Positions 1 to 64,000 of a stretch of DNA of 64,000 nucleotides are shown piece by piece; position 1 is the stretch's first letter; each line of letters starts with the position of its first letter. A program made the translations under genes and the position numbers. A model generated the notes under the pieces. The model did no database searches. It was not told the origin of the DNA and saw nothing but the letters and a program-made list of their open reading frames with translations. Origin of the DNA: Stappia sediminis (GTDB taxonomy: Bacteria; Pseudomonadota; Alphaproteobacteria; Rhizobiales; Stappiaceae); assembly GCF_009826895.1 (NCBI RefSeq), contig NZ_WUMV01000002.1:62001-126000 (forward strand), read 5' to 3'.

Positions 1-524
1 GAGAAAGGTTCGTCCATCAAAAGCACTTCACTGTCGACTGCGAGAGCCCGCGCTAATCCTACCCTCTGGCGCATGCCGCCAGACAATTCGTGCGGATAGT
101 TCTTCTCAAAGCCCGCCAGGCCTACGTCACGGATATACTTCTCTGCGACAGCCTCTCGCTCAGATTTTGCGACGCCGCGCAATTCAAGCCCGAACGCGAC
201 GTTCCTCAAGACACTTGCCCATGGAAGCAGCGCGAAATCCTGAAATACGAAGGCGCGGTCGGGACCAGGGCCTGTCACCGCGCGGCCGTTCACCTCCACT
301 TCGCCGGAGGTCGGTTCCAGAAGCCCGGCGATGATCTTCAACAAGGTGGTCTTGCCACAACCGGAAGGACCGAGGAGCGACGTCAACTGCCCCTTCGGAA
401 AATCGAGCGAGAGGTTTCTCAGCGCCTCGACGGGTCCGTAGTTCTTGGAGATTTTTCGGGTCGAGACGGCATTTTCGACCTTGAAGCCGGAAGCTTCGAC
501 CACGTTTTTCCTAGTCGGAGACAT
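1..524 (-). CDS. NitT/TauT-type ABC transporter ATP-binding protein (partial, C-terminus off window)
   Basis: ATPase subunit powering import through the permease encoded just upstream on the same strand. About 174 residues are present; the frame stays open to the window edge, so the C-terminus is missing. Walker A (GPSGCGKTT) lies at about residues 52-60, a Q-loop reads VFQDFALLPW, the signature is LSGGMRQRV, and Walker B (VLLMDEP) ends the visible part. The LPW Q-loop context is typical of SsuB/TauB/nitrate-type ATPases. The ATG lies inside the end of the permease gene (14-nt overlap), which implies translational coupling. The substrate cannot be read from this subunit. Confidence 0.9.
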   Translation of the reverse strand, partial: MSPTRKNVVEASGFKVENAVSTRKISKNYGPVEALRNLSLDFPKGQLTSLLGPSGCGKTTLLKIIAGLLEPTSGEVEVNGRAVTGPGPDRAFVFQDFALLPWASVLRNVAFGLELRGVAKSEREAVAEKYIRDVGLAGFEKNYPHELSGGMRQRVGLARALAVDSEVLLMDEPF

Positions 525-1272
525 ATCCACGAACGTTTCCTGCAAAGAGGGTTGCCTCGATCTTTTCCAGAAGGTTCAGGAACAGGACCGCGAGGAAGAT
601 TATCGAGAAGATTGCGGCGTACATGCTCGGGTAGTCGGCGATGGATCGGCTGTAGGTGATGATATCGCCGATGCCGGTAGGTGTGATTTTGAGTTCGGAA
701 AGGATTGCACCGATGAAGCCCGCCGAGATGCCCAGCCGAAGGCCGGAGAAAATGACCGGAGAGGCAGCGGGGATTATTATTTTGAGGATTACCTCATAGT
801 CGCTAGCAAGAAACGAGCGGCCCATTTCCGTAAGCGATGTCGGTGTGTTGCGTACGGCGCCGGCGGTGTTCAGTACGATCACCGGCATCGCCATGATGCA
901 GACCACGAAAACCTTCGACGTCAGGCCGATCCCGTATGCCATCACCAGAAGCGGTATCAGGGCGGCGAGGGGGGCTGCCTGCATCACAATGAAGATTGGT
1001 GAAAACAGCCAGTCGAACCAGGAACTGAGCCCGATCCATAATCCGAGCGCGATCCCGAGAGTGGCCGAAATCGCGATGCCGACGGCGAGCGGTTGCAGAG
1101 TTTCGGCGTAGGCGGAAAAAAGCCTCCCGTCGATCGTCATATGCACCAGCGCATTCATGGACTCCAGGAAGGTAGGAAAGGCATAGCTCACCGGAATGCG
1201 GCCGGCGATTTCCCAGGCGCTGAAAACTATTACGGCTGACAGTACCTTTAAAACGAGCGAACGGTTTGGCAT
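511..1272 (-). CDS. NitT/TauT-type ABC transporter permease
   Basis: Inner-membrane permease of 253 residues, the usual length for the SsuC/TauC family (BPD_transp_1 fold). It has hydrophobic segments throughout. The cytoplasmic EAA-like loop that contacts the ATPase is around the stretch TEMGRSFLASDYEVILKIIIPAASP, where the G and the final P match the family pattern. It sits between the binding-protein gene (70-nt gap) and the ATPase gene, so the three form a SBP-permease-ATPase import operon. Family knowledge suggests a small anion, sulfonate, pyrimidine precursor or aromatic carboxylate as substrate; the sequence alone does not choose. Confidence 0.9.
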   Translation of the reverse strand: MPNRSLVLKVLSAVIVFSAWEIAGRIPVSYAFPTFLESMNALVHMTIDGRLFSAYAETLQPLAVGIAISATLGIALGLWIGLSSWFDWLFSPIFIVMQAAPLAALIPLLVMAYGIGLTSKVFVVCIMAMPVIVLNTAGAVRNTPTSLTEMGRSFLASDYEVILKIIIPAASPVIFSGLRLGISAGFIGAILSELKITPTGIGDIITYSRSIADYPSMYAAIFSIIFLAVLFLNLLEKIEATLFAGNVRGYVSD

Positions 1273-1342
1273 GTGCGAAAACGCTGTTTGTGCGATAGGG
1301 CAGAGCGCGCCGGCAGCATCGCGGCAGGCGCGCCCTTTCTGA

Positions 1343-2317
1343 TTATTTCTTTGCGGCGTCTAGCGGCGCGAGATACCAGAAATCTTCGATATTGAGGCTC
1401 GCGGCATCGCCCTCCAGCTGGCCCGCCTGGCTGTACCATTCCATGTCGGCCGCAGCGGCCTTGCGTCCTCCGCCGTCAGGATCGTAGAGCCCGCCTTCGA
1501 CCGCTTCCTTGTAGAAGTCGTCGAGCCCGTCGAGAATTTCCTTCGGAAGCTGGCCGATCGGACCTTCCGGATCGGTTTCCTTGCTGATGATCGTCGGGTC
1601 GTCGTTCATGTCGCGCCAGACGCCGAGCAGGGCATTCACGAGGATCTGCACATCGGCCTCGTTGGCCTTGATCCAGTCGAGATTGGCGAAGAGCGCTTCG
1701 TCGGAAGCGTCGACTTCGAACATCGGCAGCACGTTGAACTTGTCGCCGTGCTGGCGCATGATCTTGTTCTTGTTCGACAGATCGATGATTGTCGCATCCG
1801 CCTGACCTGCGATCAGTGCCACCACCCGGTTGGCGGAACCTGGAACGTAAGAGCGTTCCCCGAACTTGATGCCAACTTTGTCCTCGATCACATTCGCGAT
1901 GGAATCGGTCCCGCCTCCGCGCGAGTGCAGCAGTATTGGCTCGCCGTTAAGGTCTTCGAGCTTCTCGTATTTCTTGGTGGTCACCGGAAAGAATTTCAGC
2001 TTGGAAAGCTGGAATATGATCCTGACCGGAGCCTTGGAGCGCTGCATGGCGGCGTAGGGCGTGCCGAAGCCAATGTCCATTTGTCCGCTTAGGACTGCCT
2101 GTATCGCCAGTTCCTCATCCGAAAATGCGGTCCATTCATAGTCGAGTCCATTAGCCTTGGCGCGGTCTAGAGCGACGAAAAACGCTGCCAATTCATCCGA
2201 GGGCGTTTCGGCAAGCGCGATACGGATCTTATCCGCGCTGGCGACCGACATTGTCAGCCCGACCACCAGCGGCAGTAATGCCGCGGTGACGGCCAGTTTT
2301 TTGAGAAACCGTTTCAT
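1343..2317 (-). CDS. NMT1/TauA-like periplasmic substrate-binding protein
   Basis: Periplasmic solute receptor of 324 residues. I chose the ATG at 2317 because it gives a clear signal peptide (MKRFLKK, hydrophobic core, VASA cleavage region) and is preceded by GGAGGAGA; the reading frame extends upstream but that part has no protein character. The mature protein begins with an IRIALAETPSDELAAFF-type strand, and the motif HSRGGGTDSIANV resembles the ligand-contacting loop of NMT1/TauA proteins. It is the only binding protein for the two ATPase/permease pairs at this locus. The regulator at 2400-3116 lies just upstream on the same strand. Confidence 0.85.
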   Translation of the reverse strand: MKRFLKKLAVTAALLPLVVGLTMSVASADKIRIALAETPSDELAAFFVALDRAKANGLDYEWTAFSDEELAIQAVLSGQMDIGFGTPYAAMQRSKAPVRIIFQLSKLKFFPVTTKKYEKLEDLNGEPILLHSRGGGTDSIANVIEDKVGIKFGERSYVPGSANRVVALIAGQADATIIDLSNKNKIMRQHGDKFNVLPMFEVDASDEALFANLDWIKANEADVQILVNALLGVWRDMNDDPTIISKETDPEGPIGQLPKEILDGLDDFYKEAVEGGLYDPDGGGRKAAAADMEWYSQAGQLEGDAASLNIEDFWYLAPLDAAKK

Positions 2318-2399
2318 TGTCTCCTCCCTTGTGGCGTTTCTTCCCTTTCCCTTTTTCCGGAGCCTTGGCGTCAAGCGATGCCGGCTCTCTTTGCAGGGC

Positions 2400-3116
2400 T
2401 TAAACTTCTCCGAAAAGCCGAGCGGAAACCGATCCCAGATGCTCGCGCATTGCGGCATGGGCGGTTGCCGGGTCGCGTGCTTCGATGGCGTCTGCGATCC
2501 TTTCATGTTCGTCGAAACTGGAGTGATCGCTCGGCGGACGGGTCGAATGGCGCACAACCGCATTCCATGCCACCGCCCGCCTTACCTGGTTGAGCTGATC
2601 GAACAAGGCCAGCAGCAGAACATTGCCGGTCGCCTCGGCGATCGAGCGATGGAATACGTCGTCATGCGCTTCGTATTCTTCCCAGCTCGAAGCTTCCAAG
2701 GCTTTGTCGCGTGCCACCTTGATGCGTATTACTGCTTCGTCCGACGCATTGATGGCGGCTTCGCGGGCGATAGCAGGCTCGAGCGATAGCCGGGCGCGCA
2801 TCATGTGCACAGGGGATACCTGCTGGCTCAATGCAGCCAGGCATCCCGACCTTGCGTCGTTCCCATGTGCCGCGATGAAGGTACCTTTGCCGACGTGGCG
2901 CCAGATCGCACCCTCCCGCTCCAGCGTTTCCAGGGCTTTACGGAGGGTTGTTCGGCTCATGCCGAGGCTGCCGATCAGTTCTCGTTCCGGTGGAAGGCGG
3001 TCTCCGGGCTTGTAGTTTCCGGCCTTGATGAAGGCCCGAAGCACGGATATCGCATCTCCGTAATCCGATGTGTCGGTTCTCGTCAGCACATTCGAGGCTC
3101 GAAATTGGTTGATCAA
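2400..3116 (-). CDS. GntR/FadR-type transcriptional regulator
   Basis: 238-residue regulator of the FadR subfamily. An N-terminal winged helix (about residues 20-85) contains the typical GDRLPPERELIGSLGMSR and TTLRKALETLEREG pattern, ending with the wing GKGTFIA. The C-terminal all-helical FCD ligand domain includes DDVFHRSIAEATGN and HSSFDEHERIADAI, whose His/Asp residues usually bind a metal and a carboxylate effector. It is the first gene of the minus-strand transporter unit and faces the FAH-family hydrolase across about 140 bases, so it probably controls both directions. The effector is unknown, plausibly the transported acid. Confidence 0.88.
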   Translation of the reverse strand: MINQFRASNVLTRTDTSDYGDAISVLRAFIKAGNYKPGDRLPPERELIGSLGMSRTTLRKALETLEREGAIWRHVGKGTFIAAHGNDARSGCLAALSQQVSPVHMMRARLSLEPAIAREAAINASDEAVIRIKVARDKALEASSWEEYEAHDDVFHRSIAEATGNVLLLALFDQLNQVRRAVAWNAVVRHSTRPPSDHSSFDEHERIADAIEARDPATAHAAMREHLGSVSARLFGEV

Positions 3117-3257
3117 TCAAGCAGGATTGGTCTAGCGTAACGCCGAATATGCCGCTGCGGCAACCTAAATTCGCGAATTAGATAAATTGGTTGCGATTGG
3201 TCTGGGCGCGGCTCATGTGTGAAATAAAGTCGGTGCAAAGACCTGTCGGAGGATTTC

Positions 3258-3944
3258 ATGTCGCAATTTGTCATCGAAAAACCGTCTGTTGTCGCGATTC
3301 CGGTGGCTGGAAGCGAAGCGCTTTTTCCTGTGCGCCGGGTTTATTGCATCGGACGAAATTACGCCGCGCACGCTATCGAAATGGGTCACGATCCCGACCG
3401 TGAACCGCCCTTTTTCTTTCAGAAGAACCCGGACAATCTCAATCCATCAGGCGTGTTTCCATATCCGGCAAAGACCTCCGACGTCCATCATGAGGTGGAG
3501 ATGGCCGTCGCGCTGAAAAGCGGAGGGCGGAATATTCCCCTGGACGATGCGTTGAATCATGTCTTCGGCTACGGCCTTGCGCTCGACATGACCCGGCGCG
3601 ACCTGCAAGGCGAAGCCAAGAAACTCGGCCGCCCATGGGAAATAGGCAAAGCTTTCGAGAAATCGGCGCCAGTCGGCCCCCTTCATCCGGTTTCCGAAGT
3701 CGGCCATCTGGACAGCGGTCGCGTGGAACTCAAGATCAATGGGCAAGTGCGACAGGAAGGCGACCTCAATCAGATGATCTGGAAGGTCCCGGAGATGATC
3801 TCGTTTCTGTCGGAATATTTCGAGCTGGCACCGGGCGACATTATCCTCTCGGGCACGCCTTCAGGTGTGGGGCCGGTTACGAAGGGGGATGTCATGGAGG
3901 TTGCGATCGAGGGTCTAGGTGCCATGACAGTCAAGGTCGTTTGA
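3258..3944 (+). CDS. Fumarylacetoacetate hydrolase family protein
   Basis: 228-residue FAH-fold hydrolase, the length of single-domain members such as fumarylpyruvate hydrolase. The active-site start YCIGRNYAAHAIEMG, the metal-binding acidic motif HHEVEMAVAL, the GYGLALDMTRRDLQ stretch and the closing SGTPSGVG motif are all present. The family cleaves C-C bonds in, or decarboxylates or isomerises, ring-cleavage products such as fumarylpyruvate or acylpyruvates. An AGGA-type ribosome site precedes the ATG. It sits upstream of the second ATPase/permease pair and opposite the regulator, which suggests that the imported compound is catabolised through a beta-diketone intermediate. Exact substrate not determinable. 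Confidence 0.85.
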   Translation: MSQFVIEKPSVVAIPVAGSEALFPVRRVYCIGRNYAAHAIEMGHDPDREPPFFFQKNPDNLNPSGVFPYPAKTSDVHHEVEMAVALKSGGRNIPLDDALNHVFGYGLALDMTRRDLQGEAKKLGRPWEIGKAFEKSAPVGPLHPVSEVGHLDSGRVELKINGQVRQEGDLNQMIWKVPEMISFLSEYFELAPGDIILSGTPSGVGPVTKGDVMEVAIEGLGAMTVKVV

Positions 3945-4117
3945 ACTTTGGTTGTTCTGCCATTCCCTTATCGAACGATGCCGGGCGCGACGTAGATTGC
4001 GTTGGGGATTGCTCCCATTATCGCCGATGCCATCGGTAAACGCTGAATTGCCCTTTGCTGATCGACCGGTCATATGTCGACAAGATCGACGGCTTAATCG
4101 GCGAACAAGGGGCCAGT

Positions 4118-4885
4118 ATGGATATCCGGCTTGAGGGCATCGGCCATTCCTACGATAACGTTGAGGTAATGCGCGAAATCTCTCTTGAGATTCCCGCCGG
4201 ACGCATCGTTTGTATCGTCGGGCCTTCCGGGTGCGGAAAATCAACGTTGTTGCGCATTATCGGCGGGCTAGAGAGACCGACGCAGGGGCGCGTCCTGCAG
4301 ATCGGCGTACCACCTGAGGGCTGCCTCAATCCGCTTACCTACGTATTCCAGGATTTCGCGTTGCTGCCATGGCGGAGTGTGCATGGCAATGTCTCGCTCG
4401 TGCTTGAAGACCACGGCATCCCGGATGCGGAGGCTGATGAGATCATCGCGGACGTGCTTGCCCGTACCAAGCTGAGCGATTTCGCAAAGGCACTGCCCAG
4501 GCAGCTTTCCGGCGGTATGAAGCAGCGCGTGGCCATCGCTCGAGCGCTCGCCGTAAAGCCGGCGGTATTGCTGATGGACGAGCCGCTTTCGGCACTCGAC
4601 AGCCAGACGCGTGAGCTGCTGATGGACGATCTTGTCAGTCTCTATGCTCGCCAGCCATTTACCGCCATCTATGTCACCCACAATCTGAACGAGGCGGTTC
4701 GACTCGGCCATTCCATCGTTGTCCTGTCGCGCAGGCCCGGCCAGATTCGGGAGGTGGTTCACCTCGACCGCCCACTTCAGGAGCGCGCCCTAGGCGACCC
4801 GGAATTAGAGGCCCGGCAGAAATATCTTTGGGATCTTATGCGCGCCGAAGCGCGGGCCGCCGATGCGGAGCTTGTCAATGTCTAA
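4118..4885 (+). CDS. NitT/TauT-type ABC transporter ATP-binding protein
   Basis: 255-residue ATPase of the SsuB/TauB type. Walker A GPSGCGKST, Q-loop VFQDFALLPW, signature LSGGMKQRV, Walker B VLLMDEPLSALD and the switch histidine in YVTHNLNEAV are all intact. An upstream in-frame ATG exists at 4055, but the ATG at 4118 has an AAGGGG ribosome site five bases away and begins at the conserved start of the domain. It overlaps the following permease gene. It is a paralogue of the ATPase at the window start, so the locus has two ATPase/permease pairs around one binding protein. Confidence 0.9.
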   Translation: MDIRLEGIGHSYDNVEVMREISLEIPAGRIVCIVGPSGCGKSTLLRIIGGLERPTQGRVLQIGVPPEGCLNPLTYVFQDFALLPWRSVHGNVSLVLEDHGIPDAEADEIIADVLARTKLSDFAKALPRQLSGGMKQRVAIARALAVKPAVLLMDEPLSALDSQTRELLMDDLVSLYARQPFTAIYVTHNLNEAVRLGHSIVVLSRRPGQIREVVHLDRPLQERALGDPELEARQKYLWDLMRAEARAADAELVNV

Positions 4886-5696
4886 TGCAACGATGAACAG
4901 TGACGCTGCCCGCGGCCGTCCGGTCGCCTTCCGTGGTGGTGGTTTCGCCCCCAGGCCGCAGCGCTGGGTAGCGTTCGTGGTTTTCGCAGCGCTTATTGCG
5001 CTCGCCGAATGGGGCACAAGAGTGGGCTGGATCTCACCGCTCACGTTGCCAAGGCCGTCCGACGTTCTGGCGACGTTCCGTGATCTCATCAGCACGGGCC
5101 TTCTGTTCGATCACATGGGGCCGTCTCTGGCGCGGCTGGCGGTCGGCTCCGCGATCGGTGTCGCGGCCGGGATCGGGACCGGTATCCTCATCGGGCTCTT
5201 CAGCCATGTGCGTTCAGGTCTTGTTCCGGTGGTTGCTGCGCTCTTCCCAATTCCAAAAATCGCGCTGCTGCCGCTTTTCGTGATCTGGTTCGGGATTGGA
5301 GAGGGGTCGAAATACGCCTTGATCGCCTTCGGAACCTTCACGCCGACGGTGGTTGCCACCTATGGAGCCGTAGACAACGTCGACCGGACGCTGATCCGCA
5401 TGGGCCAAAGTTTCGGCCTCTCCTGGATTTCGATCGTGCGCAAGATCGTGCTTCCGGGTGCAATGCCGGGAATTCTCTCCGGTATGCGGATCAGCTTGGC
5501 GATCGCTATTATCCTGCTGGTCGCAGCGGAGATGCTCGGCGCCGAATACGGCATCGGCGCCTACATACTCGAGGCGGGCTCTCTCTATGATCTTGAGCGC
5601 CTGTTTGCCGGTGTGGTCATCCTGTCTCTGCTAGGCGTGCTTGTCAGTGCCGCGATCGGTGTCGTGGAGCGCAGGCTGCTCGCTTGGCGAACGTAG
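4878..5696 (+). CDS. NitT/TauT-type ABC transporter permease
   Basis: Permease of about 272 residues with the SsuC/TauC pattern: a first hydrophobic segment (VAFVVFAALIALAEWG), several transmembrane helices, and an ATPase-contact loop near IRMGQSFGLSWISIVRKIVLPGAMPG. The ATG at 4878 overlaps the last codons of the ATPase gene and has GGAG seven bases upstream; an alternative ATG at 4863 is in frame. It pairs with the ATPase at 4118-4885. No binding-protein gene follows, so it either uses the receptor encoded at 1343-2317 or a receptor from elsewhere. Confidence 0.88.
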   Translation: MSNATMNSDAARGRPVAFRGGGFAPRPQRWVAFVVFAALIALAEWGTRVGWISPLTLPRPSDVLATFRDLISTGLLFDHMGPSLARLAVGSAIGVAAGIGTGILIGLFSHVRSGLVPVVAALFPIPKIALLPLFVIWFGIGEGSKYALIAFGTFTPTVVATYGAVDNVDRTLIRMGQSFGLSWISIVRKIVLPGAMPGILSGMRISLAIAIILLVAAEMLGAEYGIGAYILEAGSLYDLERLFAGVVILSLLGVLVSAAIGVVERRLLAWRT

Positions 5697-5952
5697 AAGC
5701 GACCAAATATCGCCCGAGTGCTTCCCGGCCTGTCGAGTGATAAGCACCTCCGCCGTCTCGCCGGTGGGCGAAGTGCGCATTTCGAAAAGCTCCGGCTGAC
5801 CTGCTCGAAATGAGAGGACTCCATCCATTCGATACATAAATCGGACTGGAACAAAAAAACGCTGCGATGCAGCATTGATATTTGCCAAAGAATAAATGGT
5901 CTGCTTATCTATTCTTGGTCGTTGGGGGAAATGCTGCGAAAGGGAGTCCTAA

Positions 5953-8199
5953 ATGTATCCTGCAGCTACGGAACTCCAGTCATATGTATTTGATTCAATG
6001 CAGCGATCCGTCCTTTTTATGGATGTTTTACGCCGTCGCGGGAACCAGTTCATTGATCACTACCGGGCGGGCAAACCGCCGGTCCTTGTCTTCGAGTATG
6101 AGCTTGTGATCGACGGGGCATCGCTTGAAAGACCCTGCAATTATATGCTGCTGCGCATCAAGCCGGAGCCGGGTGAAAAGACCGATCCCACCAAGCGTCC
6201 TTATGTCGTCTTCGACCCGCGCGCCGGTCACGGACCAGGCATTGGCGGATCAAAGGAAAAGAGCCAGGTTGGCGTGGCGCTGAAGGCAGGCCACCCGGTT
6301 TATTTCGTCGCTTTTCGCCCCAAGCCCGTACCGGGTCAAACTCTGCGCGACATCGCATTGGCTGAAAAGATCTTCCTCGACAAGGTGATCGAGCTCCACC
6401 CCGATGCGGAGGCGAAGCCCGCCATTGTCGGCAATTGTCAGGCGGGTTGGGCGATCATGATCCTTTCCGCTCTTGCGCCGGAGCAGGCTTCGGTCATCAG
6501 CATTGCCGGTTCGCCGCTTTCCTATTGGGCGGGCAAGGAGGGCAAGGACCCAATGCGCTATTTCGGCGGGCTGATGGGCGGCAACTGGCTAGCCGCATTC
6601 TCCTCCGATTTGGGCGGTGGTATTTTCGATGGCGCCAATCTCGTCTCCAACTTCGAGTTCCTGAACCCCGCAAATGCAATAATCGGCAAACCCTATAACC
6701 TTTATTCCAAGGTGGATACGGAAGCCGAGCGCTATCTCGATTTCGAACGTTGGTGGAGCGGGCATTTCCTGCTGACGCGCGATGAGATTGTGGAACTTAC
6801 GTCCGAACTGTTCATCGGCAACAAGCTGACACGGGGACATATTGTGAGCCGCGATGGCACGCCGGTCGACCTGCGCGAGATCCGTGCGCCGATCGTCGTG
6901 ATCGCGAGCGAAGGCGACAACATCACACCGCCGCCGCAGGCGCTGAACTGGATCCTCGATCTCTATGACGATGTCGATGAGATCCGCGCCAACGAGCAGA
7001 CGATCATCTATACGGTCAATCGGTCGGTTGGCCATCTCGGTATTTTCGTCTCCGGCAGGGTTGCGGTGAAGGAACACGCCGAATTCGTAAGCTCCATCGA
7101 GTTGGTCGAAACCCTGCCCGCCGGCCTTTTCGAGATGATCATTGAAGAGGTGGAGCCGGAGGGCGGCGTCATGCCCGGCGCACCTTCCTATGTCGCTCGT
7201 TTCGAGGCCAGGACGCTCGACGACATCCGTGCCTACGATGATGGGCGCGACGATGAGAAGCCATTCGAGGTTGTGGCTCATATGTCGGAAGTAAACGAGG
7301 GCCTTTACGAAACCTTCGTCAGTCCCTGGCTACGCCCGTTTTTCAACGAAGGATTGGCCGAATTCCAGCGTTTCTTGCATCCTCAGCGACAGAGATATTT
7401 CTGGTGGTCCGATATCAACCCCTTTATGGCCGGCATCGAGGTTGCGGCAACCGCCATCCGCGAGAAGCGGGAAGAAGCGGGTGCGGAGAATATCTATCGC
7501 AGGACGGAGAACGTCATGGTGCGCTCTGCGGAAACATTCCTCGAAAGGTTGACGACCCAGCGCGACCTCATGCTGGAGCAGTTTTTCAAGGGTGTGTGGA
7601 CCAACCCCTTGCTTTCCGCCTTCGCAGGAGAAGCGGCAAGCTTCGCCGACAGCCGCAAGCCTCACGCGTCGCGGCGCAAAGAGATCGAGGAACTGCGGGA
7701 CCTGAAACTTGCCGCCATCGCGAAACGTTGCGAGCAGGGGTCCTTCCGCCAGGCGATAATGCGCGTGATTTACGCCGCGATCCGGGAGACAGGCAAGGTG
7801 GACGCGCGCGGCTTTGCCGCCGCCCAGGAAATCTGGAAGAGCCATCCGCGCTTTTCGGAAATATCGAGAGCGGAATTGAAGGCGGAGGCGAAGGAGGCAG
7901 CTCTTATGGTCTCCTACGACATCGACAAGGCGCTGGATAGCCTTCCGATGCTTCTCACGAGCCGTCAGGAGCGGGAAGAAGCTGTAGCCCTGTTGCGCCG
8001 GATTGCCGAATGGCGGCCCGATGTGGCACCTGAAGTGAAGGATCTGATGGTCCGTGTCGAGAATATCCTCGGCACATCCGAAGCGAACGGACATGGGCGG
8101 ATCGTACCGCGCAGCGCCAAGCCCGTTGCGGCGGTCCCGCGTGCGCCGAAGTCCGGTTCGGTTGCCACCCGCAAGCCGACATTGCGTAGCAGGCATTAG
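5953..8199 (+). CDS. DUF3141 protein, PhaC-like alpha/beta hydrolase
   Basis: 748-residue protein. The first 400 residues or so follow the class of polyhydroxyalkanoate synthases: a nucleophile elbow GNCQAGW with Cys162, an acid region ASEGDNITPP with Asp322, and a histidine region VGHLGIF with His361. This is the PhaC Cys-Asp-His triad in the right order. About 350 extra C-terminal residues are rich in charged helices and have no counterpart in PhaC, which is usually near 590 residues; this fits the DUF3141 family. An aggregating enzyme that moves acyl groups through a thioester is an inference; no PHA genes are nearby. It lies 80 bases upstream of the V-ATPase operon, separated by a hairpin. 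Confidence 0.8.
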   Translation: MYPAATELQSYVFDSMQRSVLFMDVLRRRGNQFIDHYRAGKPPVLVFEYELVIDGASLERPCNYMLLRIKPEPGEKTDPTKRPYVVFDPRAGHGPGIGGSKEKSQVGVALKAGHPVYFVAFRPKPVPGQTLRDIALAEKIFLDKVIELHPDAEAKPAIVGNCQAGWAIMILSALAPEQASVISIAGSPLSYWAGKEGKDPMRYFGGLMGGNWLAAFSSDLGGGIFDGANLVSNFEFLNPANAIIGKPYNLYSKVDTEAERYLDFERWWSGHFLLTRDEIVELTSELFIGNKLTRGHIVSRDGTPVDLREIRAPIVVIASEGDNITPPPQALNWILDLYDDVDEIRANEQTIIYTVNRSVGHLGIFVSGRVAVKEHAEFVSSIELVETLPAGLFEMIIEEVEPEGGVMPGAPSYVARFEARTLDDIRAYDDGRDDEKPFEVVAHMSEVNEGLYETFVSPWLRPFFNEGLAEFQRFLHPQRQRYFWWSDINPFMAGIEVAATAIREKREEAGAENIYRRTENVMVRSAETFLERLTTQRDLMLEQFFKGVWTNPLLSAFAGEAASFADSRKPHASRRKEIEELRDLKLAAIAKRCEQGSFRQAIMRVIYAAIRETGKVDARGFAAAQEIWKSHPRFSEISRAELKAEAKEAALMVSYDIDKALDSLPMLLTSRQEREEAVALLRRIAEWRPDVAPEVKDLMVRVENILGTSEANGHGRIVPRSAKPVAAVPRAPKSGSVATRKPTLRSRH

Positions 8200-8215
8200 T
8201 AGAAGGCAATCCGCC

Positions 8216-8246
8216 AAGGCGGGTCGCTTTGACCCGCCTTTCTCAA
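8216..8246 (+). terminator. Hairpin between the DUF3141 gene and the V-ATPase operon
   Basis: A perfect 10-bp stem (AAGGCGGGTC / GACCCGCCTT) closes a GCTTT loop and is followed by TCTCAATTT. It resembles a rho-independent terminator with a short, interrupted U-tract, so it may be a full terminator or an attenuator that lowers V-ATPase expression relative to the DUF3141 gene. Confidence 0.6.
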
Positions 8247-8279
8247 TTTGCAAAAGCCGGCATATCTCGGGAGTGAGTG

Positions 8280-9641
8280 ATGCTCGTTTCGCATACCCGC
8301 ATTCTTGATATTGTCGGTGACATTATCCGCATCAAGGTATCGGCGAGAAGCAAGGGTGATGACAGCCGGCCCTGTCTGGGCGACCTTGCAATGGTCGATA
8401 GCGATGAAGGCTTCCATTCGCTTGCCCAGGTCATCAACATCGACCGGGATTTGATTTCGTTGCAGGTCAACTCCGGCACGAAGGGCTTGCCTAACAATGC
8501 AAGAGTACGATTTCTGGGCGAGCCGATGCGCGTCACCTATTCGGGCAATATCCTCGGCCGGGTGTTCGATGGAGCGGGGAAGCCGATCGACGGTGGGCCG
8601 GACCTTGCCAATGACCCCACCGTGCCTATCGGCGGACCTTCTGCCAACCCGATGAAGCGGGTGCTCGCCTCGCGTATGATCCGTACCGACGTGCCGATGA
8701 TCGACGTTTTCAACTGCCTCGTCGAAAGTCAGAAGATTCCTATCTTTTCCGTCTCCGGCGAACCATATAATCAGTTCCTCGCGAGGATCGGTATTCAGGC
8801 GGATGCGGATGTTGTCGTCTTTGCCGGCCTCGGTCTCATCTTTGACGACTATGCCTTTTTCCGTCGCCGGTTCGAGGATGCCGGTGTCTTTCCCCGCACG
8901 GTCATGTTCGTCAATCAGGCATCCGACCCTGTGGTGGAACGCCTGCTAACGCCCGATCTCGCCCTTGCCGTGGCAGAAAAATTCGCGGTGGAGGAGGGTA
9001 AGCGTGTCCTCGTACTGCTGACGGACATGACCGCTTTCGCCGACGCTTTGAAGGAGGTGTCGATCGCCATGGAGCGGGTGCCGGCCAATCGCGGCTATCC
9101 CGGCGATCTATATTCCCAACTGGCGCGGCGCTATGAAAAGGCTTGCGATTTCAAGGGCTCCGGTTCGGTCACGATTTTGTCCGCGACGACTATGCCCGGA
9201 AATGATCTGACCCATCCGGTTCCCGACAACACGGGCTATATTACAGAAGGGCAGTTTTATCTTCATAGCGGGATGCTGGACCCCTTCGGCTCGCTCTCAC
9301 GGCTGAAGCAGCATGTCATCGGCAAGGTGACACGCGAGGATCACAGCCAGATCATGAACACCATGATCCGCTTTTACTCAGGGGCCCGCGATGCCGCGCA
9401 AAAGCAGGCCATGGCCTTCGAACTTTCAGACTACGACCACCAGCTTTTGAAATTCGGCGATCTGTTCCGCGCCCGGTTCATGGATATCGAAGTGTCGCTG
9501 CCGCTCGAGGCCGCGCTGGACCTTGCCTGGAAAACGCTCGGCGAATGCTTCCGCCCTGAGCAGCTTTTGATGAAGCAGGTCTTGGTCGACAAATACTATC
9601 CCGCTGACGCCCAGGCCACGGCTGATAGCGAGGCGGCCTGA
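8280..9641 (+). CDS. atpB: V/A-type ATP synthase subunit B
   Basis: 453-residue regulatory, non-catalytic nucleotide-site subunit of the soluble V1 head. It carries the N-terminal beta-barrel (ILDIVGDIIRIKV), the GRVFDGAGKPIDGGP turn shared by rotary ATPases, FSVSGEPYNQFLARI where the catalytic subunit would have a P-loop, and the C-terminal LSDYDHQLLKFGDLFRARF region typical of subunit B. GGGAG lies six bases before the ATG at 8280; a GTG one codon upstream is the only nearby alternative. Subunit D starts in its stop codon. B is usually downstream of A; here it leads the operon. Confidence 0.92.
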   Translation: MLVSHTRILDIVGDIIRIKVSARSKGDDSRPCLGDLAMVDSDEGFHSLAQVINIDRDLISLQVNSGTKGLPNNARVRFLGEPMRVTYSGNILGRVFDGAGKPIDGGPDLANDPTVPIGGPSANPMKRVLASRMIRTDVPMIDVFNCLVESQKIPIFSVSGEPYNQFLARIGIQADADVVVFAGLGLIFDDYAFFRRRFEDAGVFPRTVMFVNQASDPVVERLLTPDLALAVAEKFAVEEGKRVLVLLTDMTAFADALKEVSIAMERVPANRGYPGDLYSQLARRYEKACDFKGSGSVTILSATTMPGNDLTHPVPDNTGYITEGQFYLHSGMLDPFGSLSRLKQHVIGKVTREDHSQIMNTMIRFYSGARDAAQKQAMAFELSDYDHQLLKFGDLFRARFMDIEVSLPLEAALDLAWKTLGECFRPEQLLMKQVLVDKYYPADAQATADSEAA

Positions 9642-10264
9642 TGGCAAAGCCCGCCCTCAACAAATCGACCCTCCAGCGCGAAACGCGCCAGCTTGCCGAG
9701 TATCGGCGATTCCTGCCGTCGTTGGAACTGAAGCGGCTGCAAATCATGGCTGAGCGGGCGAGGGCGCGTCAGGACCTTGCCCGCATGGAAAAGGAGTTTC
9801 ACGGCCGTTTCCACGAGATTGCCGATCACATACCGATGCTTGCAAACGACATGGTACCGCTGGAAGGCCTCGTGAAGCTGAAAGCGGTGGAAGTCGGCGA
9901 CCAAAATCTCTCAGGAACCATCCTGCCCAAGCTTGGCGATGTGGAGATTGAGATTGAGCCTTATTCCCTCCTCGGCCGGCCGCATTGGGTCGACCCTGTG
10001 GTCGAGGCGCTGCGCGATCTCATCCGGGAAAGCTTGGAGCTCGATGTTATGCGTGAGCGTCTCAAGCGGCTGGCGGAGGCTGAAATCGTGATTTCGCGCC
10101 GGGTGAACCTCTTCGAGAAAGTGCTGATCCCTCAGGCACAGGAGACGATCCGCCGAGTGAAGATGGCACTCGCCGATGCCGAACGCGATGCAGTGATCCG
10201 TGCCAAAATATCCAAACGCAAGACGGCTGCCCGCGCTGCCGTGGGTGGAGTGGCCGAGATATGA
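9641..10264 (+). CDS. atpD: V/A-type ATP synthase subunit D
   Basis: 207-residue central-shaft subunit. The start NKSTLQRETRQLAEYRRFLPSLELKR matches the family's N-terminal helix, which normally reads PTK..L..L...L..A..G..LLK. A second long helix at the C-terminus (LFEKVLIPQAQETIRRVKMALADAERDA) completes the antiparallel coiled coil that turns inside the A3B3 ring. Overlaps B by one base and subunit I by four bases (ATGA), so the three are translated together. Length is normal for the family. Confidence 0.88.
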   Translation: MAKPALNKSTLQRETRQLAEYRRFLPSLELKRLQIMAERARARQDLARMEKEFHGRFHEIADHIPMLANDMVPLEGLVKLKAVEVGDQNLSGTILPKLGDVEIEIEPYSLLGRPHWVDPVVEALRDLIRESLELDVMRERLKRLAEAEIVISRRVNLFEKVLIPQAQETIRRVKMALADAERDAVIRAKISKRKTAARAAVGGVAEI

Positions 10265-12057
10265 CGATCGTGCCGCTGAAAAAGGTGAGCATTGTCAGTG
10301 TTCTGGATGACAAGGAACGCCTGCTGGAGGCAGTGCAGGCTTTCGGCGCCATGCACCTGATCCCGCTTCGGCCCGCGCAAAAGGAACTGGAAGCGGTGCC
10401 GAGCGGTACAGGGCGCGACGCGGTCAACGCACTGCGATGGCTGATGGATTGCCCGGCGCCGCGCCGTCCAGTTACGGAGAAGGACGGCTTCGATGTCGAT
10501 GAGGTGACGGCCGACGCGACCGTCAATCGGCAGGCCTTGCTTGATGCGGAAGACCGGCGCGCGGCGCTCATGAAGCGCATCAAGGATGTCAGGCCTTGGG
10601 GTGAGTTCTCTTTTGCCGGGCTGGAGGAGGTGGGCGGTTATCGTTTCTGGTTTTACGTTGTACCGCACAACAAACTCGCCGCGGTCGATCCGGCCGGTAA
10701 GATCCTTGAAGTCGTTCACCGCGACCGCCGCAATGCCTATTTCGTTTTGCTTTCTCCAGAAGAACCGCCAGCAGATGCCATGCCGGTGCAGCGCGTTCAT
10801 GTCGGCGAACATTCCTTGTCGGAACTTGAGCGTCAGCTTGAAGCGGTGGAGATCCTCCTCGAAGACATCTGGGCGGAGCGGCGGGCGCTCACCAAGTGGC
10901 GGGTCCTGATGGCCGGTCATCTGGCTGAGGCTCAGGACCGCTCGGCGCGAAGGCGTGCAGCACTTGAAACCGCGGACGAGGGTCGCGTCTTCGCCATGCA
11001 GGGCTGGATCGCGGTGGACCGCGTTTCAGAGGTTGAAAAGCTCGCAGCAGAGTTCGGAGGCGCTGTCATTGTGGAGGGAGCGAGCGAGAAAGACGATGTG
11101 CCGACCTTGCTTTTGAACAGGCCCGAGCTTTCGGGCGGTGAGCTGCTGGTCGAGTTTTATCAAACGCCTTCTTATCGCGGATGGGATCCATCGGCCATCG
11201 TCTATGTCTCGTTCATCCTCTTCTTCGGCATGATCATGACGGATGCCGGTTACGGTCTTTTGTTGCTCGGCGTCCTTTATTTCTTCCGCGAACGCTTCGA
11301 GGGATCCGCAAACGGCCGCCGCATGCTCGTCATGGGCTATTGGCTGATGGTTTCCACTGCCTTCTTTGGGGTTCTCACAGGTAGTTACTTCGGACTTACG
11401 CCGCCGGAAAGCAGCTTTCTCGGCCGTATCAAGGTCATGGATTTGAAAAACGTCGATGCGATGATGCGGCTAACCCTGACCATCGGCGTCGTTCACATCG
11501 TGCTCGCCAATCTCATGAACAGCCGCCACGCAAATTCGACAAGCGGACGATTGCAGCCGATTGGGTGGTGCCTTGTGGCCATCGGCGGCCTGACCGCGTT
11601 TCTGGGCAGCACATACCAGATCTTGCAAATGGGAGGGTTGATCCTGGCTGCCGCGGGCATCCTTGTTGTTGGTATCTACGGGAGCGACAGGAAGGTTACG
11701 TCGCCGAAGACTGCGCTCCTTCGCATTTTCGATGGCCTGGGAGCTGCCTTCCGCCTCACCAACATGTTCAGCGACGTGCTCAGCTACATGCGTCTTTTCG
11801 CGCTCGGCCTTGCCGCCGCATCGCTTGCGGAGACTATCAATACGCTTTCGGGCCAGCTGGTTCACGCTGCGCCCGGCATCGGCATGTTGATAGCCTTCGC
11901 CGTGCTGGTCATCGGCCATGGCATCAACATCGGGCTCGGGCTCATCGCCGGCGTAGTGCATGGGCTCCGGCTGAATGTCATCGAGTTTTTCAATTGGGGT
12001 CTGAAGGACGAGGGAAAAGCATTTCGTCCCTTCAGGAAGCAGGAGATAGGCCAATGA
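10261..12057 (+). CDS. atpI: V/A-type ATP synthase subunit I (a subunit)
   Basis: 598-residue stator and ion-channel subunit, equivalent to eukaryotic V-ATPase subunit a. The N-terminal half (about 1-300) is soluble and helical and carries TIVPLKKVSIVSVLDDKERLLEAVQAFG at its start. The C-terminal half has several membrane helices beginning near FILFFGMIMTDAGYGLLLLG. The essential arginine facing the rotor is Arg511 within SYMRLFALGL, the counterpart of the LRLWAL motif of other subunits a. The gene overlaps D at its start and the proteolipid gene at its stop. This bacterial form is shorter than many 640-660-residue homologues but looks complete. Confidence 0.9.
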   Translation: MTIVPLKKVSIVSVLDDKERLLEAVQAFGAMHLIPLRPAQKELEAVPSGTGRDAVNALRWLMDCPAPRRPVTEKDGFDVDEVTADATVNRQALLDAEDRRAALMKRIKDVRPWGEFSFAGLEEVGGYRFWFYVVPHNKLAAVDPAGKILEVVHRDRRNAYFVLLSPEEPPADAMPVQRVHVGEHSLSELERQLEAVEILLEDIWAERRALTKWRVLMAGHLAEAQDRSARRRAALETADEGRVFAMQGWIAVDRVSEVEKLAAEFGGAVIVEGASEKDDVPTLLLNRPELSGGELLVEFYQTPSYRGWDPSAIVYVSFILFFGMIMTDAGYGLLLLGVLYFFRERFEGSANGRRMLVMGYWLMVSTAFFGVLTGSYFGLTPPESSFLGRIKVMDLKNVDAMMRLTLTIGVVHIVLANLMNSRHANSTSGRLQPIGWCLVAIGGLTAFLGSTYQILQMGGLILAAAGILVVGIYGSDRKVTSPKTALLRIFDGLGAAFRLTNMFSDVLSYMRLFALGLAAASLAETINTLSGQLVHAAPGIGMLIAFAVLVIGHGINIGLGLIAGVVHGLRLNVIEFFNWGLKDEGKAFRPFRKQEIGQ

Positions 12058-12503
12058 ATGAGTTCGTGATGGCCCTCGGCTGGCTTGGCCTCTATGCGCC
12101 CGTAGCGCTGGGCGCGATCGGTAGCTGCATGGGCTGTGGTATCGGCGGAAGTGCCGCGATTGGCGCCATGCTCGATACAGAAAGCGGCCATGGCCGTTTC
12201 ATCGGCGTGTCTTTGATGCCTTCTTCGCAGGTTATCTACGGCATCGTGATCATGTTCTCCCTCCAGCGTGACCCGATGACAGCAGAGGCCGCAGGTGCGA
12301 TTTTCGGCATTGGCCTTTTGGCCGGCTTTGCCATGCTCTATGCCGGCATCCGACAGGGCGAGGCGATCGCCTCGGCGATCAATGCTTCGAAGGCGAAGCC
12401 GGAAATCTTTGGCATTTCGCTGGCACCTGCCGCAGTCCTTGAAGGTTTCGCCGTCTTTGCGCTGGTCTTTGCGCTGGTGCTGAGCGGTTCAATTCCCGCC
12501 TGA
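12054..12503 (+). CDS. atpK: V/A-type ATP synthase subunit K (c-ring proteolipid)
   Basis: 149-residue double-hairpin proteolipid with four membrane helices. The first hairpin has glycine-rich MGCGIGGSAAIGAML and then MPSSQVIYGIVIMF. The second has GAIFGIGLLAGFAMLYAGI and APAAVLEGFAVFALVF, where Glu130 is the single ion-carrying carboxylate. Gln59 sits where sodium-binding V-type rings have the TQ pair. The ATG overlaps the stop of subunit I (ATGA). One carboxylate per four helices is the V-type stoichiometry, which favours proton or sodium pumping over ATP synthesis. Ion choice cannot be settled by eye. Confidence 0.9.
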   Translation: MNEFVMALGWLGLYAPVALGAIGSCMGCGIGGSAAIGAMLDTESGHGRFIGVSLMPSSQVIYGIVIMFSLQRDPMTAEAAGAIFGIGLLAGFAMLYAGIRQGEAIASAINASKAKPEIFGISLAPAAVLEGFAVFALVFALVLSGSIPA

Positions 12504-12520
12504 CCGGATGGAGGCGCGAC

Positions 12521-13216
12521 ATGGCCAAAACTCCAGAAATCAATGGTGCGCATACGGGTGCGGGTGTCCAGGCCCTGATCGAGCGACTGAAGACCGAAGG
12601 TATTGCGGCGGGCCAGGACGAAGCAGATCGTATCCTCACCGCCGCCAGAGCCAAGGCCGACAAGCTCGTTGCGGATGCCGAGGCTAAAGCCAAGGAAATC
12701 GTCGACAAGGCCAAGAGCGAGGCCGCTGCTGAAACAGCGGCTGCGAACGACGCGCTCAAGATTGCTGCGCGCGATCTGGTCCTTCGACTTCGCAACGAAC
12801 TCGGCAACCGTATCGGTGAGGAAACGAGGCGGCTTTTGGGTGACGCCTTCACGGATGAGGAATTTTTGAAGAACTTGATCCTCGCCATTGCGGGCAAGGC
12901 GAAGAAGGATGCGGGCATCACGGCGAAAGACGCGATGGAGATCGTCCTTCCCTCCAGGATCGTCACCTTCGATGAGCTTAAGAAATCGCCCGAAGCGGCG
13001 GAGGAGGGGACGTTGACGCATTTTGTCGTCACAGTTGCAGCCGATGTGCTGCGCAAAGGGGTATCTTTTAATTCCGCGCCGGGTTTTGAGGGGATCAAGA
13101 TCAGGCTCGTGGATCGCGATCTTTCTATCGATCTCACCGAAGAAGCGATCGCCGCCCTCCTGACCCAGCATCTTCAGCCCCGGTTCCGTGCGCTGATGGA
13201 AGGGGTGGTGCGTTGA
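12521..13216 (+). CDS. atpE: V/A-type ATP synthase subunit E
   Basis: 231-residue peripheral-stalk subunit. The first 110 residues or so are an Ala/Lys/Glu-rich coiled coil (DEADRILTAARAKADKLVADAEAKAKEIV), as in all subunits E, followed by a mixed alpha/beta C-terminal head that binds the top of V1. GGAGGCG precedes the ATG, 17 bases after the proteolipid stop. In the Bacteroidetes/Chlamydia-type operon E comes first; here it follows K. No separate subunit G/H gene, which normally pairs with E, is present in the operon. Confidence 0.8.
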   Translation: MAKTPEINGAHTGAGVQALIERLKTEGIAAGQDEADRILTAARAKADKLVADAEAKAKEIVDKAKSEAAAETAAANDALKIAARDLVLRLRNELGNRIGEETRRLLGDAFTDEEFLKNLILAIAGKAKKDAGITAKDAMEIVLPSRIVTFDELKKSPEAAEEGTLTHFVVTVAADVLRKGVSFNSAPGFEGIKIRLVDRDLSIDLTEEAIAALLTQHLQPRFRALMEGVVR

Positions 13217-13219
13217 GCA

Positions 13220-13933
13220 ATGAATAGTCGACTTCAATACATAACGTTGATCACCAGCCTTCCGCATATCGGTCGGATTTTCACTGAGCATGGGACGGGA
13301 ATTTCGCGCTACCGGCTGGAAGAGCGTTTGAAGATGCTGGAGCCGGAGCACTCGAGATTGCTCGAACGCATCGTTTCCGTCACTGCCTGGTCGTCCGTTT
13401 CGAAAATCGAAACGGACGCTGAAATTATCGGTCTTGCCAGCGCCGTTATCCAGGAGTTGACCTGCTACCCTGATTTGCAGGAACTCGTGCTTTTGCGCAT
13501 GGAGACACGCACCCTAATCGCGGCACTGCGCCGTCGGCGCGAAGGAGCGAACGATGCAGGAGATGTCACGTCCTGGGGCTTCGGACGCTGGTGCAGGACG
13601 ATCCGGGAGAACTGGAACGACCCTGCCTTCGGCCTGTCGCATATCGTTCCCTGGGCGAGCGAGGCCGATCGTCTGATGAAGGGTGGCGATCATGTCTCCT
13701 TCGAGCGGTTGGTGCTGACGGAGGTTTTTCGTCAGATCGGGCGCCATTCGGCCAGCCATGAGTTCGATTTCACGGCGGTCGTCGCATATGTGCTTCGCTG
13801 GATTATCGTCGAACGTTGGAGCATTTACAGCACTGTAAAGGCGAGCGAGCGGCTGCGCGGTCTTCTTGCTGAGGCATTGAAGAGCGCCCCGTCGCCGTTT
13901 TCAGCGGTACCTGAGACAGAAATAGCCGTTTAG
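13220..13933 (+). CDS. DUF2764-like V-ATPase operon protein, probable subunit C/d equivalent
   Basis: 237-residue soluble protein encoded between subunits E and A. The start QYITLITSLPHIGRIF, with an aromatic-rich beta strand then SLP, resembles DUF2764 proteins, which occupy the same E-(this)-A position in Chlamydia, Treponema and Bacteroidetes operons. The rest is helical with many Trp/Arg residues (VVAYVLRWIIVERWSIYS). By position it would replace subunit C/d, the socket joining the rotor shaft to the c ring; this is inference from synteny, and sequence similarity to true subunit C is not visible. It starts three bases after the subunit E stop with only a weak ribosome site, so it is probably coupled. 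Confidence 0.65.
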   Translation: MNSRLQYITLITSLPHIGRIFTEHGTGISRYRLEERLKMLEPEHSRLLERIVSVTAWSSVSKIETDAEIIGLASAVIQELTCYPDLQELVLLRMETRTLIAALRRRREGANDAGDVTSWGFGRWCRTIRENWNDPAFGLSHIVPWASEADRLMKGGDHVSFERLVLTEVFRQIGRHSASHEFDFTAVVAYVLRWIIVERWSIYSTVKASERLRGLLAEALKSAPSPFSAVPETEIAV

Positions 13934-13947
13934 CGGGAGGCTAATCC

Positions 13948-15792
13948 ATGACGAGCCCGTCCAATCTGCCGGAACCGTCTGCCGAAATCGCTGCGGTGCA
14001 GGACGATTTGGTGACGATACGCCCGACCGGGTCACGGCCACTCATCAAGAACGAGGTGGTCTACATCATCCCGCATGGGCCGGAACGTGGCGGAGAGCGC
14101 AGGGAGTACCTGAAGGCGGAGGTGCTGCGAGTGCGCGGCGATTCCGCCGAGGCTCAGGTTTTCGAAAGCACGGGCGGTGTCAGGGTCGGCGACAAGGTGA
14201 TCCAGACCGGCGAAATGCTCTCGGTAGCTCTCGGTCCAGGTCTTCTCGCCGGCGTTTTCGACGGGCTGCAGAATCCGCTTGGCGAAATCGCTTCGCAATT
14301 CGGCTTTTTCCTGCCGCGCGGTGTTTTGGTCAACCCGCTCGATCAAACGCGAAAATGGGCTTTCACGCCAAAACTCAAGGCAGGTGATACGGTGCGTGCG
14401 GGAGCGACCCTCGGTACCGTTCCCGAAGGTCGCTTCGAGCATCGCATCATGGCGCCCTTCAACCTTCAGGGCGAATGGACGGTGGATCGAATTCGCGAGG
14501 GCACGTTCACCATTGAGGATGTCGTTGCGACGATTTCGAACAAGAAGGAACAGCAAAAAGATCTGACCCTTATACAGCACTGGCCCGTCAGAAAGCCTAT
14601 TCCCTCGGCTTTGGCCCCACTCGGCGAGGCTGAGCGGCTTTACCCCACCGAGCCCCTGATAACGACGATCCGACTGATCGATACCTTCTTTCCGATAGCA
14701 CGCGGTGGCATGGGCTGTATTCCCGGTCCCTTCGGTGCCGGCAAGACAGTGCTGCAGTCCCTGATCTCCCGCTTTTCCGCCGTCGATATCGTGATCGTCG
14801 TAGCTTGCGGCGAGCGTGCGGGCGAAGTCGTGGAAACGATCACGGAATTTCCCAGCCAGCCGGACCCTTCCGGAGACGGCACGCTGATGGATCGCACAGT
14901 CATCATCTGCAACACTTCGTCGATGCCGGTCGCTGCCCGCGAAGCCTCTATCTACACAGGCATAACGCTCGGCGAATATTACCGGCAGATGGGCTACGAC
15001 GTGCTTCTGATTGCCGATTCCACGTCGCGCTGGGCGCAGGCAATGCGTGAAACCTCAGGAAGGCTTGAAGAAATTCCGGGCGAGGAAGCATTTCCCGCTT
15101 ATCTCGATTCTTCCATCAAGGGGATTTACGAGCGTGCCGGCGTTTTCCGTATTGGCGACGGGTCGCTCGGCTCGCTGACCATGATAGGTACGGTTTCGCC
15201 TGCCGGGGGCAATTTCGAGGAGCCGGTCACGCAGGCGACCCTCGCCACTGTGAAGACTTTTCTCGGCCTTTCCTATGACCGCGCTTACAAGCGCTTTTAT
15301 CCCGCTGTAGACCCATTGCTCTCCTGGTCGCGCTACCATACCCAGCTTGCCGACTGGTACAAAAAACACATCGACGGGGAATGGGTGGGCCGTGTCGAGG
15401 AGATGGTTGAGCTCCTGCGTAGAGGCGATGAAATAACGAGAATGATGCAGGTGACCGGTGAAGAAGGCGTTTCGATCGACGATTTCGTCACGCAGCAAAA
15501 AGCACTTTTCCTGGATATGGTCTACCTGCAGCAGGACGCTTTCGACGATGTCGACGTTTCCGCCCCGCTTGACCGGCAGCGGGAAACCTTCGACATCGTA
15601 ACTCGCGTTGCCAAGCGGGATTTTGATTTCGATGACAAGCCGCAAGCCCGCGACTTCTTCACAAAGCTCACCGGAATATTCAAAAACCTCAACTATGCGC
15701 CCCAAGGTTCGCAGCAGCGCGAGGAACTGAAGAAGCAGGTAACGGACCTCGTCATGTCGGCGCCGCATCGATACGCGCAGGCCGCGGAATAG
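13948..15792 (+). CDS. atpA: V/A-type ATP synthase catalytic subunit A
   Basis: 614-residue catalytic subunit. Walker A GPFGAGKT is at residues 260-267, within GGMGCIPGPFGAGKTVLQ. The GER motif (ACGERAGEVVE) supplies the catalytic glutamate, and SRWAQAMRETSGRLEEIPGEEAFPAYLDS is the hallmark of the A subunit. The non-homologous insertion that distinguishes A from F-type beta is present around residues 130-220. GGGAGG precedes the ATG. Length is near the 580-600 norm. It closes the operon, and its 3' end overlaps the convergent tautomerase gene by 41 bases. Confidence 0.95.
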   Translation: MTSPSNLPEPSAEIAAVQDDLVTIRPTGSRPLIKNEVVYIIPHGPERGGERREYLKAEVLRVRGDSAEAQVFESTGGVRVGDKVIQTGEMLSVALGPGLLAGVFDGLQNPLGEIASQFGFFLPRGVLVNPLDQTRKWAFTPKLKAGDTVRAGATLGTVPEGRFEHRIMAPFNLQGEWTVDRIREGTFTIEDVVATISNKKEQQKDLTLIQHWPVRKPIPSALAPLGEAERLYPTEPLITTIRLIDTFFPIARGGMGCIPGPFGAGKTVLQSLISRFSAVDIVIVVACGERAGEVVETITEFPSQPDPSGDGTLMDRTVIICNTSSMPVAAREASIYTGITLGEYYRQMGYDVLLIADSTSRWAQAMRETSGRLEEIPGEEAFPAYLDSSIKGIYERAGVFRIGDGSLGSLTMIGTVSPAGGNFEEPVTQATLATVKTFLGLSYDRAYKRFYPAVDPLLSWSRYHTQLADWYKKHIDGEWVGRVEEMVELLRRGDEITRMMQVTGEEGVSIDDFVTQQKALFLDMVYLQQDAFDDVDVSAPLDRQRETFDIVTRVAKRDFDFDDKPQARDFFTKLTGIFKNLNYAPQGSQQREELKKQVTDLVMSAPHRYAQAAE

Positions 15793-16870
15793 TGTTGGAT
15801 CTGAGCGGGGCGGGGTAGACGAGGCCATCCATCAATTTTCGTGCGGTTCGCATTGTTCCCGCACTCGTTACATTGCCCGCTTCATTCCGTTCGATCACCA
15901 CTTCGGCGGCCCCTGTCGGGTGCTCGATCAGGCAGCGGCCGTCTTTGGGAAACGAAGCCAAGGCAGCGGCCGGGCTGCCGGGCAGGGTGCAGGCGGTGGC
16001 GACGCTGACGGCTGCGAACACGCCGATGGTCGCGTGGCAGCGGTGTGGAATGAAGCTGCGGGTGGAAATCATTCCGCCGTTTTGCGGCGGCGAGACGAGC
16101 GTCATCTTCGGCACGCTTTTCTCGCTGACGTCACCGAGCGACATCATTGGCCCGGCCTTGAGGCGGATCGCCTCGATCCTGGCTTTGAGTTCGACATCGG
16201 CATCGAGTGTATCGCGCGTTTCCTGTCCTCTCACGCCGAAGTCGGCCGCGCGCATCACCACGCATGGCATGCCGTTATCGATAAGTGTCGCCTCGATCCC
16301 GTTGATCGTATCGGTTTCGTTTCCGGTCGGTAGCAGCGCGCCGCACATGCTGCCCGCGATATTCGCAAACATCAGCGGAACGGCCGCATGTGTGCCGGGC
16401 ACGCCGTCGATCGCCGCCGCGCCACGATAGTCCACCTTGCCGCCCGGCGTGGAAATCCGTGCGGTCGCAATTTCACCCGTGTTCAGCATATTGATGCGCA
16501 CCGGCGTTTCATCGCCCGTTACCTGGATAAGCCCGCGCTCGATCGCGACGGGCCCGACCCCGGCAAGAATATTCCCGCAGGCTTGCGCATCCGACACGAG
16601 CGCCTGATCGACGAAGACCTGCAAGAAGAGATAGTCGACATCCGCATCCTCACGCGAGGAGGGAGCAAGGATGGCGACCTTCGAGGTGAGCGGGTCTGCA
16701 CCGCCTATCCCGTCAATCTGCCGCGGGTCGGGGGAACCCATGATGCGCAAGAGCAGATTGTCCCGTTCATCGGCATCGTCGGGGAGGTCGGATGCGAGGA
16801 AATAGGCCCCCTTCGATGTTCCTCCGCGCATCCAGAGGCAGGGAAGGCCGTCCACCTCGGGGTCAGACAT
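15752..16870 (-). CDS. galD: PrpF-family isomerase, probable 4-oxalomesaconate tautomerase
   Basis: 372-residue PrpF/diaminopimelate-epimerase-fold protein. The opening [16 protein letters not shown] and the ACGN motif ([15 protein letters not shown]), with its putative catalytic Cys, are diagnostic of PrpF enzymes. The middle [19 protein letters not shown] resembles GalD, which interconverts keto and enol forms of oxalomesaconate in gallate catabolism. Placement with an aldolase of the GalC/LigK family and a PIG-L hydratase supports that role over 2-methylaconitate isomerisation. It is the last gene of the minus-strand unit; its start overlaps the aldolase stop by 8 bases. Confidence 0.8.
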
Positions 16871-17534
16871 ATTTCAGCCCTTTCTCGGCAAGGCGCTTGC
16901 GCATGTCGTAGATGTCTAGCCCCAGTTCGCCGGCGGCCAGCCTTTCGCGTTTGGCCTCTTCGGCGGCAAGCCGATTTTCCGCCGCCTTCAGAACTTCTTC
17001 CGCTTCGGCGCATTTGACCACACATGCGCCGTCCTCATCGGCGACGATGATATCGCCCGCCTCGATCATTTGCCCGGCACAGACGATCGGGATATTCACC
17101 GAACCGAGAGTTTCCTTGACAGTGCCCTGGGCTGAAATTGCCTTCGACCAGACCGGAAAGCCCATCTTCGTCAGATCGCGAACGTCACGCACGCCGGCAT
17201 CGATAACAAGGCCGCAGCCGCCGCGCGCCATGGCGGAGGTCGCCAGCAGATCGCCGAAATAACCGTTATCGCAGGGCGAGGTCGGTGCGAGAACGAGTAT
17301 ATCGCCCTTCTGCAACTGCTCTATGGCGACATGCACCATCCAGTTGTCGCCTGGAGGCGCGGAGATGGTGACCGCCGATCCTGCGACCTGCGCGCCCGAA
17401 TAGATTGGCCGCATATATGAAGCGAGACATCCGCGGCGCCCTTGAGCTTCATGCACGGTAGCCACACCCGCAGCGCCGAGGCGGTCGATGACCTCCGGCA
17501 GAGCGCGGGTGATATTCTGAACGACGACTGTCAT
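16863..17534 (-). CDS. galC: 4-carboxy-4-hydroxy-2-oxoadipate aldolase (HMG/CHA aldolase family)
   Basis: 223-residue class II pyruvate aldolase of the RraA-like fold, the size of LigK/ProA/GalC. The motif [24 protein letters not shown] holds the metal and pyruvate-binding residues, with Arg116-Asp117 as the catalytic pair and Asp95 as a metal-side acid. The reaction splits CHA into pyruvate and oxaloacetate, the last step of the protocatechuate 4,5- and gallate pathways. The genes on both sides (tautomerase, dioxygenase) fit that pathway. RraA itself is shorter and lacks the C-terminal charged helix seen here. Confidence 0.88.
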
Positions 17535-17545
17535 CTCATAAACTC

Positions 17546-18499
17546 CTACCTGATGACCGGCGGTGTGCCGTGCGTATGAAAGGTCTCGATCGTCTTGAGG
17601 CCCCAGGCCTGACCCTTCTTTCTGTCGGCCTCGGTCCAGATCACCGGTTCCCAGTCCGGCGCAAGGATCAGCCGCGCGCCGGCGTTCGCAAGCTCGACCC
17701 GGTTTCCGGCAGGTTCCCAGACATAGAGGAAGAAGGTTCCCTGGATCGCATGCTTGTGCGGGCCCGTTTCGATATGGACACCGTTTTCAAGGAATATATC
17801 GGCGGCTCTCAGGATGTCCTCGCGCTGATCGGTGGCATAAGTCACGTGGTGGAGCCTGCCCTGGCCGCCCCCGTGTTCTTCCGTGCAGGCGAGGTCATAT
17901 GTCTTGTTGTTGACGGTAAACCAGCAGCCGCCGAGCCGGCCGTTGTCGAGTTGGATAAGCTCCGTCACCCGCGATCCGAGGCAAGTTTCCATGAAGCGTC
18001 GAAACTCGGTCACGTCCTCGGAGAGGAGGTTGAGGTGGTCGAGCCGGCGCGGGCAAACGCCACGCGCGTGGAATTTGCTGGCGTTGTTCTTCAGGGCGGG
18101 GCGGTCATTATCGCCCGGCCGGTATTTCACGGTGTCCCAATAGATTTCGAACACATGGCCAAAAGGGTCTTCGAAGCGGTAAGCGCGGCCATGGCCCATG
18201 TCGCCCTCCGCCCAGCCTAGGGTCTTGAAGCCCGATGCCTCGATTGCCGCGATCCGCCGCTCCAGTGCTTCAGGCGATGATGCCCGATAGGCGATATGGC
18301 CAACGCCTGTCGTGTGGTGGCGCGTCAGTTTCAGCGAGTGAAACTCATAGTCGTCCCAAGCCCGCAGATAGGCGGAGGTTTTGTCCTCGCCCGACAGGGT
18401 GAGGCCATAAACGCGGGTGAAGAAGTCGAGGCTGTCCTCGTATTTGTCCGTATAGACCTCGACATGCGCGAGATGCGCCAGATCGGTCAGCCTCTCCAT
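17546..18499 (-). CDS. Type I (VOC) extradiol ring-cleavage dioxygenase, XylE-like
   Basis: 317-residue two-module vicinal-oxygen-chelate dioxygenase. The C-terminal module shows the catalytic pattern of catechol 2,3-dioxygenase: RRLDHLNLL (His155), [11 protein letters not shown] (His218) and [10 protein letters not shown] (Glu269) as the iron triad, with His250 and Tyr259 matching the second-sphere residues of XylE. The N-terminal module is the degenerate copy. Length equals XylE. It lies between the aldolase and the hydratase genes of an oxalomesaconate pathway, where gallate degraders normally have an unrelated type II (LigAB/GalA) enzyme. Substrate is therefore an open question: gallate or another carboxylated catechol is inferred. 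Confidence 0.85.
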
Positions 18500-18519
18500 C
18501 GCATTTTCCTCCCTGCAAA

Positions 18520-19254
18520 CTACAGTTCATCCACCGTACGCGGAAATATAGACTGGAAGCCTTCCGCGTATTTGCAATCGCGTCCGCCCGACTGACCACC
18601 GGAATTGCGCTTGAAGTGGTTGGCGCGGTTGATTGCAACGCGGGTGTAATATTCCCAGAGGTGCTCTTGGCCCTGCATGCACTCGATTGCGGCGCGCTTC
18701 TTGTCCCAGACCGGGGTTATGTCGAGGAAAGTGTCGGGCTTCCATCCCATCTGCTCGGTCTGATGAGGCTCGAAGAGGTAAAGCTGCGGTGCGCCCAGAA
18801 CCTTCTCACCGGGGTTGTGGCCCCAAGCCTGCGCGATCATGCGACATTCCAGCGCCACTTGCGTCGCGTACATATGGTCGGTGTTATAAGGGTCGTACTG
18901 TGAATGTGAGAGCATGAAGCACGGTTGGACCGCGCGGATTACCTCAACGACGCGATCCTTGTCGGACCGGGTGAGTTCCAGCGGATAATCGCCGAGATCG
19001 AGGCATAAGAGCTCGTGGACGCCCAGACATTCGGCAGCGCGTTCCGCCTCGGCCCGGCGGGCGGCCTTCACCCGGTCAAGCGTCATGCCGTCCTGCTTCC
19101 AGAGTTTCGCGCTTTCGCCGCGCTCGCCGAAAGACAGGCAGAGCACGGTTACGTCGTAGCCTTTGTCGGCGTGAAGCGCGATCGCACCGCCGCACCGCCA
19201 GACGAAGTCGGCGGCATGAGCGCTGATGACGAGGGCTGTTTTGTCGCTGGTCAT
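18520..19254 (-). CDS. galB: PIG-L family protein, probable 4-oxalomesaconate hydratase
   Basis: 244-residue PIG-L/LmbE-fold zinc protein. The metal site is seen as SAHAADFVWRCGG (His13, Asp16) and SHSQYDPYNTDHMYAT (His127). Most PIG-L proteins deacetylate sugars, but GalB of Pseudomonas putida has this fold and hydrates 4-oxalomesaconate to CHA; the neighbouring tautomerase and aldolase genes make that the best reading. It is the first gene of the minus-strand catabolic unit, 161 bases from the divergent dehydrogenase gene. A deacetylase role cannot be excluded from sequence alone. Confidence 0.75.
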   Translation of the reverse strand: MTSDKTALVISAHAADFVWRCGGAIALHADKGYDVTVLCLSFGERGESAKLWKQDGMTLDRVKAARRAEAERAAECLGVHELLCLDLGDYPLELTRSDKDRVVEVIRAVQPCFMLSHSQYDPYNTDHMYATQVALECRMIAQAWGHNPGEKVLGAPQLYLFEPHQTEQMGWKPDTFLDITPVWDKKRAAIECMQGQEHLWEYYTRVAINRANHFKRNSGGQSGGRDCKYAEGFQSIFPRTVDEL

Positions 19255-19415
19255 TACGGGACCTCCCGGATCGGATATTCAAGCCGGTTTCACACGAAGC
19301 ATGTGTCGGGACAATTCGAAAGCCTGTCTCGCAGTATAAGTTTGGGCTATAATGGCTCGTTTCAAGTTTGGCGTTATGGCAGTAATTCGTGCTTGCGGCA
19401 AAGGAGGTTCTCTCT
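19255..19415. promoter_or_regulatory. Divergent promoter region of the aromatic catabolic locus
   Basis: A 161-base gap separates the PIG-L gene (minus) from the dehydrogenase gene (plus). On the plus strand a perfect TATAAT lies at 19348-19353 with no good -35 at the expected place, as in activator-dependent promoters. The overlapping TATA-N9-TATA element at about 19335-19351 is a weak candidate for the binding site of the LysR regulator. AAAGGAGG before the ATG at 19416 is a near-perfect ribosome site. Confidence 0.45.
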
Positions 19416-20303
19416 ATGAACATCGGTTTAGCCGACGATCCGCGTCTTGCCTTCGTGGGCTTTGGCGAGGCGGCTCAGGCATTTGTTTCCGGTTGGGGCG
19501 AAACCCGCCCGGGTCACATAAGTGCCTACGACATCAAGACCGACGAGGAAGCGCATCGCGCCGAAATCGAGGCGCGGTATCAGACGCTTGAGGTGTCAGG
19601 AAAACTCTCGCTTGGCGACGCTCTCACCACAGCGCAGATTGTCTTCAGCCTCGTTACCGCCGATCAGGCCCTTGTCGCTGCCAGAGCCGCTGCAAGCTAT
19701 CTCGCAGCCGGCGCGCTATGGCTCGACTGCAATTCATGCGCTCCCGATACCAAACGGCAGGCCGCGCAGACGATCGAATCCGCAGGAGGGCGCTATGTGG
19801 ATGTCGCAGTGATGGCGCCGGTCCATCCGAAGCGCCATCTCGTTCCTCTGCTGCTTTCGGGCCCGCACGCCGGTGAAGCCGCGGGTGTTCTGGAAGAGTT
19901 AGGCATGCGCCCGGCGATTGCGGGGGCATCCATCGGCGAAGCCTCCGCAATCAAGATGATCCGTTCGGTAATGATCAAGGGACTGGAGGCGTTGACGGCG
20001 GAATGCTTTCTCGCCGCCCGCCGCGCGGGCGTCGACGCCCAGGTTCTTGCCTCCCTGAAGGCATCGGATCCGGATATCGACTGGCAAAAACGAGGTTCCT
20101 ACAACTTCGAACGCATGATGGTGCATGGGGCCCGTCGGGCAGCGGAAATGCGCGAGGTCGCCGCGACGCTGAAATCTCTCGGATTGCCGGATCGTATGGC
20201 GTCCGCAACTGCTGACTGGCAGGACGAGGTCGCGCGCCTCGAACTATCAGCCGCTCAGGATGGTCTGGCGGAGTGCGCCGACAGGATACTTTGCGCCATA
20301 TGA
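19416..20303 (+). CDS. NAD(P)-binding dehydrogenase, DUF1932 / 6-phosphogluconate dehydrogenase-like
   Basis: 295-residue protein. The N-terminal Rossmann domain starts LAFVGFGEAAQAF, and the C-terminal helical DUF1932 domain contains SAIKMIRSVMIKGLEALTAECFLAARR, whose Lys occupies the catalytic lysine position of beta-hydroxyacid dehydrogenases. I chose the ATG at 19416 for its AAAGGAGG site; an in-frame TTG-type extension to 19389 is unlikely. Divergent from the ring-cleavage genes and coupled to the LysR gene, so it probably reduces or oxidises an intermediate of the same pathway. Substrate unknown; it does not look like LigC, which belongs to the GFO/IDH family. Confidence 0.8.
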   Translation: MNIGLADDPRLAFVGFGEAAQAFVSGWGETRPGHISAYDIKTDEEAHRAEIEARYQTLEVSGKLSLGDALTTAQIVFSLVTADQALVAARAAASYLAAGALWLDCNSCAPDTKRQAAQTIESAGGRYVDVAVMAPVHPKRHLVPLLLSGPHAGEAAGVLEELGMRPAIAGASIGEASAIKMIRSVMIKGLEALTAECFLAARRAGVDAQVLASLKASDPDIDWQKRGSYNFERMMVHGARRAAEMREVAATLKSLGLPDRMASATADWQDEVARLELSAAQDGLAECADRILCAI

Positions 20304-21484
20304 TCCCCCGTAATCTCCGTCACTTACGGCTGTTTCTCGCGGTTGCGGATTTGAAATCGCTGACGCTCGCATCGCAAAAATGCCGCGTCACACAGCCTGC
20401 CGTTTCACAGGCGATAGGTAAGATGGAAACGGCAGCGGGCGGCACCCTTTTCGAGCGCACGAAACAGGGCTTCTTCCTCACGTCCCGTGGTGAGGTTCTG
20501 GCGGGGCGCGTGGCGCGCGCCTTTGCCATTTTGGATCCGGCCTTGTCGGATATTTCGCAGCGTTTGTGTCTGACAATGACTTTCGCCCAACTTCAGGCGT
20601 TGATCGCGGTCCGCGAAACCGAGAACTACACGCTCGCCGCCCGTCGCCTCGGCGTTGCGCAGCCGACGGTGCACAGGGCGGTCAGCCAGATCGAAAGGGA
20701 GGCTAAGAGCGGTCTTTTCAAGCGCACATCCTTCGGCATCGTCGCGACGCGCGCCTGCCAGGCACTGACCCAGGCTGCAAGACTTGCGATATGCGAGCTC
20801 GATCAGGCCGACTCCGAACTTGCGGAACGCGATGGACGGGATATCGGGCGGATTGTGATAGGTGCGCTGCCGCTTTCAAGGTCCGCCCTTTTGCCGGAGG
20901 TTCTGGTCAGGTTTCGGAAATTGCGCCCGAACCTTTCCATATCCGTCCTCGACGGCCCTTATGACGAGCTGTTGGCGGGTCTCCGGCGAGGCGAGATCGA
21001 CTTTCTGCTCGGAGCCTTGCGCGATCCGGCACCTATCGGAGATATCCGGCAGCGTCGTTTGTTCGATGACAGCCTCGTTCTGCTTTGCGGGCGCGATCAT
21101 CCGTTGGCGAAGAAGCGTGGCGTCGCCCCGAGGGATCTGGCGAGCTATCCCTGGATCGTACCCCGCACAGGAACGCCCACCCGTCTGCAATTTGACGCGC
21201 TCTATGACAATCTCGAACAATCTGCGCCTATAGGGATCATTGAATCCGGATCGATCCTGCTCATGCGCGAAATGCTAAACCTCAGTGATCATCTGGGCTG
21301 TATTTCACGCCTTCAGGCAGAGGCTGAATTATCAAAGGGCCTGCTTGTCGAACTGGACTTCATAATGGATCAGCCCAATCGGCCGATCGGCATGACGACA
21401 CGGCACAACTGGATCCCGACCGCAGCGCAGCAACAACTGCTCGACATACTCCAGGCAGTCGAGCCTTGCAGAGACAAACTATAG
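20300..21484 (+). CDS. LysR-type regulator with two tandem HTH domains
   Basis: 394-residue regulator, about 95 residues longer than usual LysR proteins. The extra length is a duplicated DNA-binding unit: residues 1-65 read RNLRHLRLFLAVADLKSL then QPAVSQAIGKMETAAGG, and residues about 92-155 repeat TFAQLQALIAVRETENYTLAARRLG then QPTVHRAVSQIE. A normal two-lobe effector domain follows (IVIGALPLSRSALLPEVL onward). The ATG overlaps the dehydrogenase stop (ATGA), so the two are coupled. It is the natural regulator of the divergent catabolic unit. Confidence 0.88.
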   Translation: MIPRNLRHLRLFLAVADLKSLTLASQKCRVTQPAVSQAIGKMETAAGGTLFERTKQGFFLTSRGEVLAGRVARAFAILDPALSDISQRLCLTMTFAQLQALIAVRETENYTLAARRLGVAQPTVHRAVSQIEREAKSGLFKRTSFGIVATRACQALTQAARLAICELDQADSELAERDGRDIGRIVIGALPLSRSALLPEVLVRFRKLRPNLSISVLDGPYDELLAGLRRGEIDFLLGALRDPAPIGDIRQRRLFDDSLVLLCGRDHPLAKKRGVAPRDLASYPWIVPRTGTPTRLQFDALYDNLEQSAPIGIIESGSILLMREMLNLSDHLGCISRLQAEAELSKGLLVELDFIMDQPNRPIGMTTRHNWIPTAAQQQLLDILQAVEPCRDKL

Positions 21485-21755
21485 CATCAGCTTATAGGTC
21501 CTATCCTGCGTCGAATTGACTTCCGTATTCCTCCGTCCAATGACTTCGTTCTATTTGCAAAACTGATGGAAAAGTCGATCGGGTAACCTCGAAAGGCCGG
21601 CTTTCTCCAAGGCGCGCTTCTGCTTCCACTTCAATGTTCGGCTGTGGTTGCGAATTCATCCGGATGGTTTCTATTGCCCGATGCGGCCATAATCGGAAAA
21701 CGAGGGCTATATATTGGTATGCCGTTTCTGAACATTCCTGACCGGAGGCGCATTG

Positions 21756-22211
21756 ATGGATATGAACCTCGTGCTTGTCGCAACGGACGGATCGGAGGCG
21801 GCGGGCAAGGCCTTTGAATTCGCAGTGGATATGGCCAAGTCTCATGCGGCAAGGTTGATCGTGCTTCACGTTCAAAAGAGGCATGGCAGTGACATCCTGC
21901 CCGCTGGGTTGGAGGAAGCCTCTTTTTCAATGAATGTATTGGGCAGCGAAGCCGAAATGTACAAAATAGCTGCCAGGCGGCTTGTCTCGGAATCCGCGCA
22001 GCACGCGCGTGGGGAAGGGGTCATCGATGTTGAGGAGCTCGTGGTCGAGGGCGATCCTTCACGCTTGATCGTGGAAGTCGCAAACAGCCGGAGCGTCGAT
22101 GTCATTGTAGTCGGAAGCCGTGGGCGGGAAGGATTGGAAGGCTTGATGCTCGGCAGCGTTAGCCACAAAGTGGCCCACGCAGCTCCTTGCACATGCATCA
22201 TCGTCCGGTAG
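21756..22211 (+). CDS. Universal stress protein (UspA family)
   Basis: 151-residue single-domain UspA protein. The start VLVATDGSEAAGKAFEFAV and the C-terminal ATP-binding motif GSRGREGLEGLMLGSVSHKVAHAAPC (G-x2-G-x9-G-S) are both intact, so it belongs to the nucleotide-binding branch. GGAGG lies eight bases before the ATG at 21756. It stands alone between the LysR gene and an AT-rich stretch, with about 270 bases of gene-free DNA on each side. No partner or specific stress can be inferred. Confidence 0.93.
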   Translation: MDMNLVLVATDGSEAAGKAFEFAVDMAKSHAARLIVLHVQKRHGSDILPAGLEEASFSMNVLGSEAEMYKIAARRLVSESAQHARGEGVIDVEELVVEGDPSRLIVEVANSRSVDVIVVGSRGREGLEGLMLGSVSHKVAHAAPCTCIIVR

Positions 22212-22481
22212 CACTTCAAGTGCGCGCGGCGTTGCGAGTTGTCTCGGGCAGGGAGATTATCATGCTGCAAAGTCGGGACAGCGCGTCTTTCAGATTCTCG
22301 GCGCCCATCCGGACTTGGAGCCTTTCGGGCGAAGAGGAAATTTTAAAGCAATATGGTAATATAACCAATCGGATCGATCTTATTTGAGTCGAATATGGTT
22401 TAATAATACTGTAGCTCATCCTATTTAAGGGTGTATATTAAAATATTTATCTATTTGATAGTTAAGTAATTTAGGTTAATA

Positions 22482-23144
22482 TTATTTTGGAGTAGGATAG
22501 TGGCCTTGCAGGAGGGCGTAATCCCCATAGCAATATTCAGTCAGCTTTCTCCTTGCTTTATTGCTAAGGTCTGAGAGTGAGATTTTCTCGCCTCCGGTTT
22601 GCTCTCGTTCCAGCTCAATTCGCTGACTGGTTGAATTCTTCATGAAGTCTACAAAATCGGATATTTTTTCTATTCGGAACACGTGATGAAAATATCTCAA
22701 GTCGGAACCCAGGAAGCTATAAATCGGGTCGGTGTGATGCTTTATTGAATCCGACAAGATTCGATATTTGCCAAGGTTGTTGAAGAATTGATCCGGAGAC
22801 GGGTTTGGCCGCACGCCAAGCTTCGAGGCTAATTCAAGGTCGATTCGCTTCTCCGAAAGTTCGCCATAGTGTTTCACGCGGTTGCTGTAGGCGGACAGCA
22901 TCCGCGCAACCGGGTCGCGAACGACGGTGATGCGTATCATGTTCTTGAGTGGCATAAGGTCAACATCAATAAACGAAGGTGTGTCATAAGCGGAATTATG
23001 AATATGCATTAAGTTATCACCTCTTATGTGCTGCTCGAAATTTCGACCATTATTAATTTTGTACATTAAATATTTTATAGATGTACATGCAGTCTTTGGG
23101 ACAGGGAAATAGACGATACCGTAATTTTCAAGAACGATCGCCAT
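22482..23144 (-). CDS. Sulfotransferase family 2 protein
   Basis: 220-residue predicted carbohydrate sulfotransferase. The PAPS 5'-phosphosulfate loop is PVPKTACTSIK (residues 14-24) with the catalytic Lys17, and the 3'-phosphate site is ITVVRDPVARMLSAYSNR, with Arg76 and Ser84. The chosen ATG at 23144 has AAGGAAG upstream; the frame extends 17 residues further without a good start site. Third base use is much more A/T-rich than in the rest of the window, and both flanks are AT-rich, so recent acquisition is likely. The acceptor is probably a glycan or lipo-oligosaccharide made by the neighbouring glycosyltransferase (inference). Confidence 0.85.
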   Translation of the reverse strand: MAIVLENYGIVYFPVPKTACTSIKYLMYKINNGRNFEQHIRGDNLMHIHNSAYDTPSFIDVDLMPLKNMIRITVVRDPVARMLSAYSNRVKHYGELSEKRIDLELASKLGVRPNPSPDQFFNNLGKYRILSDSIKHHTDPIYSFLGSDLRYFHHVFRIEKISDFVDFMKNSTSQRIELEREQTGGEKISLSDLSNKARRKLTEYCYGDYALLQGHYPTPK

Positions 23145-23374
23145 TTTTGTCTTCCTTGTTTTAAGAGAAAAAGTGAAGACAAGGTGCCGAAACATGTGTT
23201 TCCAAAACTAGCAATCTTTTGGCGAGGGGGTCTGCATCCGATGCCTGCAGCTTCCGTGCTATTTCTATTAGCAATTCAGATTTCGCGAGATATTCTCGGG
23301 ATGGACAGAACGGCCACTGCTCAAGCTAAACCTTGAGGGTCCGGAGCCATCACCACAACTGGGCGTCGGCAGTC

Positions 23375-24985
23375 TCATCCTTCGACAACGCCCATCTTAG
23401 CCTCAAGGCACGCTGCACCGTCATCTGCACCGGGAAGGACGGGGGGCATGGAGTTCAGTGACGCCGGATCTAGCTCGGTCTCGAACGCTCCGAACACCAT
23501 GCGCACATGTTGAATGGCGCCGCCAGCAGGCAGGCGGGTGAACAGGTGCAGGTCGAAAGGTCCCTGACGAGGTTCCGCCATTCGAGCTTCCAAGACACCG
23601 ACGTCGGTCGGATCTGCCAGTTCAACCCACTCGCTTGCTGCCAGAATGCCCCTGCCTCGCTCGGCGTCATCAACGCTTATGCCCGGAGGTGTGAGGACGA
23701 TCCGCGCAGCGAGTTGCTGCGTCCTGCAGCGATTGTCATCAACGGAGACAGTACATGACACGGCATATATCGTGTCTGGCGTGGATAGCGTTGTGACGGC
23801 GGCGGATATCTGGTTCGGCAGAGGTCTTAGCAATATTCTTCCATCACCAAGATATCCGAAACAGGGGTAGCTGGCCTTTATTTCGCGCGTCAGTTTCGTA
23901 TCGGCCATGTCCGCTTCGCTGACAGGGGCTACGGGATTGGCAAGAGGTAAGCCGGCTTCCTGGGCTGTCCTTGCCACGCCGGTCGAAACTCCGGGAAAGC
24001 CGCCCCAGATCCGAATGGCGAGCATCGGCTGCTTTTCGTTTTCTGCAGGGAGACCGACCGGCGACTGCAGACCATATTCGGGAAGAAGTCCAGCAGAGCA
24101 TATGCCAAGAGTTGGAAACTCGCCTGCGCCTTCAGCGTAGATGCGAAGCTGGAGAAGACGATGAAGCTGCGACAGGGTCTTATCCAGGCGCAGTTGCAAC
24201 GTCCCCTTGCGGAGCATGCTGAAGGGGACCCGCCACCGCGCCAGTTGTGCGTCTGCCGCGCCGGCTATCAATTCGGCCGTTATCCAGCCCACGCCAGAGC
24301 CAGGCGAGGTGATCTCAAGATCAAGGCCGCCTAAACCATGGGCGCCGATGGGAAGGATCTGGCGTAGGATGCAGTCTTCCACCTGGTTGCTCGCGTTTTT
24401 CGGCCGCGCCGCCGGTACTGCGATGCTGCCGTGCGGCGGTGGGCTCGAGAAAGCTAGCCGCAAAGGAGACAGCCGAAGATTTTCAAGCAACTCTTCGACG
24501 TCGCGCGGGATTCTGTAATGGTTTTCAAGGGTTTCGCGGAGTGCGGCAATATCCTTGCGCAGATTGGCATTCGACCGGGCCAGTTGTGCAACCGCCGAAA
24601 GAGAATAGGCCAGGAGATCCATGGTCAATGTGGCTGCATTGCCGTGGACGAGGCGAGGGATTGCATCCTCTCCGGCAAGCTGGGACCACCATTTCATTAG
24701 GAGTTCCCCGGCGTTTCGATCGCAGGAGCCAGGTACCCAGATCGCCCAGACATTTGTCGGCGGCACCGAGAGTGGCTGTAGCTTTGCGTCAATGTCGGCG
24801 GTAGCGTAGCCGTCCGCATCGCTCAGCACGAGGCGCTGTTTTCCATCAATGCGTAGGGTGAGGAACCTGAACCCGCTGTTTTTCCATGGGTGGGGGAGCA
24901 TTTCGCCTTGCGGGGCAAGCAGCAACAGTTTCGGCGCGCCGTCATACAAGGAGCGGAAATTTGAATGATGTGCATAAAGCATCAT
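23375..24985 (-). CDS. Unrecognised 536-residue protein in surface-glycan island
   Basis: I do not recognise this family with confidence. The start at 24985 is set by an ATGA overlap with the glycosyltransferase stop; the upstream open frame lies inside that gene and is not protein-like. The N-terminal 150 residues are mixed (RFLTLRIDGKQRLVLSDADG). A short predicted coiled coil follows (LARSNANLRKDIAALRETLENH), then a long beta-rich region with repeated hydrophobic/aromatic strands, such as GLDLEITSPGSGVGWITAELI and VPFSMLRKGTLQLRLDKTL, resembling carbohydrate-binding or jelly-roll domains. No signal peptide or membrane helix is seen. Tight coupling implies it works with the glycosyltransferase. 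Confidence 0.75.
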   Translation of the reverse strand: MMLYAHHSNFRSLYDGAPKLLLLAPQGEMLPHPWKNSGFRFLTLRIDGKQRLVLSDADGYATADIDAKLQPLSVPPTNVWAIWVPGSCDRNAGELLMKWWSQLAGEDAIPRLVHGNAATLTMDLLAYSLSAVAQLARSNANLRKDIAALRETLENHYRIPRDVEELLENLRLSPLRLAFSSPPPHGSIAVPAARPKNASNQVEDCILRQILPIGAHGLGGLDLEITSPGSGVGWITAELIAGAADAQLARWRVPFSMLRKGTLQLRLDKTLSQLHRLLQLRIYAEGAGEFPTLGICSAGLLPEYGLQSPVGLPAENEKQPMLAIRIWGGFPGVSTGVARTAQEAGLPLANPVAPVSEADMADTKLTREIKASYPCFGYLGDGRILLRPLPNQISAAVTTLSTPDTIYAVSCTVSVDDNRCRTQQLAARIVLTPPGISVDDAERGRGILAASEWVELADPTDVGVLEARMAEPRQGPFDLHLFTRLPAGGAIQHVRMVFGAFETELDPASLNSMPPVLPGADDGAACLEAKMGVVEG

Positions 24986-27045
24986 GGCGAAAGGAACTCC
25001 ATATCCTTCTGCTCCGGGTCCGCCGTGCGGGAACTTCCGTCCTGCTCCACCTCGGGAAGGAAGACAAGCTTGCGTTCGGGGATACCCAGCGCGCGGCACA
25101 ATTGAAATGTCTCGGCGTGGTCGACCAGGATCTTGTCGTAGGCCTGCTCGAAGGCGATGCAGGCATTCGCCGCTTCCAGCGCCGAACAATGCTTTTCGCC
25201 GCCAAGCGCGAGCAGACAGCAGGTTTCCACCCCGCGGTGACGCAAGGAGCCCATAAGGGAACTGGGGAGTTGATTGGGGAGCGAAATAACCGTCCGATAG
25301 GCGGCAAGCGTAGTGATGATGGCCTCCGCATCCCACCATCCCGGATGCGGTACGCTGGTGCCGCTGTAATTCCGATGTTTTACCGAAGTGTCCTCAACGC
25401 CTCGAAGGGACGGCAGCAGGACGAACTCATCGAAGTGATCCTTCAGCGCGATGTCGCAGTCGAACCGGTTTCCTATTGCGATGAGATGAGGCGAAAGAGT
25501 GCCGTCCATACTGTCACGTATCCGCAAGGCGGCTTCCAGTTCGCCTGAATTGCCGGCCTCGATAACGATAGCAACGCAGCCCCGCGTTTTGTCCGGCGAC
25601 ATACATGGAAAGACTGAAGGCAATGACGAACCGGAATAGATTTGCCATGGCATTGAGGAGCCGGCCCTATGACGGTCGAGATGCGCGGAACGCCAGGTGG
25701 TTGCATGATTTCGACGGGCGGCTTCGGTCAGCTTCTTGCCAAGGGTCTCGATTGCCTGCGAGGCGTCGTGATCGAACGGAAGAGCTTCGGGAACCTCCAA
25801 GGTTAGTTCATGAACGGCGTTCGGTTTTCTGATCTGAGAATGGAGCCCCTGAAATCCGCTTTTTTCGCGAAAGGATTTGAGGAATTGGTCGGCCTCGAAG
25901 GCGGCTACCTGGATATTCGGCGGAGCCGAAATCGGCAACTCGACTGTGCCGCCGGGCACCTGCAGGTTTGTTTCGTCGCGCCAGCGTATTGATGGAGGGG
26001 AAACGACGTTTGCTTCAAGGGTCAGCGTGACAAGAGTGGATCTTCTTAAGGCGCGCTCCAGCGTCCAGAGAATTCCGGAAAACATCCGCCGTCTCGCGAG
26101 CGCCCCGAGGAGTTGCTCTTCCATCACCACCAGATGGCCGGGTGATCGGCCATACTCTGGCCGCTCGCGCGAACGCAGCAGCAGTATCAGATAGTCCTCC
26201 AGTGCGATCGTTTCGCGCTCGTAAGGGGAGGCAAGACGGCTGACCTTGCCAGTGTCAGGATGAAAGATCGCATATCTGGACCGGACCCTGATCTCACGAT
26301 CCAGGATAGACGGCACATTGTACAGGTTGGAGTGTTTGGAGCGAATGTACTCAAGCGTCGACGCGAGTTCTCGTTCTGCCGCCACGAGCATGCTTTCGCC
26401 CCGACGCCGATACCGAAAGCCAGCGTTCGGAACATGTATGCCTCGGAAACCCGAATCGAGCCCCTGCAGCCAAAACTCCCAATCCTCGCAGCCCCTTCTC
26501 ATGTCGCTGTCGAAGCGCAAACCTGCATCGAGCATGTTGCGCCCTGCCATGCTGCCCGCCTCGGTGACGTTTCGGAAAAGATGCTCCAGCGGAGAGTAAG
26601 ATCCGGACATATCGCCAAATTCAGCAAAGCCAAACTTGTCGATATCCGTGTATGCCCAGCCGGCGCACTCGTCACCCGACTGCAACGCATCCAACAATCG
26701 CTGCAATGTCGCCGGACCGATCCTGTTGTCGCTGTCCAGGAAATAGACGCTCTCCAGAAGCGGAAATGCGCGAAGTGCAAATTCTATTCCCGTATTTCTC
26801 GCTGCGCTGAGACCGTCGTTGCGTTTTCGCAGGTAATAGATCTTGTCTGGATAAGCGTACGCGAAGCTCAAACAGCATTCGTGAGTCTCCAAATGAGGAC
26901 ATCCATCATTCACGATGATGATGGCAAAAAGGAAATTGGTCTTTTGACTCAAAGAGGTACTTAATGCTTCAGACAGAAATCCTGGCTGGCCGAAGGCCGG
27001 TATCACTATTGCGACCTTGATGGGAGCGGTTTTGCTGCTATGCAC
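24982..27045 (-). CDS. Family 2 glycosyltransferase with long C-terminal extension
   Basis: 687-residue protein. Residues 10-230 form a GT-A domain: VAIVIPAFGQPGFLSEALS, VNDGCP, GLSAARNTGIEFAL, the metal site DSD at 104-106 (VYFLDSDNRIG) and the acceptor-side GCEDWEFWLQG at 186-194. The region from about 430 to the end (VAIVIEAGNSGELEAALRIRD through YDKILVDHAETFQLCRALGIPERKLVFLPEV) looks like part of a GT-B nucleotide-sugar-binding lobe, so this may be a two-domain enzyme. It overlaps the following gene by four bases and is preceded by an AT-rich stretch. Acceptor and donor unknown. Confidence 0.85.
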   Translation of the reverse strand: MHSSKTAPIKVAIVIPAFGQPGFLSEALSTSLSQKTNFLFAIIIVNDGCPHLETHECCLSFAYAYPDKIYYLRKRNDGLSAARNTGIEFALRAFPLLESVYFLDSDNRIGPATLQRLLDALQSGDECAGWAYTDIDKFGFAEFGDMSGSYSPLEHLFRNVTEAGSMAGRNMLDAGLRFDSDMRRGCEDWEFWLQGLDSGFRGIHVPNAGFRYRRRGESMLVAAERELASTLEYIRSKHSNLYNVPSILDREIRVRSRYAIFHPDTGKVSRLASPYERETIALEDYLILLLRSRERPEYGRSPGHLVVMEEQLLGALARRRMFSGILWTLERALRRSTLVTLTLEANVVSPPSIRWRDETNLQVPGGTVELPISAPPNIQVAAFEADQFLKSFREKSGFQGLHSQIRKPNAVHELTLEVPEALPFDHDASQAIETLGKKLTEAARRNHATTWRSAHLDRHRAGSSMPWQIYSGSSLPSVFPCMSPDKTRGCVAIVIEAGNSGELEAALRIRDSMDGTLSPHLIAIGNRFDCDIALKDHFDEFVLLPSLRGVEDTSVKHRNYSGTSVPHPGWWDAEAIITTLAAYRTVISLPNQLPSSLMGSLRHRGVETCCLLALGGEKHCSALEAANACIAFEQAYDKILVDHAETFQLCRALGIPERKLVFLPEVEQDGSSRTADPEQKDMEFLSP

Positions 27046-27462
27046 AAGCCGAGAGCCTTTTCTTCAAAAATGAAGTTTATTTCTCCATTGAAAATGGGAA
27101 TACATTCGAAATGTAAATGTAACTCTGGGGCGAAAATATGTCTCACGATCAAATTAGCAATCTGCGTTAAATTATATAAAAATTAAAACTAGTATTATTT
27201 GATTTTATATCAGAATTATTCTTGTTTTATATATTCTCTTGCGATCCCGGATTGCCACGTTGCTGTGGTAAATTAACGAATACGCGTTCGTGGAGCGTGC
27301 TCCTGCTGCCGAACGAATTCGCTCTTTTGTATAATCAAAAGGACTGTCGCCGGATCGCAGTTCTGCCGCGCCAGATGCATTCAGCAGGTTGATATTCATC
27401 AATTCCGATAAGATTGGCGCCGTGTAGCTTGTTTACTCTGTGGGAGAAGCGGAGTGCGAGCG
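27046..27462. other. AT-rich intergenic region between glycosyltransferase and acyl-CoA synthetase genes
   Basis: This 417-base gap is conspicuously AT-rich, above all at 27160-27245 (runs of A/T with few G/C), and contains no convincing gene. It must hold the divergent promoters of the minus-strand glycosyltransferase and the plus-strand synthetase operon. GGGAGAAGCGGAG just before 27463 is the ribosome site of the latter. The composition matches the stretch at 22380-22490 on the other side of the island. Confidence 0.6.
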
Positions 27463-29223
27463 ATGCCCACCAGTTGGCCTGTTATCGTCAAGACCGAAAT
27501 ACAGCGATCAAACGCCAATCTGGCAGATTATCAGTCAGAGTGTGAGCGGTTTACGTGGGACGATGCCCGCAAACTGCTCAGCTACCTTCCGGGCGGCTCG
27601 CTCAATATCTGTCATGAAGCCGTCGACAGGCACGTGGAGCACGGGCAGGGGAGCAATTTTGCGCTACGCTGGTTGGGGCGCAAAGGCGACACTCGCAACT
27701 TCACCTATAGTGACCTCCAGGCCGAGACAAGCCGTTTCGCGAATGTGCTTGCCGCTCATGGAATTGAGCGAAACGACAGCGTTTTTTCCCTGCTCGGGCG
27801 GGTGCCGGAACTTTACATCGCCGCACTCGGTACTCTTAAGCACGGCAGCGCTTATTCACCGCTTTTCTCCGCGTTCGGCCCTGAACCCGTGCGCATGCGC
27901 ATGGAGATCGGAAGGAGCGCGGCACTCGTTACGACGAAATCCTTGTACAAGCGTAAGGTCGAGGCGTGGCGAAATGAACTTCCGACGCTGAAATGCGTGT
28001 TTCTCATCGATGCGCATGGTGAAGACCTTCCGGATGGCACGATCGACCTTGCGAGCGAGATGGAACGCCGGCCCGAAACCTTCGAGACGGTGGAGACCCG
28101 GCCGGAAGATCGGGCGCTCATCCACTTCACCAGTGGCACGACGGGCCGGCCGAAGGGTGCGCTTCATGTGCATGAAGCCGTCGTTGCGCACGCGGTGACG
28201 GCGCGATTTGCCCTTGATCTGCGGCAGGGGGATATTTTCTGGTGTACCGCGGATCCGGGATGGGTCACCGGTACGTCGTATGGAATTATCGCGCCCCTCG
28301 TGCTTGGCGCCACGATGATCGTGGACGAAGGCGAGTACGATGCTGAACGCTGGTACGAAATCCTAAAAGAGCAGAAGGTGAACGTCTGGTACACGGCGCC
28401 GACGGCTATCCGCATGCTTATGAAGTACGGCGAAGAGCATGTCCGTTCGCGTGAATTTGCGCATCTGCGCTTCATGGCCAGCGTCGGCGAGCCATTGAAT
28501 CCGGAAGCGGTCATGTGGTCGATGCGTGCTTTCGGCATGCCCTTTCATGACAACTGGTGGCAAACGGAGACCGGCGGCATCATGATAGCCAACTTTGCTG
28601 CCGAAGATGTCAAGCCCGGCTCGATGGGACGGCCGCTTCCGGGCATCGAGGCGGGAATAGTCGAACGCCAAGATGGAGCGGTTCGGGAAATCACCGAGGA
28701 AAACCGGCCAGGGGAACTGGCGCTCAAGGTTGGCTGGCCGTCGATGATGCGCGGTTATCTGAACGAGGAAGAGCGATACAGGAAATGTTTCGCCGGCGAA
28801 TGGTACCTGACCGGCGATCTCGCCTACCGGGACGGGGATGGTTACTTCTGGTTTGTCGGGCGCGCGGACGATCTAATCAAGAGTTCAGGCCATCTCATCG
28901 GTCCATTCGAGGTTGAGAGCGCGCTGATTGAGCATGAGGCGGTGGCGGAGGCGGCGGTCATAGGGTTGCCGGATGAGACTGCGGGCGAGACCGTAAAGGC
29001 CTACGTGGTGCTCAACCCGGGCTTTGTGGAAAGCGAGGCGTTGGTGCGCGATATCATGGCACATGCCAGAAAGCGCCTCGGCCCCGCCGTTGCGCCACGC
29101 ATGATCGAGCCCTGCAAGACGTTGCCGCATACGCGCAGCGGAAAAGTCATGCGACGGCTCTTGAAGGCCCGGGAACTAGGCCTTCCCGAGGGCGATACCT
29201 CGACATTGGAGAGTGACAAATGA
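27463..29223 (+). CDS. Acetyl-CoA synthetase-like acyl-CoA synthetase (AMP-forming)
   Basis: 586-residue ANL-family adenylating enzyme, shorter than the 650-residue Acs. Motifs: the P-loop [37 protein letters not shown], the hinge [23 protein letters not shown] and the catalytic lysine region [15 protein letters not shown]. The tryptophan in DNWWQTE is typical of enzymes that take very small acids such as acetate or propionate. ATG at 27463 has GGAG eight bases upstream. First gene of the operon with E1, E2 and ACP, which all start in the previous stop codon, so it probably supplies or recycles acyl-CoA in that system. Confidence 0.85.
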
Positions 29224-30224
29224 GCAGGGCGGAGGATGGCCGCGTCCACTTGACGCGCGAGCACGCGCTCGAACTGTTGCGGCGAATGATGCTCATTCGC
29301 AGTTTCGAGGAAAAATGCGCCGAACTCTACACACAGGAAAAAATCCGCGGCTTTCTGCATCTTTACATTGGTGAGGAGGCCAATGCCGTTGGCGTCATGC
29401 AGGCGCTCGAACCCGAGGACGCGATCGTCGCGACCTACCGCGAGCATGGTCATGCACTTGCCAGGGGCATTTCCGCAAGCGCCGTCATGGCGGAAATGTA
29501 TGGCAAGGCGAGCGGGTCGAGCCGGGGGCGCGGCGGATCGATGCACATTTACGATGCGGGCCACCGCTTCTATGGGGGTAATGCGATTGTCGGGGGCGGA
29601 TTGCCGCTCGCGGTCGGCCTTGCCCTTGCCGACAAGATGCAGGGGCTGACCCGTGTGACTTGCTGTTTTTTCGGCGAAGGAGCTGCGGCGGAGGGCGAGT
29701 TCCATGAGTCCATGAACCTTGCCGCCTTGTGGAAGCTGCCGGTGCTGTTCGTATGCGAGAACAACGGCTACGCGATGGGCACCGCGCTCTCCCGCTCTGA
29801 GTCAAATCCCGACATCGCCGCCCATGCCGCGGTCTTCGGTATGCCGGCAGATGTGGTCGACGGCATGAATGTCGTTGACGTCGAGGCTGCGGCAAGGAGG
29901 GCAGCGAAGGCGGTGCGAGCCGGGGAGGGGCCGCGCTTTATCGAAAGCAAGACCTACCGTTTTCGCGCGCACTCCATGTTCGATGCCGAGCTTTACCGCG
30001 ACAAGTCCGAGGTTGAGGAATGGAAAAAGCGTGGGCCGGTGATTCGCTTTACGAAGTGGCTACTTGATACAGGTACCGCGCATGAAAGCGATATCGAGGC
30101 GATCGAGCGCGAGGTGGAAACTATTGTGGGCGATGCCGTCACTTTTGCCGAGGCGGCTCCATGGGAACCGGTCGACGACCTGACCAGGGATGTGATGTCT
30201 CCGGCGAAGGGGGCAGTGCGATGA
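29220..30224 (+). CDS. 2-oxoacid dehydrogenase E1 component, alpha subunit (TPP-dependent)
   Basis: 334-residue E1 alpha of the pyruvate/acetoin/branched-chain dehydrogenase type. The thiamine diphosphate motif runs from GEG (152-154) to ENN (180-182). [20 protein letters not shown] and [30 protein letters not shown] are characteristic of PdhA/AcoA. The phosphorylation-loop region [27 protein letters not shown] is also conserved. The ATG lies in the synthetase stop (ATGA). It forms an alpha2beta2 enzyme with the next gene product; pyruvate, acetoin or a short 2-oxoacid are all possible substrates. Confidence 0.88.
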
Positions 30225-31210
30225 CCGCGATGCGCACGATCACCTATCGGGAAGCGGTAAGGGAGGCCTTGCGGGAGGCGATGGCGCGCGACGAACGGGT
30301 TTTCCTTATGGGCGAGGACGTCGGGCGCTATGGCGGCGCTTATGCCTGCTCCAAAGGGCTCATCGAAGAGTTCGGCGAAGAGCGCGTGCGCGACACGCCG
30401 CTTTCGGAGGCCGGTTTTACGGGCGCCGGCATTGGAGCCGCACTAGGCGGCATGCGGCCGATCGTCGAGATCATGACGGTGAATTTCAGTCTCCTCGCGC
30501 TCGATCAGATCGTGAATACTGCCGCGACGCTTCGCCATATGTCTGGCGGGCAGATGTCCGTGCCACTCGTGATCCGCATGGCCACGGGTGCGGGTCGTCA
30601 ACTTGCCGCTCAGCATTCTCACAGCCTCGAATGCTGGTTTGCTCATGTGCCGGGCCTTCGCGTCGTTTCGCCGGCAACGGTGGCGGATGCGAGGGGAATG
30701 CTCTGGACGGCGCTCGAGGATCCAGATCCTGTTGTCATCTTCGAGCATGCCGCCCTTTACAACGATGAAGGGGAGGTTTCGGCGGAAGGAGATCTTGCAC
30801 GCGATCTGGACAGGGCGGCGGTGCGGCGGTCTGGTGAGGATGTTTCGATCATCACCTACTCCGGCAGTTTGAAGAAGGCGCTAACGGCGGCCGATACCCT
30901 TTCCGCAGAGGGCATTGACAGCGAGGTCATTGACTTGCGTTCCATAAGACCGCTCGACAATGAGACGATCCTGACTTCCGTAGCGAAAACCAAACGAGCC
31001 GTGATCGTCGACGAAGGTTGGCGAACGGGAGGTCTTTCCGCGGAAATTGCGGCCCGCATCAGTGAGTTGAGATTTTACGATCTCGATGCGCCTGTCGAGC
31101 GGGTATGCAGTGTTGAGGTGCCGATACCCTATCCTCGGCATCTGGAGACGGCAGCCACGCCTCAGCCGGACGGAATCATGACCGCCGTGCACAGGACGCT
31201 GCGTCGATGA
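30221..31210 (+). CDS. 2-oxoacid dehydrogenase E1 component, beta subunit
   Basis: 329-residue transketolase-like E1 beta. It starts [35 protein letters not shown] and contains [53 protein letters not shown] and [14 protein letters not shown], all typical of PdhB/AcoB. The HSHS/LECWF loop near the E1-E2 contact is normal for the family. The start in the E1 alpha stop codon (ATGA) implies equal synthesis of the two subunits. An earlier in-frame extension overlaps E1 alpha and is ignored. Confidence 0.9.
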
Positions 31211-32373
31211 GCGACTTCAAGATGCCCTCTCTCGGTGCCGACATGGATGCGGGTACGCTCGTCGAGTGGCTGAAACAACCGGGAGACAAGCTGGGCAAGG
31301 GCGATGTGATCGCCGTTGTCGAAACGCAGAAAGGAGCGATCGAGATCGAGGTTTTTCATGACGCCGTGATGGGTGTGCACCTCGTTGAGCCGGGCGAGCG
31401 TGTCACGGTGGGCACCACGATTGCGCGTCTTGATGATGGTGAAATAGAAGAGCCTGAGCATGAGGCAGCTGCCCCGCCTTCGGCTCTACCTGCAACTGAA
31501 ACCTTAGCTCCGGCGGCAGTTGCGCATATTCGGAAGCCGGAAGAAGAACGGCTGAAGATCACGCCGGCGGCTCGAAAGCGTGCTGAAGAGATGGGCATTG
31601 ATCTGCAGATCGTTTCGCCAGATGCAGCTGGTGTCATCGGATTGGCCGAATTGGAGGCTGCCGCGAAAGGGCAGACACCAATATTAACGCGTACGAAAGC
31701 TGGCATCGATCCGGTGGAAATGCGAAGGGCGATTGCCGCTGCAATGGCAAGGTCCAAGCGCGAAATCCCTCACTACTATGTGAGTTCGGATCTCGATGTG
31801 ACCGCACTTATGACGTGGCTTGAAGGAGAGAACCGGAAAAGGCCGGTAGCTGAACGGCTGCTCTACGCGGTCCCGCTTATCCGGGCGCTCTGTCTTTCGC
31901 TTGCGAAGACGCCGGAGCTGAATGGTATTCACGAAGGTGACGTTTTCCGCCCAGATGAAGCGGTACATGCCGGGATCGCCGTTTCAATGCGCGGCGGCGG
32001 TCTGATCGCTCCGGCAATCCTCAATGCGGATACCCTCGATCTCGATGTGCTGAGGAAGGCCCTAGCCGATCTCGTACAGCGGGTGCGCGCCGGCAGGCTG
32101 AAGAGCTCGGAAATGACTTCGGCGACCGTGACCATATCCAATCTCGGAGAAAAAACTGCCGATATGCTGATGCCGGTGATCTATCCGCCGCAGGTGGCAA
32201 TCATCGGATGCGGACAAATCCGGGAAACCGCGCGCTTCAAGAGCGGAGCGTGGCAGGCAAGGCGCGTCATGACCGTGACGGTCGCCGCAGATCACAGGGT
32301 GAGCGATGGGCGAATAGCCGCCCGGTTTCTCAACGACGCCCAAAGGCAACTCGATCATCCGGAGAAGCTATGA
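31207..32373 (+). CDS. 2-oxoacid dehydrogenase E2, dihydrolipoamide acyltransferase
   Basis: 388-residue E2 with one N-terminal lipoyl domain (lipoyl lysine Lys42 in [12 protein letters not shown]), a peripheral-subunit-binding domain at about residues 117-152 ([31 protein letters not shown]) and a C-terminal catalytic domain ending in DHRVSDG with His363 and Asp367. All catalytic features are intact. The complex lacks its own E3 gene, so a general lipoamide dehydrogenase must reoxidise it unless the acyl group is drawn off to another acceptor such as the ACP encoded next. Start and stop overlap both neighbours by four bases. Confidence 0.9.
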
Positions 32374-32621
32374 CGCAAGAGCAAAGCGAAGATCTCGTAA
32401 AGCGCATTCTCTTTCAGGTCGCGCCGGAGCTGGAAGGTGAGGACGTCGACCCGGATGAACCCTTCCGTGAGCAGTTCGAGATCGATTCCATGGATTTCCT
32501 GAATCTGGTGATCGGTCTCAACAAGGAGACGGGTATTGAAATCCCGGAGGAGGACTACCCTAAACTGGAAACCCTTTCAGGCTGTGTCGCGTACCTTAAT
32601 CAGCGGAAGGGGCAGACGTAG
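32370..32621 (+). CDS. Acyl carrier protein
   Basis: 83-residue acidic carrier protein. The phosphopantetheine site is IDSMDFLNLV with Ser40, close to the DSLD consensus, and the four-helix pattern is complete (EDLVKRILFQVAPELEG; SGCVAYLNQRKG). It is not the housekeeping AcpP, which has the GADSLDTVE form. The ATG overlaps the E2 stop (ATGA), so it is made together with the E1-E2 complex. A carrier protein beside an oxoacid dehydrogenase suggests that acyl groups from E2 or the acyl-CoA synthetase are loaded onto it; no ketosynthase or condensation gene is nearby. Confidence 0.9.
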   Translation: MTQEQSEDLVKRILFQVAPELEGEDVDPDEPFREQFEIDSMDFLNLVIGLNKETGIEIPEEDYPKLETLSGCVAYLNQRKGQT

Positions 32622-32761
32622 TTTCACCGAGATACTCGCGCCGGATAAAGACTTTCGCTGGCTGCGCGAGATTGATCGTGATTTCGAAATCGAAAAAATA
32701 TCCCGAGCGATGCACGAGCGCGTCTTATGAGCCTTGCCGCTGGGTTTCAAGCGCTTCGAAA

Positions 32762-33826
32762 TCAGGCGGCATTTTCTTCGTTTGCACCGAAGGCGACTGA
32801 GTTGCGGGAGACTAGAGGACATTCCACCTTGATTTGATCATGTCCCGTCGAGAGGCCGCCGGCAATGTCCAGCAGAAGCTCCGCCGCAACCGCTCCCATT
32901 TCATAGTGCGGCAGGACAAGGGTTGTCAGCGGAGGGCGCATGAACTGGGCGACCTCGCGGTCGTCGAAGCCCACGACTGAAATATCGTCCGGGATGCGAA
33001 GCCCCAATTCCTTGAGCGCGTCGTAACACCCGAGCGCCATCATGTCGTTGGCGCAGAATATACCGTCAGGCGGATTGTCTTGCCGCATCAATTGCATCGT
33101 GCCTTCGTATCCGGCCGAAGGCTCCCAGTTGCCCGGATAGACCAATTCGGGATCGTAGGGAATATCTGCACTCGACAGGGCCTGGCGATAGCCCCGCAGC
33201 CTGTCGCGCGAAGCGTCGATTCCGTGCTGCCCGTTGATAAGCGCGATACGCCTTCGCCCGGCGCGGATCAGATGTTCCGTTGCGGTTCTCCCCCCAAGCA
33301 GTTCTCCCGGAAGGATCGATGGCAGACGGCGGCGCTTGTCATAACAATTTACCAGCACAGAGGGCGTCTCGAAGAAGATCTGTGGTGGCTGCACCTGGCG
33401 GGTCAGCATCGTCGCATAGATCAGGCCAAGGTGCGGCTGCTTGGACATCTGGTCGATGAGCTGGCTTTTCAAGTCGCCTTCGCCGCGCAGGACAGCCATC
33501 GTCATGGTCACCCCGTACTCCAGCGCCTTTTCGCGAGCCCCTTCGAATATCAACGGCGTCCAGGGATCGGTCGCGACTTCGTCGGCAACAAAACCGATCA
33601 ACTTGTCACTCGCCGGCGACTTCTTCTTCGCGCGACGGACGAGTTTATAGCCAAGGGCGTTTGCTGCCTCGCGAACTCGCAGCTTGGTCGCGTCTGTCAG
33701 ACGCGCTCCAACGCTGCCATTGAGAACCAACGACACGGTCGCTTGGGATACTCCGGCCCGCGCAGCCACATCCATCATCGTCGGTCTCAACCGCTCCGCT
33801 CCTTCCTCGAATTCAGCAGTATCCAT
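32762..33826 (-). CDS. LacI-family transcriptional regulator
   Basis: 354-residue repressor. The helix-turn-helix TMMDVAARAGVSQATVSLVLNG covers about residues 16-37, followed by the hinge helix LRVREAANALGYKLVRRAKKKSP and a periplasmic-binding-protein-like effector domain (DKLIGFVADEVATDPWTPLI onward, ANDMMALGCYDALKELGLRIPDDISVVGFDD). It is the last gene of the minus-strand sugar-transport unit, 18 bases after the permease, and most likely responds to the transported sugar and acts at the divergent promoter near 35.7 kb. Confidence 0.93.
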   Translation of the reverse strand: MDTAEFEEGAERLRPTMMDVAARAGVSQATVSLVLNGSVGARLTDATKLRVREAANALGYKLVRRAKKKSPASDKLIGFVADEVATDPWTPLIFEGAREKALEYGVTMTMAVLRGEGDLKSQLIDQMSKQPHLGLIYATMLTRQVQPPQIFFETPSVLVNCYDKRRRLPSILPGELLGGRTATEHLIRAGRRRIALINGQHGIDASRDRLRGYRQALSSADIPYDPELVYPGNWEPSAGYEGTMQLMRQDNPPDGIFCANDMMALGCYDALKELGLRIPDDISVVGFDDREVAQFMRPPLTTLVLPHYEMGAVAAELLLDIAGGLSTGHDQIKVECPLVSRNSVAFGANEENAA

Positions 33827-33844
33827 TGCGCAGCGTGTGTATCC

Positions 33845-34837
33845 TCAGCTTCTGGCGTGCCTGATCCGGTCGAACGAAACCGCGATAACGATGAATGTTC
33901 CGATAAACATTCCCTGCCAGAAAGTCGAGATGCCGAGCAATATAAGCGAGTTGCGGATCACCTCGATCAGCAGGGCGCCGACTACGGCGCCGAGTGCCGT
34001 GCCTTCGCCACCGTTGAGGTTGGCGCCCCCGATAACGGCTGCCGCGATCACCGTAAGTTCCATCGCGGTACCAAGGTTAGTGGTCACGCTGCCGAGCCAG
34101 CCGGCCATGAGGATACCGGTCAGACCGGCGGTGAATGCCGAGAACATGTAGATCGAGACCTTGATCGGCTTGACCGCGATCCCGGTCAGCGTCGCAGCCT
34201 CCTCATTCGAACCGATGGCGAAGACATACTGCCCCCAACGGGTCCAGCGGTAGACCACGCTCATCACCACCGTCAGCACGACGAGTACGTAGAGTGGGTG
34301 CGGCAAGCCGAATGTCGAACCGCCACCGATCCAAAGAAGCAGATCGTGGTCGGGCCCGAACTCCCAGATCATCTTGTTGTTCGAGAGTACCATCGCAGCC
34401 GAGCGGGCCGCTGAAAGCATGCCGAGAGTGATAACGAAGGCGGGCATGCCCGCGTAGGCAATCAGGACGCCGTTAATCAGCCCGACCAGCAATGCGACGC
34501 CGAGCGCGGCAACGGCGGAGAACCAGAAAGGGTAGCCGCCCTCCATCAGCACCGAAATCACCATCGCCGATAGCACCACGGTGGAGCCGACAGACAGATC
34601 GATGCCGCCGGATGCGATTACGGTGGTCATGCCAATCGCTATGATTGCGACGAATGCGAAGTTCCGCGACACATTGAAGAGGTTCCTCTCGGTCGCGAAG
34701 GCATCTGTCATAACGCTCAGGGCGAGGCATGCGAGAACGGCGGCGATAAAGACCCAGAAAACCTGGAGGTTGGCGATCCGGGCAAACGTGCTGCGATGCT
34801 GGGCCTGGCCGATCGCCTGTTCCAGAGTGTCAGACAT
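33845..34837 (-). CDS. Sugar ABC transporter permease (RbsC family)
   Basis: 330-residue permease of the ribose/xylose/fructose type. GGAGAAAC precedes the ATG at 34837; the upstream extension in frame lacks support. The hallmark segment is VIASGGIDLSVGSTVVLSAM, and the C-terminal pair GGANLNGGEGTALGAVVGALLIEV is also typical. Eight or more hydrophobic helices. It is paired with the single-domain ATPase 10 bases upstream in the transcript. No binding protein is encoded in this minus-strand unit; one of the two encoded on the plus strand probably serves it. Confidence 0.92.
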   Translation of the reverse strand: MSDTLEQAIGQAQHRSTFARIANLQVFWVFIAAVLACLALSVMTDAFATERNLFNVSRNFAFVAIIAIGMTTVIASGGIDLSVGSTVVLSAMVISVLMEGGYPFWFSAVAALGVALLVGLINGVLIAYAGMPAFVITLGMLSAARSAAMVLSNNKMIWEFGPDHDLLLWIGGGSTFGLPHPLYVLVVLTVVMSVVYRWTRWGQYVFAIGSNEEAATLTGIAVKPIKVSIYMFSAFTAGLTGILMAGWLGSVTTNLGTAMELTVIAAAVIGGANLNGGEGTALGAVVGALLIEVIRNSLILLGISTFWQGMFIGTFIVIAVSFDRIRHARS

Positions 34838-34847
34838 TGTTTCTCCG

Positions 34848-35588
34848 TCATGCATATTCGATGGCACCGGTTATCAGGCCGGTCACTTCCTCCGGCGAAC
34901 TTTCCGCCGCCTTCTTGCTGGCGACGAGCTGGCCGCGCCTAAGAACGGCTATCACATCCGATACGGCGAAGACGTCGGGCATCCGGTGGCTGATCAAAAT
35001 GACACTGATGCCGTGGTCGCGCAGGTTGCGGATCAGGTCGAGAACCTCGGCGACCTGCCGGACCGAGATAGCGGCTGTCGGCTCGTCGAGCAGGACGATC
35101 TTGGCGTCCGAGAGCAACGTCCGGGCAATTGCTACCGCCTGGCGCTGGCCTCCCGACATACGCCGAACCACATCCCGGGGCCGGGTTTCGGACTTGAGGC
35201 GGGCGAAGAGCTTGGCTGAGGTTGTACGCATCTCTTCATAGTCGATCGCACCGAACGGTCCGAACCGCTTCATCGGCTCGCGCCCCAGGAACACATTCGA
35301 AGCGGCGGTGAAGTGATCGCAGAGCGCGAGGTCCTGATAGACGATCTCTATGCCTTCGCGCTGGGCGTCTATCGGCTTGTGGAATTCGACGCGCTTGTCG
35401 TCGATCCGGATCTCGCCTGTCGTCGGACGGTAGTTGCCAGCAATGATCTTCACAAGCGTCGACTTGCCTGCGCCATTGTCCCCCATCAGCCCTATCACCT
35501 CGCCAGGCCCGAGCTGGAGTGAAACGTTGTCGAGCGCCTGGATAGCCCCGAAGCTTTTGGAGACGCCGGACAACTTCAGCCGTGACAT
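34848..35588 (-). CDS. Sugar ABC transporter ATP-binding protein, single domain
   Basis: 246-residue ATPase with one nucleotide-binding domain, like FrcA rather than the two-domain RbsA. Walker A GDNGAGKST, Q-loop IVYQDLALCDHFTAASNVFLGRE, signature MSGGQRQAV, Walker B IVLLDEPTAAISVRQ and switch ISHRMPDVF are intact. The ATG at 35588 has GGGGGAG upstream; an adjacent ATG at 35591 is possible. It works with the permease at 33845-34837 and is the first gene of the minus-strand transcript. Confidence 0.92.
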   Translation of the reverse strand: MSRLKLSGVSKSFGAIQALDNVSLQLGPGEVIGLMGDNGAGKSTLVKIIAGNYRPTTGEIRIDDKRVEFHKPIDAQREGIEIVYQDLALCDHFTAASNVFLGREPMKRFGPFGAIDYEEMRTTSAKLFARLKSETRPRDVVRRMSGGQRQAVAIARTLLSDAKIVLLDEPTAAISVRQVAEVLDLIRNLRDHGISVILISHRMPDVFAVSDVIAVLRRGQLVASKKAAESSPEEVTGLITGAIEYA

Positions 35589-35591
35589 CAT

Positions 35592-35771
35592 TCTCCCCCT
35601 TGTGACGGTGCGAGAATTGTTCCCCGCGGTGTCTGCCTGTTTGCGAATCCAGGCGTATTGCCAGAACAGGATATGTCGTAGCGTCAATTTATAACTTGAC
35701 TTGGTAATATTAGTAAATAACCATTAGCAATAATAAAGCCAATAGCAAGCACCGTGGTTTTGGGGAGGGCG
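35592..35771. promoter_or_regulatory. Divergent promoter/operator region of the sugar-uptake locus
   Basis: AT-rich 180-base gap between the minus-strand ATPase and the plus-strand epimerase. A TTGACT at 35696-35701 is a candidate -35 for the plus strand, and a TTGACG-type hexamer appears on the other strand nearby. An imperfect 22-bp dyad with ends TGGT (35702-35705) and ACCA (35720-35723) overlaps this region and is the best candidate operator for the LacI regulator. GGGGAGG precedes the ATG at 35772. Confidence 0.4.
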
Positions 35772-36752
35772 ATGCGGCTTCTTCTGACAGGGGTGACCGG
35801 CAAGGTCGGGCAGAATTTCCTGCCTGCTTTCCTGGAAGCGGATCGGTTTCGCGATTGGGACGTCGTGGCGATCTGCAACAATCGTACGATTCCCGAAACC
35901 GGCCGTCTGTCCGTGATCAATGGCTCCATCGCCGACCCGGACGTGGTCGGGGCGGCAATCGAGGGCGCTACCCACGTTCTCCACATGGCAGCGGTCAAGG
36001 AATCGCCCGACGTCTGCATAGACGTTGCGATAAAGGGAATTTTTCTGCTGCTAGAAGCGTTTCGGCAGTCGCCGGACGCGCGGCAGTTCATCCTGATCGG
36101 AGGAGACTGCTCGGTTGGACATGCGTTCCAACCTTATCCCGGACCCGTGACAGAGACATCTCCACGCAAGGCTTACCCAGGTTGTTACGCGCTGACGAAG
36201 GTGGTCGAGGAGACGATGCTGGAGCAGTTTCAGCTTCAGTACGGCCTGAACGGCTGCATCCTGCGCGCTCCATGGATCATGGAAAAGGATGATTTTCGCT
36301 TTGCGTTGAGCTTCGGCGAAGACCAGTTCGGCGGCCCGCCCTGGAGCGAATACATGTCGGATGAGGATATCGAACGGAGTGCAAGTGAAGGCCTCGTTCC
36401 GATGATGATCGACCGGGGCGGAAGCCCGCTTCGGCGAAATTTCGTCCACGTCGATGATGTCGTTACGGCGATCCTTGCCGCCCTCGATAATCCGGCCGCC
36501 AACCAGCAGCTATTCAACATCTCGATGGACGAGCCGGTCGACTACGGCGAGATGGCCGATTACCTGAGAAATACCCGCCGGATCGAGGCGAAAGAAGTGC
36601 GGACGCCGCTCTATAGCAATTGGCTGGACAATACGAAGGCGCGGCTCCTTCTCGGCTGGCGACCGAAGGTCGATCTCGAACGCCTCATCGAAATGGCATG
36701 GAGCTACGACCGCGCCGCCGATAATCCGCGAAAGGTTTGGTACCCCGGATAA
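35772..36752 (+). CDS. NAD(P)-dependent sugar epimerase/dehydratase (extended SDR)
   Basis: 326-residue extended short-chain dehydrogenase. The nucleotide motif is GVTGKVG (residues 7-13, GxxGxxG), and the catalytic Tyr139 and Lys143 lie in YPGCYALTKVVEE with Ser114 upstream in GGDCSVGHAF. The C-terminal part FVHVDDVVTAILAALDN is the substrate-side signature of epimerases and uronate dehydrogenases. ATG at 35772 follows GGGGAGG. First gene of the plus-strand unit before two binding proteins, an ATPase and a permease, so it probably acts on the imported sugar or sugar acid. Confidence 0.83.
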   Translation: MRLLLTGVTGKVGQNFLPAFLEADRFRDWDVVAICNNRTIPETGRLSVINGSIADPDVVGAAIEGATHVLHMAAVKESPDVCIDVAIKGIFLLLEAFRQSPDARQFILIGGDCSVGHAFQPYPGPVTETSPRKAYPGCYALTKVVEETMLEQFQLQYGLNGCILRAPWIMEKDDFRFALSFGEDQFGGPPWSEYMSDEDIERSASEGLVPMMIDRGGSPLRRNFVHVDDVVTAILAALDNPAANQQLFNISMDEPVDYGEMADYLRNTRRIEAKEVRTPLYSNWLDNTKARLLLGWRPKVDLERLIEMAWSYDRAADNPRKVWYPG

Positions 36753-36797
36753 AGCGCTGAGTGAATTGATCAAATTACATCTAGGGAGGAAAGAAAA

Positions 36798-37793
36798 GTG
36801 ACTAACAAGTTCAAAATTCTGGCCACCGTTGCGATGGTCGCCGCTCTTTCTTGCGCCGCGGCCGTCGCCCAGGACAAGAAGACGCTCGCCATTGTCGTGA
36901 AAGGCCTCGACAACCCCTTCTTCGAGCAGATCAACCTTGGCTGTCAAAAATGGATGTCGGAGAACGCCGACAGCGACTACCAATGCCTCTACACTGGCCC
37001 GGCATCGTCGGCGGACGAAGCGGGCGAAGTGCAGATCGTCGACGATCTTCTGACAAGTGGCGTCGCGGCCATCGCGATCTCGCCGTCGAACGCGCCCTCC
37101 ATGGCCAACCGGGTTCGCGCTATCGCGCCGAGTGTACCGGTGATGACGATCGACGCGGACTTCCTCGAGCAGGATCGCGATCTCCGCGCCACCTACCTCG
37201 GCACCGATAATTACCTGATGGGTGTCAAGATGGCGGAAGAAGCCGCGAAGCTGAAGCCCGAAGGCGGCACGGTTTGCCTTCAACTCGGCAACGTTGCTGC
37301 GGACAATATCAATGCCCGCGCGCAAGGCTTCCGCGATACCGCGAGTGGCGAAAAGGGCATTGACCGACTGACAGGACAAAACGGTTGGACCGAGATCGAC
37401 GGTTGCCCGGTCTTTACTAACGATCAGGCGGACCTTGCCAACCAGCAGATGTCGGACGTGTTTACCGCTAACCCGGATCTCGATGCCTTCATCCTGATCG
37501 GCGGCTGGGCACAGTTCGCGCCGCAGGCCTACACACAGGTGACGGACCAGGTGATGGACAAGCTCAAGTCTGGTGAGCTGATCATCATCGCGGGCGACAC
37601 CTTGCCTCCGCAAACCGAGGCGTTCCGAGAGGGGCGTAGCCACGCTCAGGTTGGACAGCGTCCATTCGAGATGGGCTATCGCGCGCCGGACGTGATGATC
37701 CAACTCATTAATGGGGAGGCGGTGGAAGATCCTCTCTACACGGGCCTCGACGTCTGCAATCAGGAAGATCCCGGCTTTTGCAAGGACAACTGA
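36798..37793 (+). CDS. Periplasmic sugar-binding protein (RbsB family), first of two
   Basis: 331-residue receptor with signal peptide (MTNKFKILATVAMVAALSCAAAVA, cleavage before QDKK). It starts with GTG at 36798 after GGGAGGAAAG. The type I periplasmic fold begins TLAIVVKGLDNPFFEQINLG and contains DDLLTSGVAAIAISPSNA. Unlike most RbsB proteins it has several Cys residues in the mature part, including a pair close to the C-terminus (DVCNQEDPGFCKDN), which could form disulfides. The epimerase gene lies 45 bases upstream. Confidence 0.9.
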   Translation: MTNKFKILATVAMVAALSCAAAVAQDKKTLAIVVKGLDNPFFEQINLGCQKWMSENADSDYQCLYTGPASSADEAGEVQIVDDLLTSGVAAIAISPSNAPSMANRVRAIAPSVPVMTIDADFLEQDRDLRATYLGTDNYLMGVKMAEEAAKLKPEGGTVCLQLGNVAADNINARAQGFRDTASGEKGIDRLTGQNGWTEIDGCPVFTNDQADLANQQMSDVFTANPDLDAFILIGGWAQFAPQAYTQVTDQVMDKLKSGELIIIAGDTLPPQTEAFREGRSHAQVGQRPFEMGYRAPDVMIQLINGEAVEDPLYTGLDVCNQEDPGFCKDN

Positions 37794-37921
37794 CCTTCAA
37801 TGCTCGCGAGCCCGGCCCTTAGTGGTCGGTACTCGGCGTGCGTGGTTTAATGATATCGAGCAGTAATATTAATGAATTCGGCTCCAGCTCGGCCGCTGAA
37901 AGTGCTAATGGGAGGAAGGCA

Positions 37922-38869
37922 ATGACACTTATACGGACGGTTGCAATCGCCGCGCTCGTCGCAGTATTCGCCACGGGGGCCACGGCCCAGGAGAAGCCTA
38001 GGCTCGCGTTCGTCGTGAACGCGGCTTCCGACTTCTGGAAGCTCGCGGAAGCGGGTGTGAACGCTGCTCAGAAGGAGTTGCCCGGCTATGAGCTGCAATT
38101 CAGGTATCCTGCTCAGGGCACGGCGGCGCTTCAAAACGCACTGATGGACGATCTCGTCGCTGCCGGAACCGACGCGATCATGATTTCTTCGGTCGACCCG
38201 AAGACTTCGATCGACGCATTTAACCGGATCGCCGCGCAGGTACCTCTCTTCACCACCGATTCGGATGCCCCTGCGAGCAACCGCATAGCCTACCTCGGTT
38301 CGTCAAACACGGCGGCGGGCATCCAGGCGGGCGAAATCGCGAAAAAGGCATTGCCGAACGGTGGCAAGTGTATGGGTTTCGTTGGTTTCCTTGGCGCCGA
38401 CAACGCGGTCGAAAGGATCGCGGGTTTCCGGGAGGCGGTGGAAGGTTCGGGGATCGAACTGGTCGATGTTCGCGGTGACGATGTTGATTTCGCGCGCGCC
38501 CGCTCGAACGTTGACGACGTGCTGGCGGCGATGCCGGAGATCGACTGTATGGTGGGCTTCTATTCCTACAACCCGCCGAAGATCTACGAGGCACTTCAGG
38601 CGGCCGGCAAGCTGGGCGAAATTACCGTCATCGCATTCGACGAGGATCCGGTAACGCTCGGTGCGGTCCGCCAAGGTTCTTTCGCCGGCACCGTCGTCCA
38701 GGATCCGTATCAGTGGGGATATCAGGGGATGCATCTGATGGCGGACTTTCTGGAGGGCGACAAGTCCGGGATTCCGGCGGACGGGCTGATTATCGTTCCG
38801 ACCAAAGTAATCGACCAGTCGAACGTCGACGACTTCGAGGCGGAATTGAAAGCGCGAATTGCCGGATAA
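37922..38869 (+). CDS. Periplasmic sugar-binding protein (RbsB family), second of two
   Basis: 315-residue receptor with signal peptide (MTLIRTVAIAALVAVFATGATA, cleavage before QEKP). The ATG at 37922 has GGGAGGAAGG upstream. The mature start RLAFVVNAASDFWKLAEAGV, the DSDAPASNRIAYLGSSNTAAG loop and VIAFDEDPVTLGAVRQGSFAGTVVQDPYQWGYQG are typical of the family. Its sequence is clearly different from the preceding receptor, so the two probably bind different ligands or serve the two different permeases. Followed after 83 bases by the two-domain ATPase. Confidence 0.9.
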   Translation: MTLIRTVAIAALVAVFATGATAQEKPRLAFVVNAASDFWKLAEAGVNAAQKELPGYELQFRYPAQGTAALQNALMDDLVAAGTDAIMISSVDPKTSIDAFNRIAAQVPLFTTDSDAPASNRIAYLGSSNTAAGIQAGEIAKKALPNGGKCMGFVGFLGADNAVERIAGFREAVEGSGIELVDVRGDDVDFARARSNVDDVLAAMPEIDCMVGFYSYNPPKIYEALQAAGKLGEITVIAFDEDPVTLGAVRQGSFAGTVVQDPYQWGYQGMHLMADFLEGDKSGIPADGLIIVPTKVIDQSNVDDFEAELKARIAG

Positions 38870-38952
38870 GCGGTGCCCTCCCACTTGAAGCGGGGTGCGC
38901 GAACCGTGAAAGTCGCCTCGCGCATCCCAACTTTCCCGGAAGCATCGCAGTG

Positions 38953-40446
38953 ATGAGACCACCTATCGATCTGGCGCTCTCCCGGATTACCAAAGTCTAC
39001 CCGGGAGTCGTGGCTCTGCAGCACGTCAGCCTTAACATCCGAGGAGGCGAGATCGTCGGGCTGATCGGCGAAAACGGTGCCGGCAAGTCGACATTGATGA
39101 AGGTGCTGGGGGGCACCATAGCCCCGGACGGCGGTGCGATTGCCATCGACGGCGAAAGCTATGATGCGCTGACGCCAAGCGAGGCGACCACGCATGGCAT
39201 TGCCTTCGTTCACCAGGAACTGAACACCTTCGCGAATATCGATGTCGCAGGAAACATCCTGTTGGGACGCGAGGTCGCGAGCTCAGCGTTCCGACTGCTG
39301 GACCAGCAGGCGATGACCCGCGAGGTTCGCCCCATTCTGGACCTTCTCGGCGCCAGATTCCGGCCGGTGGATTCCGTTGCCGACCTCTCCCTCGCCGAAC
39401 AGCAGATACTCGAGATCGCCAAGGCGCTTTCGATGAAGGCACGGCTCGTTATCTTCGACGAGCCGACGTCGAGCCTGACCCTGTCGGAGACAGAGCGCCT
39501 GCTTGACGTCATGCGTCAGCTTAAAGCGGACGGCGTCGCGGTGCTCTTCATTAGCCATCGCCTCCCCGAGATCGAGAGCGTCGTCGACCGCGCCATTGTC
39601 CTGCGCGACGGCAAGAATGCCGGTGAACTCGCACGCGACGAGATCACGAAGGACCGGATGGTAGAGATGATGATCGGGAGGAACATCGGGCGCAACAAGC
39701 ATCACCACGTTCCAGCCCGGTCCGAACCCGCACTGCGGATCGTTGGCGTGAAAACCGATGCATATCCGTCAATACCTGTCGACCTGACACTCTACGCTGG
39801 CGAAATACTTGGGCTTGCCGGGCTCGTCGGCGCAGGAAGGTCCGAACTGGCGCGGGCAGTCTTCGGTGTCGACGCGCGGCACGCGGGTGAGGTGACCTTG
39901 AACGGCGAAAGCCTTGCGCCAAACTCGGTCGCAGCATCCATTGAGGCCGGTCTCTGCCTCGTACCGGAAAACCGGAAAGAGGAAGGGCTGATCCTCGACT
40001 TTGCCGTGCTCGACAACATTTCGCTCCCCAATCTCGGCAAACTCCGGCAAGGCTGGTTCGTCGACCGCAGGGCGGAAGCTCGGCTCGGCGCGGTATCGAC
40101 GGAAATGCTAGCGATCAAGGCGTCGACGCTTCAGGGCGCGGTTTCCTCGCTTTCGGGCGGAAACCAACAGAAGGTCGTGCTGGCGAAGTGGCTGGCGACG
40201 GATCCAAAGGTGATCATTATGGATGAGCCGACCCGCGGAATAGACGTGGGCGCGAAGGGCGAAGTCTATTCCCTCATGCGAAGTCTCGCCGACAGGGGCG
40301 TCGCCATCCTGATGATTTCGAGCGACATGGAAGAAGTGATCGGCGTCTCGGACCGCGTCGCGGTGATGAGCGCAGGTCGGGTCACGGGTATTCTCCCGCC
40401 GGAAGACCTTACCGAGCAGAATATCCTGAGGCTGGCGGTCGGGTAG
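38953..40446 (+). CDS. Sugar ABC transporter ATP-binding protein, two domains (RbsA type)
   Basis: 497-residue tandem ATPase. First domain: Walker A GENGAGKST, signature region LSLAEQQILEIAKAL, Walker B LVIFDEPTSSLT. Second domain: degenerate Walker A GLVGAGRSE, full signature LSGGNQQKVVLAKWL, Walker B VIIMDEPTRGIDVGAKGEV. This asymmetry is normal for RbsA/XylG. The ATG at 38953 begins at the conserved N-terminus; the open frame upstream overlaps the receptor gene and is not real. It partners the permease at 40474-41475. Confidence 0.93.
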   Translation: MRPPIDLALSRITKVYPGVVALQHVSLNIRGGEIVGLIGENGAGKSTLMKVLGGTIAPDGGAIAIDGESYDALTPSEATTHGIAFVHQELNTFANIDVAGNILLGREVASSAFRLLDQQAMTREVRPILDLLGARFRPVDSVADLSLAEQQILEIAKALSMKARLVIFDEPTSSLTLSETERLLDVMRQLKADGVAVLFISHRLPEIESVVDRAIVLRDGKNAGELARDEITKDRMVEMMIGRNIGRNKHHHVPARSEPALRIVGVKTDAYPSIPVDLTLYAGEILGLAGLVGAGRSELARAVFGVDARHAGEVTLNGESLAPNSVAASIEAGLCLVPENRKEEGLILDFAVLDNISLPNLGKLRQGWFVDRRAEARLGAVSTEMLAIKASTLQGAVSSLSGGNQQKVVLAKWLATDPKVIIMDEPTRGIDVGAKGEVYSLMRSLADRGVAILMISSDMEEVIGVSDRVAVMSAGRVTGILPPEDLTEQNILRLAVG

Positions 40447-40473
40447 TGGGGTGAAGCCGGGAGGTGAGCAAAG

Positions 40474-41475
40474 GTGCAGAAGAAGGATATCGGGCTTGCA
40501 ATTCTGGTGCTGACGGTGGCGGCGGCTGTCGCTGCTCTGAATCCGCGGTTCCTGTCGCCGATCAACCTTGCCAATACCGCAAACCTGATAGGGCTTTTTG
40601 GCCTTTTTTCCATAGCCGAGGCCTTTGTCATAGTAACGGCCGGGATCGAGCTTTCGGTCGGGTCGGTCATCGCCCTCCTGGGGGTCTTGTTCGTCGACAT
40701 GATCGTCAACCAGGGTATCCCCTGGCCGATTGCGATGGTGGTCGTGCTGGTGCTTGGTGCGGTCATCGGCCTGCTCCACGGCCTCCTTGTCACCCGGCTC
40801 AAGCTTCAGCCGTTCGTGGTCACGCTCTGCGGGCTGCTCATTTACCGCGGCATTGCGCGCTTTTACACCGCTGACGGAACCGCGGGCTTCTCGTTCGGAG
40901 ACGAGTTCCCATGGCTCGAATGGCTGGTGTCGGGCAGAACTTCGGGCGTCCCGCATTCCATAATCGCGTTTTCGGTGGTGGCGGCGTTCTCGTGGTTGCT
41001 GCTTCACCGGACGGTCTTCGGGCGCCATCTCTACGCCGTTGGCAAGAATGAGGAAGCAGCGCGTTTCTCGGGCATCAAGACCACTCGCGTCATTATAGCG
41101 GCCTATATCATCTGCGCGGTGTTGACAGCGCTTTCGGCGATTTTCTTCGCAATGTATACGCGCTCGATACACCCTGCATCGCACGGCAATTTCTACGAAC
41201 TCTATGCCATCGCTGCGGCGGTACTGGGAGGGTTTTCTCTACGGGGCGGCGAAGGTTCGATCGTTGGCGTCGTTCTGGGCGTAATCCTTCTGCAAGTCCT
41301 TCAGAACCTCGTGAACCTTCTTGGCATCCCATCTTCGCTAAACTTCGCCGTGATGGGCGGCGTCATACTTATCGGCGTCATCGCGGACACGCAGTTCGCA
41401 AGATATCGCAGCGCTCGCAGACAGGCTGCGGCACTTGCGTCTTTGCGGACAATCGCCGGTACCCGTGCGGATTAG
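40474..41475 (+). CDS. Sugar ABC transporter permease (RbsC family)
   Basis: 333-residue permease. The family hallmark is VIVTAGIELSVGSVIALLGV, and the C-terminal GGFSLRGGEGSIVGVVLGVILLQVLQNL is conserved. About eight to ten membrane helices. The start is GTG at 40474 with GGGAGG upstream. Last gene of the plus-strand sugar unit; 260 bases without a recognisable gene or clear terminator follow before the minus-strand tRNA-Thr. Confidence 0.92.
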   Translation: MQKKDIGLAILVLTVAAAVAALNPRFLSPINLANTANLIGLFGLFSIAEAFVIVTAGIELSVGSVIALLGVLFVDMIVNQGIPWPIAMVVVLVLGAVIGLLHGLLVTRLKLQPFVVTLCGLLIYRGIARFYTADGTAGFSFGDEFPWLEWLVSGRTSGVPHSIIAFSVVAAFSWLLLHRTVFGRHLYAVGKNEEAARFSGIKTTRVIIAAYIICAVLTALSAIFFAMYTRSIHPASHGNFYELYAIAAAVLGGFSLRGGEGSIVGVVLGVILLQVLQNLVNLLGIPSSLNFAVMGGVILIGVIADTQFARYRSARRQAAALASLRTIAGTRAD

Positions 41476-41735
41476 GTTACGGCCTCATAAACGAGGTTGA
41501 AATGGTATGGGAGGATTAGTTCGGATACCGCAGCGCTTCCCACGAAAGCGAAATGGCTCTTCTGGAAATCGCTCTGGTGAAGCTTGCGGTACTGTGACTG
41601 CCACTTTCAGTCTTCAGGGCAGCGCCCATGCGAATAATAGGTATGTTTAGGCGCAAATCGGAATTCTGTTGGACGTTATTTGGACGCCGGAATCAAGATT
41701 CGCGGATCGACAATTTCCTAAACAATTGATTTTAT

Positions 41736-41811
<76 letters not shown>

Positions 41812-41974
41812 GCTAACTTGTTTTGGCGTCGTCGCGAAGCGGCGAACTTCCGGGGAAATAAGCCGGGCAATTTCACTCCCAGACTGTAATCCGGCACCTA
41901 GATGCCGGAAAATCCGCCGTCTGTCCACCGCTTTGGACCGATTTTGAGAGCGGCATTCACATATTGTCTTCCGG

Positions 41975-42799
41975 CTATGGCGAAGGTCGAAGTCCCATAC
42001 CCGCGCGGGAGATGTAGAGCGCAAGAACAGCAGCGTTCGAAACGTTGAGAGAACGGATCTTTCCGGGCATGTCGAGCCTCGCGAGACGATCGCAAGCGGC
42101 GCGTACGCCTTGCCGTACGCCCTTTCCTTCGGACCCGAGCACCAGGACCACATTTGCGGCGAATGGGGTATCCTCCAGTGAAGCTTCGCCGTCGCTGTCC
42201 AAAGCGATTCGTTGAAAGCCCTGCGCTCCCATCTCTTCGAGGAAGCGAGCCATGTTTTTCACGCGAACGTGACGTATCAGGTCGAGCGCGCCGGACGCGG
42301 ATTTGGCGAGAACCGGGCCTTCGTCGGGTGCGTGCCGTTCCGTGGTCACCACGGCGTCCGCGCCAAGAGCTACCGCGGAGCGCAGGATGGCGCCGACATT
42401 ATGCGGATCGGTTACCTGGTCGAGGGCGAGCACCAGTCGCGCGCCCTTGAGTTCGCGCACGCCATAGGCGGGCAGGGGATCCGCCTCCAATACGACGCCT
42501 TGATGAACGGCGTCCTGCCCGACCATTTTTTGCAGACCCTTCGGTGTCGTCTCTTCGACGGGAACATCGGGAAACACGCCCCGCTCCTGAAGGCGTCGCA
42601 AGGCGTTCGGCGTTGCAAACAGCCGGTGGCGCTTGCGTTCCGGGTTTGCAAAGGCGGCTTCCACGGTATGAAGGCCATAAAGGCGGATCGGGCCGGACAT
42701 TTCGGGGGTGCCGGTCTGTCTGCGCGGTTTCGCCGGGCGGCCGGGCATCGGATTTCGGTGCGGGTGGCTTTTCATCCACATCGCATAAACCCGTTTCAT
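41975..42799 (-). CDS. rlmB: 23S rRNA (guanosine-2'-O)-methyltransferase RlmB (SpoU/TrmH family)
   Basis: 274-residue SPOUT methyltransferase. A basic N-terminal tail (about 1-35) precedes the L30e-like substrate domain (IRLYGLHTVEAAFANPERKRH). The knot contains motif 1 DQVTDPHNVGAILRSAVALGAD, motif 2 VLVLGSEGKGVR and motif 3 IRSLNVSNAAVLALYISR, whose Arg, Glu and Asn residues are catalytic. RlmB methylates G2251 of the 23S peptidyl-transferase loop; assignment over TrmH rests on the N-terminal domain. ATG at 42799 or an in-frame ATG at 42781 are both possible. Located upstream of, and divergent from, the tRNA-Tyr/tuf unit. Confidence 0.88.
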   Translation of the reverse strand: MKRVYAMWMKSHPHRNPMPGRPAKPRRQTGTPEMSGPIRLYGLHTVEAAFANPERKRHRLFATPNALRRLQERGVFPDVPVEETTPKGLQKMVGQDAVHQGVVLEADPLPAYGVRELKGARLVLALDQVTDPHNVGAILRSAVALGADAVVTTERHAPDEGPVLAKSASGALDLIRHVRVKNMARFLEEMGAQGFQRIALDSDGEASLEDTPFAANVVLVLGSEGKGVRQGVRAACDRLARLDMPGKIRSLNVSNAAVLALYISRAGMGLRPSP

Positions 42800-43165
42800 C
42801 CCGCCGACAACCGGGAGTATGGCCCTCCGCTAGGGTTGGATGCGGTGAAAAGGTTGGATGTGATGAATATGAGATGAAACGCCCCGGCAAAGCCCCTGAC
42901 GGCGACGATGTGGCGGAACGGATCGAAGGTTCAGGTTTGCAGACACTAAAATATGCAATTGCCCATCAAGTGGATAACGCCGGCAGACGCCGCGATACAT
43001 CCATCCGTCGCAAGCTTTTCACCGGGGAATTTAAAAACAGTCAAAAACTGCGTTGACACCCTCGGGCCCGATCTGCATAACACGCGCCACGGGATCGGCC
43101 CCGCCTTGATTGCGGGGGTGTTGCCGTGAAGCCATCCTGGAAGCTTCGGCCGAAGGATAGGGTCC
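42800..43165. other. Gap between rlmB and tRNA-Tyr, with possible 60-residue ORF
   Basis: A plus-strand frame from ATG 42874 to 43056 could encode a basic 60-residue peptide starting MKRPGKAPDGDDVAERIEG. It has no clear ribosome site and its stop runs into the -35 of the tRNA-Tyr promoter, so I do not call it a gene. The rest of the gap holds the rlmB start region and that promoter. Confidence 0.5.
43053..43081 (+). promoter_or_regulatory. Strong promoter of the tRNA-Tyr / tRNA-Gly / tuf unit
   Basis: TTGACA at 43053-43058, a 17-base spacer and CATAAC at 43076-43081 give a near-consensus housekeeping sigma promoter about 85 bases before tRNA-Tyr. A GC-rich stretch right after the -35 and start-site region is compatible with stringent control, as for other stable RNA promoters, but that is inference. 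Confidence 0.65.
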
Positions 43166-43250
43166 GGAGGAGTGCCCGAGTGGTTAAAGGGGGCGGACTG
43201 TAAATCCGCTGGCTCAGCCTACGTTGGTTCGAATCCAACCTCCTCCACCA
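43166..43250 (+). tRNA. tRNA-Tyr (anticodon GTA)
   Basis: 85-base class II tRNA with long variable arm (CTGGCTCAGCCTACG region) and encoded CCA. Acceptor GGAGGAG pairs with CTCCTCC. The anticodon loop CTGTAAA gives GTA, and the T-arm contains GGTTCGAATCC. First product of the tRNA-tuf transcript. Confidence 0.97.
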
Positions 43251-43266
43251 CCCTATGGTCGGATGT

Positions 43267-43340
43267 GCGGGTGTAGCTCAATGGTAGAGCAGCAGCCTTC
43301 CAAGCTGACGACGAGGGTTCGATTCCCTTCACCCGCTCCA
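43267..43340 (+). tRNA. tRNA-Gly (anticodon TCC)
   Basis: 74-base cloverleaf with encoded CCA. Acceptor GCGGGTG pairs with CACCCGC; the anticodon loop CTTCCAA gives TCC; the T-arm contains GGGTTCGATTCCC. Sixteen bases after tRNA-Tyr, so both are cut from one transcript that continues into tuf. Confidence 0.97.
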
Positions 43341-43486
43341 CCTGCCGGGCGAAACCGGAAGTGACTAGGGTACGCCACGCGGTGCATGGTCCTATGTCAT
43401 TGGGACAATCGTTCCACCACGGTCGAAAGCCATAAGCGTGCCGAGACCGATCGACAGAACAGCGGATTGGACAGAGAGCGACGCCG

Positions 43487-44662
<1,176 letters not shown>

Positions 44663-44673
44663 CGAATTCGAGT

Positions 44674-44707
44674 GCCGCCGGGCTAAACGCCCGGCGGCGT
44701 TTCCTTT
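44674..44707 (+). terminator. Rho-independent terminator after tuf copy 1
   Basis: A 10-bp perfect GC stem (GCCGCCGGGC / GCCCGGCGGC) around a TAAAC loop at 44674-44698 is followed by GTTTCCTTT. It separates tuf from tRNA-Trp and secE. Confidence 0.85.
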
Positions 44708-44774
44708 CCCGGTTTTGGCTTGATCTTTTGCAAAACCGGAACTAGCAAAAGTATCTGCCAGTCTTGGCAAATAC

Positions 44775-44850
44775 AGGGGTGTAGCTCAGTTGGAAGAGCG
44801 GCGGTCTCCAAAACCGCAGGTCGGGGGTTCGAGACCCTCCGCCCCTGCCA
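44775..44850 (+). tRNA. tRNA-Trp (anticodon CCA)
   Basis: 76-base cloverleaf with encoded terminal CCA. Acceptor AGGGGTG pairs with CGCCCCT (one G-T); the anticodon loop CTCCAAA gives CCA; the T-arm contains GGGTTCGAGACCC. The position between tuf and secE is the usual one in alphaproteobacteria. Confidence 0.97.
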
Positions 44851-44954
44851 CTTTTGCTCTTGAACGCGAAGCCAATAGGCTTTAAGTAGGGCTTTCGGGC
44901 AGGCGCGCGGACCCATCCGCGCGCCCGCGCGTCTTGAGTTAGGCCGATAGCGGA

Positions 44955-45152
44955 ATGGCGAAATCCAATCCTTTCACATTTATTCAGCAGGTACGCTCGG
45001 AGGTGTCCAAAGTCACTTGGCCGACGCGTCGGGAGACGGCGGTGACCACCGTAATGGTTTTCATTATGGTTTTCATTGCCTCGATCTTCTTTTTGCTCGC
45101 TGATCAGGCGATGGGCTGGGGTGTGGGCTTGCTGCTTGGAGTCGGCAACTGA
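44955..45152 (+). CDS. secE: Preprotein translocase subunit SecE
   Basis: 65-residue short-form SecE with a single transmembrane helix (residues about 32-60). The amphipathic cytoplasmic helix with the conserved [16 protein letters not shown] motif that clamps SecY precedes it. Enterobacterial SecE has two extra helices; the short form is normal here. It begins the secE-nusG pair, 36 bases before nusG. Confidence 0.95.
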
Positions 45153-45187
45153 CGCCGCACCCGGAAACACAATCGGATCAGAGGTCA

Positions 45188-45718
45188 ATGGCCAAGCGCT
45201 GGTATATCGTCCACGCCTATTCGAACTTTGAGAAAAAGGTCGCAGATGCCATTCGGGAGAAGGCGTCTCAACAGGGCCTTGACGATTTGTTCGAAGAGAT
45301 TCTCGTCCCGACCGAGAAGGTCGTGGAGGTGCGGCGGGGCCGTAAGGTCGATACGGAGCGCAAGTTCTTTCCGGGCTATGTGCTCGTGAAAATGGACATG
45401 ACGGACCAAGCTTACCACCTGATCAAGAATACCCCCAAGGTGACCGGATTTCTCGGTGCGGACCAGAAGCCGGTGCCTATCTCCGATGCGGAAGCTCATC
45501 GCATTCTGCATCAGGTACAGGAGGGCGTCGATAGGCCCAAGCCGTCGGTCAGCTTCGAGGTGGGTGAGCAGGTTCGTGTGGCAGATGGGCCGTTCGCGTC
45601 GTTCTCCGGCCATGTCGAAGAGGTCGATGATGAGCGTGCGCGGCTTAAGGTCGCGGTATCTATTTTCGGCCGGGCAACTCCGGTCGAACTGGAATTCGGT
45701 CAGGTCGAGAAGGTCTGA
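45188..45718 (+). CDS. nusG: Transcription termination/antitermination protein NusG
   Basis: 176-residue NusG. The NGN domain starts [20 protein letters not shown] and includes [31 protein letters not shown]; the KOW domain is at the C-terminus ([36 protein letters not shown]). It binds RNA polymerase and links it to Rho or ribosomal S10. Normal length and usual position between secE and rplK. Confidence 0.97.
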
Positions 45719-45724
45719 CCGTTC

Positions 45725-45754
45725 ACCGTCTTCGGACGGTCGCCGGATTTCCGG
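45725..45754 (+). promoter_or_regulatory. Leader hairpins upstream of rplK
   Basis: A 6-bp stem ACCGTC / GACGGT closed by a TTCG tetraloop (45725-45740) and a second small stem CCGG / CCGG (45743-45754) follow the nusG stop. They lack a U-tract, and the 150-base leader to rplK is where L1 protein usually represses its own operon. The role is inferred from position. Confidence 0.4.
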
Positions 45755-45868
45755 CAAAGTGTTGGGTGGGAGGCCCTCGGGCGTCGGTTCGCCGGATGCC
45801 AGGGATAAGCCGCACCACCAACTCCATGACGGCCGGGTTTGTCCGGCGTTGCCATCACGGAGAAGAGA

Positions 45869-46297
45869 ATGGCGAAGAAAATTGCAGGTTACATAAAGTT
45901 GCAGGTGCCGGCCGGCTCCGCGACGCCGTCCCCGCCGATCGGGCCTGCGCTCGGTCAGCGCGGTCTCAATATCATGGAGTTCTGCAAGGCGTTCAACGCG
46001 CAGACCCAGGATGCGGAGAAGGGCGCGCCGTGCCCGACGATTATCACCTACTACTCGGACAAGTCCTTCACGTTCGAGGTGAAGACGGCGCCGGTCAGCT
46101 TCTTCTTGAAGAAGGCTGCCGGGCTCAAGTCGGGCTCCAAGACGCCGGGCCGCGGAACCGTAGGCAAGGTGACGGGCGCACAGGTGCGTGAGATTGCCGA
46201 AGCCAAGATGAAGGATCTGAACGCCTACGACGTAGACGCCGCCGTTCGCATGGTCGAAGGCTCGGCGCGGTCCATGGGCATCGAGGTTGTGGGGTAA
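45869..46297 (+). CDS. rplK: 50S ribosomal protein L11
   Basis: 142-residue L11 of the GTPase-associated centre. The N-terminal domain has the proline-rich [33 protein letters not shown]; the C-terminal rRNA-binding domain is complete. I chose the ATG at 45869 ([10 protein letters not shown]) after GGAGAAGAG over an in-frame upstream start. Five bases before rplA. The prolines of the thiostrepton-binding loop are unchanged. Confidence 0.97.
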
Positions 46298-46301
46298 GAC
46301 G

Positions 46302-46997
46302 ATGGCAAAGGTAGGAAAGCGCGTCGCTGCAGCCCGCGACGGAATTGAGCGCGAAAAGCTTTATCCTCTCGGTGAGGCGCTTGGCCTCGTGAAGGAGCGT
46401 GCGAAGGCGAAGTTCGACGAAACGGTCGAGGTGGCGATCAATCTCGGCGTCGATCCGCGTCATGCAGACCAGATGGTGCGTGGCGTCTGCGTGCTGCCGA
46501 ACGGCACCGGCAAGACCGTCCGCGTTGCGGTTTTCGCGCGCGGCGACAAGGCCGAGGAAGCCAAGGCAGCCGGCGCCGACATCGTCGGGGCCGAAGAGCT
46601 GGTTGCGGAGATCCAGGGCGGCAAGATCGACTTCGATCGTTGCATTGCCACGCCGGACATGATGCCGCTCGTGGGGCGTCTCGGTAAGGTCCTCGGTCCG
46701 CGCGGCCTGATGCCGAACCCGAAGGTCGGCACGGTTACGCCGGATGTGACGGCTGCCGTCAACGACGCCAAGGGCGGCGCGGTTCAGTTCCGCGTCGAAA
46801 AGGCGGGCATCGTCCATGCCGGTGTTGGCAAGGCTTCCTTCACGGAGGAGCAGCTTTCCGAAAATCTCAAGGCACTGCTGGATGCCGTGATCAAGGCAAA
46901 GCCGTCCGGTGCCAAGGGGACCTATCTGAAGCGTCTGGCGGTGTCGTCGACCATGGGTCCCGGTGTGAAGATTGATCCCGCGTCGGTTACGGCCTGA
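46302..46997 (+). CDS. rplA: 50S ribosomal protein L1
   Basis: 231-residue L1 of the ribosomal stalk near the E site. It starts [17 protein letters not shown] and contains the conserved [19 protein letters not shown]. The ATG at 46302 is four bases after the rplK stop, so the two are coupled. It is also the likely translational repressor of rplKA. An upstream in-frame start within rplK is rejected. Confidence 0.97.
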
Positions 46998-47321
46998 GCG
47001 CGATGACCTTTCGCCCGGCAATATGCCGGGCGGATACGCCCGCCGGATACGGCGGGCATCCCTGTCCGAGACTGCAGGTGTGGTGTCCGGTCGTAAATGA
47101 CTGGCCACGGCTTAAGCCCTGAAGGGGCCTGCATAGACGGGTAAGAACCGGATTTTGCCGCCCGTTCACGGGTTGTGATTTCGGTTCGAACCGTTTGTCC
47201 TTGCCGCTGGTTGCGGACGAGGGGGCAGGAACCTCGGCGTCGTTTGGCGTGCGGTTCCGACCGTGCGTAAAGCGGCAAAGACAAAACGACGGCGGTTTCG
47301 CCGTCAAACTGGAGTAGGCAA
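46998..47321 (+). promoter_or_regulatory. L10 leader region (rplJL autoregulation) between rplA and rplJ
   Basis: This 324-base non-coding stretch holds many complementary segments: CGCCGGATACGGCG near 47038, GGTTCGAACC near 47183, and ACGGCGGTTTCGCCGT at 47290-47304. Its place directly upstream of rplJ matches the L10 leader bound by the L10-L12 complex. It probably also contains an rplJ promoter. The exact fold was not computed. Confidence 0.55.
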
Positions 47322-47840
47322 GTGGAAAGAGCGGAAAAGCGCGAGTTCGTAGCGTCGCTCAACGGGGTGTTGTCCAACACCGGCGTTGTCGTCGTTGCGC
47401 ACTATGCGGGTCTTTCGGTTGCGCAGATGAACGCCCTGAGGGCGGATGTGCGTGAAGCCGGCGGGTCCGTCCGTGTCGCCAAGAACCGCCTTGTGAAGCT
47501 TGCCCTTCAAGGCACTGACCTGGAGCACATGAGCGACCTTTTGGAGGGGCCGACGGTTCTCGTCTATTCGGACGATCCGATCGCTGCCCCCAAGGCGGTT
47601 GCGAATTTTGCCAAGACGAACGATAGCCTCGTGATCCTTGGTGGTGCTCTCGGTTCGACGAACCTTGATGCGGATGGGGTCAAGTCCCTGGCCACCATGC
47701 CGTCGCTCGACGAGCTGCGGGCGAAGCTGGTGGGCATGATCAGCACCCCGGCAACCCGCATCGCACAGGTCGTCAACGCACCGGCCGGGCAGCTTGCCCG
47801 CGTCTTCAATGCGTATGCCGAGAAGGACAAAGCCGCGTAA
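47322..47840 (+). CDS. rplJ: 50S ribosomal protein L10
   Basis: 172-residue L10, base of the L12 stalk. It starts with GTG at 47322 (GGAGTAGGCAAGTG), coding [19 protein letters not shown], and contains [20 protein letters not shown]; the C-terminal helix that binds L12 dimers ([15 protein letters not shown]) is present. GTG is the only start consistent with the family N-terminus and the ribosome site. Confidence 0.96.
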
Positions 47841-47900
47841 GGCGACTGAAACAAGCACTGTCGAAACCAATATCGGTTCGAACCTGAAGGTAGATGAAAA

Positions 47901-48281
47901 ATGGCTGATCTCGAAAAGATCGTTGAAGAACTGTCCTCGCTCACGGTCATGGAAGCCGCTGAGCTGTCGAAGATGCTTGAGGAGAAGTGGGGCGTATCCG
48001 CCGCTGCTCCGGTCGCCGTTGCTGCAGCTGGTGTTGCTGGTGGTGGTGATGCCGCCGCTGCTGAAGAGAAGACCGAGTTCGACGTCATTCTCGCCAGCGC
48101 CGGCGACAAGAAGATCAACGTCATCAAGGAAGTGCGTGCGATCACCGGTCTTGGCCTGAAGGAAGCCAAGGACTTGGTCGAAGGCGCTCCGAAGGCCGTC
48201 AAGGAAGGCGTCGACAAGGACGAGGCCGAGCAGCTCAAGGCGAAGCTCGAAGAAGCTGGCGCCAAGGTCGAGCTGAAGTAA
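47901..48281 (+). CDS. rplL: 50S ribosomal protein L7/L12
   Basis: 126-residue stalk protein. The N-terminal dimerisation helices ([29 protein letters not shown]) are followed by an Ala/Val/Gly-rich hinge (about residues 37-52) and the factor-binding domain [24 protein letters not shown] through the C-terminal AKVELK. 60 bases after rplJ. Confidence 0.98.
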
Positions 48282-48297
48282 TCGGGCTTTGGCCCAC

Positions 48298-48332
48298 GCG
48301 GTCCCGGGGTTGTCTCCGGGGCCGCCCGTTTC
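48298..48332 (+). terminator. Attenuator hairpin between rplL and rpoB
   Basis: A 10-bp stem GCGGTCCCGG / CCGGGGCCGC (48298-48325, one G-T pair, loop GGTTGTCT) is followed only by CCGTTTC, so termination should be partial. This is the expected place of the attenuator that sets the lower level of rpoBC compared with L12. Confidence 0.65.
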
Positions 48333-48506
48333 AAGACCCCGGCGGGATTACCCGATCCGGGGCGTCCGTCCCACTGGGGACGGCTTTCCGAAGGGGCGCG
48401 CTGCCCTCGGGCGCAAATGCCTGAAATAACGGGTGTTTGACGTAGCCGGGTGGACAGTCGAGCGGCGTTTCGGAGAGCCGTCACCTGATCGATACGAGGA
48501 GCGACA

Positions 48507-52652
<4,146 letters not shown>

Positions 52653-52754
52653 TAGTGCTCCGCCCGTCCAGCCGTATTACGAAATGCTGCATTGCCGGCA
52701 AGGGGAGTGGGGCACGGCCCATGCTCCCCGTCCGTGCATCTGAGGAGAGAACCC

Positions 52755-56954
<4,200 letters not shown>

Positions 56955-56980
56955 TCCCGTTCTCCCTCGAATAAATTGGG

Positions 56981-57006
56981 AAAGGGCCGCCCTCGCGGCC
57001 CTTTTT
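56981..57006 (+). terminator. Rho-independent terminator after rpoC
   Basis: Stem AAGGGCCGC / GCGGCCCTT with a CCTC loop, followed by TTTC. It starts 27 bases after the rpoC stop and ends 30 bases before the next ATG. Confidence 0.88.
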
Positions 57007-57035
57007 CGTTTCCTCCAGAACGAATTGGAATCGTT

Positions 57036-57338
57036 ATGACGACGACGCAAGACAATGACGGCGACTTCCCGACGGTGTTCATCATCGTCGGCAGGGTCTG
57101 GGAAAACGACAGCGAGGGCGGCGAGGAAACAGCCATACCCGTCAATATTCTCTTGCAGGCGCCGGATGATGACAGCGCGGTCCGCCAGGCATTGGAGCGC
57201 CTTGCGGCGGAAGGATATGTCGAGGCTGAATTTGACCAGATCGGCGTGCTTACCGAGGAGCCCGACAATCCGACGTATGAGGCGGCCTATCAAGACGCTC
57301 TGGAAGGCAATGTCGCCGTAATAGCCTTTCATGATTAA
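57036..57338 (+). CDS. Small acidic protein of unknown function between rpoBC and the str operon
   Basis: 100-residue acidic protein that I cannot assign. It starts MTTTQDNDGDFPTVFIIVGRVW, and helix-strand patterns follow (SAVRQALERLAAEGYVEAEFDQIGVL). It has no signal peptide or membrane helix. The ATG at 57036 sits directly after the rpoC terminator with only a poor ribosome site (GGAATCG). Codon use is like the neighbours. The alpha/beta pattern could be a ferredoxin-like fold with a C-terminal strand AVIAFHD. Confidence 0.75.
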   Translation: MTTTQDNDGDFPTVFIIVGRVWENDSEGGEETAIPVNILLQAPDDDSAVRQALERLAAEGYVEAEFDQIGVLTEEPDNPTYEAAYQDALEGNVAVIAFHD

Positions 57339-57826
57339 TCGGATGGTAAGAATCAGGTTCCGTTCGCAAATCGAGTCCGACTCGCGCAGTCGCTGGTGCA
57401 GCGGCAGGTGACCGATCGGCTCGGATCGGGCGACAGGAAATGTCCCGGAGGCAGATTAATCCGTTCATTTATTGCTTTGGAAGTGCTAGGCGCGCCGCAT
57501 TAACCCTGGAAAGGCTCTTAAACCGCGCGAAGCTTAAGTTTTTTAGAAGTTTCCCTTGACGGGTGAGGGGGCGATGAGTAGTTTCCGCGCATCCCGAAGG
57601 CAGGCGGTAAACACTGACCTGCTCCGAGGCGCCACGCTTCGGAGACAAAGTGCTTAAACGCTGCCGGGTCCATAGGCGAATAAACGTCGATTTCATGACC
57701 GCTGGAATTCCGGTGGTCCTCTGGTTTTCGCAGCGCCTTCCACGTTGAAAACGTGGAACACGGCGCGATTCTGTATGCGCACCGGACGCTGCGACCGGAT
57801 GAACGAACGAAGGTGAAGGGCAAAGG
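57339..57826. other. Gap before rpsL: str promoter and long leader
   Basis: No convincing gene lies in this 488-base stretch. The promoter is at 57556-57584. Downstream, a roughly 240-base leader contains an inverted repeat CCACGTT/AACGTGG near 57739-57755 and ends with the ribosome site AAGGTGAAGGGCAAAGG before the rpsL ATG. Confidence 0.6.
57556..57584 (+). promoter_or_regulatory. Predicted promoter of the rpsL-rpsG-fusA-tuf operon
   Basis: CTTGACG-type -35 (TTGACG at 57556-57561), a 17-base spacer and TAGTTT at 57579-57584 match the alphaproteobacterial sigma-70 pattern, in which the -35 is better conserved than the -10. Located in the only long gap upstream of rpsL. Confidence 0.6.
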
Positions 57827-58198
57827 ATGCCGACCATCAACCAGCTGATCCGCAAGCCGCGGAAGGATCCGCCGAAGCGGAACAAGGTCCCGGCCATGGA
57901 GGCCTGCCCGCAGAAGCGTGGCGTTTGCACGCGCGTCTACACGACGACGCCGAAGAAGCCGAACTCGGCGCTTCGTAAAGTTGCGAAGATCCGCCTGACG
58001 AACGGCTTTGAAGTGATCGGTTACATCCCGGGTGAAGGTCATAATCTTCAGGAGCACTCCGTGGTTATGATCCGCGGCGGCCGCGTGAAGGATCTTCCGG
58101 GCGTTCGCTATCACATTATCCGCGGTGTCCTTGATACGCAGGGCGTCAAGGACCGCAAGCAGCGCCGGTCCAAGTACGGCGCCAAGCGGCCCAAGTAA
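57827..58198 (+). CDS. rpsL: 30S ribosomal protein S12
   Basis: 123-residue S12 at the decoding centre. It starts [12 protein letters not shown] and contains [15 protein letters not shown] and [18 protein letters not shown], with lysines at the positions equivalent to 43 and 88, i.e. the streptomycin-sensitive type. First gene of the str operon, 12 bases before rpsG. Confidence 0.98.
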
Positions 58199-58681
<483 letters not shown>

Positions 58682-58702
58682 TTACTCGAAGAGGCAGACG
58701 CT

Positions 58703-60778
58703 ATGTCGCGCACGCACAAGATCGAGGACTACCGCAATTTCGGCATCATGGCCCACATCGATGCCGGAAAGACCACGACCACCGAGCGGATCCTCTATTA
58801 CACCGGTCGTAGCCACAAGATTGGCGAAGTTCATGATGGCGCCGCCACCATGGACTGGATGGAGCAGGAGCAGGAGCGTGGCATCACGATCACGTCCGCT
58901 GCCACGACTGCTTTCTGGAAAGAAAAGCGCCTCAACATCATCGATACGCCGGGTCACGTCGATTTCACGATCGAGGTCGAGCGTTCGCTGCGCGTGCTCG
59001 ACGGTGCTGTTGCTTTGCTGGATGCCAACGCCGGCGTCGAGCCGCAGACGGAAACCGTCTGGCGTCAGGCCGACAAGTACAACGTCCCGCGCATGATCTT
59101 CGTCAACAAGATGGACAAGCTCGGCGCGGATTTCTACCGCTGTGTGGAAATGATCAAGAAGCGCCTCGGCGCGAATCCGCTCGTCCTTCAGCTGCCGATT
59201 GGCGCTGAGAGCGAATTCGTCGGTGTGGTCGACCTGATCGCGATGAAGGCCTACATCTGGCGCGACGAAAGCCTTGGCGCGCAGTGGGATGTGGTCGACA
59301 TTCCGGCGGATCTCGCCGGCAAGGCGCAAGAATACCGTGACATCATGATCGAGACCGCGGTGGAAGCCGATGAGGCCGCTCTCGAGGCGTATCTGGAAGG
59401 GAACGAGCCGGACGAGGCGCAGCTCAAGGCGCTGATCCGCAAGGGCACGATTTCCAACACCTTCGTGCCGATCTTCTGCGGTTCCGCATTCAAGAACAAG
59501 GGCGTTCAGCCACTGCTTGACGGTGTTGTCGATTATCTTCCGAGCCCGATCGATATCGATGCCATCCGCGGCATCGACGGCAAGACCGAAGAAGAGACGA
59601 CACGCAAGGCCAGCGACGAAGAGCCGCTTGCCCTGCTTGCCTTCAAGATCGCGAACGATCCGTTCGTCGGTTCGCTGACGTTCTGCCGGATTTACTCCGG
59701 CGTTCTCAACAAGGGTGTTTCCCTGCTCAACACGGTCAAGGAAAAGCGCGAGCGCGTTGGCCGCATGATGCAGATGCATTCCAATTCGCGTGAGGATATC
59801 GACGTCGCATATGCCGGCGATATCGTTGCCATTGCGGGTCTCAAGGACACGACAACGGGTGATACGCTGTGTGAGGCGACCAAGCCGGTCATTCTCGAGC
59901 GTATGGAATTCCCGGATCCGGTCATCGAGATCGCGGTCGAGCCCAAGACGAAGGCTGACCAGGAAAAGATGGCTGTGGCGCTCAACCGTCTTGCGGCCGA
60001 GGATCCGTCCTTCCGCGTCAAGACCGACGAGGAATCCGGCCAGACCATCATCGCCGGCATGGGCGAGCTTCACCTGGACATTATCGTCGATCGCATGAAG
60101 CGCGAGTTCAAGGTCGAGGCGAACATCGGTGCGCCGCAGGTTGCCTACCGCGAGACGATTACCCGGCTCGCCGAAGTGGATTATACCCACAAGAAGCAGA
60201 CCGGCGGTTCGGGCCAGTTCGCCCGCGTCAAGATCACGATCGAGCCGAACGAGGCCGCGGCCGGCTTCGAGTTCGAGAGCAAGATCGTCGGTGGTGCGGT
60301 TCCGAAGGAATACATCCCGGGCGTGAACAAGGGTATTGAGAGCGTCATGAGCTCCGGTCCGCTGGCCGGGTTCCCGATGGTCGATATCAAGGCGACGCTT
60401 CTGGATGGTGCGTATCACGACGTGGACTCCAGTGTCCTGGCGTTCGAGATCGCATCCCGCGCGGCTTTCCGCGAGGCGATTGCCAAGGCTTCTCCGAAGC
60501 TTCTCGAGCCGATCATGAAGGTCGAGGTCGTGACGCCGGAGGATTACATGGGTGATGTGATCGGTGACCTGAATTCCCGTCGCGGGCAGATTGCCGGTAC
60601 GGAAAATCGTGGCATCGTCACGGCGATCACGGCCATGGTGCCGCTGGCGAATATGTTCGGCTATGTGAACAACCTTCGCTCCATGTCTCAGGGTCGTGCC
60701 CAGTATTCGATGGTGTTCGATCACTATGAGCAGGTGCCGCAGGCGGTGGCCGACGAGGTTCAGGCGAAATACGCCTGA
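58703..60778 (+). CDS. fusA: Elongation factor G
   Basis: 691-residue translocase GTPase. G1 AHIDAGKT (17-24), switch [10 protein letters not shown] and G4 NKMD are intact, and domains II-V follow to [15 protein letters not shown]. The length and the domain order are those of housekeeping EF-G rather than EF-G2. 21 bases after rpsG and 58 bases before tuf. Confidence 0.98.
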
Positions 60779-60836
60779 GGCCGACAGCCTGCTCCCGGAG
60801 CAATAACTCAAGAATTGGAAGAAGCGGAGAAATCCG

Positions 60837-62012
<1,176 letters not shown>

Positions 62013-62023
62013 TCCACAGACGA

Positions 62024-62052
62024 AGGGCGCTTGGGGCCCCCTCGGGCGCCCT
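62024..62052 (+). terminator. Possible attenuator hairpin between tuf and rpsJ
   Basis: AGGGCGC pairs with GCGCCCT around a GC-rich loop that contains a GGGGCCCC palindrome, followed by AGTCTTTT. It could partly separate the str and S10 operons or be the leader through which L4 controls the S10 operon. The U-tract is weak. Confidence 0.45.
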
Positions 62053-62072
62053 AGTCTTTTGGAGACTGAGAC

Positions 62073-62381
62073 ATGAACGGTCAGAATATTCGGATCCGCC
62101 TCAAGGCATTCGACCACCGTGTTCTCGACGCTTCGACGCGCGAGATCGTTAGCACGGCGAAGCGGACCGGGGCACAAGTGCGCGGCCCTGTGCCGCTGCC
62201 GACGCGGATTGAGAAGTACACGGTGCTTCGTGGCCCGCACATCGACAAGAAGAGCCGTGATCAGTTCGAGATGCGCACGCACAAGCGTCTTCTCGACATC
62301 GTTGATCCGACGCCGCAGACCGTCGACGCTTTGATGAAGCTCGACCTGGCTGCAGGTGTTGACGTCGAGATCAAGCTGTAA
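62073..62381 (+). CDS. rpsJ: 30S ribosomal protein S10 (NusE)
   Basis: 102-residue S10. It starts [21 protein letters not shown] and includes [21 protein letters not shown], the loop that reaches into the 30S head; it also pairs with NusB and NusG in antitermination. First gene of the S10 operon, 60 bases after tuf. Confidence 0.98.
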
Positions 62382-62404
62382 GGCGCTCACAAGGGGTAAC
62401 GCCG

Positions 62405-63121
62405 ATGCGTTCTGGAGTGATCGCACAGAAGGTGGGAATGACACGCATCTATAACGATGCGGGCGAGCAGGTGCCGGTGACGGTCCTGCGTCTTGAAAAG
62501 TGCCAGGTCGTCGCTCACCGGACGGAAGATAAGAATGGCTATACCGCGCTGCAGGTCGGCGTGGGAACGGCCAAGGTCAAGCGCACGTCGAAGGCGATGC
62601 GTGGTCATTTCGCGACAGCGAAAGTCGAACCGAAGCGCAAACTCGCCGAGTTCCGCGTCTCGAACGATAACCTGATCGATGTGGGCGCCGAAATCACGGC
62701 GGACCATTTCATCGAGGGTCAGTTCGTGGACGTAACCGGCACTTCGATCGGCAAGGGCTTCGCCGGTGCCATGAAGCGGCACAATTTCGGAGGTCTTCGG
62801 GCCACGCACGGTGTGTCGATTTCGCACCGCGCGCATGGCTCGACCGGTCAGAACCAGGATCCGGGCAAGGTCTTCAAAGGCAAGAAGATGGCCGGCCACA
62901 TGGGCCAGGAGCGGGTTACGACCCAGAACCTGAAGGTTGCGCGTACCGATGTGGAGCGCGGGCTGATCATGGTCGAGGGTGCGGTTCCGGGCGCGAAAGG
63001 CGGCTGGATCCTGATCCGGGACGCCGTGAAGAAGGCGCTGCCGGATGGTGTGCCGGTTCCGGGTGCGTTCCGTATGCCGAACGGTGAGCCTGCGGCCGAA
63101 GCCGGGAAGGAGAGTGAGTGA
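62405..63121 (+). CDS. rplC: 50S ribosomal protein L3
   Basis: 238-residue L3, an early assembly protein. It starts [27 protein letters not shown]. The long loop near the peptidyl-transferase centre ([45 protein letters not shown]) includes the glutamine methylated by PrmB (GSTGQNQ). A C-terminal tail longer than in E. coli is normal for the group. The stop overlaps the rplD start. Confidence 0.98.
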
Positions 63122-63741
63122 TGGAACTCGAGGTAAAATCCCTCGGCGGCAAGTCGGCCGGTTCGATCACCGTGTCTGACGAGATTTTCGGCCTGGAGCC
63201 GCGCACGGACCTGATTCATCGAGTTGTGCGCTGGCAGCTGGCCAAACGTCAGGCGGGTACGCATAAGACGCTCGGTCGCTCCGAAGTTACGGGCACGACG
63301 AAGAAGTTCGTTCGTCAGAAGGGCACCGGTGGCGCCCGTCACGGCAATCGCAAGGTTCCGCAGTTCCGTGGTGGCGGTCGTGCATTCGGGCCCGTCGTTC
63401 GCGATCATGCGCATGATCTTCCGAAAAAGGTGCGCGCATTGGGCCTTAGGCATGCGCTGTCTTCCAAGGCGCGGACGTCGAAGCTGATCGTCCTTGACGA
63501 AGCCAAGTCCGGCGATGCCAAGACCAAGGCGGTTCGCGAGCAGCTTGCGAAGCTCGGCTTGTCGAATGCCCTGGTAATCGACGGTACCGAGATCGATGCG
63601 AATTTCGGCCTTGCGGCAAGGAACATTCCTTCGATCGACGTGCTTCCGATCGCAGGCATCAATGTCTATGACATCGTGCGCCGCGATACGCTGGTTCTCA
63701 CCAAGGCTGCGGTTACGGCTTTGGAGGAGCGGTTCAAATGA
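63121..63741 (+). CDS. rplD: 50S ribosomal protein L4
   Basis: 206-residue L4, which lines the exit tunnel and represses the S10 operon in gamma-proteobacteria. It contains the tunnel loop [40 protein letters not shown] and the C-terminal [28 protein letters not shown] at 63121 shares its A with the rplC stop. Confidence 0.98.
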
Positions 63742-64000
63742 CGGATATCAGGCATTTCGACACGATCGTGTCGCCGGTAATTACCGAAAAAACGACGCTG
63801 GCTTCCGAGCAGAACAAGGTGGTCTTCAACGTTGCCGGTGATGCGACGAAACCCCAGATCAAGGCGGCGGTCGAGGCGCTTTTCGGCGTCAAGGTAACCG
63901 CGGTCAACACTTTGGTCCGCAAGGGCAAGGTCAAGCGCTTTCGTGGCCGTATTGGCCAGCAGTCCGACGTCAAGAAGGCGGTCGTGACGCTGAAGGACGG
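63738..64000 (+). CDS. rplW: 50S ribosomal protein L23 (partial, runs off window)
   Basis: The first 87 residues or so of L23. It starts [31 protein letters not shown] and continues [49 protein letters not shown], the rRNA-binding core that also docks trigger factor and SRP at the tunnel exit. The start overlaps the rplD stop (ATGA). Only about ten residues are missing. Confidence 0.97.

Follow-up and report, generated by a model that had tools for sequence, protein, structure and literature searches.

The locus analysed here, in a stretch of 64,000 nucleotides of Stappia sediminis DNA (the window), raises the question of what a dedicated acyl carrier protein (ACP) and an acetate ligase do in one operon with a lipoyl-dependent dehydrogenase. 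Dehydrogenases of this kind pass acyl groups to CoA. As judged from sequence, the operon probably channels both pyruvate and acetate into a single activated acetyl group, with a dedicated carrier protein alongside. The best explanation that we can offer, held tentatively and at slightly less than an even chance, is a mobile low-oxygen accessory unit which passes acetyl among lipoyl-E2, the ACP and the acetate ligase.

Organization of the operon

Five open reading frames, read from the sequence on the forward strand between 27463 and 32621, encode an AMP-forming acetate--CoA ligase (AcsA, PRK04319 type; 27463..29223), a pyruvate-type E1-alpha with the ThDP motif GEG...ENN (29220..30224), an E1-beta (30221..31210), an E2 (31207..32373) made up of a lipoyl domain (PF00364, Lys42), an altered peripheral-subunit-binding domain and an acyltransferase domain (PF00198, His363), and a stand-alone ACP (32370..32621). 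For the ligase, a GGAG at 27451-27454 favours the ATG at 27463 over a possible GTG start at 27454. All four gene junctions are ATGA overlaps (29220, 30221, 31207 and 32370), suggesting joint production of the five proteins. No E3 gene lies directly 3' of the ACP in the window; a LacI-type regulator gene comes next, on the opposite strand. The genome's separate pyruvate dehydrogenase (PDH) with its own lpd sits on contig C18. The five reading frames, the overlaps, the catalytic residues and the missing E3 had been described in an earlier note on this DNA and were all recovered when the sequence was read again.

The ligase and E1 are of acetate and pyruvate type

The ligase scored 880 bits against NF003313 (acetate--CoA ligase; cut-off 729), which refines the acyl-CoA synthetase of the earlier note to an acetate ligase. 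By this score, and by its solved relative 9g79, it resembles AcsA. E1-alpha passed the cut-off of TIGR03182 (445.3 against 393.85 bits), its best solved relatives being mitochondrial PDH E1-alpha chains, E1-beta passed that of NF006667 (419 against 321 bits), and the ThDP motif of E1 is conserved in aligned homologues. With a ligase of acetate type and an E1 of pyruvate type, as judged by these scores, acetyl would be made at both ends of the operon.

The ligase motif WWQ[TS]ETG and Lys564 (numbering from 27454) are kept in 95 of 95 aligned homologues; we take the Trp of WW to be an acyl-pocket residue and Lys564 to be the catalytic Lys. An Arg kept in 94 of the 95 presumably corresponds to the position that binds the CoA 3'-phosphate in Salmonella Acs, and the ligase is therefore probably still CoA-using, which counts against the best explanation. 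The same Arg favours the main rival reading, a real possibility that we consider to be on the unlikely side, whereby the operon is a second PDH making acetyl-CoA (for instance for polyhydroxybutyrate) at low oxygen, and lipoylation of the divergent E2 takes its octanoyl group from the ACP, which would then not carry acetyl.

The acyl carrier protein and the lipoylation genes

The ACP passed the PF00550 cut-off (35.2 against 20.8 bits) and failed that of TIGR00517, the housekeeping fatty-acid ACP equivalog (41.2 against 70.45 bits). Its Ser40, within IDSMDF, is conserved in 106 of 106 aligned homologues, and in 102 of 108 loci it starts no more than 30 nt from the stop codon of E2. Lipoylation draws on octanoyl-ACP, as is generally known (see also the abstract of PMC9307952), and a role of the ACP as octanoyl donor would agree with this as well as with the altered lipoyl motif of the module E2. 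Moreover, lipB, the octanoyl-ACP transferase gene, lies just 3' of the ACP in L063, L071 and L102, which form one clade of Thermodesulfobacteriota, compared with none of 40 control stretches (20 kb each, at chosen and not random round positions in ten genomes of the same order, among them the window's own). This placement of lipB shifts a little weight from an acetyl relay towards lipoylation. Against the latter, blastp with the window genome's single copy of each gene, by which distant copies may escape, found lipB at no other module locus and lipA at none.

E2 departs from the housekeeping type

The catalytic residues of E2, Lys42 within ETQKG and His363 and Asp367 within DHRVSDG, are conserved among 109 module E2s (a set excluding L048, L037 and L051), Lys42 being present in 108, with a gap in the other, His363 in all 109 and Asp367 in 105. 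E2 nevertheless fails the E2p equivalog TIGR01349 (195 bits, cut-off 445). Its binding domain (about residues 117-150) is still recognisable at 22.8 bits against PF02817, just below the cut-off of 23.7; here a basic residue occupies the Arg position of GR[IV] in only 2 of 109 module E2s, compared with 21 of 21 housekeeping E2s, and the net charge of the segment is 0.33 versus 2.1. Lipoyl motif, binding domain and core are thus all altered, with the SVND core motif replaced, and in the E2 tree the module E2s form a clade apart from 21 alphaproteobacterial E2p, taken from 20 genomes of the window's phylum only. Module E2 is therefore unlike E2p in binding domain, charge, core motif and place in the tree.

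The E1 equivalog score, the lipoyl Lys, the E2 acyltransferase motif and solved relatives that are PDH E1 and E2 liken the module to the pyruvate dehydrogenase complex, from which it differs by the attached ACP and acetate ligase and by the lack of a linked E3. By these features it is a pyruvate-dehydrogenase-like side unit. No Lpd-like reading frame (E 1e-15) was found in the module loci examined, the housekeeping lpd being the one on C18. The lack of a linked E3 and the altered binding domain, which between them point to no particular oxidant of the lipoyl group, count against the best explanation.

Distribution and co-inheritance of the five genes

Of 299 genomes sampled from the phylum, that of the window among them, 10 have a module-type E2 (at least 436 bits; next 305), and the same 10 have a module-type ACP (at least 84.9 bits; next 55.8) directly 3' of E2, the five genes being in order in each. 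For E2 and ACP, up to 18 and 6 first-look candidates respectively were scored per genome in this survey, so that misses are possible. In the 80 loci from named genomes, 69 have the canonical order, one has another order and 78 have the ACP, the contigs of the other two stopping at E2. Unlike AcsA elsewhere, the module ligase thus stands with E1, E2 and ACP. The same gene order is seen in many unrelated bacteria, and recurrence of the string across phyla makes the arrangement more than chance. A fixed, co-inherited module, as the earlier note proposed, is borne out by the ACP accompanying E2 in 10 of 10 genomes and in all but two of the named loci; homologous operons with the ACP missing or randomly replaced were looked for and not found. 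L125, considered as an ACP-less counterexample, was rejected when an HMM search located an ACP 1 kb downstream and a ligase upstream. A literature search, covering few subscription papers, found no description of the acs-E1-E2-ACP gene string.

In L086 a different PDH-type E1 pair substitutes while ligase, E2 and ACP are still contiguous, which was counted for the best explanation. L112, with E2 and ACP present, lacks the ligase and a complete E1, and L107 has no ligase within 2.6 kb upstream. Mirror-tree analysis of 89 of 93 loci (short members, L086 and the near copy L054 left out) gave partial correlations of gene distances of 0.49 for ligase-E2, 0.21 for ACP-ligase, 0.18 for ACP-E2 and 0.11 and 0.03 for ACP-E1, with half-sample spreads of 0.05-0.07 for the ACP correlations; the top partner of the ACP was the ligase in 59% and E2 in 37% of half-samples. 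The pattern, with its ligase-E2 value, was counted for the best explanation and is weakly consistent with an ACP working with E2 and ligase; the small size of the ACP values, like the incomplete L112 and L107, was counted against it. If the ACP serves lipoylation, the acetate ligase is left unexplained, although it is nearly constant and its distances follow those of E2 most closely.

A putative FNR/FixK-type site upstream of the ligase

A perfect FNR/FixK-type palindrome, TTGATATTCATCAA (27389..27402, forward strand), is centred about 67 nt 5' of the ligase ATG and is the single exact TTGATN4ATCAA of the window (0.08 expected). A perfect TTGAYN4RTCAA lies at most 180 nt upstream in 13 of 83 module loci, window included, where 0.06 would be expected, and a site matching at 9 or 10 of 10 positions in 30 of the 83 upstream regions, against 1.1 expected. 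The palindrome may thus be an activator site and the operon may be induced at low oxygen. An OsdR-like site, which no score among 200 shuffles equalled, was found 5' of one copy, that of Streptomyces fungicidicus, and counts for the best explanation. Against it count the other 53 upstream regions, with no site at 9 or more of 10 positions, and four other actinobacterial loci judged, in which no OsdR-like site was found. Neither the FNR/FixK box nor the setting of relatives in stress islands nor the acetyl type of both entry enzymes figures in the earlier note.

Stress proteins and other neighbours

Among stress-type neighbours the window itself has one universal stress protein only (21753..22211, forward strand; PF00582, E 1.9e-34), 5.2 kb upstream of the operon, to which it may be linked. 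In relatives, at least one of nine stress families, such as universal stress protein and Hsp20, was found nearby in 16 of 17 plasmid loci, 23 of 41 full-length genome loci and 4 of 9 unselected loci, compared with 2 of 40 controls; since the profiles had been built from the plasmid and genome sets, just the 9 unselected loci are independent. Five of these 9 are without any of the families, and at least two families were found in 1 of 9 versus 1 of 40 controls. The few families at unselected loci and the single stress protein of the window were counted against the best explanation. Profiles replaced plain blastp, which picked up few of the short families, and the row of the 'ACP-AMPbind-PlsC' profile (17, 41, 9, 5) was excluded for also catching AMP-binding proteins generally.

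Neighbour clustering covered 103 loci (L029-L131); its second largest cluster (19 loci), a common ABC-transporter ATPase, was excluded from the neighbour list. PhaC, found near 9 loci, speaks for a second PDH. Three-domain ACP/AMP-binding/PlsC proteins near 13 loci could mean that the ACP serves membrane-lipid acylation with them, which we regard as highly improbable, given that these proteins have their own ACP domain, that they occur near only 13 of the 103 loci and that the ACP has E2 and ligase as its constant partners. A PEP-synthase-type protein near 11 loci and the lack of a linked E3 would suit the operon running in reverse, from acetate through an acetyl thioester and pyruvate to PEP. 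We give this next to no credence, since a lipoyl-dependent dehydrogenase would have to carboxylate acetyl-CoA reductively, a strongly uphill reaction; in addition, no low-potential donor came to notice in passing near the loci, and PEP synthase also occurs without the operon in the Burkholderia lxa table as excerpted from PMC4981469.

The earlier note had proposed that the ACP-bound acyl group serves as starter unit of an unlinked synthase, here taken to be one for fatty acids or polyketides. A stand-alone ACP beside an acyl-activating enzyme agrees with this, as do FabI, Pta-like and acetate kinase genes upstream of the module in Sulfitobacter sp. SK012 and, by annotation, the end of a KAS III-like gene some 8 kb ahead of it in Rhodococcus sp. 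DK17. When ketosynthases of FabF type and KAS III type from the genome itself were used as blastp queries at E 1e-10, a search that bears on linked synthases, there was no match in module loci and a FabF-type match in 2 of 40 control stretches, and no ketosynthase was seen among the neighbour-cluster representatives scanned, about half of the 45 clusters listed. The proposal thus found no support and is considered highly improbable.

The accessory-unit reading draws on likeness to the lxa locus and the DosR/OsdR regulons, with which, in the parts of PMC4981469, PMC5069765 and PMC6127331 concerned, module neighbours share the types universal stress protein, heat shock protein, PEP synthase, PncB, phosphofructokinase, PHA polymerase, metallopeptidase, cation ATPase, acetate kinase and CRP-type regulators. 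The lxa table (PMC4981469) contains counterparts to most of the nine stress families. Unlike lxa, the window has just the universal stress protein nearby, and the excerpted table (PMC4981469) is without the acs-E1-E2-ACP string.

Proposed function

Taken together, the co-inheritance of the ACP, the cut-offs passed by E1 and ligase, the kept catalytic residues, the FNR/FixK-type sites and the stress neighbours support the best explanation, the accessory unit; the gene set, its constraint and co-inheritance, these sites, the neighbours of relatives and the altered E2 are established by the sequences themselves. In the mechanism proposed, E1 would decarboxylate pyruvate and acetylate the lipoyl group of its own E2, which would hand the acetyl on, partly to the dedicated holo-ACP, while the acetate ligase would interconvert activated acetyl, presumably including the ACP pool, with acetate and ATP. 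The likeliest direction would be pyruvate out as acetate with gain of ATP (AMP + PPi to ATP), and the housekeeping E3 may reoxidise the lipoyl group of E2.

In the naphthyridinomycin NapB/NapC/NapD type of system, ThDP and lipoyl chemistry delivers a C2 acyl unit to an ACP. In its chemistry this system offers a precedent for E2-to-ACP transfer; it uses a ketose phosphate as donor and involves a peptide synthetase, where the module has a pyruvate-type E1 and an acetate ligase. The proposed route from pyruvate to acetate with ATP gain would correspond to the acetate kinase and the phosphate acetyl/butyryl transferase that appear in the lxa table (PMC4981469). A stronger version, which we consider rather unlikely, would make the operon a CoA-sparing fermentation unit, an E3-less PDH in which a tethered relay from E2 through ACP to the AMP-forming ligase makes ATP at low oxygen, and which gene transfer would have carried into about eleven phyla.

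These findings suggest either that central metabolism has an acetyl carrier other than CoA or that a stand-alone ACP plays a part so far unrecognised, perhaps in lipoylation, in a dehydrogenase complex, and would give a concrete function to genes gathered in bacterial low-oxygen survival islands.

The five-gene operon and its recurrence

The reading frames of the operon (27463-32621) were re-read from the window sequence, bearing out the five overlapping genes and four ATGA junctions of the earlier note. On the + strand, an acetate--CoA ligase gene (27463-29223; NF003313 880 bits, cut-off 729) is followed by an E1-alpha gene (29220-30224; TIGR03182 445 bits, cut-off 394), an E1-beta gene (30221-31210, an ORF in the ATGA-overlap series), an E2 gene (31207-32373), which scored 195 bits with the E2p equivalog, far below its cut-off of 445, and an ACP gene (32370-32621), below the cut-off of the housekeeping ACP model (41 bits, cut-off 70). 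The curated models are of pyruvate type for E1-alpha and of acetate type for the ligase. The 4.79-Mb genome comprises 22 contigs, the window lying on contig C11, and holds a separate PDH plus lpd on contig C18 and further E2-like genes on contigs C17 and C12. Elsewhere (window positions 48507-56954), the + strand holds a pair of exceptionally long ORFs, of 1381 and 1420 aa, with further long ORFs facing them on the other strand.

The search for the same gene string in other genomes, proposed in the earlier note, was run, and the canonical order recurs in plasmids, named genomes and unselected genomes. In the plasmid collection, ACP relatives were found in 37 records and E2 matches in 660; among the 40 matches listed of these 660, module-like E2s showed 38.7-49.8% identity, followed by a gap down to 33.2%. 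All five genes in canonical order were present in 17/19 plasmid loci inspected, the remaining two being an orphan E2 in Sinorhizobium sojae (L048) and a remnant in Rhodococcus opacus S8 (L051). The orphan is of module type (L048:9836-11167), lies near an ACP/AMP-binding/PlsC protein and has no E1, acetate ligase or ACP alongside; in a genome of the window's own family, the E2 of L037 (9630-10825) extends over two overlapping ORFs (lipoyl part, catalytic part), either a natural split or a sequence error. Two 2.17-Mb Neisseria gonorrhoeae records filed as plasmids (NZ_CP119142.1, NZ_CP119140.1) are chromosome-like in appearance.

At least 588 stretches encoding E2 relatives were found in named genomes and the best 80 were kept, 69 of which display the canonical order. 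L086 has all five genes in another order, six loci start mid-operon at a contig edge (L057, L071, L072, L076, L089, L092) and two contigs stop at E2 (L111, L128); no ligase was found in the 2.6 kb upstream in L107, and L112 has E2 and ACP, with neither ligase nor complete E1 found. The ACP is present in 78 of these best 80 loci, including L107, where it fell below the score threshold in one scan and was detected in two others; it lies within 600 nt of E2 in 77/78 (1 kb away in L125). In L112:8813-11499 (Paracoccus salsus), the E2 ORF, which precedes the ACP, carries about 350 extra N-terminal residues, matched by no NCBIfam model. E1-alpha and E1-beta are fused in a single ORF in L034, L035, L042, L043, L044, L046 and others.

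Since the 80 named loci had been picked by E2 similarity, a selection-free test was added, in which ACP and E2 profiles were run against 299 genomes of the window's phylum, its own included. Module E2 was found in ten genomes at 436 bits or more (next score 305) and module ACP in ten at 84.9 bits or more (next 55.8); these were the same ten genomes, with E2 and ACP adjacent in each and the complete five-gene set in canonical order in all. Within the window's own family, 2/36 other sampled genomes (G012, G004) have a clear ACP relative. The module is real and conserved, and the original observation was right; it joins E1 and E2 of PDH type to an ACP and an acetate ligase that are inherited together with them.

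Module E2s are distinct from housekeeping E2p

Eleven phyla (Pseudomonadota, Actinomycetota, Acidobacteriota, Nitrospirota, Planctomycetota, Thermodesulfobacteriota, Campylobacterota, Bacteroidota, Verrucomicrobiota, Cyanobacteriota and Rokuibacteriota) include named carriers, many of these carriers being represented by metagenome bins alone. In the E2 tree, a branch with SH-aLRT 100 divides 109 module E2s from 21 housekeeping E2p, the latter drawn from 20 genomes that share the window's phylum. Within the module part, phyla are partly interleaved and many forks are open, a partial mixing as might be seen with gene transfer.

The same 109 and 21 sequences were compared by residue. The lipoyl Lys42 and His363 of the earlier note are indeed kept, in 108/109 (one gap) and 109/109 module E2s, and ligase Lys564 in 95/95 aligned homologues. 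The binding-domain Arg, on the other hand, is R in 21/21 housekeeping E2p, whereas module E2s have A (70), S (15), V (12), I (4), T (3), E (2), C, R or K (1 each), and the net charge of this segment is 2.1 in housekeeping E2p against 0.33. DKA around the lipoyl Lys (21/21 housekeeping E2p) is variable in module E2s, with Q first in 55/109 and G third in 86/109, and the core SVND (21/21) is mostly L-x-[AG]-[AV]. According to a review (PMC6270654), the E2 binding domain makes electrostatic contacts and, since the E2s of one organism share one E3, the way in which they contact it is likely conserved. Together with the altered motifs, this points to an insulated complex, and weakened E3 recruitment would be one reading of the altered binding domain. 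No Lpd-like ORF (E3) was found in the module loci searched.

Promoter sites and genomic neighbourhood

Positions 27389-27402 hold a perfect TTGATATTCATCAA, of which the window has no other exact copy (0.08 expected); with one mismatch allowed, 6 sites against 5.2 expected represent no excess over chance. After a first, wider look at 87 upstream regions, 83 regions of 180 nt were analysed, the window's included and the nine unselected loci left out. Perfect TTGAYN4RTCAA occurs in 13/83 (0.06 expected from shuffles) and 9 or 10 of 10 positions are matched in 30/83 (1.1 expected), the other 53 having no such site. In its place, an OsdR-like site precedes the Streptomyces fungicidicus copy; none was seen at four other actinobacterial loci, and a fifth (L091) is without upstream sequence. 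PMC5069765 describes OsdR sites, with binding shown by gel shift, at pyruvate phosphate dikinase and at universal stress genes. In many Pseudomonadota, oxygen limitation probably controls the module.

Recurrent neighbours include phosphoribosyltransferase-erythromycin-esterase proteins (20 loci), Hsp20 (17), PolX (12), DUF2267, P-type ATPase, PRPP synthetase-like, CBS and PEP synthase (11 each), PhaC (9), Cpn60 (8) and universal stress protein (USP, 6). Nine stress families were scored: one or more occur at 16/17 plasmid, 23/41 genome and 4/9 unselected loci against 2/40 controls (20-kb stretches from ten genomes of the window's order), and two or more at 12/17, 17/41 and 1/9 against 1/40. This repertoire is much like that of the lxa locus, which includes acetate kinase and phosphate acetyl/butyryl transferase; its published gene table lists no ligase-E1-E2-ACP operon (PMC4981469). 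The window's own stress setting is poor, with a single USP (21753-22211, + strand, PF00582) 5.2 kb upstream of the operon, sulfotransferase, DUF6212 and glycosyltransferase genes lying between, where GC content is reduced in places. Another recurrent neighbour, present near 13 loci, is a protein of three domains (ACP, AMP-binding ligase, PlsC acyltransferase), as at L036:3134-5953, L045:11663-14560, L048:12335-15217, L029:24945-27230 and L084:13249-16092.

Proposed function and role of the ACP

Acetyl groups could enter from two sides, from pyruvate via E1/E2 and from acetate via the ligase, and be relayed between E2, ACP and ligase; at low oxygen, the likely direction would be from pyruvate to acetate, yielding ATP. 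The lipoyl group would be reoxidised by the housekeeping E3 or some other oxidant. The ACP travels with E2 and keeps its Ser, the Ser40 of the earlier note being found in 106/106 aligned homologues. Gene-distance correlations corrected for the remaining genes (spreads 0.05-0.07) were, as expected, 0.57 for E1a-E1b and 0.30 for E2-E1b; ligase-E2 reached 0.49 though these genes are not neighbours, and the ACP gave weak values of 0.21 with the ligase and 0.18 with E2, and lower ones with E1 (0.11/0.03), the E1 contrast being weak given the spreads. In L086 (5985-11457), a different PDH-type (pyruvate) E1 pair substitutes while ligase, E2 and ACP are contiguous. These couplings and this arrangement favour a putative E2-ACP-ligase relay, in which CoA may take part, since the ligase keeps a conserved Arg that we take to be CoA-binding.

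The strongest result against this relay is a lipB-like gene directly 3' of the ACP in a single clade of Thermodesulfobacteriota, at three loci (L063:5607-6359, L071:3406-4038, L102:11559-12254), which fits an ACP acting as octanoyl donor in lipoylation. By blastp with the window genome's copies, lipB was found neither in the other module loci nor in the 40 controls, and lipA, against such a role, at no module locus. The putative cargo of the ACP is the step of interest in this module.
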